Source of the DNA: a candidate division WOR-1 bacterium RIFOXYB2_FULL_46_45
GTDB lineage: Bacteria > Margulisbacteria > WOR-1 > XYC2-FULL-46-14
Length of the DNA stretch: 64,000 nt
Assembly (NCBI GenBank): GCA_001771585.1
Contig: MEUE01000003.1
Coordinates: 310,001 to 374,000 of the forward strand
Reading direction: 5' to 3'
Shown here: piece after piece, positions 1-64,000 of the stretch
Layout: the number at the start of each line of letters is the position of its first letter
Numbering within the stretch: position 1 is the stretch's first letter
Notes under the pieces: generated by a model
The model's input: the letters and a program-made list of their open reading frames with translations, nothing else
Told to the model about the DNA's origin: nothing
Databases searched by the model: none
Made by a program: the position numbers and the translations under genes

Positions 1-245
1 TAAACAACCCTAATTCCGCTGTTGGCACCCCTACCCTTTAGGGCTCTACAAGCAAATTTTTTAACTTTCACAATTTCATGCGGCACATTGAGGTTGCTGA
101 TTGAAAAACTAATCGGCGGCGCGGCGGAAGGGGCAACAGATAATACTTTCTTTAATACTTCCAGATCTTCCGGCAAGCTTCGGAAACGCTTTTTTGATAG
201 CCGTTCCAACTCTTTTTCAAACTCGGGTAAATATTCAAAGTCCAC
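1..245 (-). CDS. RelE/ParE-like toxin, C-terminus cut by window edge
   Basis: Reading on the minus strand from GTG at 245 gives 81 codons without a stop before the window ends. The stretch FACRALKGRG followed by SGIRVVY resembles the core of RelE/HigB-type mRNA-interferase toxins, which have a basic Cys-Arg-x-Leu-Lys-Gly segment and a central Arg-Val-Tyr strand. The start overlaps the stop of the upstream antitoxin gene, and a GAAGAGG ribosome-binding site lies 6 nt before it; another GTG at 251 is possible. Antitoxin-first order with overlap suggests translational coupling. Assignment as a ribosome-dependent RNase is by family resemblance only, and the catalytic C-terminus is outside the window. 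Confidence 0.7.
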   Translation of the reverse strand, partial: MDFEYLPEFEKELERLSKKRFRSLPEDLEVLKKVLSVAPSAAPPISFSISNLNVPHEIVKVKKFACRALKGRGANSGIRVV

Positions 246-1038
246 TGCCACCCTCTTCAGGATAGCTCCTAACTGAATAGGCCGGCGTGCGATAAAAAAC
301 TAGCTCGTAATCAATTACGTCCTTATCCTTTGTTGCCTTCCAGGGAAGATCCTCGTGTGAATAATTACTTATTTCTTTGGCATTTTTATCAGAATGAGCC
401 ATTATAACCCTATCGATTACCTCTTTTTCGCTGGCTTTCAATTGGCTTAAATCCGCCTTTACAAGTGGAATATATCTTTTTTGGGAATAAGGCCCATATT
501 TATCCCTAATTATTCTTATTTCTCCCTTATCTTCCATTTGGTCAATAATTTTTACAAATTCAATGGGAGTTGGACCATATTTATTTTTAATATATTTCGC
601 TCCGGTCAACAGTTCCTCATAAGTTTCATAATAATTAAAATCAATAAAATAAAGCAGTTTATAAAGCACGGTTTCCCCAATATTGGGCTTCCCCGCACAA
701 CGTTCCAATAAATACAATAACACCTGTTTAAATTTTCCCAAGTTAAGCTTTGGGACAGAAATACGCATGCTTTGTTTTCGCAAACGATCATCCTCTTTTG
801 GCAGGGCAACTTCCAATTCTTCTTCTAACCCTAAAATATAATCGGTTGAAACCTTAAATGCTTCGGAGAAAGCCGCTAATTCTAGACTAGAAACTCCTCT
901 TTCGTTATTTTCTATTTGGGAAATTGCCGTACGAGAAATATCAAGAATTTTTGCAATCTCTTCCTGAGACAATCCGGCCTTTTCTCTTAATGTTTTTAAT
1001 CGAGCCGCAATCGCTTTCTGATTAATTTCATGATCCAT
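235..1038 (-). CDS. Xre-HTH/Panacea (DUF4065) antitoxin
   Basis: This 267-residue protein has an N-terminal Xre-type helix-turn-helix (about residues 8-65, core GLSQEEIAKILDISRTAISQ). A C-terminal Panacea/DUF4065 domain (about 105-240) shows KLLYFIDFNYYE and KYGPTPIEF. Panacea domains are known as promiscuous antitoxin modules that pair with many toxin types, while the HTH gives autoregulation. The overlapping downstream gene is RelE-like, so this is probably a bicistronic type II toxin-antitoxin pair. The start ATG at 1038 follows a GGGGAGGG ribosome-binding site and a near-consensus promoter that is overlapped by an inverted repeat, the expected operator. An extended middle linker (70-105) joins the two domains. 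Confidence 0.85.
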   Translation of the reverse strand: MDHEINQKAIAARLKTLREKAGLSQEEIAKILDISRTAISQIENNERGVSSLELAAFSEAFKVSTDYILGLEEELEVALPKEDDRLRKQSMRISVPKLNLGKFKQVLLYLLERCAGKPNIGETVLYKLLYFIDFNYYETYEELLTGAKYIKNKYGPTPIEFVKIIDQMEDKGEIRIIRDKYGPYSQKRYIPLVKADLSQLKASEKEVIDRVIMAHSDKNAKEISNYSHEDLPWKATKDKDVIDYELVFYRTPAYSVRSYPEEGGSGL

Positions 1039-1061
1039 AATGCCCTCCCCAAAACAAAAGC

Positions 1062-1112
1062 ATTGTAGCAGATGTTCGATATTCTGTCAATAGATATATC
1101 GAATATCGAACA
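1062..1112 (-). promoter_or_regulatory. Promoter and inverted-repeat operator of the TA operon
   Basis: On the minus strand, TTGACA (1090-1085) and TACAAT (1067-1062) are separated by exactly 17 nt, a near-ideal sigma-70-type promoter. A perfect 12-bp inverted repeat, TGTTCGATATTC at 1073-1084 and its complement at 1101-1112, has one arm in the spacer and the other just upstream of the -35 box. A repressor bound to both arms would cover the -35 element. This fits autoregulation by the Xre-Panacea antitoxin encoded immediately downstream. Confidence 0.8.
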
Positions 1113-1133
1113 ATAAAACTTGCGTCAGTAGCT

Positions 1134-1640
1134 TTATCTACGCACCGTTGCATAAATCCCCACCGCAACCGCCGCCCCGGTTAGCACCTTATACCAATTA
1201 TCCTCCCACCAATCCGGCTTTTGGCTGATGTTAACGGAAACGATGTCGCCATGCTGGACAGGGGCGGCAGGGCGACCGAGGTAGGCACGCGCTTCATCTA
1301 CCGATTCGGCTTTCTTGACGTCCCAGACGTTCTTTTTGATATCATGCTGGATAACATAAATCGGCCGGGGAGTTAGGAAAACGACCACTTGAGCATTCGC
1401 GATATACTTTGAAAAGGCAGATTTGAGGTTGTTGTTGAATTCCTTCAACGTCTGTCCTTGCGCTTCTACTCTGCCCAGAAACGGCAGAGAGATGGTGCCG
1501 TCGGGGGCGATGGTTTGTTTGGTGTCGAGATCTTTTTTGCCGAGGACTTTGACTTCTAATGTGTCGCCGGGGGCGAGCAGGTATTCACCCGCTAATGACA
1601 AATTAAGGATAATTAAAAATATGCAGATTGATTTTTTCAT
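1134..1640 (-). CDS. Polysaccharide-export (Wza-type) domain protein
   Basis: The 168-residue protein starts with a signal peptide (MKKSICIFLIILNLSLAGEYL) and then a polysaccharide-export domain. Visible motifs are YLLAPGDTLEVKVLG and the strand-turn QTIAPDGTISLPFLG, followed by the typical TLKEFNNNLKSAFSKYI helix. This domain is found at the base of Wza-like outer-membrane channels. The protein is much shorter than Wza (about 380 residues): it lacks the SLBB repeats and ends in a hydrophobic helix plus Arg-Arg. ATG at 1640 was chosen because GGAGGT lies 7 nt upstream. No other export genes are adjacent, so substrate and partner are unknown. Confidence 0.7.
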   Translation of the reverse strand: MKKSICIFLIILNLSLAGEYLLAPGDTLEVKVLGKKDLDTKQTIAPDGTISLPFLGRVEAQGQTLKEFNNNLKSAFSKYIANAQVVVFLTPRPIYVIQHDIKKNVWDVKKAESVDEARAYLGRPAAPVQHGDIVSVNISQKPDWWEDNWYKVLTGAAVAVGIYATVRR

Positions 1641-1660
1641 GATTAGCACCTCCGCTCAAA

Positions 1661-1723
1661 TTATTTCGGTAATTTAACGGTTATTTCGGCAATGCCTTAA
1701 TAATCGTATCATAATCGTATCAT
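1661..1723. repeat. Short direct repeats upstream of the export-domain gene
   Basis: Two 13-nt copies of TTATTTCGG(T/C)AAT start at 1661 and 1681, exactly 20 nt apart. Next to them, an 11-nt unit AATCGTATCAT is tandemly duplicated (1702-1712 and 1713-1723); the second copy overlaps the stop codon of the ATPase-like gene. The position upstream of the minus-strand export gene would suit a regulator site, but no clear -35/-10 pair was found. Confidence 0.4.
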
Positions 1724-2946
1724 TGAAAAAGGACATAATAAGTGCCTCTCCCTTTGCCAACCTTTTTGCATATTTTTTTGACAACGAGCGAAGCTAAATC
1801 CCTTGCTGCTGTAATCTTAGTTGTCGCATTTATCTCCTGATATTCTCTATTGAAGATTTTTCCTTTTTCTCGAATATAATTTAATGTCTTTTTTTGCCTC
1901 TCGTTTAATCCCGGCATTGGTTCTTCTTTTTCGATTTTGTTTAAGTCTGCGCCGAATAATGTCACAATAACGGTTCCTCCCACATCATCAAACACCGGCA
2001 TTTTGGGTTTGAGGGGGTGATCTTTAACTGCATCATGAATCCGGTTAATGCCATCGCCGATTGCTTCGATATATTTGACTCGGTTAAGCACCTTCACCAA
2101 AGTTGGATTGCGGGATGACTGCTTGTTGATCATATTTTTTGGCGTAATCCCTTCCGGCAAACCGCCCGGGCTGCTGTATTCAATCCTCCCCTTGAACATC
2201 TTGATTATAATCCTGCTGCCGGAAATAAAATAATCGCGATGCGCGACCGCATTGACTATCAGCTCACGGATGGCATACAGAGGATATTCGGGGACTTCTT
2301 CGCGTGGGATTTTACCGGGAACCAGGTGGGAAGATATCTGAATGTGCTCTTTGATATACTCATCCGCCTTATCAATGAGATCAAATAAGTTGCCGTAAAA
2401 ATCCTTGATGTCCAGATAACGGTCGGCAATGTTTTCTCCCGGGTATCTGACAATCGTAACCTGATTCTGCGGAATAAATTTATCAGGCTCTTTACCGAAT
2501 AATAACATCCCGCTGTTTAAGACCCTGCTGTTCCTGACACAACCTAGCCCCTCCAGCAGTTTTTGATCAGATGATGAAACATCTTTCCCTGAAATATCCT
2601 TATAAACAGATTTAAACCATTTAACCTTAGGCCAATCGATATCCTTTAGTTTGGCCCCGGCACACTCTTCCTTATCATACCGGATGTCTGTCCTGCTTCT
2701 TTTGATCAATAACCGCTCATACTCATTGCGGCTCATCGGTTTGGTGTTTTTGCCGACACGGATAAACGCCCGCCCCTGATAGAGGTGGGGCTTGTCATGG
2801 CTTTCGTTTACCCTGATGACGATGATATGCTTGGCGCCAATCACCGCCGAAGTTATTTCAGGGTATATTTTAGGATCAGAATTGTCTATAATAATATCCG
2901 TTACCCGCTCATCAGAAGAGAAGCGCGAAACGGGCGCGTATTGCAC
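1720..2946 (-). CDS. AlbA/Schlafen-type ATP-binding regulator, N-terminally truncated
   Basis: This 408-residue product matches the AlbA_2 (Schlafen-like)/ATP-binding transcriptional-regulator family. It has the end of an AlbA_2 fold (YPEITSAVIGAKHIIVIRV, then FIRVGKNTKPMSRNEYERLL), a GHKL-like ATPase middle (AIRELIVNAVAHRDY; EYSSPGGLPEGI; AIGDGINRI) and a C-terminal winged-helix segment. Full-length members begin about 60-70 residues earlier with an ESxxxEFK-type motif, which is missing here. The start is a GTG preceded by GGAGGG, overlapping the end of a KilA-N remnant in another frame. A deletion probably fused two genes, and a shortened protein could still be made. Function is unknown. 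Confidence 0.7.
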   Translation of the reverse strand: MQYAPVSRFSSDERVTDIIIDNSDPKIYPEITSAVIGAKHIIVIRVNESHDKPHLYQGRAFIRVGKNTKPMSRNEYERLLIKRSRTDIRYDKEECAGAKLKDIDWPKVKWFKSVYKDISGKDVSSSDQKLLEGLGCVRNSRVLNSGMLLFGKEPDKFIPQNQVTIVRYPGENIADRYLDIKDFYGNLFDLIDKADEYIKEHIQISSHLVPGKIPREEVPEYPLYAIRELIVNAVAHRDYFISGSRIIIKMFKGRIEYSSPGGLPEGITPKNMINKQSSRNPTLVKVLNRVKYIEAIGDGINRIHDAVKDHPLKPKMPVFDDVGGTVIVTLFGADLNKIEKEEPMPGLNERQKKTLNYIREKGKIFNREYQEINATTKITAARDLASLVVKKICKKVGKGRGTYYVLFQ

Positions 2947-3602
2947 TTTCCCTCCAACTTTTTTATTTGCCTACTTTCGGTAAGCAGTCTCATCTGTTGA
3001 ATGGCAATTTTATTGAGCTTTATTAATCTTGCCCCTTGCGAAAGCCCCTCACTGATGAATAATGCGTTCAGATTTTTAAGGTTTGAAAGGCATACCAGCT
3101 GTGATACCTCGGCATAATCTCTGATATTACCCTTATTTCCCGCATTTTTAGCACGCCAATCGGAAGCCGTCATGCCAAATAAAGCCATGTTCAAGACATC
3201 AGCTTCCGAGGCATAAATATTGTTTGTTTGCGCATTCGTCAGTTCTTTGGGAATCAGATTTTCTTTTATGGCATCAGTATGTATGCGGTAGTTTATTTTA
3301 GAAAGGGTCCGCTGCAAATTCCATTCTAATTTCAAACGACTGCTTTCATCTTCTTTTAACCGCTGAAATTCTTTAATAAGATATATTTTAAACTCCGGGC
3401 TAATCCACATGCCGAATTCAAAAGCAATATCCTTGTGGGCATATGTTCCTCCGTATCGTCCAGCTGTCGCTTTTAATCCAATAGCATTGGTTTTTTCTAC
3501 CCACTCTTTAACGCTGATTTTATAGTTGTTCAAGCCCACCTGGCTTTTAATTATGGCGAATTCGCCATAATTAAAATCGGGACCATTTTCATATTTAGGA
3601 CT
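2901..3602 (-). pseudogene. KilA-N/RhuM-like DNA-binding protein remnant
   Basis: The frame encodes a KilA-N-family body with highly typical segments: KISVKEWVEKTNAIG, GRYGGTYAHKDIAFEFG and WISPEFKIYLIKEFQRL, ending near LLTESRQIKKLEG. Family members carry about 60-80 more residues at the N-terminus. Here the frame can be followed upstream through PDFNYGEFAIIKSQ to an in-frame TGA at 3603-3605, with no good start; the first start-like codon is GTG at 3539. The last residues (from about GKCNTRPF) run out of frame into the neighbouring ATPase gene. I read it as broken at both ends. Such proteins are common in phages and accessory DNA. Confidence 0.65.
3545..3576. repeat. 32-bp perfect palindrome in the KilA-N remnant
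   Basis: The left arm TTTTAATTATGGCGAA (3545-3560) is followed directly by its exact reverse complement (3561-3576). It lies in the part of the KilA-N frame that encodes FNYGEFAIIK, so it is partly constrained by coding. The core GGCGAATTCGCC resembles the centre of the in-gene palindromes at 34527, 55319 and 61632. Confidence 0.85.
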
Positions 3603-3652
3603 TCAAATTTATTCAGGCGGGCATCGTTGCCGTAACCGAAAGACGATTTGCG

Positions 3653-4159
3653 TTAGGCAACCTTAAACCCGATTGCGCTCGGCTTCACACTGGTCAACTC
3701 CCTGATAACCTTAACCACCACTTGAATATCCTTCTCATTCTTTAAAGTTTTATTTTCTAACTCCTTTAACTTCTTCGAAACCTCGATATGGCTGGAAAGG
3801 ATCCGATTTAAGCGGACAAAGGCCCTCATTATGGCAATATTGACCAGAATTGCTCTTTCGCTTTTAAGTACACTAGATAACATGGCTATTCCTTCTTGGG
3901 TAAATACATATGGCAAGTATTTTGAATGCCGGCCTCTTTTTAAGGTTCCAGATTGGAACCTTAAAGAATCGTACTCATCTTTTGTCAATTGGAACATAAA
4001 ATCAAGAGGAAACCTCTTTATATTTCTTCTAACCGCCTTATTTAGATTTTTAGTTAAAACCTCATAAAGCTCCGCCAGATCCCGATCCAACATCACTTTT
4101 TGGCCCCTGATCAAATAGATTTTGTTCTCCACTCTTTCTATCGGTATCAAAGTATTCAT
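3653..4159 (-). CDS. ORF6N domain protein
   Basis: The 168-residue protein begins with the ORF6N domain: IPIERVENKIYLIRGQKVML, DRDLAELYEV, NIKRFPLDFMFQLT, LPYVFTQEGIAMLSSVL. ORF6N is a phage-type DNA-binding/antirepressor domain. The C-terminal half is a charged helical region (about 120-160). ATG at 4159 is preferred over upstream starts because AGGGGGCG lies about 8 nt before it and the domain starts there. Its TAA stop lies inside a GCCTAAC heptamer; a similar heptamer follows the rsgA gene. It is probably a relic of phage or mobile DNA together with the KilA-N remnant next door. No target is known. Confidence 0.8.
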   Translation of the reverse strand: MNTLIPIERVENKIYLIRGQKVMLDRDLAELYEVLTKNLNKAVRRNIKRFPLDFMFQLTKDEYDSLRFQSGTLKRGRHSKYLPYVFTQEGIAMLSSVLKSERAILVNIAIMRAFVRLNRILSSHIEVSKKLKELENKTLKNEKDIQVVVKVIRELTSVKPSAIGFKVA

Positions 4160-4305
4160 CTTTATCGCCCCCTTGCCCATTACCCAGCAATTTTGGCGCC
4201 TGTTTTGGGGATGGGAAAATGGTTTATCGGTTACGATTGAACGTATCGGTATTCGTCTTTCGTTAGGCGGAAGAGAGGTGCGAAACGATGCCACTTGATC
4301 TCGAC

Positions 4306-5301
4306 TTACCGCTTCTTCTTATACTTAATCCCAGTATTAACCATCTTCCCAAAAGAGCGGTCTTTGCGGCGTTTATCGAGCCGGGTCATAGAATAAAAAT
4401 CGGATTCTTTCTTGAGCTTTAAATAATTCTCATACTTATCCCGATCCAATTCCCCCGCTTCAACCGCGGCAAGAACGGCACAGCCCGGTTCATGCAGATG
4501 AGAACAATCCGGAAAACGGCATTCTTTTGCCAACCCGGTAATCTTAGAAAAAACAACCCCAATCCCCTCCCCACTCTCCACAAGCCCAACCTCCCTCATC
4601 CCCGGATTATCAATAATCGAACTGCCGTTCTCCAAAACAAAAAGCTCCCGATGCGCCGTTGTGTGCTTCCCCTTGCTGGTGCTAAAACTGATCTCTTTGG
4701 TCTCCAGCACATTCTTCCCCAAAAGTTTATTTATAATAGAGGACTTCCCCACCCCGGATGATCCAAGAAGACAATAGGTCTTTTGTCCCGCGATCTTATC
4801 GGCTAAATCTTTAAACTTATTATCATCCAGCGTGCTGACGACAATAACATCAGTATCTTTAAAACGGTCTTTAACCTCGGAAATCTTTTGATTGAGCTTT
4901 TCTTCGGAAATCAGATCGGCCTTATTCAATACAATGGCCGGCTTTATTCTGCCGGAAAGAGCCAGAGCTAAATATCTCTCGATGCGGTTTAAATTATAAT
5001 CGCGGTCAACCGCCTGGACAATAAAGGCAACATCAATATTTGCGGCAATAATCTGCGGCTCGTCTTTTCCGGCGGCCTTTCTCTGAATTAAGGTCTTTCG
5101 CGGTTCAATCCCATTGATTATGGCAAGGTCATCATCCAGGGTTGAGATATTTACCCGATCCCCCACGGCCGGATAATCGGCCGCGGATACTGCGTCATGC
5201 ATCATCTTTCCAGAAATCTCGGCCCAGTACTCTTTTTTATCGGTCTTGACCCGGTATTTTCCCCGGTAGCGGGCAACCACCCGGGCAGTAGAAGTATCCA
5301 T
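4306..5301 (-). CDS. rsgA: Ribosome small-subunit-dependent GTPase A
   Basis: RsgA (YjeQ) is a circularly permuted GTPase that helps late maturation of the 30S ribosomal subunit. The 331-residue protein has an N-terminal OB-fold (1-70), then the permuted G motifs in the expected order: NKAD (G4), GSSGVGKSS (G1, P-loop), a Thr-containing switch, and DNPGMRE (G3). A C-terminal zinc-binding segment follows, with Cys and His ligands in CRFPDCSHLHEPGC. The tail is very basic (KKKR). A GGAGG site precedes ATG 5301. It stands alone between accessory DNA and a small envelope protein gene. Confidence 0.96.
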   Translation of the reverse strand: MDTSTARVVARYRGKYRVKTDKKEYWAEISGKMMHDAVSAADYPAVGDRVNISTLDDDLAIINGIEPRKTLIQRKAAGKDEPQIIAANIDVAFIVQAVDRDYNLNRIERYLALALSGRIKPAIVLNKADLISEEKLNQKISEVKDRFKDTDVIVVSTLDDNKFKDLADKIAGQKTYCLLGSSGVGKSSIINKLLGKNVLETKEISFSTSKGKHTTAHRELFVLENGSSIIDNPGMREVGLVESGEGIGVVFSKITGLAKECRFPDCSHLHEPGCAVLAAVEAGELDRDKYENYLKLKKESDFYSMTRLDKRRKDRSFGKMVNTGIKYKKKR

Positions 5302-5418
5302 CTTTTAACGCCTCCGACTCAAAAGCAATATCAAAAAAGAAAGAAGTGTATTTTGCACCCGAACAACAACTTTTCTGTCACGGGGTATAGTGTCCAAAAG
5401 GATTAATCGGTCTAAATA

Positions 5419-5832
5419 TTAAAATTTATACCCGGCTTGGAGCTGAATACCGCCGGAGCCAGCGACATCGACACCAGCTTCGAAAAAGAGCGGTTCAACA
5501 TCAAAAGGCCGGTCAAAGATTAATGAGACGGAAACCCCCGCATCGGAATTATTATTGCCAAACTTGCCGACCAGGCCGAGACCAAACGCCATCGGATACC
5601 GGCCGGAAATGTTTTGCAGGTGGAATTTTCCGCCAAAGAACAAGATGAGCGGGCGGCTGCCCGTGGCGGCCTCGGCACCAAACCTGATCCCGACATTTTT
5701 GTTCATGTTTTCATCCGCCATCAAACCCACCGCCAGACCACCCCGCACCCCGCCGATCACCGCTGGCTGTAAGGCCCAAACTGAAGAAGACAAAAGCAGA
5801 AAAAAAACAATCAACAAGCTAATAATTTTCAT
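5419..5832 (-). CDS. Secreted protein, probable small outer-membrane beta-barrel
   Basis: The 137-residue protein has a clear signal peptide (hydrophobic 4-20, cleavage near SSVWA-LQ). The mature part alternates Gly-rich and aromatic/aliphatic segments (GVRGGLAVGL, MAFGLGLVGKFG, AGSGGIQLQAGYKF) and ends in Phe, the usual outer-membrane insertion signal. A barrel-like strand pattern is therefore likely. No family was recognised. AAGGAGGGGG precedes the start. It is not linked to an obvious operon. Confidence 0.6.
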   Translation of the reverse strand: MKIISLLIVFFLLLSSSVWALQPAVIGGVRGGLAVGLMADENMNKNVGIRFGAEAATGSRPLILFFGGKFHLQNISGRYPMAFGLGLVGKFGNNNSDAGVSVSLIFDRPFDVEPLFFEAGVDVAGSGGIQLQAGYKF

Positions 5833-5964
5833 TTTTATTTCCCCCTCCTTTAATTATTCCGGCGTAATCTTAAACCAATCGGCAGCAATTGTAAAGCGAT
5901 TTTTTTGCGGCCGACTCGTACTCGTAGAACAGAAGATTTGCAATTAAAATTATAGCATGTAATC

Positions 5965-5993
5965 TTGCTTCGTCCCCGTCCTCATGCTACAAT
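5965..5993 (+). promoter_or_regulatory. Promoter for a leaderless small gene
   Basis: TTGCTT (5965-5970), a 17-nt spacer and TACAAT (5988-5993) lie directly upstream of an ATG at 6000, with only six bases between the -10 box and the start codon. Transcription would begin at or next to the ATG, and no Shine-Dalgarno sequence is present. Confidence 0.6.
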
Positions 5994-5999
5994 CTCCCC

Positions 6000-6179
6000 A
6001 TGAATTTAGGCGGCTTGGTTGTACCTCTTGGGATCATCACTTATTTTCTGGTTTTGCTCACGATCCTCTCCGGACTTTTGCATTTTAAATTGAATTATCA
6101 CAAGACCCTGGCCGCGCTGACAATTCTCTTCGCCTCCCTGCACGCCGGACTGATCATCTACTTTAAATTTTTCAGGTAG
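6000..6179 (+). CDS. Small two-helix membrane protein
   Basis: ATG at 6000 opens a 59-codon frame. It encodes two hydrophobic helices (about residues 5-27 and 36-55) separated by a short polar loop HFKLNYHK, ending FKFFR. Evidence that it is real: a promoter sits at the spacing expected for a leaderless mRNA, the frame fills the gap between two minus-strand genes, and the hydrophobic pattern is coherent. No family recognised. Confidence 0.5.
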   Translation: MNLGGLVVPLGIITYFLVLLTILSGLLHFKLNYHKTLAALTILFASLHAGLIIYFKFFR

Positions 6180-6198
6180 GCCCGCGGTTTATCTTTTT

Positions 6199-7998
6199 CT
6201 ACGGCTTGGATTTATCAAGAAGATCAAGCTCGTTTACCAGCGCCGTCAGATCGCTGTAGCCCAGATCGATTGTTTGCTGTTTCTGATGCAGCGCAATCTG
6301 CAGTTTTTGCACGTCGAGCCCCCTCCCATCAACCGTCGCGTCCACCAGACGGCGGTTGATCTCTTCAAGGACCGTTTCTTCTTCGTCAATATGCTTTTCA
6401 ACCTTGGCAATTTTTTCGTGCAAAGCCTTGTGCTTTTTGTTGTACTCCGCTTCAAGCGCCGCTTGTTTCTTTCTGTCCGAATTATCCTTCTTGCCGCTTT
6501 TTTTGCCGCTTGATTCGCCACCCCAGCCGATCCGGTCCAAAAAGTCCTGATAGGTCCCGTCAAAAACAAAAACCCTGTCTTCGTTAAAAACAATCAGCTT
6601 GTTGGCCAGATGATGGAGGAACATTTCGCTGTGGGTCACAATAATAACCGCCCCGGAAAACTCGTCAAGGGCGGAAATCATGGAATCACAGGACTCAACA
6701 TCCAAATGATTGGTCGGTTCGTCCAAAAGCAGCAGGTTGGTCGGGGAAAGAAGGATTTTACCAAGGGAGACGCGGCTTTTTTCCCCGCCGGAAAGGACGG
6801 AGATCTTTTTTAGGGCCAGGTCGCCGGAAAACATCATCAGGCCGCAGGTCTTGCGGATCTCCGTGTAACTTAGGTCCGGCCGCAGATTGGAAAACTCCTG
6901 TTCTATGGTAAGCTTGGGATGCAGGCGCTCGATATTGGTCTGTCCAAAATAACCGATGCGGCAATTGTCATGAGAAGCGATTTCTCCGCTTAGCGGCGCA
7001 AGCTCCTTGGCCAGCAAACGCAGCAGGGTCGATTTGCCTTTGCCGTTTTTTCCGATAACACAGATGCGGTCTTTTTTTCCGACATCAAAAGAAAGCTTGT
7101 CGATTAAAACACGTTCGGGAGTATAGCCAAAAGTTACCTCTTTTACCCTCATTAAATTTTGAGAGTGGAACTCTACCGAGTTAAACCTAAAGCCCAAATC
7201 GGCAATCTTTACCAGCTCTTGCTTTTTTCCCATTTTTTCAAGCGCCTTCACCCTTGACTGGACCAGGCTGGCACGAGCCGCGGAAGCGCGGAAACGGTTA
7301 ATAAATTCGGTCACTTCCTTGCGCTTCTTTTGTTCTTTGGTCCGGGTCTTTTCATAAACTTCTTCTTCCACCGCGATCTGTTCGAAAAGCTTGATCGTAT
7401 CCCCCTCGATTTTTTTCATCTTTTGCCGATGGATCGCCAAGGTATGAGTTGTAATGCTGTTCATAAAATCCCGGTCATGGGTAATGATCATCAGCTCATT
7501 GCTCCAGCGTTGTAAAAAACCCCTCAACCAGCGGATCGAGATGATATCCAGATAATTGGTCGGCTCATCAAGCAGTAAAAGATGGGGATCCGCCAGCAAG
7601 ACCTTGGCCAGGTTTAGGCGGACCTGAAAACCGCCTGAAAATTCCAGCGGAGATTTATAAAACTCGGCTTCGCTAAAACCGAGGCCGCTTAAAATTTTTT
7701 CGGCTTTCCAGACCTGGTCTTTCTCATCGTTTTTTAGCCCCAGACAGGCTTCGGCTAGCACGGTTCCTTCCGTAAAATTAAGGTGCTGTTTAAGATAGCC
7801 GACCGTATAGTTTTTGGGCAAAACAATCCGCCCGCAATCGGGCTCAATTTCACCCATAATAAGCTTAAAAAGCGTGGTTTTCCCCGAACCGTTGCGGCCA
7901 ACCAACCCGATCCGTTCACCACTGTGGACCGTCAAGCTGATATCATCAAGCAGGGTCTGCGCGCCAAAGGATAAAGAGACATTATTTATTTGCAGCAT
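6199..7998 (-). CDS. ABC-F family ATPase
   Basis: A 599-residue protein with two ABC ATPase domains on one chain and no membrane segment, the hallmark of ABC-F ribosome-associated factors. Domain 1 (1-240) shows GLVGRNGSGKTT (Walker A), a signature in the FSGGFQVRLNLAK form and LLLLDEPTNYLD (Walker B). Domain 2 (290-500) shows VIGKNGKGKSTLL, LSGGEKSRVSLGK and LLLLDEPTNHLD. A charged interdomain linker (about 210-280) and a C-terminal coiled coil (about 515-595) match the Uup/YdiF-like groups. The minus-strand TATAAT at 8009-8004 is only five bases before ATG 7998, so the mRNA is probably leaderless. Confidence 0.93.
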   Translation of the reverse strand: MLQINNVSLSFGAQTLLDDISLTVHSGERIGLVGRNGSGKTTLFKLIMGEIEPDCGRIVLPKNYTVGYLKQHLNFTEGTVLAEACLGLKNDEKDQVWKAEKILSGLGFSEAEFYKSPLEFSGGFQVRLNLAKVLLADPHLLLLDEPTNYLDIISIRWLRGFLQRWSNELMIITHDRDFMNSITTHTLAIHRQKMKKIEGDTIKLFEQIAVEEEVYEKTRTKEQKKRKEVTEFINRFRASAARASLVQSRVKALEKMGKKQELVKIADLGFRFNSVEFHSQNLMRVKEVTFGYTPERVLIDKLSFDVGKKDRICVIGKNGKGKSTLLRLLAKELAPLSGEIASHDNCRIGYFGQTNIERLHPKLTIEQEFSNLRPDLSYTEIRKTCGLMMFSGDLALKKISVLSGGEKSRVSLGKILLSPTNLLLLDEPTNHLDVESCDSMISALDEFSGAVIIVTHSEMFLHHLANKLIVFNEDRVFVFDGTYQDFLDRIGWGGESSGKKSGKKDNSDRKKQAALEAEYNKKHKALHEKIAKVEKHIDEEETVLEEINRRLVDATVDGRGLDVQKLQIALHQKQQTIDLGYSDLTALVNELDLLDKSKP

Positions 7999-8024
7999 GT
8001 TAAATTATAACAGATTCTACGCGC

Positions 8025-8053
8025 TTGCATAATAAATATTATAAATATATAAT
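8025..8053 (+). promoter_or_regulatory. Promoter of the orphan histidine kinase
   Basis: TTGCAT (8025-8030), a 17-nt spacer and a perfect TATAAT (8048-8053). The -10 box overlaps an ATG at 8052, so that codon cannot be the start if this promoter is used; the next in-frame ATG is at 8073, about 13 nt after the predicted transcript start. The ABC-F promoter lies back to back on the other strand. Confidence 0.6.
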
Positions 8054-8072
8054 GAGCCATCAGACAGAAAGC

Positions 8073-9476
8073 ATGAGTTTAGCATTGATAAGAAATTTTA
8101 TACTATTAACCGGCTGGCCGATCCTTATTGCGGGAAGCCTTTTTCTGCTGTGGAAAGCTTTCAAATTCCATAAAGACGTAAACAAGGTTGTTTTTGGCAA
8201 ACTGGTCATCATTATGACCGCCGGCTGGCTCTCCACTATGTATTGCCTCGGGATCGTCGCCACTGTCGCGATGTTTCTTGATTTAAATATCGGCGTCTTT
8301 GTGGTCCTCCCGGTCTTTGTAATCTGGGCGATTTCTATGGTGATCATCACCGGGATTATCTTAATCTGGTCAAAAGAGGCGGTGGTCATCAACCAGTTCT
8401 ACCAGGATGTTGAGAGAAAATACCAGTCGATCTTTGAACTCTCCCCCGAAGCGATTTTATTGCTCGACACCTCCGGGATGATTTTGGCCACCAACGACCG
8501 CCTGCAGGAATGGCTCGGCTACAAGACCCGCGACATGCTGGCAAAAAACATCATCACCCTCCCCTTCCTGACCGAAGAGAGCAAAGGGAAAATTATGAAA
8601 AATTTTTCCGAACGGCTGCTTGGCAAAGAATCGCCCCCTTATGAAATTGAGTTTGTGAACAAAAAGGGAGAGCGGATGTTCGGCCGGGTTATCGCCGCAA
8701 CGCTAAAAGATGAAAAAGGGAACATCATCCGGAACTTAACCATGATCTCCGATGTTACCGAAAAGCTGCGGCTTGAAAATTTGCGGGACGATTTGGTCCA
8801 CATGGCGGTACATGATCTGAAGACGCCGCTGGCAAATATTATCGGAACCTCGGAGCTCTTGCTTGACGAAAAAAGCCCGCTCCCTCCCGAAGAAAAAAAG
8901 AGCTTGACCGAAAACATCCTGACCAGCTCCAAAAAATTGATCAATTTAATCATGGATCTGATCCAGGTCAACAACATCGACGCAGCCGGACTCTTTCTTG
9001 ATAAAAAACCTTTTGCTCTCAACGAGATTATCCCCGGACTCTCATGGCTCTCCACCTCCGCCGCCAAAAACAAAATACGTCTCACCATAAATATTCCGCC
9101 GGAGCTGACGTTGGAAGCGGATCGGGATATTCTCGTCAGAATAATTGAAAACCTGGTTTCAAATTCGATTAAGCACACCCAAAAGGCAGTAGGAAAAATC
9201 GCGGTCAGCGCCGAAGCAAAGAACGGTCAGGTCTTGTTTGAGGTAAAAGATAACGGGGACGGGATACCAAAAGAATACCAAGACAAGATCTTTAATAAAT
9301 TTTTTAAGTCGGCGGAACAGGCCGGCCGAACCAAGCTCGACACCGGACTGGGACTGGCCTTCTGCAAACTGGCGATTGAAGCGCACGGCGGAAAAATCAA
9401 TGTCGAAAGCGACGAAGGAAAAGGCTCAAAGTTTTATTTTACCATCCCCCAAAAAGCCCCGGGCCCGCTCGGCTGA
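8073..9476 (+). CDS. Membrane PAS-domain sensor histidine kinase
   Basis: About 467 residues: three N-terminal transmembrane helices (within the first 105 residues), a PAS domain (about 115-235; SIFELSPEAILLLDTSG), then a HisKA domain with the phospho-acceptor His247 in HMAVHDLKTPLANI. The ATPase domain has NLVSNSIKHT (N box), DNGDGIP (G1) and GLGLAF (G2). It should autophosphorylate on His247 and pass phosphate to a response regulator. No regulator gene is adjacent, so it is an orphan kinase. The start at 8073 is chosen from the promoter position; ATG 8052 or the codon at 8025 would add 7 or 16 residues. It ends one base before a convergent gene. Confidence 0.9.
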   Translation: MSLALIRNFILLTGWPILIAGSLFLLWKAFKFHKDVNKVVFGKLVIIMTAGWLSTMYCLGIVATVAMFLDLNIGVFVVLPVFVIWAISMVIITGIILIWSKEAVVINQFYQDVERKYQSIFELSPEAILLLDTSGMILATNDRLQEWLGYKTRDMLAKNIITLPFLTEESKGKIMKNFSERLLGKESPPYEIEFVNKKGERMFGRVIAATLKDEKGNIIRNLTMISDVTEKLRLENLRDDLVHMAVHDLKTPLANIIGTSELLLDEKSPLPPEEKKSLTENILTSSKKLINLIMDLIQVNNIDAAGLFLDKKPFALNEIIPGLSWLSTSAAKNKIRLTINIPPELTLEADRDILVRIIENLVSNSIKHTQKAVGKIAVSAEAKNGQVLFEVKDNGDGIPKEYQDKIFNKFFKSAEQAGRTKLDTGLGLAFCKLAIEAHGGKINVESDEGKGSKFYFTIPQKAPGPLG

Positions 9477-9887
9477 TTATTTCCCAAGCTTGCGGCCGAT
9501 TGAAAAATTAAAAGAGTTGCCGTTATTCATCTCGTTATTCTCAAACAGATTGTTCTTATAATCCGCGTTTGCCTTAAAAATATAATTGCTCCCCGGTTGA
9601 TCCCTTAAAGTATATTCAACCTGTCCGTTGTAGGATCCTCCCGGAAGCAAGCCCGGGACCCGGTCGGTTACAACTGCGTTTTTCCCCTCTTTTTGCACCA
9701 GGATCTGCGTGGCGCTTTTTGGGGCTATCGCGTTCCCCTGGTTCTTAATCGTATAAAGAATAAGGACTTTCCCTTCTTTCCCGATACTTTTTACCTCCAT
9801 GCTGGAGACCACCAGATCGGGCGCCGCCGCTTGGGCTGAAACCGCGAAGAAAAAAGTTGCGAAAACCGCGAAAAGAATTAATCTCAT
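9477..9887 (-). CDS. Secreted CARDB-like protein
   Basis: The 136-residue protein has a signal peptide (residues 1-20, ending AVSAQA-AAPDL) and one immunoglobulin-like CARDB-type domain. Typical segments are PDLVVSSMEV, LYTIKNQGNAIAP and FKANADYKNNLFENNEMNN, the last resembling the asparagine-rich loop common in CARDB repeats. CARDB domains usually serve adhesion or protein-protein contact at the cell surface. ATG 9887 is preferred over the longer frame because AGGAGGG lies upstream and the signal peptide starts there. It is tail-to-tail with the histidine kinase gene. Target unknown. Confidence 0.7.
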   Translation of the reverse strand: MRLILFAVFATFFFAVSAQAAAPDLVVSSMEVKSIGKEGKVLILYTIKNQGNAIAPKSATQILVQKEGKNAVVTDRVPGLLPGGSYNGQVEYTLRDQPGSNYIFKANADYKNNLFENNEMNNGNSFNFSIGRKLGK

Positions 9888-9962
9888 TTTTATTCCCTCC
9901 TGTTTTTTGCAATCATAACATTCGGGAATAAAAGTGGCAAGGTGTGCTATAATTTTGAACAT

Positions 9963-10589
9963 ATGAAATATCCGATATTAATTCTTCTTCTGGCAGTCGC
10001 ACTTATTTCCGGCTGTGCGACCCAGGTCCCCATTGAAATAACCCGGTTCAATCCGCAAATTACCGGAAAAAATCAAAGCATCTTTCAATATATGGATGAA
10101 ACCTATGTTTCCGCCGAAGCGGACGACCTGACGATTGAGACCGCTCTTTTTGAATATAATTCAATCGTTGTCCTGCCGATCAGTTTGACCAATAAAACGA
10201 TAGATAACCTTGAGCCGGATAATTATTCGATTGAATTATTCGACGGACGCGACCGGAAGCCGGCCAAGCTGCTTAAACGCGATGACCTGGTCAAGATCCG
10301 CGCCAAATACACCGGCGGTTCTCCCGGAGCCATCCAGGACCAGGTGATCGAAGCGACCATGACCAATGTCATGAACGTGGTCAACGTCCCCACCAAAGAC
10401 AAGCTGATCAAAATGATGGATTACGTCATTGGCAACTACTTTGAATTTCGCCCGGTTTACAAAGGGGAAACCAGGAAGGGACTGCTTTGCTTCCTGCGTA
10501 ATTTTAAGTTTGAATACCCGCTGACGCTTATTGTAAAACACAACGGTGAAGTTACCACCCTCAAATTTGTCGCCGCGAAGAAGTCCTAG
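9963..10589 (+). CDS. Lipoprotein of unknown function
   Basis: The 208-residue protein starts MKYPILILLLAVALISGC, a signal peptide with a lipobox (LISGC) that predicts lipidation at Cys18. The rest is a soluble alpha/beta protein with no recognised domain; it contains Thr/Asn-rich segments and ends in a basic stretch. The start ATG 9963 has TATAAT at 9948-9953 and no ribosome-binding site, so the message is probably leaderless. It is convergent with ftsZ, three bases apart. No function is suggested by context. Confidence 0.6.
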   Translation: MKYPILILLLAVALISGCATQVPIEITRFNPQITGKNQSIFQYMDETYVSAEADDLTIETALFEYNSIVVLPISLTNKTIDNLEPDNYSIELFDGRDRKPAKLLKRDDLVKIRAKYTGGSPGAIQDQVIEATMTNVMNVVNVPTKDKLIKMMDYVIGNYFEFRPVYKGETRKGLLCFLRNFKFEYPLTLIVKHNGEVTTLKFVAAKKS

Positions 10590-10592
10590 CCG

Positions 10593-11639
10593 CTAGAAAG
10601 AACGCATAAACGAAGGAAGCTCGACTCTCTCTTTGTTCGGAGCGTGAGTATTGCGGATGAAGGGGATTGATTCTTTTTCTTTGAGCGGCGAGCGCTTGAA
10701 TCCGGTGGCGATTACGGTGATCATCAGTTCGTTCTGCATCTTTTCGTCTATCACCGCTCCAAAAATAATATTCGCGTCGGGATCAACCGCGTTGTAGATT
10801 ACTTCGGCCGCGTCGTTCACTTCATGAAGAGTTAAATCCGGTCCGCCGGTAACATTAAAAATTACTCCTTTTGCCCCGGTGATCGTCTCTTCAAGAAGTG
10901 GAGATGAAATTGCCTGTTCCGCCGCCTCCACCGCCCGGTTTTCACCCGAACTGGTCCCAATTCCCATCATGGCGGAACCGGCCTCAAACATGATCGTCCG
11001 GACATCGGCAAAATCGAGGTTGATCAAGCCGGGGACGGTGATCAGATCCGAAATCCCCTTGACCCCCTGGCGGAGGACATCGTCGGCAACTTTAAAAGCT
11101 TCAATGATTGAGGTCCCTTTCTCGACAACTTGCAAGAGTTTGTCGTTGGGGATAACAATTAAAGCGTCAACTTTTTCTTTAAGCAGAGCCACTCCCGATT
11201 CGGCCTGCGACATGCGGATCGGGCCTTCAAAACGAAACGGCTTGGTTACCACTCCGATCGTTAAAATTCCAAGCTCTTTCGCCATCTCCGCTATTACCGG
11301 AGTTGCGCCGGTCCCGGTCCCCCCGCCCATTCCCGCGGTTAAGAAAACCATGTCGGCACCTTCAAGCGCCGTGGTGATCTCTTCTCTTGATTCGTCGGCC
11401 GCCTTCTGCCCCGCCGCCGGATTGGAACCCGCACCCAGTCCCTTGGTTGATTGTTTTCCAATGATAAGTTTATTGTCGGCAAGTGAAACGGAGAGCGCCT
11501 GCTGGTCGGTGTTGACCCCCCAAAACTCCACCCCACGAACTCCCGATCCGATCATCCGGTTGACCGCATTGGTTCCGCCTCCACCCACACCGAACACTTT
11601 TATCGTCGCAAATTTGCGGCCGTCTTCTGATGACATCAT
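10593..11639 (-). CDS. ftsZ: Cell division GTPase FtsZ
   Basis: FtsZ polymerises into the Z-ring at the division site. The 348-residue protein has [12 protein letters not shown] near the N-terminus, the tubulin signature GGGTGTG in [18 protein letters not shown], and the T7 loop [11 protein letters not shown] that completes GTP hydrolysis between subunits. It ends in the conserved tail [10 protein letters not shown], which would bind membrane anchors. The linker is short. ATGATG occurs at 11639/11636. A promoter-like TTGCCA-18-TATACT lies just upstream on the minus strand, so ftsZ may be transcribed apart from ftsQ-ddl. No ftsA lies beside it. Confidence 0.98.
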
Positions 11640-11649
11640 GACAAATACC

Positions 11650-11679
11650 AGTATACCACCAGGGAATAATGTCTGGCAA
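11650..11679 (-). promoter_or_regulatory. Putative ftsZ promoter
   Basis: On the minus strand TTGCCA (11679-11674), an 18-nt spacer and TATACT (11655-11650) precede ATG 11639 by ten bases. It lies between ftsQ and ftsZ and would allow separate ftsZ expression. Confidence 0.5.
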
Positions 11680-11694
11680 GAGAAAAGTTATTTT

Positions 11695-12432
11695 TCATTT
11701 TTTAAACCTGATCACCGGTGAATCGGGAACACGGACATCGATATATTCAATCTGCGCCGCGCGATTCTGTTCAAAGTCGCGCAGGTCCCGCACCACTTCC
11801 AGTTTCTTTTTGAGTCCGGAAATTTCGCCGATTTTTACCAGCATCACATCATCCAGCAAAATCATCACTTCGGGAAGAGAAGAAAGATCGATCTTGATTT
11901 TTTCTTTTGGAAAACTTTCGGAAAGCGCCGACATCAATTCCGCGATCTCTTCCCTCACCCCGTCTTTAATCTTTCCGGACAAGATATCTTCCGCCTTGAG
12001 CCCGGAAATGACCGCCAGATCGGTAATTTGTATATTTGAATCGCGCATCCCAAGCAGATATCCTTCGTTATCGAAGAATACGGTCCGGCCGGAAATAACC
12101 GCCACCGCCGCCTCAACCCGCTCCTTCACCTCAATCGCTATGGCATTGGGAAGGGCCCTTTTTACCTTCGCTTCCTTTATAATTTCAATCTTTAGTAGGT
12201 TTTCCCGCACCCCGGCCAGGTCTGCCCAAAAAATGTTTTTACCGATCAGCGAATCGGCCTCTTTTAAAATCTCCTCGCGAGGAACAAAACGGTTGCCGGA
12301 AACTTTTATCTCTTCTATCTGCCAAATCGGGAGTAGTGAAATGAGGAGAAAAAGGAGAATCGCCGCGAAAGAAAAAAAGAGGGACCAGGAGAGATACCAG
12401 CTGAATTTGCGGCGGCGCCGCTTTTTGGCCAT
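11695..12432 (-). CDS. ftsQ: Cell division protein FtsQ
   Basis: FtsQ/DivIB is a single-pass divisome protein linking early and late division proteins. The 245-residue product has a basic cytoplasmic tail (KKRRRRKFSWYLSW), one transmembrane helix (about 15-40, AAILLFLLISLLPIW), and a POTRA domain beginning IEEIKVSGNRFVPREEILKE. This is followed by an FtsQ-type beta region (VKERVEAAVAV; YLLGMRDS). Its ATG overlaps the end of ddl by one base, so the two are coupled. The order ddl-ftsQ-ftsZ is a reduced division/cell-wall cluster. Confidence 0.9.
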   Translation of the reverse strand: MAKKRRRRKFSWYLSWSLFFSFAAILLFLLISLLPIWQIEEIKVSGNRFVPREEILKEADSLIGKNIFWADLAGVRENLLKIEIIKEAKVKRALPNAIAIEVKERVEAAVAVISGRTVFFDNEGYLLGMRDSNIQITDLAVISGLKAEDILSGKIKDGVREEIAELMSALSESFPKEKIKIDLSSLPEVMILLDDVMLVKIGEISGLKKKLEVVRDLRDFEQNRAAQIEYIDVRVPDSPVIRFKK

Positions 12433-13346
12433 TAAAAAGCGCTCTCCAGAATGCGCGCGACCAATTCGTCAAAAGAGATGCCGATATGTTTCGCCTGCGC
12501 CGGAAGATCGGAAGTATCGGTCATCCCCGGAATGGTATTGATCTCGTTGACATAAGGGGTCCCGTCTTTCGCCACGATCAGGTCGACACGGGAAACACCG
12601 TAGCATCCGAGCGCTTTATGCGACAAGACCGCGATCTCCTGCGCTTTTTTGTAAACCTCTTCCGGCAGGCGTGCCGGGAGGATAAATTCGGTCATCCCCT
12701 TGGTATACTTCGCCTCAAAATCGTAAAACTCGTTTTTTGAGACCAGCTCCAAAATCGGGAGCGCTTCAACTTTCTTGGTCCCCAGAACCCCGATGGTGAT
12801 CTCTGTCCCCTTTATGTATTTCTCGACAAAAAGCTGGCTGAATTTTTGCGCGGTCTCCCTCAAGGTATCCCCGAATTCTTCCGGTGTTTTGACCAAAGAG
12901 ATCCCTAAAGAGGAACCTTCTTCTTCGGGCTTGAGCATCAGCGGAAAGGAAAAATTTTTGACAATCCTCGGGATCTCTTCTTCTATTTTATCTATATTGA
13001 TACGGGAATAGCCGGGGGTTGGGAGCAGGTGGGCCAGCAAAATCTGCTTGGTAGCGACCTTGTTCATCGCCATCGCCGAAGCCAGAAGTTTCGAGCCGGT
13101 ATAGGGGATTCCATAATGTTCCAGAAGCCCCTGCACCACCCCGTCCTCGCCAAATTTGCCGTGGAGAGCAAGATAGGCAACATCGGCTTTGTTTTTTTTG
13201 ATTTCGGAGATCAAATCGCTTTCGGCCGGATCGATCGCAACCGCAAAAAATCCCTGTTTCAATAAAGAAGCAAGCACATTTTTTCCGGAACGCAAAGAGA
13301 CATCGCGCTCGCCCGATTTACCCCCCATCAACACCGCAACTCGCAT
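12432..13346 (-). CDS. ddl: D-alanine-D-alanine ligase
   Basis: Ddl joins two D-alanines for the peptidoglycan stem peptide in the cytoplasm. The 304-residue ATP-grasp enzyme shows the N-terminal VLMGGKSGERDVSLRSG, the conserved YTGSKLLASAMAMNK, LMLKPEEEGSSLGI (phosphate loop), and the metal-ligand end VNEINTIPGMTDTS. It is first in the ddl-ftsQ run. On the minus strand TTGTCG-17-TAAAAT ends five bases before ATG 13346, predicting a leaderless transcript; this promoter is back to back with that of the yqeY-like gene. D-Ala would come from the alanine racemase gene at 23-24 kb. Confidence 0.97.
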   Translation of the reverse strand: MRVAVLMGGKSGERDVSLRSGKNVLASLLKQGFFAVAIDPAESDLISEIKKNKADVAYLALHGKFGEDGVVQGLLEHYGIPYTGSKLLASAMAMNKVATKQILLAHLLPTPGYSRINIDKIEEEIPRIVKNFSFPLMLKPEEEGSSLGISLVKTPEEFGDTLRETAQKFSQLFVEKYIKGTEITIGVLGTKKVEALPILELVSKNEFYDFEAKYTKGMTEFILPARLPEEVYKKAQEIAVLSHKALGCYGVSRVDLIVAKDGTPYVNEINTIPGMTDTSDLPAQAKHIGISFDELVARILESAF

Positions 13347-13397
13347 GGTTCAATTTTAGCATTGACAAGAGGTAGCGACAAGTTTAATATAATCATT

Positions 13398-13832
13398 ATG
13401 ACCTTATTTGAAAAAATTAATCTAGATCTCCAGGCGGCTCTAAAAAGCAAAGACGAACTGCGGCTTTCGATTCTGCGGATGATGAAGAGCAAAATCCTTT
13501 ATGTCAATGCCCGCGGGGATTTGAAAGAAGACGAGCTGATCAAGATTGTCAGTAAGTACGCCAAGGAGCTGAAGGAGACGATTGAAGAGATGCAGCGGCT
13601 TGGCCGCCCCGATGCCGCCGAACAATCGGTGAAAGAGCTCAAAGTCGTCGAAGGATATCTTCCCAAGCAACTTAGCGAAGACGAGATTAAAAATCTGGTC
13701 AAAGCTACCGCCGCCGAGCTTAATGCCTCTTCCATAAAAGATATGGGAAATTTGATGAAGGCGGTGCTGGCCAAAGCTCCGGGAATTGACGGTAAAATCG
13801 TAAGCCAGCTGGTTCGAGAAATTTTAAAGTAG
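13398..13832 (+). CDS. GatB/YqeY domain protein
   Basis: The 144-residue protein is a YqeY-type stand-alone homologue of the GatB tail, a helical domain thought to bind tRNA. Typical parts are LRLSILRMMKSKI near the start, YAKELKETIEEMQRLGRPD, VVEGYLPKQLSEDEIK, and the C-terminal KDMGNLMKAVLAKAPGIDGKIVSQLV. Start: ATG 13398 follows a TAATAT/TATAAT -10 region (13385-13393) with TTGACA at 13362-13367; no Shine-Dalgarno sequence is visible. It is followed after one base by a TSUP-type membrane protein gene. Confidence 0.9.
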   Translation: MTLFEKINLDLQAALKSKDELRLSILRMMKSKILYVNARGDLKEDELIKIVSKYAKELKETIEEMQRLGRPDAAEQSVKELKVVEGYLPKQLSEDEIKNLVKATAAELNASSIKDMGNLMKAVLAKAPGIDGKIVSQLVREILK

Positions 13833-13833
13833 C

Positions 13834-14190
13834 ATGGAAGTTATAGGACTTATCGCAATCGGGCTTTTGGCCGGAATACTAAGCGGACTTATGGGAATTG
13901 GCGGAGCGACGATCATCATCCCCTCCCTCACCCTTCTTTTCAAGACCACCCAGCACATGGCGCAGGGGATTGCCCTTGGCGCGATGCTGCTCCCGGTCGG
14001 AATCCTGGCGGCATCTAAATATCATCAGGCGGGAAACCTGGACATAAAGTTTGCGGCCTTGATCGCGGCCGGTTTTTTAATCGGGGGGTATTTTGGAGCC
14101 GGATGGGTGGCCCAGATTCCGGAACCGATCCTAAAAAAGGTCTTTGGCGCCTATCTTATTGTGATTGCGCTGCAGTTGATGTTTAGCTAA
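13834..14190 (+). CDS. Half-length TSUP (TauE/SafE) family permease
   Basis: The 118-residue membrane protein has about four hydrophobic helices and the TSUP N-terminal signature GILSGLMGIGGATIIIPSL. TSUP carriers normally have about 250 residues with two such repeats and export sulfite, sulfonates or related anions. A single repeat suggests a homodimer forming the full carrier. The frame is clean and ends in FS with no sign of a continuing second half, so it looks like a genuine half-transporter. One base after the yqeY-like gene; substrate unknown. Confidence 0.75.
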   Translation: MEVIGLIAIGLLAGILSGLMGIGGATIIIPSLTLLFKTTQHMAQGIALGAMLLPVGILAASKYHQAGNLDIKFAALIAAGFLIGGYFGAGWVAQIPEPILKKVFGAYLIVIALQLMFS

Positions 14191-15720
14191 TCACCTAGGG
14201 TATATTCTAACACGCCGCAGGGGCTCTTCGCCAATTGATTCCGAGCGGAAACCGGATTCTTCGACAATCTTATGCTGTAAGCGCCGGATGTAGGCGCTTT
14301 GCGGAGCCAGATCAACACTATGATGGATTTTTTGCACCTCATCGACCGCTTCGTCCGCTTCGGAGAGCGCCGCCTCCTCCGATTCTTCTTTTCCTCTCAC
14401 ATCAAAATAAAACTGCAGGAATTTTAGCACTTGCGACGCGGCATTTTTCTTGATGACATGGACCGGAATCCGGTGCTCTTCCGCCAGCTTCACAATCTTG
14501 CTCCCCGGCCTGGCCTTAGATTTGATCGTCAAAACCATGGTCGCCCGATCAAGTCCTCTTGCCACCTTCGCCGGAAGCCCGAGCGCCTTGATGGAGCGGT
14601 CAAGATAGGTATTGTGGACCCCAAAGGGAAAAATTTTCTCTTCCTTCCCGTCCTTTTGAGAAATAATCTCCTGCGCTTCTTCAAAAGTCGGCTCCGGAAT
14701 CGGAGCTTCCGCCTTCTGTTTTATCTCAATCTTTCCCTCTTTGGTCTTGACACGAATCTCGGGTTTAAAAGTTCTTTTTTGCAAAACCGCGTCGACCGTC
14801 TTTGCCACGTCCGTATAGATCGCGAAGATTTCCTTGCTCCGGATCTCGATACAAACGTCAAAAGTGGGAGGGGCTTTGCGCTCCAAAACCGACTTCTGCG
14901 AATGGCGCCGTTTGGCCTCTTCGTCCCCCAAAATCACGCTCTGAATACCGCCGATCAGATCGCACAAAGTTGGATTGGAAATTAAATTTTCAATCGAGGT
15001 CCCATGGGCGGTGCCGATTAACTGAACTCCGCGCTCGGCAATGGTCCGCGCCGCCGCCGCCTCCGCTTCGGTCCCGATCTCATCGACAATGATCACCTGC
15101 GGCATATGGTTCTCAACCGCCTCAATCATAACTTGATGCTGTTTGTTGGGAGAATCAACCTGCATCCGGCGGGCCCGTCCGATCCCCGGATGCGGAATAT
15201 CTCCGTCGCCGCCGATCTCGTTTGACGTGTCGACAATCACCACCCTTTTGCTCATATCGTCGGACAAGACCCGCGCCGCTTCCCTCAACTTGGTCGTTTT
15301 GCCTATCCCGGGAGGGCCCAAAAATAAAAGGTTTTGGCCGGATTCAATAATGTCGCGGATGACGTCAATTGTCCCAAAAATGGCGCGGCCGACTCGAAGG
15401 GTCAGCCCGATAATTTTTCCGCGGCGATTGCGCATAGCAGAGATCCGATGAAGCGTTCTTTCAATTCCGGAGCGGTTGTCTAAAGTAAACTCTCCGACTT
15501 TTGACGTTATATGGTCAATCTCGTCCTGTTCAACCGCTTCCTCCCCAAGATACATAAATTTATCTTTGCTGAAACGGGCTTCGGGGGGCTTCCCCAGGTC
15601 AAGAACAATTTCGATCAAATCGCGGATTTCAGGATGGTTAAAAAGAGGATCTTTTATTCTTACCGGAAGAACGTTAAGCAGCAGGTCGACTTCTTTTTGG
15701 ATCGCTTCTCTGTCGGTCAA
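14191..15720 (-). CDS. Ycf45/R3H-type AAA ATPase (SpoIIIAA-like)
   Basis: This 509-residue protein carries a central P-loop ATPase domain (about 100-290) with GPPGIGKTTKLREAAR (Walker A), ERGVQLIGTAHGT and VIIVDEIGTEAEA (Walker B). It matches the stage III sporulation AA/Ycf45 group of cyanobacteria, plastids and relatives. A charged, Pro/Glu-rich linker (330-365) leads to a C-terminal region with a probable nucleic-acid-binding R3H-like segment (AEEHRIPVHVIKKNAASQ). Cellular role is unknown. The start is a TTG at 15720, four bases after the HU stop, so it probably belongs to the por-HU operon. Plus-strand frames across it are shadows. Confidence 0.8.
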   Translation of the reverse strand: MTDREAIQKEVDLLLNVLPVRIKDPLFNHPEIRDLIEIVLDLGKPPEARFSKDKFMYLGEEAVEQDEIDHITSKVGEFTLDNRSGIERTLHRISAMRNRRGKIIGLTLRVGRAIFGTIDVIRDIIESGQNLLFLGPPGIGKTTKLREAARVLSDDMSKRVVIVDTSNEIGGDGDIPHPGIGRARRMQVDSPNKQHQVMIEAVENHMPQVIIVDEIGTEAEAAAARTIAERGVQLIGTAHGTSIENLISNPTLCDLIGGIQSVILGDEEAKRRHSQKSVLERKAPPTFDVCIEIRSKEIFAIYTDVAKTVDAVLQKRTFKPEIRVKTKEGKIEIKQKAEAPIPEPTFEEAQEIISQKDGKEEKIFPFGVHNTYLDRSIKALGLPAKVARGLDRATMVLTIKSKARPGSKIVKLAEEHRIPVHVIKKNAASQVLKFLQFYFDVRGKEESEEAALSEADEAVDEVQKIHHSVDLAPQSAYIRRLQHKIVEESGFRSESIGEEPLRRVRIYPR

Positions 15721-15723
15721 AAG

Positions 15724-16026
15724 CTAGGCTTTCCCTGCCTTGCCGGCAGGCAGGCCCTTAACCAATTTTTTTAGGTTGCTCCCGGGGACAAAGCCGGGAT
15801 TCTTGGTTGAACCGATCGTGATCTTTTCTCCGGTCTGCGGGTTGCGTCCGATCCTTCCTTTGCGGGACCTGATTATAAAATTTCCAAAACCGACCAGACG
15901 CACTTTTTTTGCGGCTTTTAAAGCATCGGCAATCGTATCAAGAATAGAATCAAGGATCCGCTCCGTCTCCGCCTTGGTCAAATTCATCTTCTTTCCAACT
16001 TCGGCCGCCAGTTGTTTTTTATTCAT
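15724..16026 (-). CDS. HU-family DNA-binding protein
   Basis: HU bends and compacts DNA as a dimer. The 100-residue protein has the HU start MNKKQLAAEVGKKMNLTKAE, the dimer core and the DNA-arm sequence FGNFIIRSRKGRIGRNPQTG followed by PGFVPGSNLKKLV. It ends about 10 residues beyond the usual C-terminus in GLPAGKAGKA; that extension is encoded by a near-perfect palindrome (15734-15754). AAAGGAG precedes ATG 16026, which overlaps the stop of the porB-like gene (TAATG). Co-transcription with pyruvate oxidoreductase genes is likely. Confidence 0.95.
   Translation of the reverse strand: MNKKQLAAEVGKKMNLTKAETERILDSILDTIADALKAAKKVRLVGFGNFIIRSRKGRIGRNPQTGEKITIGSTKNPGFVPGSNLKKLVKGLPAGKAGKA
15734..15754. 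repeat. GC-rich palindrome encoding the HU tail
   Basis: CCTGCC, one T, the self-complementary TGCCGGCA and GGCAGG make an almost perfect 21-bp palindrome. It lies inside the HU gene and supplies the added C-terminal residues. Similar GC palindromes recur in uncultured candidate-phylum genomes, as far as I recall. Confidence 0.75.
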
Positions 16027-16946
16027 TATGGAGCTCCTTTCTTTAGCAACTCTTCCCAGTTCTTATCAACTTCCTTTTGCAGGTCCGCCAGCAGCTGTTC
16101 GTTCCCCGGTTTAAACAAGTGGCGGAACCGATCCTGTAATTTCAGGAATTCGGCGATCGGCTTCTTTTCTCTGACATTCATCGTTACTTTCCATATTCCG
16201 TTTTCAACTTCATAAAGAGGCCAGACGCAGGTTTGGACCGCCAGCCGCGATATCTCCATCGTCAGCTCCGGCTTATAGCCCCACCCCAACCGGCAAGGCT
16301 GTAAAACATTGATAAATTTTGGTCCGGGAGTGGCAAAGGCCTTCTCCGCTTTTTTGATCAGATCCATATAGTAGCCGCCGGCCGCTTGCGCCACATAGGG
16401 AAGATTATGCGCCGCCATGATCTTGGTTAAGTCCTTGCGCGGACGGGTCTTTCCTGAACTGACCTTCCCGGCAGGTTCCGTTGTCGTACTCGCGCCTCTG
16501 GGAGTTGCTCCCGATCTTTGTACTCCGGTGTTCATGTAGGCCTCGTTGTTGTAGCAGACATATAAAAGATCGTGTCCCCGCTCCATCGCGCCGGAGAGGG
16601 ACTGGAAACCGATATCGTAGGTTCCGCCATCTCCACCAAAAGCGACAAAATTAATTTTCCCCTTGATCTTATTCTTTCGCACAAAGGCATTATAGGCGGC
16701 TTCGACTCCGGAGGCGGTCGCCGCCGAATTTTCAAAAGCATTGTGAAGAAAGGGAACATTCCATGCCGAAAATGGAAAAATTGTAGTTGTAACTTCAAGG
16801 CACCCGGTCGCCGAAATAACGACTACCGGATCTTTTGAAGACAAGAGAACCATCCTGACGATTTGCGGAAACCCACAGCCGGCACAGGCGCGGTGCCCTC
16901 CGGTGAGAGGATCCTGACGAACGCTTAATTCTTTTAAGTTTGCCAT
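16026..16946 (-). CDS. porB: Pyruvate:ferredoxin oxidoreductase, beta subunit
   Basis: The beta subunit binds thiamine diphosphate and one 4Fe-4S cluster, and oxidises pyruvate to acetyl-CoA with ferredoxin reduction. The 306-residue protein has HRACAGCGFPQ (cluster/TPP region), ATGCLEVTT, the Mg-TPP motif FGGDGGTYDIGFQ with YNNEAYMNTGVQRSG, and LQPCRLGWGY, all typical of PorB. Last of the four por genes in the order G-D-A-B. It abuts the alpha subunit gene by one base and overlaps HU. Related 2-oxoacid substrates cannot be excluded, but the YMNTGVQRSG signature favours pyruvate. Confidence 0.92.
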   Translation of the reverse strand: MANLKELSVRQDPLTGGHRACAGCGFPQIVRMVLLSSKDPVVVISATGCLEVTTTIFPFSAWNVPFLHNAFENSAATASGVEAAYNAFVRKNKIKGKINFVAFGGDGGTYDIGFQSLSGAMERGHDLLYVCYNNEAYMNTGVQRSGATPRGASTTTEPAGKVSSGKTRPRKDLTKIMAAHNLPYVAQAAGGYYMDLIKKAEKAFATPGPKFINVLQPCRLGWGYKPELTMEISRLAVQTCVWPLYEVENGIWKVTMNVREKKPIAEFLKLQDRFRHLFKPGNEQLLADLQKEVDKNWEELLKKGAP

Positions 16947-16947
16947 G

Positions 16948-18114
16948 TTAGTCCCTTACCCCCAAATAATTAAATAGCGGCTTCTTGTCGATGCTTTGCA
17001 GATCAGAAAAGACCGAGCGTAAATCGTCCAGGGTAACATCCCGTCCGCCCAGCCCGTAAATATAGTTGATCATTTTGGGCCGCTTGGGGTGGTTATAAAG
17101 CGCCGCGCAGGTTTCGGTATAAACCGGTCCGCCCTGGGTATTTAAAGAATCGGAACGGTCCATCACCGCGATCGCCGGAATTTTGTTTAATACCGCCGCG
17201 ATCCGCTCCGCGGGGAACGGGCGAAAAACCCGAATCTTTAACATCCCCGCTTTTATCCCCTTCTCCCGCAATTCGTCGATCACAACCTTGGCGGTACCGC
17301 AAGTCGATCCGAGCGCGACAATCGCGATCTCGGCATCGGCCAGTTTATACTCTTCAATCAGATCATATTTTCGGCCGGTCAATTTCGAATATTCTTCCGC
17401 GACTTCAAGGATCACCGGAGCGACATTCTTCATCGCCTCCGCCATCTGCCGGCGGTGTTCAAAATAGTAGTCCTGGAGATCAAGCGCGCCGATCGTAACC
17501 GGCTTCGTGACGTCAAGCAGGGAAACTTCCGCTTTTTTCTCCCCGATAAAGTCCTGAACCTCTTTATCCCCAAGCATCTCCACCCTTTCCATGCAGTGGC
17601 TGATGATGAAACCGTCGGTTGTTACCATTGAAGGAAGTTTTACTTTTGAATGTTCGGAAATGCGGACCGCCTGCAGGGTGTTGTCGTAGGCCTCCTGGGC
17701 GTTTTCCGAAAAGATCTGGATCCAGCCGAAATCCCTTGCCGCCATGGTGTCGGAATGGTCGCAATGGATGTTGATCGGACCAGACAGCGCCCGATTCACT
17801 TCGCACATTATAATAGGAAGACGCAAAGCGGTCGCGATCGGCAAAATCTCATACATCAGGGCCAAGCCCTGGGAAGAGGTCCCGGTCATGACTCTCGCTC
17901 CGGCAGCCGCGGCGCCGACGCAGGCCGACATCGCCGAGTGTTCGGACTCTACCGGGATATATTCTGTTCCCACCAGCCCATCCGCCGCAAACTGGGCAAA
18001 GATCATCACAATTTCGGTGGCGGGGGTGATCGGATAGGCGGCAACTACATCGGGATTGATCTGGCGCATCGCCTCGGCCATTGCTTCGTTTCCGGTCTTA
18101 GCGGCGGCTGGCAT
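16948..18114 (-). CDS. porA: Pyruvate:ferredoxin oxidoreductase, alpha subunit
   Basis: The 388-residue alpha subunit carries the pyrimidine-binding half of the TPP site. Motifs: GNEAMAEAMRQINPDVVAAYPITPATEI (positions about 6-35), EYIPVESEHSAMSACVGAAAAGAR and TGTSSQGLALMYE. The C-terminal domain contains VALGSTCGTAKVVIDELRE and VMDRSDSLNTQGGP. ATG 18114 was chosen over upstream codons because it has CAGGAGA just before it and overlaps the delta-subunit stop as TAATG. Together with subunits B, D and G it forms the four-subunit, archaeal/thermophile-type enzyme. Confidence 0.94.
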   Translation of the reverse strand: MPAAAKTGNEAMAEAMRQINPDVVAAYPITPATEIVMIFAQFAADGLVGTEYIPVESEHSAMSACVGAAAAGARVMTGTSSQGLALMYEILPIATALRLPIIMCEVNRALSGPINIHCDHSDTMAARDFGWIQIFSENAQEAYDNTLQAVRISEHSKVKLPSMVTTDGFIISHCMERVEMLGDKEVQDFIGEKKAEVSLLDVTKPVTIGALDLQDYYFEHRRQMAEAMKNVAPVILEVAEEYSKLTGRKYDLIEEYKLADAEIAIVALGSTCGTAKVVIDELREKGIKAGMLKIRVFRPFPAERIAAVLNKIPAIAVMDRSDSLNTQGGPVYTETCAALYNHPKRPKMINYIYGLGGRDVTLDDLRSVFSDLQSIDKKPLFNYLGVRD

Positions 18115-18413
18115 TATTTTTTCTCCTGTTCCATTACAATCGCCCGTTTGTCCGCTTTGGTCGGGCATTCGTGGCTGCAAATCCCGCAGCCCTTGCAATG
18201 GTCGTAATCAAAGCCGGTCATCTTTCCGTCAACAACTTTAACCGATGAATCGGGACAGACGATCCAGCAGATCATGCATTGAATGCAGTTGTCTTTGCTC
18301 CAAACCGGCTTTTCGGAGCGCCAGCCGGCGACATTAAATTTTGCCGCGGTCCCGGCCTCCAAGACATCCCCTTCCGGAAGCTCTTTCCAGCCGGGCTTCT
18401 TCTCTTCGCTCAT
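18114..18413 (-). CDS. porD: Pyruvate:ferredoxin oxidoreductase, delta (ferredoxin) subunit
   Basis: A 99-residue two-cluster ferredoxin subunit that passes electrons to external ferredoxin. Two 4Fe-4S motifs are visible: CIQCMICWIVCP and CKGCGICSHECP. The N-terminal stretch around KFNVAGWRSEKPVW is also typical of PorD. Its start overlaps the gamma-subunit stop (ATGA) and its stop overlaps the alpha-subunit start, so all por genes are translationally linked. Confidence 0.95.
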   Translation of the reverse strand: MSEEKKPGWKELPEGDVLEAGTAAKFNVAGWRSEKPVWSKDNCIQCMICWIVCPDSSVKVVDGKMTGFDYDHCKGCGICSHECPTKADKRAIVMEQEKK

Positions 18414-18991
18414 CCTAAGACAACCTCCTCAAAAGCACGTTTCACTGCCGCCAGGTTGCCGGCAATCACTTCGGGCTTATGCGCGAATTTCTTCTTAAGC
18501 TTTTTCTCAAGATCGCCGATAATTTCTTCGATCGTTAAAAATTGGGAGACCTTGACCAAGGCGCCCAGCATCGGGGTGTTGGGAATTTCTCTTCCAATCG
18601 TCTCTTTGGAAATCAAAGACGCGTTAACTGTCCCAACTTTTCCCTGTTTGAAGTTTAATTTTTCCCTGATCTCTTGAGGAGAGAGGCTGGTGTTGATAAT
18701 TAGGGTGCCGTCTTCCGGAAGACCGGCCGTGACATCAACCGAATCGATTAAGGTCGGATCCAAGACCAGGACGATTGAAGGATTGGTAATTCCGCAATGA
18801 AGAGTGATCGGCTCATCCGACAGGCGGTTAAAAGAAGCGACCGGTGCCCCCATCCTCTCCGGACCGTATTCGGGAAAGGCCTGAATATATTTTCCAAGCG
18901 CCATCGCCGCGTCGGCAAAAAGGAGCGAGGCGGTTTTGGCCCCCTGTCCTCCCCTTCCGTGCCATCTTATTTCAAGTATTTTATTTTTCAT
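18410..18991 (-). CDS. porG: Pyruvate:ferredoxin oxidoreductase, gamma subunit
   Basis: The 193-residue gamma subunit has the family start LEIRWHGRGGQGAKTAS, then YIQAFPEYGPERMGAPVASFNRLS and the closing VSQFLTIEEIIGDLEKKL. It is thought to bind coenzyme A or assist assembly. ATG 18991 is chosen because homology begins there; the longer frame up to 19177 overlaps a membrane-protein gene and lacks coding character. No clear Shine-Dalgarno sequence, only A-rich sequence upstream. First of the por cluster. Confidence 0.93.
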   Translation of the reverse strand: MKNKILEIRWHGRGGQGAKTASLLFADAAMALGKYIQAFPEYGPERMGAPVASFNRLSDEPITLHCGITNPSIVLVLDPTLIDSVDVTAGLPEDGTLIINTSLSPQEIREKLNFKQGKVGTVNASLISKETIGREIPNTPMLGALVKVSQFLTIEEIIGDLEKKLKKKFAHKPEVIAGNLAAVKRAFEEVVLG

Positions 18992-18996
18992 TTTTT

Positions 18997-19608
18997 TTAA
19001 CTTATCAGCGGCGCCATTTTGGGCAGAAATTTTAACGCGAAAAAAAGCCCCGCTATTGTTATTATCAAAATTGGAACAGCCGTTATCAACCAACTTTTTT
19101 TGCCGGGGTAATTTCTCGCCGCGGCCAAATTCAACAACCAGTAAAAAGATACTGTGGAACAAAGGTACGCTATACAATATATTAACATAAAGACAGAAAA
19201 AGTAAAGATTCCTTTTTTAACCGGATACAAAAAGAGGATCGGGACAAGCATAAAAAGGATCACCCGGCTGGAATAAAAAGAGGCCTTTACCGTTTCAAAA
19301 AGTTTGTCTTTAGTCTCGGAGGTTTTGAGAAGCAGATGGACCAGCACGGCCGAGCCGAAAAACAGCGCGAAGAAAAGAGCCAGAAGCGATCCGGCGGCAA
19401 CCAAAAAGGTCAGCGCGAAAAAATTAAACGCCAGCGTGGCAACCACCGGCAGGACAATGATTATTTTATGGCCTTTTACTTTTTCAAGAAGGGTCGCTCC
19501 CATCGGCAGATACTGGTTTAAAAAAACAATCAGTGTCGTAAAGAAAGCAAAAATCAAAGTGTTTTTGCCAAGAAAAGTTAAAGCGTCTTCCGTCCAGTTG
19601 TCTTTCAT
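18997..19608 (-). CDS. Integral membrane protein, unknown
   Basis: The 203-residue protein has five or six hydrophobic helices (about residues 14-32, 47-67, 70-92, 112-132, 135-158 and 174-195). Layout and spacing recall the YIP1-like membrane family, but no diagnostic motif was found. Its ATG overlaps the recR stop (ATGA), so it is probably translated from the recR message; porG starts six bases after its stop. No function can be given from the sequence. Confidence 0.6.
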   Translation of the reverse strand: MKDNWTEDALTFLGKNTLIFAFFTTLIVFLNQYLPMGATLLEKVKGHKIIIVLPVVATLAFNFFALTFLVAAGSLLALFFALFFGSAVLVHLLLKTSETKDKLFETVKASFYSSRVILFMLVPILFLYPVKKGIFTFSVFMLIYCIAYLCSTVSFYWLLNLAAARNYPGKKSWLITAVPILIITIAGLFFALKFLPKMAPLIS

Positions 19609-20198
19609 ATTTCTCGTCGTCCTTCAAGCGCCCTGGTCAGCGTCACCTCATCAGTATAATCCAAATCGCCCCCGACCGGAAGCCCGTAGGCGATCCGGGT
19701 AACTTTTATTTTTAGCGGCTTGATGATTTTGGTCAGATAAACGGCGGTCGCTTCGCTTTCGGTCGTCGGGTTCAGGGCCAGGATTATTTCGGAGACCGCG
19801 TTCTGCTGGAGCCGCCGCAAAAGCTCCTTGATCCGCAGATTGTCCGGACCGATTCCGTCTAACGGCGAAATTCTTCCTCCCAGCACGTGATACTGCCCTT
19901 TAAATCCTCCGCTCCGCTCCACCGCAATCAAATCTTTCGGCTCTTCAACGACGCAGATCACGCTCCGGTCGCGGGTCAAATCCTCGCAAACCGGACAGAG
20001 GATGTTGTCGGACAAGCTGAAGCAAGAGGGACAGTTTTTGATGTTTTTTTTAGTTTCAATAAGCGCCCTCGAAAGTTTTTCAATCTCATCCCGATGGACG
20101 GAGAGGACATGAAAGGCCAGCCGCTGGGCCGACTTCGGCCCGATCCCCGGCAGCTTCTTAAGCTCTTCAATTAGATTCTTAAATGATTGGGGATACAT
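19605..20198 (-). CDS. recR: Recombination protein RecR
   Basis: RecR works with RecO to load RecA at single-strand gaps. The 197-residue protein has the N-terminal helix-hairpin-helix (LKKLPGIGPKSAQRLAFH), a four-Cys zinc finger (CPSCFSLSDNILCPVC), and a Toprim domain (CVVEEPKDLIAVERSG; EIILALNPTTESEAT), ending in the conserved ARGxPxGxD-type segment read here as YGLPVGGDLDYTDEVTL. It normally follows dnaX-ybaB; here a HEPN/MNT module lies between. Confidence 0.97.
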   Translation of the reverse strand: MYPQSFKNLIEELKKLPGIGPKSAQRLAFHVLSVHRDEIEKLSRALIETKKNIKNCPSCFSLSDNILCPVCEDLTRDRSVICVVEEPKDLIAVERSGGFKGQYHVLGGRISPLDGIGPDNLRIKELLRRLQQNAVSEIILALNPTTESEATAVYLTKIIKPLKIKVTRIAYGLPVGGDLDYTDEVTLTRALEGRREI

Positions 20199-20213
20199 TA
20201 TTATAATCGTGCT

Positions 20214-20594
20214 CTAATCGTGCAAAATCCCACGCAATAATTTTTGAACAGCCAAAAATTTATTGTAAATTACTATGGCTTCTTCGAATTTAATTACATC
20301 CCCGTATGGATAACGCAACTTAGGCAGATAAAGATTTATCGCCAAAACATCGTCTTCTATGTTTGACAATTTAGGGTCAATTTTAATCGCCTGAGCCAGC
20401 AATTTATCCAAGAAATGGGTCTTATCGAATGCTTTCCCGTTCTTAACCAACAATGCCTTTATCATTTTTTCAACAGCCTGATGAATATGATAAATAATTA
20501 TATCGGCATGTCCATTTTCTTTGATCAAAAGGGCGGCAGTATCGGCATCATGACCGGATAAGTCCATCCATTGTTTAAAATCAGCTTCGCTCAT
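20214..20594 (-). CDS. HEPN domain protein
   Basis: The 126-residue all-helical protein fits the HEPN (PF05168-type) family: AALLIKENGHADIIIYHIHQAVEKMIKALL, then THFLDKLL and LRYPYGD. HEPN proteins paired with minimal nucleotidyltransferases form toxin-antitoxin-like modules in many prokaryotes. A clear RX4-6H ribonuclease motif was not seen, so RNase activity is uncertain. Its start overlaps the MNT gene by 14 bases. It precedes recR by 15 bases, inserted in an otherwise standard operon. Confidence 0.8.
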   Translation of the reverse strand: MSEADFKQWMDLSGHDADTAALLIKENGHADIIIYHIHQAVEKMIKALLVKNGKAFDKTHFLDKLLAQAIKIDPKLSNIEDDVLAINLYLPKLRYPYGDVIKFEEAIVIYNKFLAVQKLLRGILHD

Positions 20595-20898
20595 ATACCT
20601 TTTTCCCTTTTGAGGTTATATCAATCCAAAAACCCAGTTTTTTTTGCTGCTTGCTTCTAATTTCTTCTGAAGACGCAACAATTAAGTCCAATCCGAAATT
20701 CCTCGGGAAAAGCGATTTGCTGATTTCCAAAGCCAGCCGGTTTTTGTCGCGGGAAGAATCGTCGACTACCAATACATCCAGATCGCTCCTGTTGGTCGCT
20801 TTGCCATAAGCATAGCTTCCAAATAAATATATCTTGTTTGGGTTGGTTCTTGTTTTTATTGTATCAATAATCTCGCTAATTTCTTTTTGGGTTAACAT
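20581..20898 (-). CDS. Minimal nucleotidyltransferase (MNT) domain protein
   Basis: A 105-residue MNT-type nucleotidyltransferase with the motif GSYAYGKATNRSDLDVLVVD, including the two Asp residues that bind metal. Such proteins partner HEPN proteins; in characterised MntA-HepT pairs the enzyme adds AMP to its partner. TATAAT at 20910-20905 on the minus strand is six bases before ATG 20898 with no ribosome-binding site, which suggests that the module has its own leaderless promoter inside the ybaB-recR gap. Confidence 0.85.
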   Translation of the reverse strand: MLTQKEISEIIDTIKTRTNPNKIYLFGSYAYGKATNRSDLDVLVVDDSSRDKNRLALEISKSLFPRNFGLDLIVASSEEIRSKQQKKLGFWIDITSKGKKVYERS

Positions 20899-20919
20899 TG
20901 TAATATTATAGCATGCTCC

Positions 20920-21219
20920 CTACCCCAGTCCCGGAATGTTCAATCCTCCGGCGGCCTCTTTCAATTTTTTAGCGGCGTCGTCTTTGGATTTTTTGAGCGC
21001 TTCGTTGACAACCTCTTTGACCAGCTTGGTCATCTGGTTGGGGGCAACGGTCGGAGAAACAATCAGATCTTTAATCTCCATCTCACCATCGACCACCGCC
21101 TTTACCCCAAATTTCTCCGCTTCGTAACGGGCATTTTTTAATTCCTCTTTTATCTTCTTTAATTTCCCCTGCATCTCCCGCGCCTGTTTGATCATATCTC
21201 CCATCTGTCCGAATACCAT
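20920..21219 (-). CDS. YbaB/EbfC nucleoid-associated protein
   Basis: The 99-residue protein is a YbaB/EbfC family DNA-binding protein: MGDMIKQAREMQGKLKKIKEEL, then the domain core VKAVVDGEMEIKDLIVSP and the helix MTKLVKEVVNEALKKSKDDAA. These tweezer-shaped dimers bind DNA. It follows dnaX by 13 bases, the usual arrangement, with a C-terminal Gly-rich tail (GGLNIPGLG). ATG 21219 lies close behind an AGGAGGAAT ribosome-binding site. Confidence 0.93.
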   Translation of the reverse strand: MVFGQMGDMIKQAREMQGKLKKIKEELKNARYEAEKFGVKAVVDGEMEIKDLIVSPTVAPNQMTKLVKEVVNEALKKSKDDAAKKLKEAAGGLNIPGLG

Positions 21220-21232
21220 TTTAGATTCCTCC

Positions 21233-22705
21233 TTATTGAAAAATTTCCGCGACCGCTTGGGCGGAAAGGTGCGGATGGTCTGTCCCTCCGACCTGACAGA
21301 TTATACCAATTTTATCGCCGGTTATCTCCGAAATGACTTCCTCCACCACCCCTTTCACCTTTTGCTCTTCCAACCGGTCTTTGTGGAAACCGAACCCCTT
21401 CTTAAATCCGATCACCAGCTTTCCTTGAGGATTTATCTCGAGCAATTGCCCCTCGTGGAGTGAAACGTAACCGAACAGGCTCTTCTTCTTCACCGAGGTT
21501 AGGATGTCGTTCCAGTGCTTCTTAATCTTCGTCAATCGACTGTCGGTAACGATGCCCGTATCGGTATTCGGTTTGGGTTGTTCGGCCGAACTTCCAATTT
21601 CCGGCATCGATACCGGCTTCGTAACCGTAACCGGGCTTCTGTTTCCAAGTAATTCCAGCAACGCTACTTCCAAAAGAATCCTTCCCTGCGAATTCCATTT
21701 CATCTCCTGCTCCGCAACGGCAACAGCCTTGAGAATCTCTTTTATTCTTGGAAGCTCGTATTTTGCCGCTTCGTCTTCGAGGCGCTTGATATAATCCCCT
21801 CCGGCATCGACGGTGTCGGGAAGCGAAAGTTTCACCAAAAGCAAATTGCGATAAAAAACAATAATATCCCGCGCGATCTGGAGAGCGCTTTTTCCGGCAT
21901 CGATCGCCTCTTTGAGTGACAGAACCAGCTCTCCCGCATGCTCCCCCACCAGAGCGTTGCTGACCTTGAATAGTAGTTCTTCATTCGCCCCCCCCAAAAG
22001 CAGAACAACCTGATCGGCGGTAATTTTTGATCCGGAAAAAGAGATCAATTGATCAAGGAGAGAAACCGAATCGCGCATCGAACCCTCTCCCGCCCGCGCG
22101 ATCAGTTCAAGCGCTTTATCTTCAACTTCGGTCGCCTCCGATTTGGCGATCTCAAGGAGCCGCGCTTTAACTTCGGCCTGACTGATCCTTTCAAAATCAA
22201 GCCGCTGGCAGCGGGAAGAGATTGTGACCGGAACCCGGTTCGACTCGGTGGTGGCCAGTACAAAGACCACATGCTCGGGTGGTTCTTCCAGAGTTTTCAA
22301 GAGGGCGTTAAATGCCTCTTGAGTCAGCATGTGGACTTCATCGATGATATATATCTTATATTTCCCTTCAACCGGCAGGTAGCGGATCTTTTCGCGCAGT
22401 TCCCGAATCTCGTCAATCCCGCGGTTGCTGGCGGCATCGATTTCGATGACATCGATCGCGGATCCCTCCGTTATTTTTTTGCAGCTGTCGCAGCTACCGC
22501 ATAAATTATCTTTGCAGTTTAGCGCTTTGGCCAAAATCCTGGCCATCGAAGTTTTGCCGGTTCCGCGGGGGCCGGAAAAAAGATAAGCGTGTCCGATGCG
22601 GTCCATGGCAATGGCATTTTTTAAGGTCTGGACAATATGCCGCTGTCCGACGATTTCGTCAAAATTCTGCGAACGCCATTTTCTATATAAAGATATGTAG
22701 TTCAT
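21233..22705 (-). CDS. dnaX: DNA polymerase III gamma/tau subunit
   Basis: DnaX is the clamp-loader ATPase subunit. The 490-residue protein begins YISLYRKWRSQNFDEIVGQ and has Walker A SGPRGTGKTSMARI, a zinc finger (C-x-C-G-S-C-D-S-C), Walker B YIIDEVHMLT and sensor 1 LATTESNRVP. The oligomerisation domain III follows, then a shorter tau-like tail (from about 365) resembling domain V. No slippery A-run for frameshifting was noticed. A TACAAT box lies on the minus strand at 22729-22724, 18 bases before the start. Confidence 0.96.
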   Translation of the reverse strand: MNYISLYRKWRSQNFDEIVGQRHIVQTLKNAIAMDRIGHAYLFSGPRGTGKTSMARILAKALNCKDNLCGSCDSCKKITEGSAIDVIEIDAASNRGIDEIRELREKIRYLPVEGKYKIYIIDEVHMLTQEAFNALLKTLEEPPEHVVFVLATTESNRVPVTISSRCQRLDFERISQAEVKARLLEIAKSEATEVEDKALELIARAGEGSMRDSVSLLDQLISFSGSKITADQVVLLLGGANEELLFKVSNALVGEHAGELVLSLKEAIDAGKSALQIARDIIVFYRNLLLVKLSLPDTVDAGGDYIKRLEDEAAKYELPRIKEILKAVAVAEQEMKWNSQGRILLEVALLELLGNRSPVTVTKPVSMPEIGSSAEQPKPNTDTGIVTDSRLTKIKKHWNDILTSVKKKSLFGYVSLHEGQLLEINPQGKLVIGFKKGFGFHKDRLEEQKVKGVVEEVISEITGDKIGIICQVGGTDHPHLSAQAVAEIFQ

Positions 22706-22721
22706 AGGATAGGTATTTAGA

Positions 22722-23228
22722 TTATTGTATCACAAAGCGATAAGGTTTTTTCGCCCAGGCTCCGGCATAATTGACTCCGATTCGAGAGGTTCGTTTTAAA
22801 CGAACAGCTACGCCACGATCCTCAAACCAGAGTCCGCTTTTTTTTGAAGCGGTTTTGCCGTTCAATTTTTTGTCGATCTTTAATTTTTTGGTCAGCCGTC
22901 CGGGACCTTCGATCCCCTCCACTCCTCTTATCAAAACCGCCGCCGGGTAATCTTTCGGCCCGGTAACGATATTAAGCATCCAGTGCATCCCGTAAGTAAA
23001 ATAAACGTAAAAGTGTCCCGCTTCGCCAAACATGACTTCGTTGCGTTTAGTTTTTCCGTGGCGGGCGTGGCAGGCCAGGTCGTTGCATCCATCATAGGCC
23101 TCAACTTCGGTTATCATCAAGGCAATTTCTTTGCCGCGCGATTTTCTGACCAGATATTTTCCGACCAAAGATTCGGCAACTTTTAAGACAGGAGCTTTGA
23201 AGAATTTGAGAGGAAGAACCTTTTTCAC
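22722..23228 (-). CDS. DNA-3-methyladenine glycosylase (AAG/Mpg type)
   Basis: Base-excision repair enzyme that removes 3-methyladenine and related alkylated bases. The 168-residue product shows GKYLVRKSRGKEIALMITEVEAYDG, where the Glu of the TEVEAY segment is catalytic, DLACHARHGKTKRNEVMFG, YVYFTYGMHWMLNIV and the C-terminal RIGVNYAGAWAKKPYRF. It is slightly shorter than the usual ~190 residues. The GTG start overlaps the alr stop (TAGTG). Confidence 0.93.
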   Translation of the reverse strand: MKKVLPLKFFKAPVLKVAESLVGKYLVRKSRGKEIALMITEVEAYDGCNDLACHARHGKTKRNEVMFGEAGHFYVYFTYGMHWMLNIVTGPKDYPAAVLIRGVEGIEGPGRLTKKLKIDKKLNGKTASKKSGLWFEDRGVAVRLKRTSRIGVNYAGAWAKKPYRFVIQ

Positions 23229-24325
23229 TATTTATAAACTCTCGGCACCCTCTTCCCGATCCCGCAGATGACTTCGTAGTTGATTGTATCGTCCAAGTGC
23301 GCGATTTCGTCGGCAGAGATGATCTGCCCTTTCTGTTCTCCGATTAAAACCGCCTCATCCCCAACATTCACCTTGTCGCGTCCCACATCCACCAAAACCA
23401 TATCCATTGAAACGCGGCCGGAAATCTTGTAGCGCTTGCCGTTTATCAAAACAAATCCTTTGTTCGAAAGCCGGCGGCTGTAACCGTCGGCATAACCGAC
23501 CGGAAGAGTAGCGATAACCGTGTCGTTTAAAGTGACATAGGTCCCACCGTAAGATAACGGGGTCCCGGCAGAGGCCCTTTTTAAATACACTACCCGGGTT
23601 TTGAAGCTTAAAGCCGGCTTAAGGTCCACCCGGTTAATTTCTTCTTTATCAAAATGCGGGAACAGACCGTACATGATCAAGCCGACCCTGACCATATCCA
23701 GATGGGAATTCGGATGCAGAAGGGTCGCCGCCGAATTGGCGGCATGCCGGTATTTTATCTTTGGCAAATTGAGCAAGACCTTATTAAAAGTTTCAAACTG
23801 CTCTTTGGTAAAATTATCTCCGTGCTCCTCCGCCTTGGCAAAATGGGTAAAGACCCCTTCAATCTCTAAATTAGGCAGTGAAGCGATTTTGGCAAAAAGC
23901 GCCGCCGCCTCGGATGGAGAAACCCCCACCCTCCCCATCCCGGTATCAATTTTAATATGGATCTTTGAACGTTTTCCGCGCTTGACCGCTTCGTCCGACA
24001 ACGCTTTCGCCTCGGAATAAGAGTAGGTGGTTTGCGTTAAATTGTTGATCACCACTTCGTCCATAACGGAAGTGGGCGATTCGGTCAAAATTAAAATGGG
24101 AGATAAGATTCCGGCTTCCCTAAGTTCCAACGCTTCTCTTAAATTGGCGACCGCCAGATAATTTGCCCCCGCCTCAATCGCCGAACGGGCCACCGCCACC
24201 GAGCCGTGCCCGTAGGCATTCGCCTTGACCACCGCCATAAAATTGGTCGAAGCCGGCAGCAGCTTTTTTATCTCCGCGATATTGTGTTTTATCGCCCCTA
24301 AATCAATTTCCGCGTAAGTGTTCAT
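23228..24325 (-). CDS. alr: Alanine racemase
   Basis: Alr is the PLP enzyme that makes D-alanine for peptidoglycan. The 365-residue protein has the PLP-lysine motif MAVVKANAYGHG, IDTGMGRVGV, the substrate-side HAANSAATL and the C-terminal Tyr-containing GRVSMDMVLVDVG with VGYADGY. It forms a pair with ddl at 12-13 kb. Its N-terminus overlaps the PHP-domain gene by 23 bases, indicating a single operon PHP-alr-mpg. Confidence 0.97.
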   Translation of the reverse strand: MNTYAEIDLGAIKHNIAEIKKLLPASTNFMAVVKANAYGHGSVAVARSAIEAGANYLAVANLREALELREAGILSPILILTESPTSVMDEVVINNLTQTTYSYSEAKALSDEAVKRGKRSKIHIKIDTGMGRVGVSPSEAAALFAKIASLPNLEIEGVFTHFAKAEEHGDNFTKEQFETFNKVLLNLPKIKYRHAANSAATLLHPNSHLDMVRVGLIMYGLFPHFDKEEINRVDLKPALSFKTRVVYLKRASAGTPLSYGGTYVTLNDTVIATLPVGYADGYSRRLSNKGFVLINGKRYKISGRVSMDMVLVDVGRDKVNVGDEAVLIGEQKGQIISADEIAHLDDTINYEVICGIGKRVPRVYK

Positions 24326-25127
24326 CTTTTAATTTCTCCACCAGCTCGTCTTTTATCGTGAATTCACCCAGTTTAATTTCACGTCCCGAATTGATCCCGT
24401 GATAGTCCGAGCCGCCGGTCACGATCAGATTGTATTTCTTCGCGAACTCCAGATATTTGTTGACGGTCCCTTCATAATAATGGGGATAATACGCTTCAAT
24501 CCCCCTCAAGCCGGCTTTGACAAAATCTTCGATCAGCGTATCGCTCCCCGATATGTTCGGATGGGCAAAAACCGGAACTCCTCCCGCTTTCTTTATCATT
24601 TTGATGCTCTCTTGCGGCTCCAGTTTATAGTGCGGGACAAAAGCCGGAGACCTGAAATCGAGAAAGCGGTCAAAAGCTTCGTTGAAACTCGCGACCAACC
24701 CCTCTTCCACCATTGTCCGGGCGACATGAGGGCGGCCGGGAGCTTCGTTACCGGCCTTTTTGAAAACTTTTTCGGGGTCAAGAGAAACTCCCAGCGGTAT
24801 CATTTTTTCACAGATCCGGCAAATCCGGTCTTTACGGTCGTTTTGGACCTTTTTTAAAAGGTCTAACATATTGGAATCATCGCAGTTTATAAAATAACCG
24901 AGAATATGGATTTCGGCCTTTTGGGCTTCGGTTGAAAACTCAACTCCGGGAATAACTTCCAATCCCATTTTTTTTCCTGCCGCCAGGGCCTCCGGAATCC
25001 CGTCAACGGTATCGTGGTCGGTCAAAGCGATCGTCTTTAGGCCGGCATTTTTGGCATGGAATACGACTGTCTCCGGTGATTCGGTCCCGTCGGAATAGGT
25101 GCTGTGGACGTGTAGATCCGCTGACAT
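24303..25127 (-). CDS. PHP-domain phosphoesterase (RNase AM/YciV-like)
   Basis: The 274-residue PHP-fold protein shows the metal-ligand motifs DLHVHSTYSDG and LTDHDTVDGI, GVEFSTEAQKAEIHILGYF, VFAHPNISG, and the C-terminal GGSDYHG. It corresponds to the RNase AM/nucleoside 3',5'-bisphosphate phosphatase group that trims short RNAs or pAp. ATG 25127 has AAGGA just upstream. Exact substrate cannot be read from sequence. Confidence 0.88.
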   Translation of the reverse strand: MSADLHVHSTYSDGTESPETVVFHAKNAGLKTIALTDHDTVDGIPEALAAGKKMGLEVIPGVEFSTEAQKAEIHILGYFINCDDSNMLDLLKKVQNDRKDRICRICEKMIPLGVSLDPEKVFKKAGNEAPGRPHVARTMVEEGLVASFNEAFDRFLDFRSPAFVPHYKLEPQESIKMIKKAGGVPVFAHPNISGSDTLIEDFVKAGLRGIEAYYPHYYEGTVNKYLEFAKKYNLIVTGGSDYHGINSGREIKLGEFTIKDELVEKLKDEHLRGN

Positions 25128-25150
25128 TATATCCTTATTTTATCATGAAA

Positions 25151-25900
25151 CTAATCGTAAATGTGGATTGGAGAGAAGGAGACCCTGTTGCCGTCGACAT
25201 CAAAGCGGACATAGTGGTAAAAACCGCCAAATTCGGGAGGAAGATAGAGCCGCCCGCCGGCACCGCCGGTTATAATATAAACAATCCCGTCGCGCTCGGC
25301 AGAGGCAAAACCGTGGATATGCCCGCAGACCACATAATCGACTTTGTATCTTTTGAAAATCCCGACCAGCAGTTCACTCATCCGGCGGCTGTCCATGATA
25401 TGGCCGGAATATAAGCCGCTGGCGTCAAAGACCGGCTTGTGAAAAAAGACAAACTTAAGCGGTTTTTTAGTGGAGGACAAATCCTGTCGCAGCCAATTGA
25501 CCTGCGCCTCGTCAAAACTCTCTTTAAACGCGTTATTCAGAATAACAAAGTGGGCGTTTTCGTAATCAAACGAATAATAGGAAGGCCCGAAATATTTCGC
25601 GAAGCGTTTCCAGCCGCCGTTAACCGCATCGTGGTTCCCCATCACGTGGTAGATTTTTAAGGTAGGATATTTAGCAATCAGTTTCAAATAGTCCCGGTAG
25701 TCTTTATCTTTCCCGTAGGGCACAATATCTCCGACATGGACGGCAAAGGCAACATTCTGCTCTTTTACCGCTTTGTCCAAGAGGAGCTTATAAGTCGTGT
25801 TCCAGCCCTGGTTGTCGCCAAAGGCGAGGAAAGAAAAAGAGTCGGCGGCACAGGCAGCGGAAGAGACAAGGAGAATGAAGGCGAGAAGTTTAAAGATCAT
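25151..25900 (-). CDS. Secreted calcineurin-like metallophosphoesterase
   Basis: The 249-residue protein has a signal peptide (1-18, ending SSAACA-AD) and a full calcineurin-type metal centre: FGDNQG, VGDIVP, GNHDAV, FFHKPV and GHIHGF. It should act in the periplasm on a phosphoester, substrate unknown. Lipid attachment is possible because a Cys lies near the cleavage site (AACAAD), but the context is not a clean lipobox. Overlaps the upstream TIM-barrel gene by 11 bases. Confidence 0.85.
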   Translation of the reverse strand: MIFKLLAFILLVSSAACAADSFSFLAFGDNQGWNTTYKLLLDKAVKEQNVAFAVHVGDIVPYGKDKDYRDYLKLIAKYPTLKIYHVMGNHDAVNGGWKRFAKYFGPSYYSFDYENAHFVILNNAFKESFDEAQVNWLRQDLSSTKKPLKFVFFHKPVFDASGLYSGHIMDSRRMSELLVGIFKRYKVDYVVCGHIHGFASAERDGIVYIITGGAGGRLYLPPEFGGFYHYVRFDVDGNRVSFSPIHIYD

Positions 25901-26510
25901 CCGCCGCGATCCGGTATTCTTTGAGGTTTCTTTCTAGGCTCTTGGTCGTCTCCCCCAAAACCCGTGAAGTTAAAATCAGCCCTTTTGCCCCCGCATCCCA
26001 AACGATTGAGACCTCCGACGGCTTGATCATCCGGTCGGTGGGGATTAAAACGGGAAGAGAAGAAGAGATGATAACGGAAATATAATTTTGCAGGTCGCCG
26101 ATCTCAAGGTTCTTAAGCCGATCAGTAACCGGAACAATCGCCGCGTCAATCGCTTCCACTTTATCATCCAATCCCATCAAAGAATCGAAAGAAAATTCTC
26201 CCCCCAAAGCGGCAAGCCGGGTAATCTTTATATCCTTAAAATTTTCAACCTGCTTGAGGCCAAAATTGACAAAATCAAAATCGGATAGGGCCGCAACGGT
26301 CTTTTTGTTTAATTTCTCATCGGGGTTGAGATTTACTCCCACCGGGATGCTGACCCGCCCCAAAATTTCATCCGCCCCCTCCAGTCCATTGACCAAAATA
26401 GCGTCCGCTCCGTTTTGTTCGGCAATTTCCGCCAATTGGGGATTGGTCTCCCACAGTTGGACAATAAGGGTCATCGGCTTTTCACTTAGTAACTTTTTTA
26501 GTCGAGTCAT
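25890..26510 (-). CDS. TIM-barrel protein, unknown
   Basis: The 206-residue protein looks like a small (beta/alpha)8 barrel of the HisA/NanE/thiamine-phosphate-synthase type. It has strand-ending turns such as NGADAILVNGLEGADEILG, VSIPVGVNLNP and the closing DAGAKGLILTSRVLG, which resembles a phosphate-binding GxxG/S turn. No active-site signature was matched with confidence. It overlaps queH by 29 bases. Likely cytoplasmic and translationally coupled. Function not known. Confidence 0.55.
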   Translation of the reverse strand: MTRLKKLLSEKPMTLIVQLWETNPQLAEIAEQNGADAILVNGLEGADEILGRVSIPVGVNLNPDEKLNKKTVAALSDFDFVNFGLKQVENFKDIKITRLAALGGEFSFDSLMGLDDKVEAIDAAIVPVTDRLKNLEIGDLQNYISVIISSSLPVLIPTDRMIKPSEVSIVWDAGAKGLILTSRVLGETTKSLERNLKEYRIAADDL

Positions 26511-26976
26511 GGCTCACCTCACAGCCGCAATATTTCTGACGATACAATTGGAATTGTCTCGACAATTCCCTCCCCCTTTTGTATCCATCCCTAAAATCAC
26601 GATAGAAAAATTTTACTCCCGCCTCCTCGCCGGCTTCCGCGCCAATTTTCCTGATTAACTCGTGATTCTGATAAGGACTGATCAAAAGGGTCGTTGTAAA
26701 GGATTCAAACCCATTCTTTTTAGCATATTCGGCCGTTTTTCGCAATCGTTTTTCGTAGCAATCGGAACAATCGCCGGCCACAGTTTTACTTTTGTCAAAA
26801 TCAAAGACCAGCGGGACCTTTTCCGCGGAGGCATAATTTTTAAGCGTAAAATATCTTTTTACGAATTCCGCTTCCGGGTAAAGATTGGGGTTATAAAAGT
26901 AGCTGACCAGGTCAATTTTGCTGTCGACAAACCAGGTTAAGCACGGGGCACAGCAGGTATGAAGCAGGATCTTCAT
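26482..26976 (-). CDS. queH: Epoxyqueuosine reductase QueH
   Basis: QueH performs the last step of queuosine synthesis in tRNA wobble positions. The 164-residue protein has HTCCAPC near the N-terminus, CSDCYEKRLRKTAEYAKKNGF, SFTTTLLISPYQNHE, and YCGCEVS near the C-terminus; these Cys residues bind a 4Fe-4S cluster and metal. It overlaps dapA (TAATG). The unrelated QueG is not seen in the window. Confidence 0.92.
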   Translation of the reverse strand: MKILLHTCCAPCLTWFVDSKIDLVSYFYNPNLYPEAEFVKRYFTLKNYASAEKVPLVFDFDKSKTVAGDCSDCYEKRLRKTAEYAKKNGFESFTTTLLISPYQNHELIRKIGAEAGEEAGVKFFYRDFRDGYKRGRELSRQFQLYRQKYCGCEVSHDSTKKVTK

Positions 26977-27851
26977 TATAAAAGGCCGAGTCGGCCTAAA
27001 GCGGCTTTGATCTGTTCTTTTTCGGCGGCAGTAGCCTCAATAAGCGGCAGTCGTGGAATGCCGACTTTCCATCCGGTCATCTCAAGCGCCGCTTTGACCG
27101 GGGTCGGATTACTGGTGATAAACAAGACCCTAAAGATCTCATCCAGTTTTTGGTTGATCGCTTCGGCTTTTTTTAGGTCGCCGGAATCAAAAGCGTTAAT
27201 CATCTCTTTGATCCGCGGCCCGACGATATGAGAAGCGACGGAGATGACACCAACCGCCCCTTTTTTCATAAATTCCAAAGTCAAGCCGTCATCCCCGCTC
27301 CAGATTATAAAATCTTTCGGCGTTAATTTGCGCGTTTCTTCCGTCTGTTTCGAATTCCCCGCGGCATCTTTCAATCCGACAATGTTTTTTATTTGCGCCA
27401 GCCGCGCGGTTGTCTCGGGGGTCATATTGACTACACAGCGTCCCGGAATGTTATAGATGATAATTGGCAATTTGGTATTTTCGGCTACCGCTTTAAAGTG
27501 CCGGTACATCCCTTCTTGCGACGGTTTATTGTAGTAAGGGACAACGATCATGATCCCGTCGACGCCAATCTCTTCTGCCGTTTTGGTTGATTTAATCGAA
27601 GTCGCGGTCGAGTTTGATCCGGTCCCGGCAATCAAGGCCGCTTTGCCGTTCAGCGCTTTTTTTACCACGCGATAAAGTTCGAATTCTTCTTCGTGGGTTA
27701 AGGTTGGCGATTCACCGGTGGTCCCGTGGATCACCAGACCATCTGATCCATTCTCAACTAAATGCAGCGCCAGTTTCCCCGCCAGATCATAGTTAACCGA
27801 GAGGTCGGGATTGAACGGGGTAACCATCGCAGTTAAAAGTTTTCCAAACAT
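26976..27851 (-). CDS. dapA: 4-hydroxy-tetrahydrodipicolinate synthase
   Basis: First committed enzyme of the diaminopimelate/lysine pathway; it condenses pyruvate and aspartate semialdehyde. The 291-residue TIM barrel has TAMVTPFN, GTTGESPTL, the Tyr of YNIPGRCV and the Schiff-base Lys in IVGLKDAAG. Diaminopimelate supports a standard peptidoglycan, in line with murA, alr and ddl. A minus-strand TATACT at 27866-27861 lies nine bases before ATG 27851, with no ribosome-binding site. Confidence 0.97.
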   Translation of the reverse strand: MFGKLLTAMVTPFNPDLSVNYDLAGKLALHLVENGSDGLVIHGTTGESPTLTHEEEFELYRVVKKALNGKAALIAGTGSNSTATSIKSTKTAEEIGVDGIMIVVPYYNKPSQEGMYRHFKAVAENTKLPIIIYNIPGRCVVNMTPETTARLAQIKNIVGLKDAAGNSKQTEETRKLTPKDFIIWSGDDGLTLEFMKKGAVGVISVASHIVGPRIKEMINAFDSGDLKKAEAINQKLDEIFRVLFITSNPTPVKAALEMTGWKVGIPRLPLIEATAAEKEQIKAALGRLGLL

Positions 27852-27866
27852 AATACTTACAGTATA

Positions 27867-29839
27867 TCAGATTTTAAAAGCTTTTTTAAGCTCGCTGATC
27901 TGGTCGCGCAGGAGGGCCGCTTTTTCAAATTCGAGTTCGGTGGCGGCGACTTCCATCTCTTCTTCCAACTCACGAATAATCTGTGGAAGTTCCGCTTTGG
28001 GGACCAGCTCCCTGATCTTTTTTATCTCGTCCAGCCGCGACCTGCCGATCTGCTCTGAAATATCGTGGATCTCTTTTTGCACCGTCTTGGGAGTAATTTT
28101 ATGCTTCTTGTTGTAAGCCAATTGGATTTTCCGGCGGCGGTTGGTCTCAAAAAGTGCCTTTCTCATCGATTCGGTCTCTTTATCCGCGTAAAGGATCACT
28201 TTGCCGTTAATATTCCGGGCGGCCCGGCCGATCGTCTGGATTAGCGATGTTTCGGCGCGGAGGAAACCTTCTTTATCGGCATCTAAAATCGCGACCAGCG
28301 AAACTTCGGGGAGATCCAACCCTTCTCTCAATAAATTTATCCCGACCAGAACATCAAATTCCCCTGTCCGCAAACCGCGCAAAATATCGATCCGGTTCAG
28401 CGTCTCGACATCCGAGTGCAGGTAGCGGACTTTGATCCCGTTCCGATCCAGATAATCCGACAGATCTTCCGCCAGACGCTTGGTCAGTGTCGTGATCAAG
28501 ACCCGCTCCCCTCTTTTAACGGTCGCGGCAACCTCTTTCATCAAATCCTCAACTTGATCTTTAGCCGGTTTAACGATAACCTCCGGATCGATCAACCCGG
28601 TCGGACGGATGATCTGCTCCACCACTTGCTTCTGGTGCGCCGCCTCATATTTTGAAGGGGTCGCCGAAACAAAGATCACCTGGTTCAACCGTTTTTCGAA
28701 TTCGGCGAACTTGAGCGGGCGGTTGTCGCGGGCGGAAGGGAGCCGAAAACCAAAATCGATCAGATTATCTTTGCGCGCCTTGTCGCCAAAATACATCCCG
28801 CCAATCTGCGGAACGGTGACGTGCGATTCGTCGATAAACAACAAAAAATCTTCGGGAAAATAATCGAGTAGAGTCGCCGGCGGCGTTCCGGGAGCCCTGC
28901 CGTCCATCGGCCGCGAATAGTTTTCAATCCCCTGGCAGTAGCCGATCTCGCGGATCATCTCCATATCGTATTTAGTCCGCTGGGTGATCCTTTGCGCCTC
29001 CAGTAATTTATTTTTTTCTTTAAGTGTAGCGGACCACTCTTCCATCTCTCTTTGGATCGATTGCAAAGCCGTTTCGATCCGGCTCCTAAAAGTGACAAAG
29101 TGGGTGGCGGGGAAGATCATCGCTTCAGTGCGCGGGCGGACTAAATTGCGCGTAGTCGGGTTAATTTCAGAGATTTTTTTTATTTTATCTCCGTCAAATT
29201 CAATCCGCAAAAGCTCTTTTTCATAAGCCGGATGGATTTCAATCGTCTCCCCTCTCGCCCGGAATTTCCCGCGGTTTAATTCAAAATCGTTCCGTTCGTA
29301 TTTTATCTCAACTAATCTCCTTAAAATATCGTCCCGGTCGTATTTTTTTCCGACTTCAAGTGAGACCATCGCCGAAAGATAATCTTTGGGAGTACCAAGG
29401 CCGTAGATACAGGAGACCGAAGCGACGACGATCACGTCCCGCCGCGAGATCAGCGCCATGGTCGCCGAATGCCGCAGGCGGTCGATCTCCTGATTGATCG
29501 TCGATTCTTTGGCGATGTAAGTATCGGTTTGCGGAATATAGGCCTCCGGCTGATAGTAGTCGTAATAGGAAACAAAATACTCCACCGCGTTTTCGGGAAA
29601 GAAGGAGCGGAACTCCTGGCAGAGCTGTGCGGCCAAAGTTTTGTTGTGGGAGATAATCAAAGTCGGCTTTTGGACCTTTGCAATAACATTCGCCATCGTG
29701 AAAGTTTTACCCGAACCGGTTACTCCCAAAAGCGTCTGAAAATCATATCCGGCATCCAACCCCTTAACCAAATTTCTAATGGCTCGCGGTTGGTCGCCGG
29801 CGGGCTTGAAATCGGAGACAAGTTTGAATTTTTCGGTCA

Positions 29840-29840
<1 letters not shown>
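27867..29840 (-). CDS. uvrB: Excinuclease ABC subunit B
   Basis: Damage-verification helicase of nucleotide excision repair. The 657-residue protein has VTGSGKTFT (motif I), the [12 protein letters not shown] beta-hairpin, [12 protein letters not shown] (motif II), SATP, a C-terminal helicase core ([32 protein letters not shown]) and a UvrC-binding coiled coil at the end ([19 protein letters not shown]). ATG 29840 overlaps the pyrG stop. Confidence 0.98.
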
Positions 29841-32430
<2,590 letters not shown>

Positions 32431-32438
<8 letters not shown>

Positions 32439-32760
32439 GGTAATGCTCCTCTTTTTTCCTCATTATCTCACGATCTTTTTTATTTTGGTGGTCATATTTT
32501 AGCAGATGCAAAACTCCGTGCACCACCAGCCGTTTCGCGTCACTCGCGTCTTCCCTGTTTATAACAATTTCTCCCAGATCCCCCGCCTCTTCCATCTCAA
32601 AAGAGAGGACATCGGTGGCGCGGTCAATCTTCCTGAATCTCCGGTTCAATTCCCGCATCGTCTCATTCTCCGCGAAATAGACCGCGACTGCCCCTCTCTT
32701 TTTTTCGCCCTTAAGCACCCTGCAAATGAGGGGCCGGAATTCCCTGGTCTTCTCTTTCAT
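32431..32760 (-). CDS. ybeY: Endoribonuclease YbeY
   Basis: YbeY is a zinc-dependent RNase for 16S rRNA processing and ribosome quality control. The 109-residue protein has the zinc triad in HGVLHLLKYDH, and MRELNRRFRKIDRATDVLSFE and GEIVINRE ahead of it. It is shorter than the common ~150 residues; the N-terminal part is trimmed. It overlaps murA by 50 bases at its start and the CNNM-type gene at its end. Confidence 0.95.
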
Positions 32761-34012
32761 CTACCACCTTTATGTCGGCTCCTAAGCCGCCGAATTTTTT
32801 TAGAATATTCTCGTAACCGCGCTCAATCTGGCGGTCGCGGTCGTCAATTAAGGTTTCACCGACGGCGGAAAGCGCGGCGATCACAAGCCCCGCCCCGGCC
32901 CGCAAGTCGGAGACGACGACCGGAGCTGATGAAAGGCGCTCCACCCCTTTGATAATCGCGCTCCGCCCTTCTATCTTTATGTCGGCTCCCATCCTTTTGA
33001 GTTCGTTTAAGTGCGTGAAGCGGCTTTCAAAAACCGTCTCTTTGACGACCGAAACCCCCTCCGCCCGGCACAACATGCTGCAAAATTGCGGTTGGAGATC
33101 GGTCGGAAACCCGGGATGGGGAAGAGTTGAAAGATCAATCGCCTTAACTCTGCCCTGGCTTTTGACCGTAACAAAATCTTCGCCGGTCACAACTTCAACT
33201 CCCGCCTCTTTCATCTTGAGGATCGCCACTTCAAGCTGCTGAGGGATAACCTCTTTTATCGTCACAGCTCCTCCGCAGGCCGCGGCCGCCGCCATAAAAG
33301 TCCCCGCTTCAATCCGATCGGGGATAATCCGATGATTAACTCCGGTTAATCTCTTCACTCCCTCGATTTTTATCTCTTCGCTCCCGGCTCCGGTAATTTG
33401 GGCGCCGGCTTTATTTAAAAAATTCGCCAGATCGACAATTTCCGGCTCGCGCGCCGCGTTGTTGATGGTCGTCTCACCGATTGCCAGGGTCGCCGCCATC
33501 ATAATCGTTTCGGTGGCTCCGACCGACGGGAAATCAAGATGAACCGCCTCCCCCTTCAATTTCTCGGCTTCCGCCACCACAAATCCGTGTTCCATTCTAA
33601 CTTTTGCTCCCAGCCGCTCCAATCCCTTGATATGGATATCAACCGGGCGGGAACCGATAGCGCAGCCGCCGGGGAGCGGAACTTTGGCAAAGCCCATTTT
33701 GGCTAAAATCGGACCGATTACAAAAAAAGAGGCGCGCATGCGGGTAACCAGTTGATACGGAGCAACATGCTTGACCCTGCTCCCGACCCAAATCTTTACC
33801 TGGTTGGGATGGTAATATTCGGCGCGGATACTAAGCGCCCGCAAAACCTTGAGCATCGTCATAACATCCAATAAATTGGGGATTGAAGAGAGGGTCGTCT
33901 GGCCTTCGGTTAGAATCGTCGCCGCTAAAATCGGAAGGGCCGAATTTTTGGAGCCGGAGACAGAAACTTCTCCGTTTAGCCCTTCGCATCCTTTGACCAG
34001 CAGTTTTCTCAT
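32711..34012 (-). CDS. murA: UDP-N-acetylglucosamine 1-carboxyvinyltransferase
   Basis: First committed step of peptidoglycan synthesis. The 433-residue protein has GEVSVSGSKNSALPILAA and the catalytic Cys in PLPGGCAIGSRPVD, the fosfomycin target. The two-domain fold runs to DLRAGAGLVIAALSA and DRGYEN-like RQIERGYENI near the end. The C-terminal tail after GADIKVV is poorly conserved and overlaps ybeY. TATGA overlap with wecB upstream. Confidence 0.97.
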   Translation of the reverse strand: MRKLLVKGCEGLNGEVSVSGSKNSALPILAATILTEGQTTLSSIPNLLDVMTMLKVLRALSIRAEYYHPNQVKIWVGSRVKHVAPYQLVTRMRASFFVIGPILAKMGFAKVPLPGGCAIGSRPVDIHIKGLERLGAKVRMEHGFVVAEAEKLKGEAVHLDFPSVGATETIMMAATLAIGETTINNAAREPEIVDLANFLNKAGAQITGAGSEEIKIEGVKRLTGVNHRIIPDRIEAGTFMAAAAACGGAVTIKEVIPQQLEVAILKMKEAGVEVVTGEDFVTVKSQGRVKAIDLSTLPHPGFPTDLQPQFCSMLCRAEGVSVVKETVFESRFTHLNELKRMGADIKIEGRSAIIKGVERLSSAPVVVSDLRAGAGLVIAALSAVGETLIDDRDRQIERGYENILKKFGGLGADIKVVDEREDQGIPAPHLQGA

Positions 34013-35124
34013 AGTTTAAAATAGCTCCGTATCGCTTTAATAATCCTTGGTGAGGCTTTTCCGTCGCCGTAGGGATTTACCGCTCTCGCCATTTTAACAT
34101 ACGCCACCTTATTGTCTAAAAGCTTTTTGGTCTCGCGGATAATAACCTCTTTTTTATCTCCGACCAGTTTCACCGTCCCCGCCAAGACCGCCTCCGGCCG
34201 CTCGGTCGTCCGCCTCAAAACCAAAACCGGCTTCCCCAACCCCGGCGCCTCTTCCTGCACCCCGCCGGAATCGGTTAAAATTAAATACGCCTGCTTCATC
34301 AGATGGACAAAGGGATGATAATCGAGCGGTTCGGTCAATTTTACATTCTTAATTTTTCCCAGTATCTTATTTGCCGTATGGAGGACGTTCGGATTGCGGT
34401 GGACCGGCAGGATAATTTTAATTTTGTCGCCGTATTCTTTCGCGATCGTCTTGATTGCCGCGCAGATCTCTTTGAGCGGCGCCCCAAACGATTCTCTGCG
34501 GTGGACGGTCACCAAAATCATTTTTTGAAGGCGACGATTCGAATCGTCGCCTTCGTTGTCGAACGGTTTTTCCCGCAACGCCAAATGGAGCGCGTCAATA
34601 ACGGTGTTCCCGGTGACATGAATTGTTTTCGGATCGATATTCTCTTTGATCAGATTTTTGGCCGAAGTTTTGGTCGGAGCGAAATGGAGATCGGCGACGG
34701 AAGAGAGAAGACGGCGGTTCACCTCTTCCGGAAAAGGATTGTATTTGTTGCCGGTCCTAAGCCCCGCCTCAACATGTCCCACCGCGATCTTGTGGAGGAA
34801 GGCGGCCAATCCGGCGGCAAAAGCGGTGGAGGTGTCCCCCTGGACCAAAACCATCTCCGGTTTTTCTTTGATAAAAATCTTTTCAAGCCCGCGAATGGAA
34901 TTGGCAATGATATCGGAGATGCTCTGGTTCTTGCGCATGATGCCAAGATCGTAAGCGGGCCTGATCTTAAAAAGTTTTAAGATCTGCTTGAGCATTTCAC
35001 GATGCTGGCCGGTGGAAACGACAATCGTTTTAAATTCGTGAGGATACTTTTTTAATTCCAGGACGACCGGAGCCATCTTCACCGCTTCCGGCCTGGTCCC
35101 AAAGACCACCATTATCTTTTTCAT
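34009..35124 (-). CDS. wecB: UDP-N-acetylglucosamine 2-epimerase (non-hydrolysing)
   Basis: Interconverts UDP-GlcNAc and UDP-ManNAc for surface polysaccharides. The 371-residue protein has VFGTRPEAVKMAPVV, STGQHREML, VQGDTSTAFA, VEAGLRTGNKYNPFPEE, HRRESFG and SGGVQEEAPGLGKPVLVLR. A palindrome (34527-34554) adds NEGDDSNRRLQ in the loop before MILVTVHRRE. ATGA overlap with the WecA/TagO-like gene, so both act in one glycan pathway, likely with the sugar dehydrogenase at 51.9 kb (UDP-ManNAc to ManNAcA). Confidence 0.96.
   Translation of the reverse strand: MKKIMVVFGTRPEAVKMAPVVLELKKYPHEFKTIVVSTGQHREMLKQILKLFKIRPAYDLGIMRKNQSISDIIANSIRGLEKIFIKEKPEMVLVQGDTSTAFAAGLAAFLHKIAVGHVEAGLRTGNKYNPFPEEVNRRLLSSVADLHFAPTKTSAKNLIKENIDPKTIHVTGNTVIDALHLALREKPFDNEGDDSNRRLQKMILVTVHRRESFGAPLKEICAAIKTIAKEYGDKIKIILPVHRNPNVLHTANKILGKIKNVKLTEPLDYHPFVHLMKQAYLILTDSGGVQEEAPGLGKPVLVLRRTTERPEAVLAGTVKLVGDKKEVIIRETKKLLDNKVAYVKMARAVNPYGDGKASPRIIKAIRSYFKL
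34527..34554. repeat. 28-bp perfect palindrome inside wecB
   Basis: Arms GAAGGCGACGATTC and GAATCGTCGCCTTC meet without a spacer. It encodes EGDDSNRRL in frame in a variable loop of WecB. The same design, with two bases changed per arm and the same reading frame, is found in gatB at 61632-61659. Confidence 0.9.
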
Positions 35125-36077
35125 TTAAATAGTACCATCACCAGGGCGGAGAGCCCCAGCAAGAAACAAACTATATAGATAGAGAGGACCGCTTCGCGCT
35201 GGGTAAAGCCGGCGCGCAGAAGCATATGGTGGATATGCTTGTTGTCCGCCTTAAAAACCGGCTGGCCTTCCTTCATCCTTCTCCCGATCGCGAAGAGGGT
35301 ATCGAAAATTGGGACCCCCAGGATAAGGAGCGGAATAATCAAAGCGACGACTAAAGTCGTTTTAAAGACCCCTATAATAGAAGAGGTCGCCAGGACAAAG
35401 CCGAGGAGCAGGCTCCCCGAATCCCCCAGGAAAATTTTCGCCGGAAAGAAATTATAACGTAAAAACCCGAGCGCCGCTCCGGCCAGGCAGAGCATCGTCA
35501 GCGCCGCCCCGATCTGGTGGGTCCTCAAAGCGACAAAAAATAAAATTGAGGCCGATATGGCGGTCACTCCGGCCGCCAGCCCATCCAAGCCGTCGATTAA
35601 ATTTATCGCGTTGGTAACGCCGACAATCCAAAGGAGTGTTAACGGAAAGCTGATGATCATTGGAATTGCCATCAGGCCGTTAAAGGGGTTGGTCATAAAG
35701 GAGACCGAAACGCCAAAGCCGTAGGCAACGGTGGCGGCGACAATCTGCCAGAAAAATTTGGTACTTGGCTTGAGGGATTTCATATCGTCTTTGATCCCGA
35801 GGAGGACGATAATGATGCTTCCAAGCGTTATTCCAAAAATTGGGAGGAGGTTTAGTTTTGAGCCGGAGAAGAAGGCGATGATCAAGCCGAGGATTAAGGC
35901 GGAAAAGAAGCCAAAAAAGATCGCGATGCCGCCCAGGCGGGGGATCGTATCGGTATGTATTTTTCTCTGGTTGGGGGTATCGACTGCCCCTATTTTGAAG
36001 GCCAGCTTTATTGCCGCCGGCGTTGCCAAAATAGTCAATAAAAAGGCCGTCAGAAAAGAAATTGGGAATAAGAGCAT
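35121..36077 (-). CDS. WecA/TagO-like polyprenyl-phosphate sugar-1-phosphate transferase
   Basis: The 318-residue, roughly ten-helix protein belongs to the WecA/TagO/MraY superfamily that starts lipid-linked glycans by moving a sugar phosphate to undecaprenyl phosphate. Motifs: DTPNQRKIHT, GIKDDMKSLKPSTKF, AINLIDGLDGLAAG, FLGDSGSLLLGF and the WecA/TagO-type loop KHIHHMLLRAGF. The last motif and the wecB neighbour favour GlcNAc-1-P over MraY activity. TATAAT on the minus strand (36094-36089) is 11 bases before ATG 36077. First gene of the wecA-wecB-murA-ybeY run. Confidence 0.93.
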   Translation of the reverse strand: MLLFPISFLTAFLLTILATPAAIKLAFKIGAVDTPNQRKIHTDTIPRLGGIAIFFGFFSALILGLIIAFFSGSKLNLLPIFGITLGSIIIVLLGIKDDMKSLKPSTKFFWQIVAATVAYGFGVSVSFMTNPFNGLMAIPMIISFPLTLLWIVGVTNAINLIDGLDGLAAGVTAISASILFFVALRTHQIGAALTMLCLAGAALGFLRYNFFPAKIFLGDSGSLLLGFVLATSSIIGVFKTTLVVALIIPLLILGVPIFDTLFAIGRRMKEGQPVFKADNKHIHHMLLRAGFTQREAVLSIYIVCFLLGLSALVMVLFK

Positions 36078-36141
36078 TACGGGTATATATTATAGCATTT
36101 TCCACGGCAAATTACAACCCGCCCCTCCCCTCTTTGCCGGC

Positions 36142-36193
36142 TTGAGGTTTTAACAATTAAAACCTATAATTGTATTAGGAAACACCATGGTGT
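36142..36193 (+). promoter_or_regulatory. Promoter with two palindromic operator candidates, signalling cluster
   Basis: TTGAGG (36142-36147), a 17-nt spacer and TATAAT (36165-36170). An inverted repeat AGGTTTTA-ACAAT-TAAAACCT (36145-36165) fills the spacer almost exactly, and a perfect 12-bp palindrome ACACCATGGTGT (36182-36193) lies just after the expected transcript start. Two operators on one promoter suggest tight control of the genes that follow. No regulator of the DNA-binding type is encoded next to it. Confidence 0.65.
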
Positions 36194-36214
36194 GCCTTTA
36201 GATCCTTTTAATTC

Positions 36215-37294
36215 ATGAATATTTATGCGGCCTTAAACTTATTATGCGGCTTATTCTCTATCAGTATAGGGATATTTGTATTTTTAAGAAATAGACATTC
36301 GGCAGTCAACCTTTCTTTTTTTGTTTTGTCCTTTATGGTCTTCATCTGGCAGTCCGGAACCTATTTTATGTTAACAGCTCCTAATCCCGGCACGGCTTTC
36401 TTTTGGGGCAAAATTATTTATTTGGGAACCACATTCTTGCCGGCCGCGGTATATTATTTTGTCGTATCTTTTTTAAAAAAGGGTCGGGAGAAAAAACAGG
36501 GGTATCTTGCGTTTATTCTGGCGGGTGTGCTTTTTTTGCCCCTGCTCGGAACCAACCTTTTACTTTCCGGTGTGCGTAAATATTTTTGGGGTTATTGGTA
36601 TCAAGCCGGCTTACTGCACCCCTTCTATCTATTATATTATCTGATTATCTTGGGATTGAGTCTCGTTTATTTATATAAGGCCTACACAAAAGAAAAATCC
36701 CCTCTCGAAAAAATTCGCATTAAATATGTTTTAGGGGCATTTATAATTTCTTTCGTCGGCGCGATCGATTTTATTCCGGATTATGGGATTGAAGTATATC
36801 TGCCAAGCCATCTTCCGATCTTTATTTACTTCAGTGCAATCGCTTATGCCATTACCAAACACCAATTAATGGACATAAAAATAATTATTAATCGCCTTAT
36901 GGCATATTCGATCATCCTCATTGTCTACGTAATTGCCGGATTAATCGTGACATTTACAAGTTACTATTTATTTTTAAGCCATTTAAACCATCTTGCTTTT
37001 TTATCTCTTACCGCGTTCCTTATATTGGCCGGACTCTCCTTCCATCCCCTCCGCCTCCATCTCCAGACCACCCCGGACAAGTTTTTGTTCAGAAAAAAGT
37101 ATTTGCTCGAACAGGCGGCAAAGGAGATCGGCAAGATCTGCCATTCAACGGTTGACCAGGATATCCTGTTTAATCTGGTCAATAAAAACCTGAAAACAAC
37201 TCTCAACACCAAAAGCATCCCCTTTTTCCTCCTTAACAAGGGTAAAAACGGCTTTGCGCCCGTAAAAGGGGCAAATCCGGGCAGGGCAAAATAA
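36215..37294 (+). CDS. Histidine-kinase-type 7TM receptor lacking a kinase domain
   Basis: The 359-residue protein is built like the N-terminal half of the kinase at 40257: seven or eight membrane helices (about 1-285) of the HisKA_7TM kind, including the diagnostic AIAYAITKHQLMDIKIIINR. A linker PDKFLFRKKYLLEQAAKEIG then leads into the first part of a GAF-like domain, which stops after about 40 residues at a TAA. No HisKA or ATPase domain follows in any frame before the next gene. It may be a kinase-less receptor, a co-receptor or decoy for the full kinase, or a truncation. No ribosome-binding site is evident. Confidence 0.75.
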   Translation: MNIYAALNLLCGLFSISIGIFVFLRNRHSAVNLSFFVLSFMVFIWQSGTYFMLTAPNPGTAFFWGKIIYLGTTFLPAAVYYFVVSFLKKGREKKQGYLAFILAGVLFLPLLGTNLLLSGVRKYFWGYWYQAGLLHPFYLLYYLIILGLSLVYLYKAYTKEKSPLEKIRIKYVLGAFIISFVGAIDFIPDYGIEVYLPSHLPIFIYFSAIAYAITKHQLMDIKIIINRLMAYSIILIVYVIAGLIVTFTSYYLFLSHLNHLAFLSLTAFLILAGLSFHPLRLHLQTTPDKFLFRKKYLLEQAAKEIGKICHSTVDQDILFNLVNKNLKTTLNTKSIPFFLLNKGKNGFAPVKGANPGRAK

Positions 37295-37295
37295 C

Positions 37296-37325
37296 TTGAA
37301 ATTTTAGCAAAATCCGTTCGATAAT
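37296..37325 (+). promoter_or_regulatory. Possible internal promoter before the 951-residue enzyme gene
   Basis: TTGAAA (37296-37301), an 18-nt spacer and GATAAT (37320-37325) lie between the 7TM gene stop and the next start. AAAGGAG follows 20 nt later as a normal ribosome-binding site, so this gene has a leader, unlike many in the window. Confidence 0.45.
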
Positions 37326-37362
37326 TAAACAGGATCAATCGTAGCAAAAGGAGCTCCAACTC

Positions 37363-40218
37363 ATGCTAGGAAGCGTTTCCGGAATAGAAAGAACAGGTCC
37401 GTTTAGGTCCAGATCGTCCGTACGCACGGATCTTTGCGGCTTAGGAATAAAAGCGGGCCTTTTCAGGCAGATGGGAGCAAAATACGCGCTTCGGAGATAC
37501 TCCGAAGAAAATTATCAAGAGGTTCTCGGTCTTATCAAACGCGCCCATCAACTTGAACTTCCAATTACAAAGATTGAAGTACGGCGGCCGGGAGCGGTCA
37601 GAGAGGGTGATTTTTCAGATATTTCCGATTCAGCTATCCGCACCCGAGCGATAGAAGGCACGCTAAAAATAGCGTCATTGGCAAAAAGCGACTCCTCACC
37701 ACAAACAAATCAGGTAGGCAACCTTGCCGACGCTCTTCAAACAGCACAAGAAGAGTTAAAATCACTGGCAGAAAACCCATCATCCACTCTTGACGAAGTT
37801 TTTCCTGTTTTAAAGGATATTATTAATTTTATTCAAATAAGGAACATCTCTGTTTATGTTCCGGTTACAAAAGACACCTGGGCCAGGCTTTTTTGCTCTT
37901 GCCCATGGCCGCAAGACGGGATTACAAAATATGCCCCTCCGGACGGACAAGTGCCCACAACTACACTGGCAAGCATAATAAGCGCGCCGGGAGATTTTTT
38001 TCGGGTAGACATCGGGGTTAAGCCGGAAGAAAGCCCCGAAGAAGCACATGTAAGGATTGAAAATGAATTTAAAGCACAGGGAATAGTTCCCGACTGGACC
38101 TCTATTGACAACGATCGGGAAAGGTCCCATGGGGACGGAAGGCTTTTGTTTTTTAAGATTAGATCTGTTAGCGGGAGCAGGACTTTGGGCGTGTTTCAAG
38201 CCCACAACCTTGTTGCGGACGGAGAAACGGCTTTCCCTTTATTTGAAAATCCGCAGGATGAAGGAAGAATAATCGCCATACTACGGGCAATTTTTGACAA
38301 AGCCGCGGTAACTATTGATAAGATTAGAGAGAGAAGCGCTCAAGAAAAGACAAAAGCAACTGCCGCAAATATTCCCGCAACGGAAATTAAATCTTCGTCC
38401 ATCCCTGCAACCGTGCAGGAAGCCAGCTTGTTTCCCGTATTCAAAGGCACCCAAAACCGTTTTTTAATGACTGTTTTAGTTTTCTTAAATAGAATAAGAG
38501 GCCTTTTTATTGAAACAATTTTGCAACGGTTAGTTAACATTGTTAATCCACCAAAAAATTGCAAGCTGGTTGAATTTTACAATACAAAAAACGGCAAAAA
38601 GAAAAGGATTAAGGCATATATAGACTATCCGGAGAATGTTTCTGATCGAAGTAAGTCCCCATGGGTTATTATCCCACCCGCTTTTGGAAAAACAAAGGAA
38701 ACAACTTTCCTGCTGGCTTTATACTTAAAAAGAAACGGTATTGGAGTATTACGCTATGACGACACTTCCGCAATCGGAGAAAGCGAAGGTGATATTTACG
38801 ATTTGACTCTTTCGGAATCAACTTCAAACATAAGTGCAGCTATTGATTATCTAGCAACAACCGAAGGCGCTTCAAACATAGGGCTTGTTCCCTTCAGTTT
38901 ATCGGCCCGGCCAGCCGTAAAAGCCACAGCCAATGATTCCCGCATCAAGTTTTTAATCCCCATCGTAGGATCCCCAAATATTCAAACTCTTTTGGAAAGG
39001 GTTTATGGGGAAGATCTTATTGCTGATTATAAAAAAGGCGAACGCAAAGGAGCACTTAATTTGCTCGGACATCCGGTAAACTCCGATACTTTCCTTGGGG
39101 ATGCCGTCAATGCCGGCTTTGGCGATCGAACATCAACCGAAGCAGACTTGCAAAAAATAGGTGTTCCTATTGTATGGTTTTGCGGAACGGAGGATCCTTG
39201 GGTAGAACCGCAAGAGGTGGCAAAAGTATTGGGAGAAAGCCCAAAACGGAAGGTCGTCCGTTATAAAGGAATTTCTCATCGCGTAAGAGAAGCGGGACTG
39301 GCTCCCGCCTTGTTCGCAGAAACAGTTAAAACAATTCTTTCTTTAGTGGAAAGAAAAACGATATCAGACACAGACATTGTCCATCCTCATACCCAGGAAA
39401 TTGTAGCTAAAAGCGTTAGGGAGCGCCAACGCCTATCCAGAAAAAAACTTTCCAAAGATGAGGAAGTCGGACTTTGGAGAAACTATCTGGAAGGATTTGA
39501 TATATTATTGGAAACAAGGGATTACATGGAATATCTTGAGGATTTAAGCGACTTTATTGGTTTAAATCCTGGAGAAAAAATGCTGGATGCCGGATGCGGA
39601 ACAGGAAATCTTTTAATCTATATTATGTCTCGTTTGGCTCTCCAAAAAAAATATGACTCCAATTGGGCAAACAGTTCTTTTGTGGGAGTTGACTTCGTAC
39701 AAGAAGCACTACAAAATACCGAAAAAAAAATAGAAACAGTAAGGAAAAAAAGAAAAAATTTACCCACAACAACCGTACAAAGGGTTGATCTTAATAATGG
39801 TCCCCTGCCCTTTGGAGAAGAAGGTTTTGATAAAATAGTTTCCAGTTTGCTTTTGTCTTATGTAAAGGATCCAAAAGCAGTCGTTAGAAAACTATGCGGT
39901 TCTCTTAAGCCCGGCGGAAAAATTATTTTAACAAGCCTAAAACCGGATGCCGATATTTCACAAATCTATCATCGTTTTATGCAAAAAATTAAAACCACCC
40001 ATTCCAAGGATCCTCACCAACAGGAATTATTGGAGAGGGGCAGAGGATTAATAAATGCCGCCGCAGGATGGATTGAGGTGGAAGAAGAAAAAGGAACCTT
40101 TAAGTATTTTTCGGAAGACGAATTAGTCTCTTTTTTAGAAGCAGAAGGAATAAAAATCACCAAAAGAGTTCTTTCCTTCGGAAAGCAAGCGATTGTGGTT
40201 GTCGGAACAAAGCAATAG
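37363..40218 (+). CDS. GAF-like / LuxD-like acyltransferase / SAM methyltransferase fusion
   Basis: A 951-residue, apparently cytoplasmic fusion. Residues ~130-335 look GAF-like (FPLFENPQDEGRIIAILRAIFDKAA near its end). Residues ~400-675 resemble LuxD, the myristoyl-ACP thioesterase of luminous bacteria. They share an IPPAFGKTKETT start, GVLRYDDTSAIGESEGDI, IGLVPFSLSARPA with Ser512 at the nucleophile position, TEDPWV with Asp611 and ISHRV with His639, in the order of the LuxD triad. Residues ~715-951 form a class I methyltransferase (MLDAGCGTGNLL at 740; LLLSYVKDP; LKPGGKIILTSL). No LuxC/E/A/B genes are present. I infer release of a fatty acid from acyl-ACP followed by methylation, possibly producing a signal read by the flanking 7TM proteins. 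Domain matches are from memory of motifs; function is untested. AAAGGAG precedes the ATG. Confidence 0.75.
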   Translation: MLGSVSGIERTGPFRSRSSVRTDLCGLGIKAGLFRQMGAKYALRRYSEENYQEVLGLIKRAHQLELPITKIEVRRPGAVREGDFSDISDSAIRTRAIEGTLKIASLAKSDSSPQTNQVGNLADALQTAQEELKSLAENPSSTLDEVFPVLKDIINFIQIRNISVYVPVTKDTWARLFCSCPWPQDGITKYAPPDGQVPTTTLASIISAPGDFFRVDIGVKPEESPEEAHVRIENEFKAQGIVPDWTSIDNDRERSHGDGRLLFFKIRSVSGSRTLGVFQAHNLVADGETAFPLFENPQDEGRIIAILRAIFDKAAVTIDKIRERSAQEKTKATAANIPATEIKSSSIPATVQEASLFPVFKGTQNRFLMTVLVFLNRIRGLFIETILQRLVNIVNPPKNCKLVEFYNTKNGKKKRIKAYIDYPENVSDRSKSPWVIIPPAFGKTKETTFLLALYLKRNGIGVLRYDDTSAIGESEGDIYDLTLSESTSNISAAIDYLATTEGASNIGLVPFSLSARPAVKATANDSRIKFLIPIVGSPNIQTLLERVYGEDLIADYKKGERKGALNLLGHPVNSDTFLGDAVNAGFGDRTSTEADLQKIGVPIVWFCGTEDPWVEPQEVAKVLGESPKRKVVRYKGISHRVREAGLAPALFAETVKTILSLVERKTISDTDIVHPHTQEIVAKSVRERQRLSRKKLSKDEEVGLWRNYLEGFDILLETRDYMEYLEDLSDFIGLNPGEKMLDAGCGTGNLLIYIMSRLALQKKYDSNWANSSFVGVDFVQEALQNTEKKIETVRKKRKNLPTTTVQRVDLNNGPLPFGEEGFDKIVSSLLLSYVKDPKAVVRKLCGSLKPGGKIILTSLKPDADISQIYHRFMQKIKTTHSKDPHQQELLERGRGLINAAAGWIEVEEEKGTFKYFSEDELVSFLEAEGIKITKRVLSFGKQAIVVVGTKQ

Positions 40219-40256
40219 ATTGACCTATAATCCCTATGATGAGATAATTAATCCTA

Positions 40257-42293
40257 ATGAATTTTTTTGCCTTCAGCGCACTTATCAACGGAATAACCAG
40301 CGCTCTGCTGGGAATTTATGTCCTGGCAAACAGCTATAAAAACCCCCTAAACCGTAGTTATTCCGTTTTTGCTCTTAGTGTCTTCATTTGGAGCTTTGGA
40401 TATTTTTTCTGGCAAAACTCTTCCTCTGCCGAAAACGCTCTGCTTTGGTCGCGTATATTGATGGCCGGAGCAATCATGATTCCTTTATCCTATTTTGATT
40501 TTTCATTACACTTGACCGGCACCGTACTCCAAAACCGCCTCCAAAGCATTATCTCCTGTATCATCGGCATGTTTTTCCTTCTTGCAGATTTAACTCCGCT
40601 TATCGTAAGCGGCATATCAAAAAAAATGTATTTTGATTTTTGGCCGACCCCGGGACTTTTATACCCGTTTTTCCTGCTTATGTTCTTTTTTTATACCTTT
40701 TATTCACTTAGCATAATGTTGACAAAATTCAAAAAAAGTTTTGGCCAGGTCAGGCCGCAAATCATGTATGTTTTTTGGGGAACCGCCATAGGTTTTGCCG
40801 GCGGATCAACTAATTTCTTATTGTGGTACGATATTCCAATTCCTCCCTTAGCTAATATTTTAGTGTTGGCCTACCCTGTTTTTATGGCGATCTCGATCAC
40901 AAAACATCGGCTGATGGACCTTTCGGTAATTATCAGCCGTACGGCCGCCGAAATTCTGGCAATTTTATTTCAGGGAATCATTTATTTGAGTATGGTCTGG
41001 CTCTACCAAAATTATGTATCAAATCAAATTGACTCGCTCTTTATCACACTAACCGTAATCTACGGCATCTGGGTTGGACAAACCCATCAAGTGCTCCGCC
41101 TAAAAATACAAACAACAACCGACAAAGCAATCTTGCGGGGAAAATATGATTATTACAAAGAACTTTCTCTGGCATCCATTAAAGTAGGAGAAGATCTTTC
41201 TCTTTCAAGCATTTTGAAAGTCCTCTATGCTACTTTCTATGAAACTGTACAGATAAACAACCCCCGCATTTTTCTTCCCAATAATTTTACAACACCAATG
41301 GATTCAAAAAAATATGTGGTTTACAGCCGCGAAAACTTCACCCCTATAAAAGATGGCGAAGAAATTAGCATGGAAGAAAAACTAATCGAAGAACTAACAA
41401 AAAAGAGAGGACATTTACTAAACGAAAAAGACCATGACCGCAATCTTATTGTCCCCTGCCTGCTTGAAAACCGTTTAATCGCCATGTTTATCCTGGGGCC
41501 AAAACTCTCCCAGGATCCTTATACCGATGAAGATATCCAACTGCTAGAGGTTTTGGCCAGCCAGGTGGCCATTGCGCTTGATCACACTCGTTCCTACGAA
41601 AAAATAAAAGATGACCTCGAAGCTACCCAGATGCAGCTTGAACGCTCCCAGCGCCTGGCGTCACTGGGAACCCTAACCGCCGGGGTGACGCACGAAATCA
41701 GAAATCCCCTAACCGTCATCCGGCTGGAAACGCTGAAACTGCCGTCAAAGCCAAGGGACGTGGATGACTTGAAACAACGCAGTGATTTGATCGTAAAATA
41801 CGTCGACCGGATTGAATTGATTGTTGAAAAGATGCTCCACCTATCCCGCTTCAAAGCTCCCGTTAAAACCAAAGTCGACTTAAACTCGGTGGTTGAAGAA
41901 ACCTTCCCGTTCTTTTCAACTTCCAGCGCAAAAATCACCAAAGAACTCCAGCCGGTTCCAAAAATCGACGGCGATCCGGAAGAATTGGAGAGGGTCCTAA
42001 TCAACCTGATCCAAAACGCCGAATACGCCAAAGCTAAAAAAATTACGATAAAGACCTTTGTCGAAAAAAACAAGATCCATCTTGAAGTCTCGGACAACGG
42101 GAAAGGGATCCCCAAGGAAAACATTTCAAAGATATTTGATCCCTTCTTCAGCTCCCGGCATGAAGGGACCGGATTGGGACTGTCGATCGCCTATCGCATC
42201 ATCCGCGAACACGGGGGGACAATCACGGTCGACAGCGAGGAAGACAAAGGTACAACTTTTAAGATTGAGTTTGAGGCGGCTGCGGGGAAATAA
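40257..42293 (+). CDS. 7TM-GAF sensor histidine kinase
   Basis: The 678-residue kinase has a 7TM sensor domain (about 1-235) ending in ITKHRLMDLSVIISR, a GAF domain (about 290-440; PCLLENRLIAMFILGPK, DEDIQLLEVLASQVAIALDHTRSY), and a HisKA domain with His479 in GVTHEIRNPLTVI. The ATPase has NLIQNAEYA, DNGKGIP and GTGLGLSIAYRI. The same sensor type occurs without a kinase two genes upstream. Between them lies the acyltransferase-methyltransferase fusion, an arrangement that recalls synthase-receptor pairs of quorum sensing. A TATAAT at 40226-40231 may give it its own promoter; no ribosome-binding site is evident. Probable partner: the response regulator at 43.0-43.6 kb. Confidence 0.9.
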   Translation: MNFFAFSALINGITSALLGIYVLANSYKNPLNRSYSVFALSVFIWSFGYFFWQNSSSAENALLWSRILMAGAIMIPLSYFDFSLHLTGTVLQNRLQSIISCIIGMFFLLADLTPLIVSGISKKMYFDFWPTPGLLYPFFLLMFFFYTFYSLSIMLTKFKKSFGQVRPQIMYVFWGTAIGFAGGSTNFLLWYDIPIPPLANILVLAYPVFMAISITKHRLMDLSVIISRTAAEILAILFQGIIYLSMVWLYQNYVSNQIDSLFITLTVIYGIWVGQTHQVLRLKIQTTTDKAILRGKYDYYKELSLASIKVGEDLSLSSILKVLYATFYETVQINNPRIFLPNNFTTPMDSKKYVVYSRENFTPIKDGEEISMEEKLIEELTKKRGHLLNEKDHDRNLIVPCLLENRLIAMFILGPKLSQDPYTDEDIQLLEVLASQVAIALDHTRSYEKIKDDLEATQMQLERSQRLASLGTLTAGVTHEIRNPLTVIRLETLKLPSKPRDVDDLKQRSDLIVKYVDRIELIVEKMLHLSRFKAPVKTKVDLNSVVEETFPFFSTSSAKITKELQPVPKIDGDPEELERVLINLIQNAEYAKAKKITIKTFVEKNKIHLEVSDNGKGIPKENISKIFDPFFSSRHEGTGLGLSIAYRIIREHGGTITVDSEEDKGTTFKIEFEAAAGK

Positions 42294-42305
42294 ATCCCAA
42301 ATCCA

Positions 42306-42327
42306 AAATCCCAAATCCCAATGAATC
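42306..42327 (+). repeat. Left 22-bp inverted repeat of the four-helix-bundle cassette
   Basis: AAATCCCAAATCCC then AATGAATC. Its reverse complement, with one mismatch (21/22), occurs at 42935-42956. A partial extra AAATCCCAAATCC copy lies directly before it from 42292, touching the kinase stop codon. Confidence 0.8.
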
Positions 42328-42450
42328 TTTTAATCTTCAAATCATTAAATTAAAATAAAAAAAGAAGCAAATTCGCGGTTCCAAGTTCAGCCAACGATCC
42401 TTATCCTTCGATCTGACGATCTGATTTGTCGCAGTAGAACTGGAGAAAGT

Positions 42451-42564
42451 TCCTCCGACCCCGATTTTATCGGGACAAAAAGATTTGGTCTAATCACGTC
42501 TTAAAAGGGCAATTTTGCGAATAAATCTTTTTGTGTTCCGACATAAAGTCGGAACGTCGGAGGA
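42451..42564. repeat. Nested multi-hairpin element
   Basis: Four exact inverted repeats are nested: TCCTCCGAC (42451-42459) with 42556-42564; CCCGAT (42460-42465) with ATCGGG (42469-42474); ACAAAAAGATTT (42475-42486) with 42523-42534; and GTTCCGAC (42535-42542) with GTCGGAAC (42548-42555). The RNA of either strand would fold into a branched structure closed by the outer stem. It lies in the gap between the kinase and the four-helix-bundle gene (42294-42570), which holds no other gene. Confidence 0.75.
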
Positions 42565-42570
42565 TTTTTT

Positions 42571-42969
42571 CTATTGGATTTTTACCTTATTGATTATTGC
42601 GCTCAAAATTAGAACTAATTCATTGGCCTCCCCAATTAACGTGACCAATTCCGGGCATTCCAGTCGATTAACCTGCTGTATCAATCTGAGCCAGTATTTT
42701 GATTCTCTGGCTTCCCTGCGGGCAATCGCCATTTTATTAATAAAATCCTTTTTTGTTAAAGTTCCATCCGCTTCTTCCAAATTTGCCCCAATTGATCCGC
42801 TGGATCTTATTAGTTGTTTTCCATATTCCAATGTGGCTTGATTTTTTATTGTTTTGTTTGTAAAAATTCCAACTCGAACCGCAAAATCCAATCCTCTTTC
42901 CTTAATGTCATATTTTTTTGATTTGGATTTTGTTGATTCATTTGGATTTGGGATTTGGTCATTTGTCAT
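42571..42969 (-). CDS. Four-helix-bundle protein (S23/23S-IVS type)
   Basis: The 132-residue protein fits the four-helix-bundle family first seen in intervening sequences of 23S rRNA genes. Segments: KKYDIKERGLDFAVRVGIF, YGKQLIRSSGSIGANLEEADG, TKKDFINKMAIARREARESKYWLRLI. Its first ~16 residues (TNDQIPNPNEST...) are encoded by the right inverted repeat, so the repeat supplies the start codon context. Here it is not in an rRNA gene. Function unknown; members are thought to bind nucleic acid or ribosomes. Flanking repeats suggest a mobile cassette. Confidence 0.88.
   Translation of the reverse strand: MTNDQIPNPNESTKSKSKKYDIKERGLDFAVRVGIFTNKTIKNQATLEYGKQLIRSSGSIGANLEEADGTLTKKDFINKMAIARREARESKYWLRLIQQVNRLECPELVTLIGEANELVLILSAIINKVKIQ
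42935..42956 (-). repeat. Right 22-bp inverted repeat of the four-helix-bundle cassette
   Basis: Reverse complement reads AAATCCCAAATCCA then AATGAATC, matching the left copy at 21 of 22 positions. The two bound a 651-bp segment. The repeat lies inside the 5' end of the coding region. Confidence 0.8.
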
Positions 42970-43022
42970 TATACAGTATCTGTTAGCAATTTTGCCGCCT
43001 GCTGACTATCCTCTTCCTATTC

Positions 43023-43625
43023 TTATGCCTTTGTAGGCGGCGGCTGCTTAGCGGATTTTTTCTTTTGCTTTCGTTCTTCTTCTTCCCGTTCGCGTTCTTT
43101 TTCTTCCTCGTCCATCTTCTTCCTGACCCGCTCCCTGATCTTTTCGGGATCAAACTCGCGCTTGACGCGCAGGGCAAATTCCTTGGCGTTGGTCCTAAGG
43201 TTGGTCATGTCCATCATATGTTCTTCATTGCCGGCAAAAAAATCTTCAAGATGGTTTAAAAGGGTCGAAGGATTAAACGGCTTGGTAATGTAGCCGACCA
43301 CCATCCCCTGCCGGGCTTTCTCCCATTTTTCCTCGTCTTCCCAGGCGCTCAAAATGATAACGCCGATCCGCTCCATATACTCTTTCCGAATCTTTTCCAA
43401 AAATTCCAGCCCGTCCATCTCCGGCATTTTTATGTCAAGGATGATACAGCGGACCCGGTTGGGGATCAGCCCCATGACCCGCTTGTTGCTTTTGAGCATC
43501 TTTAACGCCTCCGGGGCGGAATAACAGGTGATCACATCGTACTTGCCGGTGTCCTTAAGCAATTCGGTGATCGAATCGGCAATATCTTTTTCGTCGTCCA
43601 CCACCATTATCAACGGTTTCATCAT
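43023..43625 (-). CDS. Response regulator with charged C-terminal tail
   Basis: The 200-residue protein has one receiver domain (1-130): acidic pair Asp10-Asp11, phospho-acceptor Asp64 in CIILDIKMPEMDG, Ser93 in ILSAWEDE and Lys115 in YITKPF. There is no DNA-binding or enzymatic output domain. Instead residues ~150-200 form a helical tail of Glu/Arg/Lys repeats (EEKEREREEEERKQ) likely to make a coiled coil or protein contact. It converges with the 7TM-GAF kinase across the four-helix-bundle cassette and is the nearest candidate partner; pairing is inference. Confidence 0.88.
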   Translation of the reverse strand: MMKPLIMVVDDEKDIADSITELLKDTGKYDVITCYSAPEALKMLKSNKRVMGLIPNRVRCIILDIKMPEMDGLEFLEKIRKEYMERIGVIILSAWEDEEKWEKARQGMVVGYITKPFNPSTLLNHLEDFFAGNEEHMMDMTNLRTNAKEFALRVKREFDPEKIRERVRKKMDEEEKEREREEEERKQKKKSAKQPPPTKA

Positions 43626-43640
43626 GTGCTTTTTTTCTCC

Positions 43641-44342
43641 CTAGTTTACGTCAAAGACCGAATCTGGAATATTCTCGTTGATCTTGATATTGTCGTAAAC
43701 CATGTCAATTTTCATCTCTCCGTTGGGCATTGAGACCATAGAAAAACTCCTGGAAGCGACCAAAATCCCCTTAATCTCCTTGTATTCGATCCTGGTATCG
43801 CTGATCTTTTTGTTGTTGGCGCCAAAGACCCTGATCTCTTCCGGCACCAGTTTCGAGCTGTTCACAAAAACTTCCATCTTTCCCATCAGCTTGTTGTTCC
43901 CTTTTGGAAAACCGATGATAAGGAATCCCCTCGAAACGTCTTTTACCGAGAAATTAAATTTTTCCTTCGCCTTTTCAAAATCCATCTGTCCCGATTCCTG
44001 TTTCTGTCCCTCCGGGGTCTTGCTCAAATCCTGCACGTATTTTTGCCCGGTATCGGGCATGATCATCGCGACTTTGGTCCCGTTGGTGATCGAGATCTGT
44101 TTTTGCGGAGAGGTGATCTCCATTTTGCTCTTGTCTTTCCCCTTGGTCCAGATATGCCCCTTTTGCGTCATCTCCTTCATTCCCTTGGCGTTTGAAACCA
44201 TTTTGGTTGTGACATCGGCCTGCATGTCTTTTATTTTTCCCTGGTTATCCTTCAATTTGGCAAAAAGTTCGTCTATAGTCACCGCCTGTGAAATCGTGGC
44301 GGCAAAAAGGACAATAATCGCGGCTATTATCAGTTTTTTCAT
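43641..44342 (-). CDS. LolA-like outer-membrane lipoprotein-sorting protein
   Basis: The 233-residue protein has a signal peptide (residues 1-19, ending ISQA-VT) and a LolA/LppX-like body: IDELFAKLKDNQGKIKDMQADVTTKMVSN, GHIWTKGKDKSKMEIT, FVNSSKLVPEEIRVF and a final DSVFDVN. Such proteins carry lipids or lipoproteins through the periplasm. ATG 44342 is used because GGAGGG precedes it and the signal peptide starts there. It is 15 bases upstream of the response regulator on the same strand and may be co-transcribed. Confidence 0.75.
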   Translation of the reverse strand: MKKLIIAAIIVLFAATISQAVTIDELFAKLKDNQGKIKDMQADVTTKMVSNAKGMKEMTQKGHIWTKGKDKSKMEITSPQKQISITNGTKVAMIMPDTGQKYVQDLSKTPEGQKQESGQMDFEKAKEKFNFSVKDVSRGFLIIGFPKGNNKLMGKMEVFVNSSKLVPEEIRVFGANNKKISDTRIEYKEIKGILVASRSFSMVSMPNGEMKIDMVYDNIKINENIPDSVFDVN

Positions 44343-44392
44343 TGTTATGATCCCTCCATGTTTGAATTTTACCACCTGCCGCTAGAAATGAC

Positions 44393-44487
44393 AACTCACC
44401 CTAAATCCCTCTCTTAAAAAGAGAGGGACTTTCCTTTTTGTCTCATCTCCCCCTCTATTGAAAAGAGAGGGGGATGGGGGGTGAGTT
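44393..44487. repeat. Intergenic palindromic repeat, two hairpins in an outer stem
   Basis: Outer arms AACTCACC (44393-44400) and GGTGAGTT (44480-44487) enclose two hairpins: TCCCTCTCTT with AAGAGAGGGA (44406-44428), and CCCCCTCT with AGAGGGGG (44449-44473). It lies between two divergent genes. C-rich/G-rich repeats of this look are scattered in many environmental genomes; here it may serve as a bidirectional structural element. Confidence 0.8.
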
Positions 44488-44495
44488 AAAAGTCC

Positions 44496-44524
44496 TTGCA
44501 CTCATCTTACAATTACGCTAACAT
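44496..44524 (+). promoter_or_regulatory. Promoter of the small membrane protein gene
   Basis: TTGCAC (44496-44501), a 17-nt spacer and TAACAT (44519-44524), followed by AAGGAGG before ATG 44545. Confidence 0.45.
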
Positions 44525-44544
44525 AAATGAAAAGGAGGATTCAC

Positions 44545-44880
44545 ATGAAATTCGATATCGACGAGAAGCATTTTAACGTATTTAATCTGTTGCTGCTTCT
44601 ATTGGCCTGGGCCAACACCTGCTACATCCTGGTGATCTTTACGAAAAATTTTGTCCCGCTTCTTTTGACTACCATCCTGGTCTTAACCGGAACCGCCTTG
44701 ACCCTGGCGATGGTTGTCATCACGATCATCACTACCGTCCGCTGGGTGAAACATCACAACTGGGGCTGGTGGCTTTTGATCGCCCTGGTCGTTTTGTGCG
44801 TTCTCTCTTGGAGTTTGGAATCGACCATGCGGGGACTGCTCATCCGCGAGCAGGTGTATAATTACCAGCAGGGGAGTTAA
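44545..44880 (+). CDS. Small membrane protein, unknown
   Basis: The 111-residue protein has three hydrophobic helices (about residues 12-32, 38-62 and 74-92). A His/Trp-rich loop between the second and third (RWVKHHNWGWW) could face the membrane surface. The C-terminal 20 residues are polar (YNYQQGS). ATG 44545 has AGGAGG at ideal spacing; the upstream ATG at 44527 lacks it. No family recognised. Confidence 0.6.
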   Translation: MKFDIDEKHFNVFNLLLLLLAWANTCYILVIFTKNFVPLLLTTILVLTGTALTLAMVVITIITTVRWVKHHNWGWWLLIALVVLCVLSWSLESTMRGLLIREQVYNYQQGS

Positions 44881-45121
44881 GAAATAAGGGGAATAGTCCC
44901 GAATTTTTATCACGAATCGTTCTCTCAAATAAATTCAAATCCCCTGGTCTCAAATCTGTATCTCGAATGCTCAAATATTTATTCGAATTGCCCAACCCCT
45001 CCCATTTTGGAGGAAGTGGGGAGGAGAAATTCGGGAGACGTATTCGAAGATTCGGGACGTCTATTCGAGTTGGAGGATTAGAGTCCATTAGGGACTATTG
45101 ATTAGAGATAAAAATTCGTGA
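44881..45121. repeat. Gene-free gap with tandem and inverted repeats
   Basis: No coding frame is supported. Outer inverted arms AATAGTCCC (44892-44900) and GGGACTATT (45091-45099) bound the region. A 19-nt unit beginning ATTCGGGA and ending TATTCGA occurs at 45029-45047 and 45050-45068; the four central bases differ (GACG against CGTC). A further hairpin, CCCCTCCCATTTTGGAGG-like, lies at about 44995-45015. The motif ATTCGA recurs. It ends at the stop of the convergent tRNA-binding gene. Confidence 0.6.
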
Positions 45122-45454
45122 TTAAGAAACCCTCGACCCATTCGGAATCTCCCTGTCAACCGTTACCAAAGTTAATTTATCTTTCTCCGGTGTAGACGCG
45201 GCAAAGAGCATCCCGTGCGATTCAACTCCGCGGATTACGCGCGGTTCCAAATTGGCAATGATGACAATCTTCTTCCCGATCAAATCTTCTTTTGAATAAA
45301 ACTGCTTGATCCCGGCGATCAGTTGACGCTCTTCCCCGATATCGACTTTGAGCTTATAAATCCGGTCCGCCCCCTCCACCTCCTCCACTTCTTTGATCTC
45401 CCCTACCCGCAGATCAAGCTTTTTAAAATCGTCAAAAGTTACATTCTCCATCAT
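45122..45454 (-). CDS. MetG C-terminal-like tRNA-binding protein
   Basis: The 110-residue single OB-fold protein matches the C-terminal domain of bacterial methionyl-tRNA synthetase (also Trbp111/CsaA-like): [58 protein letters not shown]. It would bind tRNA as a dimer, possibly as a detached synthetase beta subunit. The start ATGATG (45454/45451) overlaps the hppA stop. No metG catalytic gene lies in the window. Confidence 0.9.
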
Positions 45455-47457
45455 TTAAGATGCAAGAATCCCAAAATAACCGGATGCAGTTTGACGATAA
45501 ACGCGCCAAAGACCAAAGAAACAATCGACATCAGCTTGAGTAAAATATTAATCGACGGACCGGAGGTATCTTTAAACGGATCGCCAACCGTATCGCCAAC
45601 GACCGCCGCCGCGTGTACCGGCGTCCCTTTGCCGCCTAAAAACCCGTCCTCAATCAGCTTCTTGGCATTGTCCCACGCCCCGCCGCTATTCGCCATCATA
45701 ATTGCCAACAGTACCCCGCTCCCCAGCGATCCGGCCAAAAAGCCGCCTAAGGCGGTCGGGCCAAGCAGTAGTCCCACTAATATGGGAGCTATAACCGCCA
45801 TTGCTCCGGGAACCAACATCTCTTTCAATGCCGCCCGTGTTGAAATATCGACACAACGGGCCACGTCCGGCTTTGCGGTCCCCTGCATCAAGCCGACAAT
45901 CTCTTTAAATTGCCGCCTGACTTCTTCAACCATCTGATGCGCCGCGCGTCCAACCGCCTGCATCGTTAAGGCCGTAAAAACAAAGGGCATCAGTGCTCCG
46001 ATAAAAAATCCGACCACTACCGTAACCTCCAACAAATTGATGCTTGAAAGTTTAACCGTCTGCGTATAGGCGACAAAAAGAGCCAGCGCGGTCAAAGCGG
46101 CGGAACCGATCGCGAATCCTTTCCCGATCGCCGCGGTGGTGTTTCCGAGCGAATCGAGCTTGTCGGTAATTTTTCTGGCTTCGGGTGAAAGGCCGGACAT
46201 CGTCACAATCCCGCCGGCGTTGTCGGCGATCGGACCATAAGCGTCAACCGCCATAATGATCCCGATTGTACCAAGCATCCCCACCGCCGAGATAGCAACC
46301 CCATACAATCCCGCAAATTTGTAGGAAACCAAAAGGGCGGCACAAATTGAGAGCATCGGTAAAGCGGTGCTCTTCATTCCGATCGCGATACCGCTGATAA
46401 TATTGGTGGCGGCTCCGGTCTCCGAAGCGCGCGCCAGGTTCTCAACAGTTTTTCCCGAAGTATAAAATTCGGAAAAAAGCCCGATCGCGACACCGGACAA
46501 TATGCCGGACAAAACCGCCCAAAAAACTCCGATATTTCCCGGCAAGATACCGTTGATCACAAAATAGGCGGCGGCGATAAAAAGCGCTCCCGCGACATAA
46601 GTAGCGTTCCTTAAAGCGCTGGCAGGATCAAATTCTTGTACTATATTTATAAAAATGGTTCCGATAAAAGAAGCCAACAGTCCGGCAGCGGCCAGAACCA
46701 AAGGAAGGATCATCCAGGCAAAGGTCGCCGTCGGAATCAAGACTCCGAGCGCGATCGTCGCTACGATCGATCCGACGTAAGATTCAAAAAGATCGGCCCC
46801 CATCCCGGCCACATCCCCCACGTTGTCGCCGACGTTATCGGCAATAACCGCCGGGTTGCGCGGATCGTCTTCTGGGATCCCCGCCTCAACCTTGCCGACC
46901 AGGTCGGCGCCGACATCGGCCGATTTGGTATAAATTCCGCCCCCAACCCTGGCAAAAAGAGCGACCGAAGAAGCCCCCATTGAAAAACCGGTAACCACCA
47001 GCGCCTTAGTTTTAAGATCGGGAATAAAAAACCAAATGACCGCCAAACCAATGACTCCCAAACTGGCGACCGCCATCCCCATCACCGCTCCGCCGCGGAA
47101 AGCAAACCCCAAGGCTTTCCCTTGCCGGTTATCCGCCGCGGCCGCCGCGCATCTCACATTGGCGCGAGTAGCGGCGTTCATACCGATAAAACCGGTCAGC
47201 ATCGAACAGATGCCGCCAAAAACATAGGCGGACGCGGTTGTAAGATTGACCGCGTACGCTATAGCGACAAAAACCAGCGCCATAAAGATCGCAATGCTTA
47301 AGTATTGCCGCTTTAAAAAGGTCATCGCTCCCTCATGGATCAGAGAAGAGATCTCCTCCATCTTTGGGCTCCCTCCCTTGGCACGTAATATGGAAACCAA
47401 AAGGAACAGCGAGTAAACGAATCCAAGCAAACCGATAACCAATATCAATAAATCCAT
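45451..47457 (-). CDS. hppA: Membrane-bound ion-pumping pyrophosphatase
   Basis: The 668-residue, ~16-helix protein hydrolyses pyrophosphate and pumps H+ or Na+. Substrate motifs: [42 protein letters not shown] and the C-terminal [14 protein letters not shown]. The segment [16 protein letters not shown] has Ala where K+-independent enzymes have Lys, which places it in the K+-dependent subfamily that includes Na+ pumps. It starts two bases after eno and overlaps the tRNA-binding gene, so energy from biosynthetic pyrophosphate may be conserved alongside glycolysis. Confidence 0.97.
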
Positions 47458-47459
47458 TT

Positions 47460-49879
<2,420 letters not shown>

Positions 49880-49884
49880 GTTAT

Positions 49885-50532
49885 TTATTCTCCATAAATA
49901 TCTTTATAAATATCTCTGACGCCCAAAAATCTGGCAATCGGGACCAAAGCAAGAAACAACCCTAAACCAAAGAAACACGCACCGAAAGAGATCCTCGACA
50001 TAAGCACAAGCCGCTCCAAAAAATCCAGGCGGGGAAAAACATCAAATTCACTGTTTTTTATAACGCTTTCTGTTATAAAAAAATTCTGAAGCTTATAACT
50101 CGCCAAAACAAAAGAAGAAAGCGCCATATATTTTCCGGCAAACCTTAATAATCGGCTGGAGCCAAACAACCAGGAAGCCATAATATCCGTTTGTTTTATT
50201 AACAAGTGCCCGGCAAGTCCGGTTCTAAAAACCGAAAGAAATAACCCTAATGTCGCCGGAATAAACAGCGGGCTCAAATGAGGATATAGTGACCCCGACA
50301 AGGCAAATACCCCGTTTCCTAAAATAATCCCCTCCAAACTTTTCCTGGTGTTGGAATAACTGCTATTAAAACGATCAAAATGGCCCACTCTTTCATCATA
50401 ACTTTTGAACCCCAACAGATGATTCAATGGCTTATTTATTTTTGAGTCCGGGCTCAAATACACCGAAGCTATTACCGGCAGGGAATTAAACCTGGTATAG
50501 CAAAAGCGGGGAACGGCTTGTGTTATTCTCAT
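49885..50532 (-). CDS. Unknown membrane-associated protein
   Basis: A 215-residue protein with no recognised domain. It has several hydrophobic segments (about residues 73-110 and 180-205). The frame stays open to 50925, but upstream of ATG 50532 it runs antisense to a GNAT gene with no coding character, so 50532 is chosen. The preceding DNA shows only a weak AGAG ribosome-binding site. It probably forms a unit with the adjoining 367-residue protein gene. Confidence 0.5.
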   Translation of the reverse strand: MRITQAVPRFCYTRFNSLPVIASVYLSPDSKINKPLNHLLGFKSYDERVGHFDRFNSSYSNTRKSLEGIILGNGVFALSGSLYPHLSPLFIPATLGLFLSVFRTGLAGHLLIKQTDIMASWLFGSSRLLRFAGKYMALSSFVLASYKLQNFFITESVIKNSEFDVFPRLDFLERLVLMSRISFGACFFGLGLFLALVPIARFLGVRDIYKDIYGE

Positions 50533-50590
50533 GACTCTATTTCGTATCCCAAACCCAAAAATTTCACACCATTTTGCTATAATACAATTT

Positions 50591-51013
50591 ATGATCATCC
50601 GTCCGGCCAAAGAAATAGAAATGGGAACCGTCCGCGAACTGGCGGAACAATTCAATCTTGATTCCGAAGAGATGCCGGTTAGTGAATTTATTGTAGCCGA
50701 GGACAAAGGAAGTATCGTCGGCTTTGTCCGCCTGAAAGATAACCGGACCTGCTTTGAGCTGACATCGCTTGGAGTCGTAACAAGCAATAGGAATCTGGGG
50801 ATCGGAAAAAAACTGGTTGAAGCCGTTGCAAAAAAACAACCCGATAATTTATATCTTGCCACCATCATCCCTGATTTTTTCACCAAACTCGGATTTAAAA
50901 CGGTAAAAGAATCCACCGAATGCATGAAAAAAGAACCCGCCTGGTGCGAAGGTTGCCCCGCTCCAGAAAGATGCGTTATAATGAAATATGATCCCGCAAT
51001 ATCCGAATTTTAA
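50591..51013 (+). CDS. GNAT-family N-acetyltransferase
   Basis: The 140-residue protein has the GNAT core: IVGFVRLKDNRTCFELTSLGV (strands 3-4) and the acetyl-CoA loop SNRNLGIGKKLVEAV, followed by FFTKLGFKTVKES. A Cys-rich C-terminus (AWCEGCPAPERC) recalls the ArgA-like short acetyltransferases of amino-acid metabolism. TATAAT at 50578-50583 is seven bases before ATG 50591 with no ribosome-binding site, so the mRNA is likely leaderless. Overlaps the next gene by 26 bases. Substrate unknown. Confidence 0.85.
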   Translation: MIIRPAKEIEMGTVRELAEQFNLDSEEMPVSEFIVAEDKGSIVGFVRLKDNRTCFELTSLGVVTSNRNLGIGKKLVEAVAKKQPDNLYLATIIPDFFTKLGFKTVKESTECMKKEPAWCEGCPAPERCVIMKYDPAISEF

Positions 51014-51869
51014 GGAACTGGAATTAGCCGACCAGGCCGAAATAAAAAAATGGTTCAAAAAATTCCCCCAGACCACCTGCGAAATGAACTTTGTGAACCT
51101 CTATATCTGGCGGCACTTTGACCACTATAAACTGACCATCCTAAACGATAATTTATGGATCCATGTTACTCCGCCCAATGAAGCGGCCTTCTGCTATGCC
51201 CCGATCGGGGACAACAAGATAAAAGAATCGCTCGAATTCTGCTCAAATAATTCCCCTCGCCTTTCAAGAGTACCAGAAGGATTTGTCGATAAATACATCA
51301 AAGGGAATAAGAACTATAAAATAAGCTGCGATCCCCGCAATTACGATTACGTCTACTTAACGGAAGATCTAATCGGACTAAAAGGGAAAAAATTCGACGG
51401 CAAAAGGAACCATATCAAAAAATTCCAGAAAAAATATAAGTACGAATACAAACAACTCAACAAAAACAACTATAAAGAGTGTTATACGGTCTTAAAAAAC
51501 TGGGAGGAACAGAGAAAGTCTCTTTCCGATCTTGCAATCAAGTCGCAGGGGGACGCGATTAAAAATCTTTTTGACAAATTCGAAGAACTCGGGGTTTTGG
51601 GCGGGGGGCTGGCCATTGACGGAAAAATCGAGGCCTTTTCGCTGGCTTCGGAATTGAATCCGGATACCGCCGATATCCATATTGAGATCGCCAACCCTAA
51701 ATTTGACGGAATTTTTCCGGCCATCAACAATGAATTCGCAAAAAATGAACTTGGACGATACAAATTCATCAACCGCGAGCAAGACCTGGGACTCTCCGGC
51801 ATGCGCAAGGCGAAACTGTCATACCATCCGCATCATATGGAGAGAAAGTTTGATATAATCAAAATATGA
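50988..51869 (+). CDS. DUF2156/PG-lysyltransferase-domain protein
   Basis: The 293-residue protein resembles the DUF2156 (phosphatidylglycerol lysyltransferase C-terminal, double-GNAT) family: FKELELADQAEIKKWFKKFP, TCEMNFVNLYIWRHFDHY, FDGKRNHIKKFQKKY, VLGGGLAIDGKIEAFSLASEL and FINREQDLGLSGMRKAKLSYHP. No membrane helices are attached, so it is a soluble acyl- or aminoacyl-transferase. A TATAAT (50977-50982) within the upstream gene lies five bases before the ATG. It overlaps the dehydrogenase gene by four bases (ATGA). Confidence 0.85.
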   Translation: MIPQYPNFKELELADQAEIKKWFKKFPQTTCEMNFVNLYIWRHFDHYKLTILNDNLWIHVTPPNEAAFCYAPIGDNKIKESLEFCSNNSPRLSRVPEGFVDKYIKGNKNYKISCDPRNYDYVYLTEDLIGLKGKKFDGKRNHIKKFQKKYKYEYKQLNKNNYKECYTVLKNWEEQRKSLSDLAIKSQGDAIKNLFDKFEELGVLGGGLAIDGKIEAFSLASELNPDTADIHIEIANPKFDGIFPAINNEFAKNELGRYKFINREQDLGLSGMRKAKLSYHPHHMERKFDIIKI

Positions 51870-53038
51870 AATTTAAGTATAAAGCCTGTGTCGTCGGCGG
51901 GTGCGGGCATGTCGGCTTGCCGCTGGCAATAACATTAGCCGATGCCGGATTAGAAACCATAATCCTTGATATTGATGAAAAAGCCGTTCTAAAAGTAAAA
52001 GCCGGCGTCGTCCCCTTCAAGGAGCACGGAGCTGAAGCTCTTCTCAAAAAAGCGCTTAAAAGCAAAAAGCTTTCCACTTCAACCGACACCGCGGTCGTTT
52101 CCGAAAGCGAATATATCGTAATCATCATCGGGACCCCGATCGACCGGCACCTTAATCCAAAAATACAAGATATTCATAATGTGGTAAGGGGGCTTCTCCC
52201 CCATTTAAACAATAATCAAACTATAATTTTGCGCAGTACCGTCTATCCGGGAACCAGCCAGCTGGTCTATGAATTCCTCAAGAAAAACGGCAAGAATTTA
52301 AAGCTCGCTTTCTGCCCCGAACGGATCGCCCAGGGCTACGCGATCGAAGAGATAAAATCGCTGCCGCAGATCATAAGCGGAATTGATAGAGCTTCGGTAT
52401 TATCCGCAAAAAAACTTTTCTCTAAAATCGTCAACGAAACCGTGGAACTATCTTTAGAAGAAGCGGAATTGGCTAAGTTGTTTACAAACTCTTGGAGATA
52501 CATCCAGTTCGCCACCGCCAACCAATTTTTTATGATCGCAGACCAAAAGGGACTTGATTTCCATAAGATTTTGCATGCCATAAAACACAATTATCCGAGA
52601 GCCAAGAATTTCCCGGGAGCGGGACTGGCGGCGGGACCGTGCCTGTTTAAAGATACGATGCAGATCGCGGCATTTAATAATAACCAGTTCTTTCTCGGCC
52701 ATGCCGCTATGCTGATCAACGAAGGACTCCCCGATTATCTGGTTTCAAAGCTCAAAACCAAATATGATTTAAAGAAGAAGACCGTCGGGATCCTGGGGAT
52801 GGCCTTTAAGGCCGACAACGACGACAAGCGCGATTCTCTCTCTTACAAGCTCAAAAAACTGCTGGAGATCGAAGCAAAAAAAGTCTTTTGTACGGATGTT
52901 TATATCCGGGATCCCGAATTTGTCCCGGCAAAAGAACTTTGCCAAAAAAGCGACATCATCATTGTCGCCTGCCCGCATAAGGAATATAAGAATCTGAAGT
53001 TTAAATTAAAACAAAAGGTGGTGGATATCTGGTCATGA
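51866..53038 (+). CDS. Nucleotide-sugar dehydrogenase (UDP-ManNAc/UDP-Glc DH family)
   Basis: The 390-residue protein has an N-terminal Rossmann fold (VVGGCGHVGLPLAITLA), IIGTPIDRHL, RSTVYPGTS, AFCPERIAQGYA, a central helical domain and the catalytic Cys in GPCLFKDTMQIA, then LGMAFKADNDDKRDSLSYKL. It oxidises the sugar 6-OH to a carboxylate with NAD+. With wecB at 34-35 kb, UDP-ManNAc is a plausible substrate. TATAAT at 51854-51859 is six bases before the ATG. Overlaps the epimerase gene (ATGA). Confidence 0.92.
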   Translation: MKFKYKACVVGGCGHVGLPLAITLADAGLETIILDIDEKAVLKVKAGVVPFKEHGAEALLKKALKSKKLSTSTDTAVVSESEYIVIIIGTPIDRHLNPKIQDIHNVVRGLLPHLNNNQTIILRSTVYPGTSQLVYEFLKKNGKNLKLAFCPERIAQGYAIEEIKSLPQIISGIDRASVLSAKKLFSKIVNETVELSLEEAELAKLFTNSWRYIQFATANQFFMIADQKGLDFHKILHAIKHNYPRAKNFPGAGLAAGPCLFKDTMQIAAFNNNQFFLGHAAMLINEGLPDYLVSKLKTKYDLKKKTVGILGMAFKADNDDKRDSLSYKLKKLLEIEAKKVFCTDVYIRDPEFVPAKELCQKSDIIIVACPHKEYKNLKFKLKQKVVDIWS

Positions 53039-54054
53039 AAATACTAGTCACCGGCTCGGCAGGCTTTATCGGCGGATATGTAGTTGAAGAACTACTAAAC
53101 AACGGCCATGAAGTGGTCGGCGTGGATAATTTTTCCAAATACGGAGAGGTTAAAAAGTCCTACGACAATAACCCCAAGTATCATTTTACCAAAGGGGATG
53201 CTAAAGATGTCGAGTTGATGAAAAAACTGCTTAGCGACTGCGACCAGATGATCGCCGGAGCAGCAATGATCGGAGGGATTTCTCTTTTTCACGAATTCGC
53301 CTATGATCTTTTGTCGGAAAACGAGAGGATCATCGCCTCAAGTTTCGACGCCGCCATCTGGGCGCATAAGAATAAGAAACTGAAAAAAATAAATATAATG
53401 TCATCGTCGATGGTTTTTGAAAGTACCACCGTCTATCCGTCCAAAGAAGGTGACCAATTAAAATGTCCCCCGCCCCTTTCCACCTACGGCTTCCAAAAAT
53501 TGGCCTGCGAATATTTTGCAAAGGGGGCCTTTGAACAATATAAGCTCCCTTACACAATTATCCGACCGTTTAATTGCGTTGGGATCGGCGAAAAAAGGGC
53601 GCTAAACGATAAAGAGGTCTATTCCGGCAACGTAAAGCTGGCAATGAGCCACGTTGTTCCCGATCTGGTCCAAAAAGTTTTAAAAGGCCAGGATCCGCTC
53701 TACATTTTGGGGAAAGGAAACCAGATCCGGCACTATACTTACGGCGGAGATTTGGCTAAAGGGATCAGATTGTGCGTCGAATCGGACAAAGCGATTAATG
53801 AAGATTTTAATTTATCGACTCCGGTTTCAACCACCGTACTCGAGCTGGCCGAAATAATCTGGAAAAAGATCAAGAAAGACCGGCCGTTCAAGTATATTTC
53901 TGAAAAGGGCTATGAATACGACGTCCAAAAGCGGGTTCCGGACACCTCAAAAGCGAAAGAATTGCTTGGCTTTGAAACTACTACTACTCTTGATCAGATG
54001 CTTGATGAAGTGATCCCCTGGATTGCGGAACAAATTAAGATCGGAGGGATTTGA
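53035..54054 (+). CDS. NAD-dependent nucleotide-sugar epimerase/dehydratase
   Basis: The 339-residue SDR protein has GSAGFIGGYVVEELL, then MSSSMVFESTTVYPS and the catalytic YGFQK, with RPFNCVGIGE. This is the extended SDR fold that acts on activated sugars. Substrate is unknown; it may be a GDP- or UDP-sugar. It is flanked by a sugar dehydrogenase and a GT2 gene in one four-base-overlapping run, so all should serve one surface glycan. Confidence 0.92.
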   Translation: MKILVTGSAGFIGGYVVEELLNNGHEVVGVDNFSKYGEVKKSYDNNPKYHFTKGDAKDVELMKKLLSDCDQMIAGAAMIGGISLFHEFAYDLLSENERIIASSFDAAIWAHKNKKLKKINIMSSSMVFESTTVYPSKEGDQLKCPPPLSTYGFQKLACEYFAKGAFEQYKLPYTIIRPFNCVGIGEKRALNDKEVYSGNVKLAMSHVVPDLVQKVLKGQDPLYILGKGNQIRHYTYGGDLAKGIRLCVESDKAINEDFNLSTPVSTTVLELAEIIWKKIKKDRPFKYISEKGYEYDVQKRVPDTSKAKELLGFETTTTLDQMLDEVIPWIAEQIKIGGI

Positions 54055-54752
54055 TTTTGCTGTCTATCGTCATCCCAGTTTACAATGAGGGAGAAAATAT
54101 TCTCCCGACCATAAAATCGCTTGAAGACAAAGTAAAAACCCCGCATCAAATCTATATCGTCTATGATTTCGAAGAAGACACGACTGTTCCGGTGGTAAAA
54201 AATCTGCCGGGGATAGTTTTGCTGAAAAACAAATACGGCCGCGGGGCGTTAAACGCCATCAAATCAGGACTGGAAGAAGCCAAGGGAGATGCCGTTTTGG
54301 TTACTATGGGCGATCTGTCGGATGATTATTCAATTGTCGATGAAATGTACAAAAGAATTGAAAATGGAGCCGGCGTCGTCTGCGGATCGCGCTATATGAA
54401 AGGGGGAAAACAGATCGGCGGACCGCCCTTAAAAACATTCCTATCGAGAATGGCAGGGATATCGCTCCATTTTTTATCCGGGATTCAAACTCATGACATA
54501 TCCAACAGCTTTAAGATGTACTCAAAAAAAGTTTTGAATGATATAAGGATCGAATCAACCGGCGGATTTGAGATCGGGATGGAGATAACGGTCAAGGCGC
54601 ACCTGAAAAAATATCGCGTTGAGGAGCTCCCGACTACCTGGACCGACCGCGCCGAGGGGAAATCGAATTTCAAGCTGGCGCAATGGCTCCCCAAATACCT
54701 ACACTGGTATTTCTATCTGATTAGGAATCAGGCCTTCCGTCCTAACCGGTGA
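54051..54752 (+). CDS. GT2 glycosyltransferase (dolichol-phosphate-mannose-synthase-like)
   Basis: The 233-residue protein has the GT-A start SIVIPVYNEGENILPTI, the sugar-nucleotide segment GRGALNAIKSGLEEAKGDAVLVTMGDLSDD (metal-site Asp-x-Ser-Asp rather than Asp-x-Asp) and the GFEIGMEITVKAHLK helix typical of DPM1-like enzymes. It would load a polyprenyl phosphate with a sugar. The start is TTG/ATT-rich; the frame at 54051 overlaps the epimerase stop. Its 3' end overlaps a convergent gene by 54 bases. Confidence 0.88.
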   Translation: MILLSIVIPVYNEGENILPTIKSLEDKVKTPHQIYIVYDFEEDTTVPVVKNLPGIVLLKNKYGRGALNAIKSGLEEAKGDAVLVTMGDLSDDYSIVDEMYKRIENGAGVVCGSRYMKGGKQIGGPPLKTFLSRMAGISLHFLSGIQTHDISNSFKMYSKKVLNDIRIESTGGFEIGMEITVKAHLKKYRVEELPTTWTDRAEGKSNFKLAQWLPKYLHWYFYLIRNQAFRPNR

Positions 54753-55922
54753 TTCCGCTTTGACGCGGATCGTCATAAATTGCCCCAGCAAATAAAGAAC
54801 AAAAAGGAAGAGGAAATAATACTTCAGGCGATCCTTATTGAATAAGGATGAAAAAGCCAAAATAAGCGGCAAAATCAGGTTTCCCATAAAAATCGTCAGG
54901 AAAAAGACCGAAAAGAACTGGTAGCGCCCCCAGTCCAAAAAGACACTGCTCGGCAGATCGGTCCGGGCAACCGCGATTGCACCATAGCTTATTAGCGCTC
55001 CCAGGAAAGAAAACCAGGCGATCCCGCGGTCGTGTACAATCCGCCCGCGCCCGTTTTTTGGGTTTAAAATAAAATATAAAAGCAGGAGAAACCCGAAAAC
55101 AATCAGGTTAAACAATAGAAAACCCGCGACCCAAATATTAAACGGCTGCATTAAAATCCCAATCCCCAGGCTTTTAAACAAAAAACCGCCAAATCCCGAA
55201 AGAATATTCGGCAGCACATTGGCATAATTGGCGGCCATTCCGGTTTTGGCCGCGATTGCCGTCGGATAGACAAAAATCAGCCAGAGGGTCAAAAAGGAGA
55301 GCCATGGTACCACATAGAAGGCGAGAATTCGAATTCTCGCCTGCCTTAAAACCAAAAAATAATACATGGCGATAAAAACGATCCCAACCAAACCAAGTGA
55401 AAAATTCATCGGGATAAAAAAGGAGGAAACAAGCGATATCCATAATAATTTTTTGTTGCCGTTTTGGACATAAAGGTGTAAAAAGATCAAAGATATTTGC
55501 AGAAACATCAGCGAACTGGCCATTGAGAAGTTGCTGATCATATGTATCACTTCGTAATAGGCCGAATTGGAAAGGAAAAATACCGCCAAAGCCAATGGCA
55601 ACCATTTGGCACTCGGAAAATTCAAGCGGCAAAGATAAAAAAACAAACCGGTATTTATTGCGTGGACAAAGATCAAGAGCCAAATATAGGGAACAATGTT
55701 TAATCCAAAAATACCAAACATCAGACAAAATACGGCTTTTGTCATCGGTACAAAATGCTCATTCAATGGGGTGAAAAAATAACCAAAATCAACCCTCCCC
55801 TCTTGGATCGGATTAATATAGCCCCAATCATCCATAAAGAAATCGTTGTTTTGAGTAACCGGATACCAGAAAAGGACCACCAAAAAAGCCAGAAGGATAT
55901 ACTGCCAGTATTTTTTTAACAT
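54699..55922 (-). CDS. GT39-like polytopic membrane glycosyltransferase
   Basis: The 407-residue protein has about ten hydrophobic helices and, after the first, FFMDDWGYINPIQEG, an acidic Asp-Asp motif as in PMT/ArnT-like (GT-C) enzymes that use polyprenyl-linked sugars. The GT2 gene opposite could make such a donor. Homologue identity is by pattern only. A 24-bp palindrome (55319-55342) lies in frame as [10 protein letters not shown]. On the minus strand TATAAT (55934-55929) is six bases before ATG 55922, overlapping a divergent promoter region. Confidence 0.7.
   Translation of the reverse strand: MLKKYWQYILLAFLVVLFWYPVTQNNDFFMDDWGYINPIQEGRVDFGYFFTPLNEHFVPMTKAVFCLMFGIFGLNIVPYIWLLIFVHAINTGLFFYLCRLNFPSAKWLPLALAVFFLSNSAYYEVIHMISNFSMASSLMFLQISLIFLHLYVQNGNKKLLWISLVSSFFIPMNFSLGLVGIVFIAMYYFLVLRQARIRILAFYVVPWLSFLTLWLIFVYPTAIAAKTGMAANYANVLPNILSGFGGFLFKSLGIGILMQPFNIWVAGFLLFNLIVFGFLLLLYFILNPKNGRGRIVHDRGIAWFSFLGALISYGAIAVARTDLPSSVFLDWGRYQFFSVFFLTIFMGNLILPLILAFSSLFNKDRLKYYFLFLFVLYLLGQFMTIRVKAESPVRTEGLIPNQIEIPV
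55319..55342. repeat. 24-bp palindrome inside the GT39-like gene
   Basis: Arms AGGCGAGAATTC and GAATTCTCGCCT meet without a spacer. The core is identical to that in gatB (61632-61659), here read in another frame. Confidence 0.9.
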
Positions 55923-55928
55923 GGTTAT

Positions 55929-55950
55929 ATTATAGCAAATGAATTATAAT
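55929..55950. promoter_or_regulatory. Divergent pair of -10 boxes
   Basis: TATAAT on the minus strand at 55934-55929 serves the GT39-like gene (start 55922). TATAAT on the plus strand at 55945-55950 serves the lipoprotein gene (start 55960). Only ten bases separate them, so polymerase binding at one should hinder the other. Confidence 0.55.
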
Positions 55951-55959
55951 AAAACCGAA

Positions 55960-56700
55960 ATGAAAAAAATATTATTTTGCATCTTGGCGCTGGCCTTTTG
56001 TTCCTTCTCGCTATTCAACTGCGGCAGGCAGGCCCAAACTTCCAGCCCGATTTTTACCGACCCGGCAGTTAAACTTGCACTTTTATCCAATTCTTCCTTT
56101 GTAAGTACTCTTTATGACGAAGCTATTGCCCTTAATTCAACGTTGAAAAACGCGAATACCCGTGTCCACATGGGCTATTGGTCGCTGTCGGCTAACCGCC
56201 CCCGCCTAATTAAAGTAATGGACGCGATCAACAGCTACGCTTCAACAGAAAGCTACCGCGCGATCTGGGATGAAGGGGTTGGAACCGCCGCTGCCGACCA
56301 GTATCCTTCATATATAACCATGAACAAGGAATACTGGTACGAGCGCGCTTATCCGCTCAGCAACGGTATGGTTTCGATAGAAGGGGTGCATTATGTCGAT
56401 CCGCATCCGGTCACAACCAAAGAGGCCGATGATATCTGGGGAAATTATTCACAGCGCTACGCGGAGATGGCCGCGCGATTGCGGCAGGAAACCGGGATCA
56501 CTCTCGAGGCCCGTTGTTTTGTCCAGGGGGCGCGCGTCAACAGGGTTTTTTATGTTTATGAACTTCCCAAACTTGTTTCGCTGGAAGCAACCGGTGATGT
56601 CTATGTTTTCTTCGCTCTAACTTCCGAAGCGAACTGGCTTACTCCTGCCGATTGGGTAAAAGGGACCATAAATGCCCCAACCCCCGAAGCGGCTCTCTAA
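55960..56700 (+). CDS. Lipoprotein of unknown function
   Basis: The 246-residue protein begins MKKILFCILALAFCSFSLF and has a lipobox-like LFNC, so Cys22 should carry lipid. The mature part is mixed alpha/beta, rich in Tyr and Trp, with no recognised domain. ATG 55960 is nine bases after TATAAT and is preferred over 55939. The stop overlaps the convergent Ntn-hydrolase stop by four bases. Confidence 0.55.
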   Translation: MKKILFCILALAFCSFSLFNCGRQAQTSSPIFTDPAVKLALLSNSSFVSTLYDEAIALNSTLKNANTRVHMGYWSLSANRPRLIKVMDAINSYASTESYRAIWDEGVGTAAADQYPSYITMNKEYWYERAYPLSNGMVSIEGVHYVDPHPVTTKEADDIWGNYSQRYAEMAARLRQETGITLEARCFVQGARVNRVFYVYELPKLVSLEATGDVYVFFALTSEANWLTPADWVKGTINAPTPEAAL

Positions 56701-57875
56701 AATAACGGCTTAAGATTGATCTCCGTCCAGTCCTGCAGGCCGCGGACATTCAGCCAGAGTTTCAAATCTTTCGGAACCGCGACGATCGAGTAATAGGTTT
56801 TTAAACTGCTGTCCAAAGGGAAAGAAGGACCACCTTCGGGAATCGTGGTTGAAAAGATCTTCATCATCTTGTTTGCGTCAATCTGCCCGCGGTGTTTTTT
56901 TCCGAGCTTAAGCAGGTTATTGGTCCTCTCTTTTGTAAAACCGCCGTTTGCCCCGTCCGGAATTTCGGTTAAAGCGTGCCAGGTCGGATCGGTAAAATTA
57001 TTGGCGGAGGCAACCAGCCCTTCTTTGTCGTCGATCCTCTTTCTATAGTCATCGGTCCCCCACTCAAAGCAGGCACCCTGTTTGGCATCGGCGGCATTGA
57101 TCAGCAAGCCCCCCTGTGCGCGGACCGCGTCAAAAAATCCCTCTACCTGTTTGAAGGAGGTCGAATCAAGCAGCATCGACATCAGCGCCGAATTGGAGTT
57201 GAGCCGGTTTTTGGCATCGCGCGGATCGCACATGGCCCCATTCTGCAGATCATAAAAGATCCCCGATTTATTAATACCCGATTGCCACAGGATCTGCCCG
57301 ATATAATTTATATCCGCCACACCTTGTCCGTAACCGGCCGGATTAAAAACCGCCACGGTCAAAAATTTCTGATACGGTTCAAGCGCTTTTGTCCCCAGGT
57401 CCCAATTGCGGCCGACAACCGAGGCTCCGCCTTTGGTATATTTCCCCCAGGCGACCATTCCCGAGCAGGACCCTGCCGGCATCAAAATAGCGGTAAGCCC
57501 CTGGGAAGCGATGATTTGTTTTTCGGCTCCCAGCCCCGAGGTTTCTCCCATCCCCCTCACCCATTCCCGAACGTAGAAAGGGACCTGTTCCTGCCCGGCT
57601 TTAAATTCTGCCAGCACTTCTTTGTAGGGAGCTTTGGCGGTGCCGATCCCGGCCTGTTTTACCAGCATGTCGTAGAATTCCTTAAATTCCGCCTTCATCA
57701 ATCCGCCGTACTGCCGCCCCATCTGGTAAAAATTCCCTTTCATCACCACCACGTTGATCTTCCCGGCCCGATACTTTTTTCCTCCCTCAAACTCACCGGA
57801 AACTTTCATGGTATCCGCGGCAGAAACAGAAACCATAGCGAAAAAAACCAGCAACAAGCCAAACAACTTTTTCAT
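56697..57875 (-). CDS. Secreted C45-type Ntn hydrolase
   Basis: The 392-residue protein has a signal peptide (1-20, ending VSA-AD) and resembles C45/acyl-CoA:6-aminopenicillanate acyltransferase-like Ntn hydrolases. It has GNFYQMGRQYGGLMKAEF near the start, GSCSGMVAWGKYTKGG with a candidate nucleophile Cys, VVGRNWDLG, GINKSGIFYDLQNG and SANNFTDP. These enzymes cleave amide bonds after self-processing before the Cys. AAGGAGG precedes ATG 57875. Periplasmic; substrate unknown. Confidence 0.8.
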   Translation of the reverse strand: MKKLFGLLLVFFAMVSVSAADTMKVSGEFEGGKKYRAGKINVVVMKGNFYQMGRQYGGLMKAEFKEFYDMLVKQAGIGTAKAPYKEVLAEFKAGQEQVPFYVREWVRGMGETSGLGAEKQIIASQGLTAILMPAGSCSGMVAWGKYTKGGASVVGRNWDLGTKALEPYQKFLTVAVFNPAGYGQGVADINYIGQILWQSGINKSGIFYDLQNGAMCDPRDAKNRLNSNSALMSMLLDSTSFKQVEGFFDAVRAQGGLLINAADAKQGACFEWGTDDYRKRIDDKEGLVASANNFTDPTWHALTEIPDGANGGFTKERTNNLLKLGKKHRGQIDANKMMKIFSTTIPEGGPSFPLDSSLKTYYSIVAVPKDLKLWLNVRGLQDWTEINLKPLF

Positions 57876-57947
57876 TTTAAACCTCCTTAATTGACAGTGA
57901 AGTATAACATTCAATTTCCTCGTGCTCAACAGTGCTATAATTTTAAT

Positions 57948-57986
57948 ATGACCATAAACAAATTGTGGCTTATGAAACGAGCATGA
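57948..57986 (+). other. Possible leaderless 12-codon uORF
   Basis: TATAAT at 57936-57941 is six bases before ATG 57948, which reads [12 protein letters not shown] and stops at TGA 57984-57986. The stop overlaps an in-frame ATG (57983) of the methyltransferase. Either a short leader peptide couples translation, or one base change separates this start from the main frame. Confidence 0.35.
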
Positions 57987-58555
57987 AAGCCAGGGACAGC
58001 GGAATGCCGGGGCGCGAAATGTGGGAAGAATTCTTCCAGCCAGAAAAAATACTCAAAACACTGGGTCTAAACGATCAAACCATTGATGTGGCGGAATTTG
58101 GCTGCGGCTACGGCACATTTACTGTCTCCGCCGCCAAGATTATTAAGGGCAAGGTTTTTGCTTTTGATATTGAGCCTGAAATGATCGGCATTACCAGAAA
58201 CGAAGCAAAAAAACATGGCTTAAACAATATTGAAGCTGTTTTGCGTGATTTTATTGCTGAAGGATCGGGACTAAAAGATGAAAGCGTGGATTACGCTATG
58301 CTTTTTAACATCCTACATCTTGAAAATCCGGTTTCCCTGCTTCTTGAAGCACACCGGATACTAAAAAAGGGCGGGAAAGCGGGAATAATTCATTGGAATT
58401 ACGACCCCTCTACCCCGCGCGGTCCCGCCATGGAGATCCGACCCAAACCGGAACAAATACTTAAATGGGCACAAGAAGCGGGCTTTATCAACCCGATTCA
58501 GTTTGATTTAAAACCGTATCATTACGGGATCACATTAACAAAGGGAGCATTTTAA
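57965..58555 (+). CDS. Class I SAM-dependent methyltransferase
   Basis: The 196-residue protein has motif [23 protein letters not shown]-like [35 protein letters not shown] and [15 protein letters not shown], all from the class I fold. Substrate unknown. The N-terminal [14 protein letters not shown] looks conserved, so GTG 57965 is used although ATG 57983 also exists and neither has a ribosome-binding site. It abuts tsaD by two bases. Confidence 0.85.
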
Positions 58556-58557
58556 GT

Positions 58558-59562
58558 ATGCAAATCCTCGCCATTGAAACATCGTGTGACGAAACCTCTG
58601 CCGCCGTCGTAAAAGACGGGCGCGAAGTTCTTTCCAACATCGTCTCCACCCAAATTGAATTCCATAAAAAATACGGCGGGATTGTTCCGGAAATCGCCGC
58701 CAGAAAACATATTGAAGTCATAAACCCGATAATTGCCGAAGCTCTAGATAAAGCAAAAACAACATTTAAAAAAATCGATGCGGTCGCGGTAACCTACGGA
58801 CCGGGACTGGTCGGTTCGCTTCTGATTGGACTGTGCGCCGCGAAAGCCATTGCCTATGCCGCGGATAAGCCGCTAATTGGCATAAATCACCTCGAGGGCC
58901 ATATATACGCAAACTTTCTGGTTCAGGCTCCCAAATTTCCATTCATATGCCTGATGGTCTCCGGCGGACACACGATGATCGTATGTGTAAAAGATCACGG
59001 GAAGTACGAAATTATTGGCAGAACGCGCGATGACGCGGTTGGCGAGGCATTTGATAAGGTCGCCCGCTTCCTGGGCCTCGGCTACCCCGGCGGACCGATT
59101 ATCGATAAATTGTCTAAGGAAGGGAATCCCAAAGCAATCGAATTCACCCGACCGATGCTGGATGACGGGTTTGATTTTTCTTTCAGCGGGATTAAAACCG
59201 CTGTGGTCAATTACGTTAACCGTAACCGAACATCGAAACGTCCAATCGTAACCGAAAACGTAGCCGATATCGCCGCTTCCTTCCAACAAGCCTGTGTAGA
59301 TGTCCTGGTCACAAAAACATTGAGGGCCGCCCAGAAGAAAAAAGTGAAGACGATTGCCCTGGCTGGCGGGGTTGCAGCGAATTCACTATTGCGCAGGGAA
59401 TTCCTTGCTATTCCCTCCCATTCCCTATCTTCCCTGCTTATCCCTTCCCTGGATTTATGCACCGACAATGCCGCCATGATCGGCGCCGCGGCGTATTATA
59501 AATTTAAGAAAAAACAATTTGCGGATTTAGACCTCAAGCCGGTTGCGAACCTGTCGCTTTAA
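58558..59562 (+). CDS. tsaD: tRNA threonylcarbamoyltransferase TsaD
   Basis: TsaD catalyses the last step of t6A37 formation in tRNAs that read ANN codons. The 334-residue protein has [14 protein letters not shown], the metal-binding [54 protein letters not shown] and [17 protein letters not shown]-rich stretch (about 59411-59450) codes for the variable segment before LCTDNA. Linked to gatCAB downstream by a leaderless promoter gap. Confidence 0.97.
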
Positions 59563-59566
59563 GGGC

Positions 59567-59572
59567 TATAAT
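59567..59572 (+). promoter_or_regulatory. -10 box of the gatCAB-lpd run
   Basis: TATAAT six bases before ATG 59579, with no ribosome-binding site. The upstream -35 element is not clear. Confidence 0.5.
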
Positions 59573-59578
59573 AGTATT

Positions 59579-59860
59579 ATGAAAATCAACATCGACCAGG
59601 TCGCCAATCTGGCTCGCCTGAATCTGACCGAAGAAGAGAAAAAACTCTACGGCGAGCAGTTATCGAACATATTAGACCATGCCGAGGAGCTGCAAAAGCT
59701 AAATACTGATAAAGTTGCGCCGACTTCGCACGCGATTCCGATGAAAAACGTCTTTCGCGAAGATAAAGCTATCCCGTGCAAAAACACCAAAGATATTATG
59801 GCAAATGCTCCGGAAGAGCAGGATCATATGTTCAAAGTACCGAGGATCATAGAAGAATGA
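59579..59860 (+). CDS. gatC: Asp/Glu-tRNA(Asn/Gln) amidotransferase subunit C
   Basis: The 93-residue GatC links GatA and GatB. Typical sequence: [36 protein letters not shown] and the C-terminal [15 protein letters not shown] 59579 is taken from the -10 box position and homology. Stop overlaps gatA (ATGA). Confidence 0.97.
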
Positions 59861-61299
59861 ACAAGAAACCAGCGCATGAACTACTAAGTTTACTAAAAAA
59901 TAAAAAGGTTTCGGCTGTCGAAATCGTTAAATCGACCTACGAACAGATCGAGAAGCATGAGAAAGAGATTAGCGCGTATGTGACGCTAACAAAAGAGCTC
60001 GCCTTGAAACAGGCCAAAGCGGTCGACGAAGGAAAAAGGAGCGGGCCGCTCGCCGGCATCCCGATCGCCGTAAAAGACAATATGTGTACAAAAGGGATCC
60101 TAACCACCTGCTCTTCGAAAATACTGCATAATTACCTCCCGCCTTATAACGCCACCATTGTCGAAAAACTGGAAGCGGCCGGAGCAATCACGATCGGAAA
60201 AACTAACCTTGATGAGTTCGCGATGGGCTCATCAACCGAAAATTCGGCGATAAAAACAACCAAGAACCCGTGGAATTTAAATTGCGTCCCGGGGGGATCA
60301 TCGGGCGGATCGGCGGCGGCGGTTGCGGCCGATGAAACCGTATTGGCACTAGGTTCCGATACCGGCGGATCAATCAGACAGCCGGCCTCATTTTGCGGAA
60401 TAGTCGGAATGAAGCCGACTTATGGTCGAGTTTCTCGTTATGGACTAGTCGCTTTTGCTTCTTCCCTTGACCAGATTGGCCCGATGACCAAAGATGTCCG
60501 CGATTGCGCTATTCTTTTGAATGTTCTTTCCGGCTATGACGAAAAAGATTCTACTTCGGCAAAATTGGAAGCGCCGGATTACACCAAGGCGCTGATTGAT
60601 GATGTTAAAAATCTGACCGTTGGAATAATTGACGAGCTGATGGGAGAAGGAGTCGAGGGTTCAACCAAAGAAGCCATCGAAAAAGCGGTAAAATTGTTAG
60701 AATCAAAAGGGGCAAAGGTCAAAAAGGTCTCTCTCCCACATTTGAAATATTCTGTCGCCACTTATTATTTGATTGCCCCCGCCGAAGCCAGCTCAAACCT
60801 GGGGAGATATGACGGAGTAAAGTACGGGCTGCGCAGTAAAGAGGCGAAAGATTTGATTACAATGTATAAAAACACCCGGGCAGAAGGCTTTGGTCCGGAA
60901 GTTAAGCGAAGAATCTTGCTTGGGACCTATGCTCTATCGGCCGGATATTATGATGCTTATTATTTGAAAGCCTTGAAAGTCAGGACTTTAATCAAAGAGG
61001 ATTTTGAAAAGGCCTTTAAAGATTGCGATGTTTTGATTTCTCCCACTTCCCCTATCCCAGCCTTTAAGATTGGAGAAAAGGCCAACGATCCGCTTTCGAT
61101 GTATCTTTCAGATATCGCAACTATTCCGGTAAACCTGGCCGGCCTTCCGGCAATTTCGATCCCCTGCGGTTTTGCTAACGGATTACCGATCGGATTACAA
61201 ATAATCGGAAAGGCCTTTGACGAAGAAACCATCCTAAAAGCGGCCTATACTTATGAGCAGAATACAAATTGGCATAAAGAGAAGGCGGAAATTCGATGA
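59857..61299 (+). CDS. gatA: Asp/Glu-tRNA(Asn/Gln) amidotransferase subunit A
   Basis: The 480-residue amidase-signature subunit releases ammonia from glutamine. The Ser-cisSer-Lys triad is visible: Lys in IAVKDNMC, Ser in [13 protein letters not shown] and Ser in [16 protein letters not shown] 59857 is used (ATGA overlap with gatC); the longer frame from 59776 only reads through gatC. The GatCAB route implies that Gln-tRNA and/or Asn-tRNA is made by transamidation. Confidence 0.98.
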
Positions 61300-62765
61300 G
61301 CAAATACGAAACTGTGATCGGCCTTGAAATCCACGCCCAGCTTGCAACCGAGAGCAAGATGTTCTGCTCCTGTTCAACCAAGTTCGGAGCGGAACCGAAT
61401 ACCAATGTCTGCGAAATCTGCACCGGACAACCCGGAGTTCTGCCAAAAATCAACAAAAAGGCCATTGAGCTGGCGATCAAAACCGGTTTGGCACTAAATT
61501 GTAAGATTGAACCGATGAGCGTCTTTGCCCGCAAGAATTATTTCTACCCCGACCTGCCCAAGGCCTATCAAATTTCTCAATACGAACTCCCGATTATAAC
61601 CGGAGGGCATTTGGAAATCGAAATACCAAATGAAGGCGAGAATTCGAATTCTCGCCTTCGCAAAAAAATAAATATTACTCGCATCCATCTTGAAGAAGAC
61701 GCCGGAAAACTCGTCCACAAAGGAGCCGAGAGGATCATGGGCTCCGAAGAAAGCCTGGTTGATTACAACCGCGGGGGAACGCCGCTGATGGAAATCGTGA
61801 CCGAACCGGATATTCGCTCCCCTCTTGAGGCCAAAATATTCATGGAAGACCTCGCCCACCTTTTGCAGTATATCGGCGTCTGCGACGCTAAAATGGAAGA
61901 GGGATCGTTGCGCTGTGATGCCAATATCTCAATCCGCCCGGTCGGACAAAAAGAACTGGGAACAAAGACCGAATTAAAGAACATGAATTCCTTTCGTTTT
62001 GTTCAGATGGGGCTTGAAGCGGAAGTTGCCAGACACACCGAGATGAAAGCTTCCGGAGAAAAAATAATCCAGGAAACCCGCTATTTTGACACCAAAACCC
62101 ATGACACCAAGAGTATGCGTTCCAAAGAAGAAGCTCATGATTATAGATATTTTCCCGAACCGGACTTGGTAACGATTGAACCGGATCATAAATGGATTGA
62201 AGAAATAAGGGCAACCCTAACCGAACTTCCGGAGAAGAAACGGGAACGTTACATCAATGAATACGGCCTTCCAAATCCTATCGCAGAAGTCCTAATTGCA
62301 ACAAAATCCATATCAGACTATTTCGAAGAATGCCTAAAAATAGAAAACAAACCTAAAGAAATTGCAAATTGGATGCTGGTAAATGTAATGGCGTATTTAA
62401 AAAACAAAAATCTGGATATTAAGGATATAGTATTTTCTCCTAGAGAGTTAATTGAACTTATTAAATTAATCGAAAAGGGAACAATCTCTGGAACTGCCGC
62501 CAAAGAAGTCTTAATCAAAGCTCTGGAAACCGGAAAAAACATAAAAGATATTGTATCCGAATCGGGAGCGACCCAGATTTCGGATGAAGGCGCGCTTCAA
62601 CAGATTGTCAAAGAAGTAATTAAAAACAACCCTAAGCAGGTTCTGCAATTCAAATCCGGAAAAGATCCGGTCATAATGTATCTGGTCGGCCAGGTTATGA
62701 AAGAGAGCAAAGGGCGGGCCAAGCCGGACCTGGTGCAAGCACTGTTGCGCAAGGAATTGTCCTAA
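61296..62765 (+). CDS. gatB: Asp/Glu-tRNA(Asn/Gln) amidotransferase subunit B
   Basis: The 489-residue subunit phosphorylates the misacylated tRNA. Motifs: [60 protein letters not shown] and the C-terminal YqeY-like tail [15 protein letters not shown]-like [17 protein letters not shown] 28-bp palindrome (61632-61659) adds [11 protein letters not shown] in the strand-turn before the [10 protein letters not shown] motif. ATGA overlap with gatA; lpd starts in its stop. Confidence 0.98.
61632..61659. repeat. 28-bp perfect palindrome inside gatB
   Basis: Arms GAAGGCGAGAATTC and GAATTCTCGCCTTC meet without a spacer. It encodes EGENSNSRL in frame; the wecB copy (34527-34554) encodes EGDDSNRRL in the same frame. 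Confidence 0.9.
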
Positions 62766-64000
62766 TGCCTCATTATGACGTCGTTGTAATCGGCGCCGGA
62801 CCCGGAGGATACGTCGCCGCAATACGAGCGGCGCAATTGGGAGGGAAAGTCCTTCTGATAGAAAAAGACCAGCTCGGCGGAACCTGCTTAAACCACGGCT
62901 GTATCCCAACCAAAGCACTCATCACATCAACCAATTTTTTTGACGACTTGGGCCGCGCCGGACTTCTTGGTATAGAAATCAGTGATCCAAAAATCGATTT
63001 CCAAAAAGTTATGGCCCGCAAGGAACGGGTTGTCAATAAGCTGCGTAAAGGAATCGAGTTTCTATTGAAGAAGAACAATGTTGAGGTGATTTACGGGGAA
63101 GGAACGCTTTTGGAAGATGGCGGCGTGGAGGTCAAGAGAGTAGATAGTAGTAAGGAGAGAGTAGAGAGTAGAAAGATAATTTTGGCGACCGGATCCTACC
63201 CTATCGCTCTCCCCAATGTTCCCTTTGACGGCAAAAAGTTCATATCCAGCAACGATCTTCTTTCCTGGAAAGATGAAATTCCAAAGAAACTTAATATCGT
63301 CGGCGGAGGGGTGATCGGGGTCCACTTTGCTTCTATCTATAGTTCGCTTGGATCGGAAATCACCATCTTTGAAGCGCAACCCGACATTCTCCCCGGCTTC
63401 GATCACGACCTGGTGGACGCGGTCCGCTCTATTTTAAAACGCAAGAAAGTAACGGTCTTAACCAATACAAATTTTAAGCCGGAAGAGGCCAAAGGGACAA
63501 CTTTAATCAGCATCGGCCGCAAACCAAACGCCAAAGTAACCGTCAACGAAAAGATGGAAACGGAAACTAAAAATGTCTACGCGATCGGGGATGTGACCGG
63601 AATCTCAATGCTGGCCCATGTCGCCTCGGCCCAGGGAATCGTCGCCGCCGAAAACGCCATGGGAAAAGATTCAAAGATGGATTATAACGCTATCCCCTGC
63701 ACTATCTACACTCATCCTGAAATCGGGACGATCGGATTAACCGAAGAAGCGGCAAGAGCAAAGCATGAAATATCAATCGGAAGGTTCCCTTTTTCGGCCT
63801 TAGGCCACGCCAACGCAATTGGAGAAACCGAAGGGTTCTTTAAGATTATTGCGGAGAAAAAATCGGGAAAAATCCTGGGAGTTCACATTGTCGGAGCGCA
63901 GGCATCATCCGTTCTTGGAATCGCGTCCCTTGCAATGGCCAACAATTTAACGGTCGAACAGCTTGCCCGCACAATCTTCGCGCATCCAAGTATCCCCGAA
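62765..64000 (+). CDS. lpd: Dihydrolipoyl dehydrogenase, 3' end outside the window
   Basis: ATG 62765 (TAATG overlap with gatB) opens a frame that runs past the window end, giving 412 residues. It is a FAD/NAD disulfide oxidoreductase: VIGAGPGGYVAAIRAAQLGG, the redox Cys pair in GGTCLNHGCIPTKAL, ILATGS, VGGGVIGVHFASIY and YAIGDVTG. The C-terminal His-Pro active-site region at ATIFAHPS... is just reached. It regenerates lipoyl groups of 2-oxoacid dehydrogenases or the glycine cleavage system; no partner genes are in the window. A 20-nt repeat pair (63135-63175) lies in frame. Confidence 0.93.
   Translation, partial: MPHYDVVVIGAGPGGYVAAIRAAQLGGKVLLIEKDQLGGTCLNHGCIPTKALITSTNFFDDLGRAGLLGIEISDPKIDFQKVMARKERVVNKLRKGIEFLLKKNNVEVIYGEGTLLEDGGVEVKRVDSSKERVESRKIILATGSYPIALPNVPFDGKKFISSNDLLSWKDEIPKKLNIVGGGVIGVHFASIYSSLGSEITIFEAQPDILPGFDHDLVDAVRSILKRKKVTVLTNTNFKPEEAKGTTLISIGRKPNAKVTVNEKMETETKNVYAIGDVTGISMLAHVASAQGIVAAENAMGKDSKMDYNAIPCTIYTHPEIGTIGLTEEAARAKHEISIGRFPFSALGHANAIGETEGFFKIIAEKKSGKILGVHIVGAQASSVLGIASLAMANNLTVEQLARTIFAHPSIPE
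63135..63175 (+). repeat. In-frame tandem purine repeat in lpd
   Basis: AGAGAGTAGATAGTAGTAAG at 63135 and AGAGAGTAGAGAGTAGAAAG at 63156 are near-identical tandem units (three differences). They encode RVDSSKERVESRK in the loop before IILATGS, where homologues have a short turn. Confidence 0.75.

Follow-up and report, generated by a model that had tools for sequence, protein, structure and literature searches.

The locus described here lies in a stretch of 64,000 nucleotides (the window) and probably encodes a signal synthase together with its receptor: acyl release and methylation by one fusion protein would yield a ligand to be sensed by a 7TM histidine kinase (7TM-HK), which would phosphorylate a regulator, and such enzyme-sensor pairs appear to be interchangeable on one chassis. 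For the class as a whole, we likewise favour a single kinase and regulator chassis on which one enzyme-sensor pair can replace another, much as pherotypes switch, and the ligand would accordingly differ from locus to locus. Sequence comparison shows enzyme domains with their catalytic residues, a constant pairing of LuxD-methyltransferase fusions (LuxD-MT) with multi-TM signal transducers, and a joint exchange of enzyme and 7TM on a constant kinase. This apparent class-wide modular synthase-receptor system is a more important result than the single locus; the core proposal itself gains strong comparative support.

The window locus belongs to a genome of 1.7 Mb that is 99.5% complete (G000). 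Three plus-strand genes follow one another there: they encode a kinase-less 7TM protein, a 951-aa fusion and a 7TM-GAF histidine kinase, and are separated by 68 and 38 bp. As the earlier note had proposed, the fusion is one protein: a single ORF, with an in-frame stop 6 codons upstream of it, contains both the PF02273 and the Methyltransf_31 matches. Its flanking by a 7TM receptor without a kinase and by a 7TM-GAF-HisKA-HATPase kinase, and the receiver-only regulator convergent nearby, were likewise confirmed. No Rfam element was found at 35000-45500, and promoter and terminator scans gave somewhat more sites than shuffled sequences did.

Table 1. Features of the locus, in window coordinates.
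Feature	Coordinates	Strand	Basis or remark
Kinase-less 7TM protein (HisKA_7TM domain, 359 aa), first gene of the putative operon	36215..37294	+	PF16927 61 bits, no kinase domain
951-aa fusion (N-terminal module + LuxD-type acyl hydrolase + SAM methyltransferase), proposed signal synthase	37363..40218	+	
Fusion N-terminal module, residues 1-345	37363..38397	+	Alignment, 31-genome class survey, AF2 topology; no Pfam match
LuxD-type (PF02273) domain, residues 412-689	38596..39429	+	
Triad codons of the LuxD-type domain	Ser512 38896-38898; Asp611 39193-39195; His639 39277-39279	+	
Class I SAM methyltransferase domain, residues 715-951	39505..40215	+	Methyltransf_31 57.5 bits
7TM-GAF-HisKA-HATPase sensor histidine kinase, 678 aa	40257..42293	+	Phosphoacceptor His479 in HEIRNP
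Putative swappable 7TM sensor domain of LuxD-MT type, kinase residues 1-225	40257..40931	+	Identities and 7TM tree
Small four-helix IVP-family ORF between kinase and regulator	42571..42969	-	
Convergent receiver-only response regulator, 200 aa	43023..43625	-	PF00072 86 bits

The middle domain of the fusion had been matched to LuxD around three catalytic residues, and this assignment stands. PF02273 scores 102.3 bits (E 4e-29; Pfam cut-off 20.3), and residues 512, 611 and 639 are S, D and H, placed in SLSAR, DxWV and SH contexts that align with those of 1THT, the V. harveyi myristoyl-ACP thioesterase (LuxD). This structure is the top PDB sequence match (E 2e-24) and is also ranked first by Foldseek with the AF2 model (E 1e-14, TMt 0.81). 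All three triad columns are invariant across six fusions whose identity falls as low as 26%. A better-matching hydrolase family outside LuxD was sought in Pfam, NCBIfam, PDB sequences and PDB folds; in each of these the nearest relative was LuxD. The domain thus resembles LuxD in fold, triad and the sequence around the triad, but it differs in scoring far under the LuxD equivalog cut-offs (102 and 106 bits against 420 and 529), in being fused to a methyltransferase, and in belonging to a genome without LuxC. The fusion is the sole PF02273 gene of that genome. A role in bioluminescence or aldehyde supply was rejected because a search of the whole genome found no LuxC, as the earlier note had supposed, and the protein was not assigned to a luxCDE fatty-acid reductase complex.

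The predicted SAM methyltransferase was also recovered. Methyltransf_31 matches residues 735-862 and motif I reads DAGCGTGN at residues 742-749. The best curated methyltransferase equivalog is BioC at 41.6 bits, and the BioC, UbiE and ArsM models all score far under their cut-offs; by its sequence the C-terminal domain is a class I SAM methyltransferase that fits no specific family. In the chemistry that we propose, the LuxD domain would take an acyl chain from acyl-ACP and free the fatty acid, which the fused methyltransferase would then methylate, most likely to a fatty-acid methyl ester. The description of the N-terminus as GAF-like fared less well: no Pfam GAF model matches the module in any of 8 members, profile comparison with the GAF domains of the kinases finds no match, and the AF2 model gives an order of helices and strands that suits a GAF fold, no more. 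This module occurs in 16 of the 31 class genomes, on many upstream partners, among them AAR- and GNAT-type enzymes that accompany other 7TM kinases of the class.

The window kinase matches the 7TM, HisKA and HATPase models at 54, 38.5 and 96.8 bits, and is thus a kinase of the HisKA_7TM (PF16927) type. It would sense the ester through its 7TM domain and phosphorylate the convergent regulator, which consists of a receiver and a charged tail with no output domain. A related receiver-only gene is convergent in G030, G018, G026, G019 and G014, making it a conserved partner of this kinase type. The kinase-less 7TM had been taken for a second receptor of the same ligand, and here the 7TM tree disagrees: it places this protein with the sensors of SDR-partner loci and with a second kinase-less 7TM that this genome encodes, apart from the group to which every LuxD-MT sensor belongs. 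The protein may act as a decoy or as an accessory receptor for another ligand class. Features that we count against the proposed cassette are that no exporter is evident, that the regulator is without an output domain and that the methyltransferase could act on another group.

LuxD-MT fusions are rare and their pairing with transducers is constant. Fusions were found in 4 of the 31 genomes of the class (G000, G030, G018 and G004) and in 7 of 383 sampled relatives; the phylum's other 43 genomes yielded none. Further searches, in the classes or phyla to which G221, G108 and G130 belong, brought just one more, G147, a member of G108's class. Wherever the downstream neighbour could be read, it was a same-strand multi-TM signal transducer (8/8 genes: G000, G030, G018, G004, G221, G108, G147 and the second copy of G130), and these loci span this class and three distant lineages. 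The transducer is a 7TM-GAF-HK in G000, G030, G018 and G004, a 7TM-GGDEF protein starting 4 bp after the fusion gene in G221, and a 6TM hybrid kinase in G108, G147 and the second copy of G130. The co-occurrence with 7TM kinases that had been anticipated for related genomes is therefore seen in G030, G018 and G004, with a 7TM-GGDEF counterpart in G221. Searches of genome contigs and viral contigs with LuxD-MT returned generic methyltransferases only; a plasmid search returned these plus a lux acyl transferase from a plasmid record of E. coli K-12. In the literature searched, nothing relevant turned up on signalling by a LuxD-methyltransferase or on 7TM kinases accompanied by synthases.

7TM-HK genes are present in all 31 genomes of the class, and the gene just upstream is usually an acyl-thioester-type enzyme that differs from locus to locus. 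We surveyed 64 7TM-HK loci with an upstream gene on the contig and defined a partner as the next upstream gene, co-directional, within 150 bp and not itself 7TM; 53 loci have one. These 53 partners include 12 methyltransferases, 5 KASIII, 4 LuxD, 3 4HBT, 3 AAR-type, 3 PLP, 2 KASII and 2 radical SAM proteins, and among 53 other genes from the same loci no such enzyme family has two members. Represented are LuxD-MT, PigE/AAR-type acyl-thioester reductases, thioester reductase-type SDR proteins, 4HBT thioesterases, KASIII enzymes including a StlD/DarB relative, FabF (KAS II), class V PLP enzymes, an alpha-oxoamine synthase in G013, and GNAT-fold proteins (Foldseek probability 1.00) accompanied by methyltransferases or B12-radical SAM proteins, the labels of the GNAT variants coming from models built in this analysis. 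Some 7TM kinases, in G018, G020, G014 and G011, are without an upstream enzyme.

Such a set of partners could also be read as membrane-lipid homeostasis, in which cellular acyl chains or lipids are what the enzymes modify, and the 7TM kinases respond to the membrane or to an internal metabolite and bring it back into balance, with no signal passing between cells. Many partners do use acyl or CoA/ACP-type substrates or transfer methyl groups; at some loci the neighbours include HMG-CoA reductase, NadE or a PlsC-like gene; and an exporter is not obvious. We nevertheless regard homeostasis as unlikely: there is one partner per sensor, the partners come from unrelated enzyme classes and change together with the 7TM while the kinase is constant, each enzyme would not call for a 7TM of its own if the sensor monitored the membrane in general, and the partners include relatives of known signal synthases (the alpha-oxoamine synthase and StlD/DarB-type KASIII).

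Functional pairing of enzyme and sensor predicts that the 7TM tracks the enzyme and the kinase tracks the lineage, and this is what was found. The four LuxD loci do not cluster on the kinase tree (the label takes 4 changes for 4 rows, and 500/500 shuffles are as low), and the G030 kinase is sister to the G013 kinase, whose partner is the alpha-oxoamine synthase. On the 7TM tree, the sensors of G000, G030 and G018 fall with one from G020 in a single group (support 100/100). All five LuxD-MT sensors, including that of G221, lie in one 11-row group that is moderately supported (81/68) and also holds sensors with NadE, DUF362 and hotdog neighbours; 1 of 500 shuffles is as low. Separate groups hold the AAR loci (100/100), the FabF loci (100/99) and, for KASIII, four of its loci (100/97).

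Identity along the kinases changes abruptly where the 7TM ends, near residue 225. The G030 and G013 kinases are 24/25/39% identical in the first blocks and 63-84% thereafter; those of G014 and G011, two species of the same genus with KASIII and FabF partners, are 16/20/25% and then 71-96% identical, or 88% for the kinase and 19% for the 7TM. The window kinase resembles the G030 kinase along its full length, and its 7TM is 65% and 59% identical to the 7TMs of the G030 and G018 LuxD-MT loci. Against its paralogue in the same genome, the 7TM is 28-32% identical per 75-residue block, and the whole protein 15-33% before residue 450, followed by blocks of 59, 40 and 63%. Over all labelled pairs, those with the same enzyme exceed by 10.8 points the 7TM identity that their kinase identity predicts; none of 5000 permutations reaches this value (null 0 +/- 0.75), a result that is optimistic because relatedness among rows inflates permutation tests, but the single cases hold independently of it. 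Synthase and sensor thus co-vary on a conserved kinase core, as pherotypes do, and this exchange of the enzyme with the membrane part of the sensor suggests a chemical-communication system with interchangeable "languages".

Because the enzyme gene lies directly against the part of the kinase gene that codes for the 7TM, linkage helps co-transfer, and one crossover in the kinase region would carry both. Recombination at conserved kinase DNA could therefore move upstream genes so that enzyme and 7TM travel together without functional coupling. We judge this improbable as the whole explanation, since LuxD-MT is paired with unrelated TM families in distant lineages (7TM-HK, 7TM-GGDEF and 6TM hybrid HK) and since some pairs hold together on divergent kinases: the SDR/hotdog pair of G015 and G020 keeps its 7TM (58% identical) on kinases that are only 33% identical, and system A and system B kinases have GNAT1-type 7TMs in common (L032 against L065: 7TM 48%, kinase 37%). 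The recurrent boundary at the 7TM end and these exchanges across chassis types also argue for function.

The likely ligand is suggested by way of the Phc system of Ralstonia, to which the earlier note had drawn a link. There PhcB makes methyl 3-hydroxy fatty acids that are sensed by PhcS, with the gene order phcBSRQ (PMC8578825), and phcB has at most about 472 codons by the coordinates in PMC6989110. This quorum-sensing system (methyl 3-hydroxymyristate/palmitate) is similar to the window locus in that a SAM methyltransferase adjoins a histidine kinase with several TM segments and regulators that lack a DNA-binding domain (PMC8578825). It differs in that the window methyltransferase is of another subfamily and is fused to its own acyl hydrolase, and in that the window sensor is a 7TM (PF16927) unrelated to the 6TM. 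In direct comparison, the window methyltransferase and the PhcB-like methyltransferase of L076, a stand-in for PhcB, gave a BLASTP identity of 23% (E 0.02), too weak to call homology, and the window 7TM showed none with a Phc-like kinase TM (z = -0.2), so it was not classed as PhcS-type.

Two other comparisons strengthen the link. G020 has a LuxD-MT-type 7TM (61-77% identical to G030 in blocks) beside a 345-aa class I methyltransferase that is not LuxD-MT; no PDB relative of this enzyme was found, and it shares 30% identity (E 1e-40) with the methyltransferase encoded by an operon on a Paraburkholderia graminis plasmid. That operon encodes a methyltransferase (468 aa), a kinase (445 aa) and two regulators in the order of phcBSRQ, and is called Phc-like by gene order and sizes rather than by comparison to Ralstonia sequences. 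The TM region of the Phc-like kinase is homologous to the 6TM of the LuxD-MT-adjacent kinases of G108, G147 and G130 (HHalign probability 96.7, z 10-13). PhcB-like methyltransferases and LuxD-MT are thus each found with both receptor types, which supports the same kind of ligand for both, a fatty-acid methyl ester. A different acyl-derived product, such as a methylated keto or branched acyl compound still sensed by the 7TM kinase, would suit the lack of a specific methyltransferase family; the exchange of partners with PhcB-like methyltransferases and PhcS-like sensors argues against it and leaves it a possibility that we rate rather low.

The principle of modular synthase-receptor pairs is known from comQXPA, CqsA/CqsS and PhcB/PhcS. 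CqsA/CqsS and LqsA/LqsS (alpha-hydroxyketone signalling) are similar in that the synthase of an acyl-derived signal adjoins a multi-TM kinase, and G013 has the same kinase chassis with an alpha-oxoamine synthase partner. That enzyme differs, however, in that BioF and serine palmitoyltransferase are better-scoring matches for it than the CqsA/LqsA model, to which it scores 189 bits (cut-off 428). In comQXPA of Bacillus, pherotypes vary in the gene that makes the signal and in the membrane portion of the kinase, and the cytoplasmic kinase is conserved (PMC4008528). There the sequence of a modified peptide varies and exchange occurs among strains, whereas in this class whole enzyme families are exchanged, and across species. 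What is new here is this exchange of entire lipid-type enzyme families together with a 7TM receptor domain.

Broader still is the view of a modular communication system in an uncultured class, in which enzymology and 7TM are exchanged jointly, related species would use chemically unrelated lipid-type signals, and the LuxD-MT pair occurs also in distant lineages with other outputs, including c-di-GMP synthesis; for this reading as a whole we consider the case evenly balanced. In the literature searched, 7TM (PF16927) kinases are mentioned only in two reviews of two-component domain architecture, and their ligands appear to be unreported. If each kinase adjoins the enzyme that makes its ligand, the partner would predict the ligand class and each pair would be a testable hypothesis. 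Pherotype switching would then extend from peptide variants to the exchange of whole biosynthetic chemistries, and the pairs would be a source of orthogonal small-molecule sensors. The fusions of G108, G147 and G221 bear an N-terminal PilZ domain in addition, and there c-di-GMP may control the enzyme.

Two loci from two species of one genus, L095 (genome G011) and L107 (G014), carry kinases that are 88% identical and 7TM sensors that are only 19% identical, and the partner enzyme encoded just upstream differs as well, being FabF at L095 and KASIII at L107. Judging by these comparisons, the difference between the two loci is a recent swap of the sensor.

Sensors were also found apart from a synthase. 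Four 7TM kinases of the second chassis type, System B (L101 in G014, L103 in G011, L092 in G018 and L094 in G020), have glmU immediately upstream and no synthase. The 7TM of the G018 orphan kinase belongs to the type found with GNAT1 partners and is 60% identical to that of G019; because of this, the orphan may be a listener, eavesdropping on signals made by other species. In G000, the genome of the window, at least three 7TM proteins have no kinase (one in the window, two on contig C4). The adjacent fusion and 7TM-GGDEF genes of G221 possibly constitute a c-di-GMP feedback loop acting on signal synthesis. The intervening-sequence-family ORF that separates the kinase gene from its regulator in the window was not found at the corresponding place in those relatives whose loci were read.

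Coordinates of additional features
Feature	Location	Remark
Kinase-less 7TM proteins	window 36215-37294; L088 5704-7897	
367-aa ORF	window 48776-49879	no Pfam match
Four-helix bundle ORF, 23S rRNA intervening-sequence family	window 42571-42969	between kinase and its regulator
677-aa protein	G000:C1:762788-764821 (L108 7789-9822)	upstream of G000's own double-7TM kinase
Two tandem 7TM kinases	L031 6323-10452 (G024)	behind single GNAT and radical-SAM pair
PilZ-START-LuxD-methyltransferase fusion, then 7TM-GGDEF protein	L125 5308-10468 (G221)	gap 4 bp
Phc-like operon	L126 6443-10818 (NZ_CP024936.1)	conjugative Paraburkholderia graminis plasmid

Follow-up and report, generated by a model that had tools for sequence, protein, structure and literature searches.

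The 23S rRNA intervening sequence (IVS) of Coxiella burnetii, described in Warrier 2016 (PMC4990558), is 428 nt long and closed by a terminal stem of 28 bp; its S23 open reading frame (ORF) is preceded by tandem heptameric repeats, the number of which depends on the strain. S23 ORFs within rRNA inserts of CPR bacteria are reported in PMC11270868, and the 23S rRNA IVP is named in a figure legend of a large-scale scan for CRISPR-linked genes (PMC10910872); repeat arrays beside S23 genes might be mistaken for CRISPR arrays. An S23-family protein of Xanthomonas is a toroidal homopentamer, as cited in PMC4990558. S23 relatives form pentameric rings; the structural relative 2rld also has five chains. 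To our knowledge, no catalytic role has been described for the S23 protein.

Short repeats of two other kinds resemble the locus described here. Rickettsia palindromic elements are short palindromes dispersed in genomes, and the cyanobacterial STRR belong to the known heptanucleotide repeats. For the enterobacterial RU repeats, PMC2759123 predicts signal peptides that stem from small mobile repeats. The TAACTGA repeats of Beggiatoaceae are tandem 7-bp units, often situated just before start codons and patchy across phyla (MacGregor 2015, PMC4679880, in the sections consulted, where S23 goes unmentioned); unlike them, the arrays reported below come in inverted pairs and go with an S23 gene. In the open-access literature searched, subscription papers and preprints aside, no paper was found that links S23 to flanking repeat arrays outside rRNA.

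Structure of the element

A 64,000-nucleotide stretch of the genome of the WOR-1 bacterium RIFOXYB2_FULL_46_45 (hereafter the window) carries two inverted copies of the 22-mer AAATCCCAAATCC(C/A)AATGAATC, identical at 21 of 22 positions (Table 1). A first-pass annotation, made from the sequence without database searches, had taken them for the ends of a possible mobile cassette around an S23-type gene. The pair is confirmed (100 shuffles of the window give an expectation of 0 matches), and the encoded four-helix-bundle protein belongs to the S23 family by its matches to PF05635 (E 3.7e-18; 66.1 bits, cut-off 33.8) and TIGR02436 (E 1.9e-22; 79.5 bits, cut-off 24).

That the 22-mer itself marks the ends is not supported, as it is part of a degenerate heptad array. 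Both arms consist of 7-bp units, e.g. AAATCCC and ATGACAA, and they extend beyond 22 bp, each corresponding to one half of a palindrome that occurs at other places in the genome without an S23 gene (96% identity over 51 bp for the proximal arm, 83% over 58 bp for the distal one). The element thus delimited measures about 679 bp (42292-42970), and its arms beat 100 of 100 dinucleotide shuffles in the locus test described below. The right arm does encode residues 2-12 of the S23 protein (TNDQIPNPNES), as had been noted; the ATG (42967-42969) lies just beyond the 22-mer, within the longer arm.

Table 1. Features of the S23 locus and its surroundings, in window coordinates.
Feature	Position	Strand	Basis or remark
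Histidine kinase gene	40257..42293	+	Flanks the insertion; conserved convergent partner
Distal terminal array (3' in S23 orientation)	42292..42349	-	Heptads of AAATCC on the + strand; complements the proximal arm and adjoins the histidine kinase stop codon
Left 22-mer copy	42306..42327	+	22-mer comparison and inverted-repeat search
Cloverleaf (four-way junction) repeat	42451..42565		Between S23 stop and distal arm; fold z -4.65 and -4.84
S23-type gene, 132 aa	42571..42969	-	PF05635 / TIGR02436
Proximal terminal array (5' in S23 orientation)	42920..42970	-	Heptads ATGACAA / AAATCCC; holds the S23 start codon and codes for the first residues
Right 22-mer copy	42935..42956	-	22-mer comparison and inverted-repeat search
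Response regulator gene	43023..43625	-	Flanks the insertion; conserved convergent partner

Like the rRNA IVS, the element has complementary ends around an S23 ORF (whole-element fold z -6.6, 20 shuffles), and the heptads recall the heptameric repeats that precede the ORF in Coxiella. Unlike the IVS, it lies between two protein genes, with no rRNA family match at 42000-43200, its relatives have units of 7-10 bp depending on S23 subfamily, and dispersed copies exist that lack S23. We read it as an element of the same kind as the rRNA IVS situated outside rRNA, which by its location falls outside the definition of the latter. That definition includes a place within an rRNA helix, which this element lacks, and also excision of the RNA by RNase III. 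No recombinase or transposase was found among the ORFs of the element, in agreement with the first-pass annotation.

The hairpin array which the same annotation had counted as part of the cassette is a four-way junction, and is treated here as an independent repeat family with further copies in the genome, at C1:987419 (81% identity), C1:953333 (76%), C3:206586 (74%) and C1:134335 (L437-L440). In a four-row alignment, 5 of 35 pairs have changed on both sides and still pair. The cloverleaf adjoins an S23 gene in two of its five places, an adjacency that may be due to chance. Some copies are followed by T runs, and the repeat is perhaps terminator-like.

Insertion between a histidine kinase and a response regulator gene

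The element separates the convergent genes of a histidine kinase and a response regulator. An empty-site variant of this locus was found in all 13 best orthologous loci (L046-L058; kinase identity 41-60%), in which the pair lacks S23 and is arranged end to end: the window has 729 bp between the two stop codons, versus distances from overlap to 92 bp in the 13 relatives, the negative values being approximate owing to frame extension (e.g. L050). Since these relatives belong to other genera, the site is demonstrably empty but its exact junctions are not defined, and inspection by eye of the window element for a target duplication, also suggested at the outset, recognised none.

In the nearest relative (L046), the 53 bp between kinase and regulator genes form a small palindrome of TAAG heptads without S23. 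Elsewhere, S23 elements with different arms were seen at apparently the same intergenic sites across genomes (L080/L098, L077/L081 and L097/L103), i.e. before tRNA-Gln, after a pilQ-like gene and before a pseudopilin gene, as named by eye.

Inverted arrays around S23 genes in other genomes

S23 loci were collected from relatives, from named genomes of more than 10 phyla selected by record title, and from whole genomes searched with PF05635. A 28-protein S23 alignment was too diverse for the scan and a 9-row alignment was used. At each locus the sequence before the conserved core was aligned to that after the stop codon, taken as its reverse complement, and a locus passed if it beat all 100 shuffles of its own flanks. 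In the named set, which leans toward relatives of the window protein because the best 80 of 572 candidates were kept, 67 of 77 usable loci passed (3 of the 80 were dropped as too short), compared to 2 of 145 random control intervals in the same loci. Over all sources (278 distinct ORFs, 7 dropped for short flanks), 188 of 271 testable S23-family genes from more than 10 phyla passed, being enclosed by inverted arrays specific to their locus, and 83 did not pass. Most of these S23 genes thus share the architecture of the window locus, a point that the first-pass annotation had thought worth checking; unit length and motif differ by subfamily.

The complementarity is specific to each locus. Arms match their own partner better than those of other loci, as exchanging partners among loci lowers the score from 17.5 to 9.7 (29 of 30 loci used; L090, at a contig end, was dropped) and from 19.8 to 10.7 in the named set, i.e. 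the best 80 of 572 candidates. In 74 of 84 window-type loci it is the upstream arm that is rich in A, so that the arms have a fixed orientation relative to S23; in 43/79 such loci the array lies inside the open frame. At L084, the repeats beside S23 appear by eye to be direct and not inverted.

Periodicity and sequence of the repeat unit

Arms are periodic, with an autocorrelation at 7 bp of 0.673 versus 0.373 for shuffled sequence (62 arms) and a best period of 7 or 14 in 59 of the 62. In the window subfamily, 78 of 84 arms have 7 as their best period. Other S23 subfamilies differ: the one with a DERFRxxDQIERSS-like sequence has ATCAG every 8 bp, that with RRVSQMRD has AGGGA about every 10 bp, and that with KTIDQIERASSS has AAGGC about every 9 bp. 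Members of one subfamily share their motif between phyla, such as CGTGAAG in L192 and L312/L340, ATCAG/ACCAG in loci of the class and in L365, and TAGTC/TAGTT in L360, L324 and L362. Matched arms contain a median of 5.0 units in the window type and 4.7 in the other types, with short arms cut by a 20-nt threshold.

Arm similarity was compared across genera for close S23 proteins grouped into disjoint pairs, with correction for composition and a permutation p. It reached 8.47 versus 1.80 expected for the window type (26 pairs, p=0.0002) and 7.64 versus 0.12 expected for other types (17 pairs, p=0.0002). An equal-period cross-group test over all loci was not significant (p=0.21), and non-window types gave no rank correlation over the full distance range (rho 0.003). 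The dependence therefore appears only among close relatives, where shared descent also acts, and descent of the protein together with its arms is not fully separated from recognition. Mere descent is nevertheless disfavoured, because unit and motif persist while arm sequences differ, at saturated or nearly saturated synonymous distances of S23. From these comparisons, the repeat unit seems to depend on the version of S23 present.

Differing insertion sites and selection on S23

One S23 element occurs in five cyanobacterial strains (L126, L143, L145, L148 and L155) with 80-89% identity over 373-518 bp. In 10 of 10 pairs the similarity breaks off at the ORF or else at or inside AGAATTT arrays, and the five sites have unrelated flanks. 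The sequence beyond the arms of L145 also shows self-complementarity, as though the element had landed in a hairpin loop, the way rRNA intervening sequences do.

On Planktothrix plasmids (L394-L396), an S23 element lies within a DISARM locus, flanked by drmD and the methylase gene, and its unit numbers vary between strains; the corresponding gap in Pseudanabaena lacks S23. A run of CGACTCC heptads without S23 was seen before the DISARM methyltransferase gene in Oscillatoria (L397, about 1890-1950).

The S23 gene is under purifying selection: dN/dS was 0.03-0.21 in all of the 16 close pairs listed for which dS was finite, and the remaining 9 of 25 were saturated. L291 and L292, from one genus, have a common S23 (dN/dS 0.06), and both arms are longer in one of them; such co-variation is expected if the two arms change together. 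TGGC-N-TTGC sequences upstream of the arrays in these two loci, and also in L078, L082 and L100, resemble sigma-54 promoters.

Gene-free copies and protein N-termini

Three long copies with both halves present and without S23 were found in the genome of the window (L016-L018), at C3:18222 (100%, as the query), C4:47559 (86%) and C1:586487 (84%). Occurrence of the 22-mer without an S23 gene had been named beforehand, if frequent, as refuting a cassette, and the 22-mer is indeed not specific to that gene; the copies in question look like a MITE-style short form, i.e. non-autonomous derivatives. Each is the start of a protein, namely FlgH (PF02107, E 3.5e-47), an SLH-domain protein and a third protein that looks secreted by eye. 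Start codon, basic stretch and hydrophobic stretch (maxima of 2.6-2.8 on the Kyte-Doolittle scale over 15 residues) all come from the repeat, which is in this sense a ready-made predicted signal peptide. Most related genomes have an FlgH with a short signal peptide of the ordinary kind. Array-like N-termini of FlgH were additionally observed in L405, L416, L419 and L423, and heptad arrays as N-termini or hydrophobic signal-like segments of secreted-looking proteins, besides L016-L018, in L025, L031, L033 and L035.

The related genome G025 contains short palindromes of this kind, 108-140 bp long, with heptad arms and small internal hairpins (L214-L228); of 15 stretches fetched, 13 have the 5' arm and 10 have both arms. 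A genome profile search gave no PF05635 match there despite the many arrays, and G001 likewise has arrays and no such match. An HMM of the 10 two-armed copies found their ends in 4 of 130 loci of the class, and at L076 and L084 its matches flank the S23 gene on both sides. Terminal inverted repeats common to dispersed copies at unrelated sites, as expected of transposons and MITEs, are thus present. As in MITEs, Rickettsia palindromic elements and RU repeats (PMC2759123), the short palindromes are dispersed and some lie in frame, including predicted signal peptides. They differ from MITEs and Rickettsia palindromic elements in having a plausible full-length partner that bears S23 and has the same ends, and in that these ends are tandem arrays and not one unique terminal repeat.

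Two further candidates were discarded. An array in prmC is no clean in-frame insertion, as it replaces a variable linker of equal length and adds no sequence. Phylum-wide heptad counts were not used as proof of S23 action, class membership being a confounder; that argument is weakened further by nonzero reversed-pattern controls in 11 genomes and by the arrays of G025 and G001.

Proposed explanation and alternatives

We consider it probable that the window segment is a mobile element akin to the IVS, with terminal repeats that are recognised by its S23 ring protein, an explanation in which binding and the recombining enzyme are both inferred. Mobility as first proposed is supported by the unoccupied kinase-regulator sites, by S23-less copies with the same ends, by the bracketing of most S23 genes elsewhere and by one cyanobacterial element at five unrelated sites. 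The locus would belong to a family of small mobile elements in which two inverted arrays of tandem units, 7 bp long here, bracket a single S23-family gene and mark the ends. The S23 protein would recognise the repeat unit of its own ends, most likely with one unit to each protomer and on DNA or RNA in single-stranded or hairpin form, and each subfamily would have its own unit length and motif because of this recognition. The transcript may fold into a long stem with the gene in the loop, as in 23S rRNA intervening sequences, which would be the same kind of element landed in rRNA, and cutting and joining would be left to host factors. Gene-less copies that retain the ends may spread or persist as MITE-like palindromes, some of them presumably taken over by host genes for their start regions and signal peptides. 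Against this reading count the 83 S23 genes that did not pass, the non-significant equal-period test over all loci and the missing rank correlation of the non-window types, empty sites that come from other genera, the negative results for a target duplication and a recombinase, the arrays of G025, the replaced linker in prmC, the direct repeats at L084 and the argument of the Coxiella authors (PMC4990558) that S23p is not made there.

The arrays could instead be ordinary interspersed heptad repeats that spread by other means, with S23 genes merely landing in or beside them. S23-less arrays are common in the class, also within and before other genes, and the two genomes with arrays and no PF05635 match fit this idea. 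We regard it as unlikely, as motif and unit length track the S23 subfamily across genera, the control intervals pass far more rarely than the loci themselves (among the best 80 of 572 candidates), and the A-rich upstream arm gives window-type loci a fixed orientation. The position of many arrays just before or within the start of the ORF, often in open frame, would also suit autoregulatory mRNA sites of a TRAP-like kind, at which S23 binds its own leader and the inverted complements and dispersal are secondary; a motif that tracks the protein and purifying selection on S23 agree with this. Such autoregulation, however, predicts neither an inverted second array past the stop codon, nor S23-less copies with two ends, nor one array-bounded element at five sites, and we hold it to be quite unlikely.

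A role for S23 as an Avd-like cofactor of a reverse transcriptase, with movement by retrohoming, was also examined. Avd of diversity-generating retroelements is a four-helix-bundle protein related to PF05635, according to PMC10053308, but the genome of the window, 99.5% complete, has no RVT_1 (PF00078) match, and reverse transcriptases are present in 6 of 22 S23-positive versus 10 of 35 S23-negative genomes. With no such enzyme in the window genome and its presence elsewhere not tied to S23, a reverse transcriptase partner was rejected; the locus does not qualify as a diversity-generating retroelement, and retrohoming seems very improbable. Low-complexity, A-rich arms do raise the number of chance matches, so that the 22-bp repeat might be accidental or purely local and S23 an ordinary horizontally acquired gene. 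The shuffles of the window, the locus test (in which 0 of 100 shuffles reached the observed score) and the recurrence of bracketing across phyla refute this, and we give it almost no credence.

Implications

A mobile IVS-like element with a repeat-recognising S23 protein would bear on two questions that have stood since the 1990s, the function of the S23 protein and the mobility of the rRNA intervening sequences. It is tempting to go further and see in S23 elements minimal mobile elements of a new class, devoid of their own nuclease, in which a toroidal pentamer reads one unit of 7-10 bp per protomer on paired arrays, with its own code in each subfamily, and of which the rRNA IVS and part of the unexplained heptad repeats, including the exapted signal peptides, are products; this wider proposal is possible and we put it forward tentatively. 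A repeat unit proper to each S23 subfamily offers a direct and cheap binding test. The proposal would join three puzzles, namely the rRNA intervening sequences, the dispersed heptanucleotide repeats and the gene starts made of palindromic repeats, and, if true, would suggest a ring protein with an evolvable code for tandem sequences.
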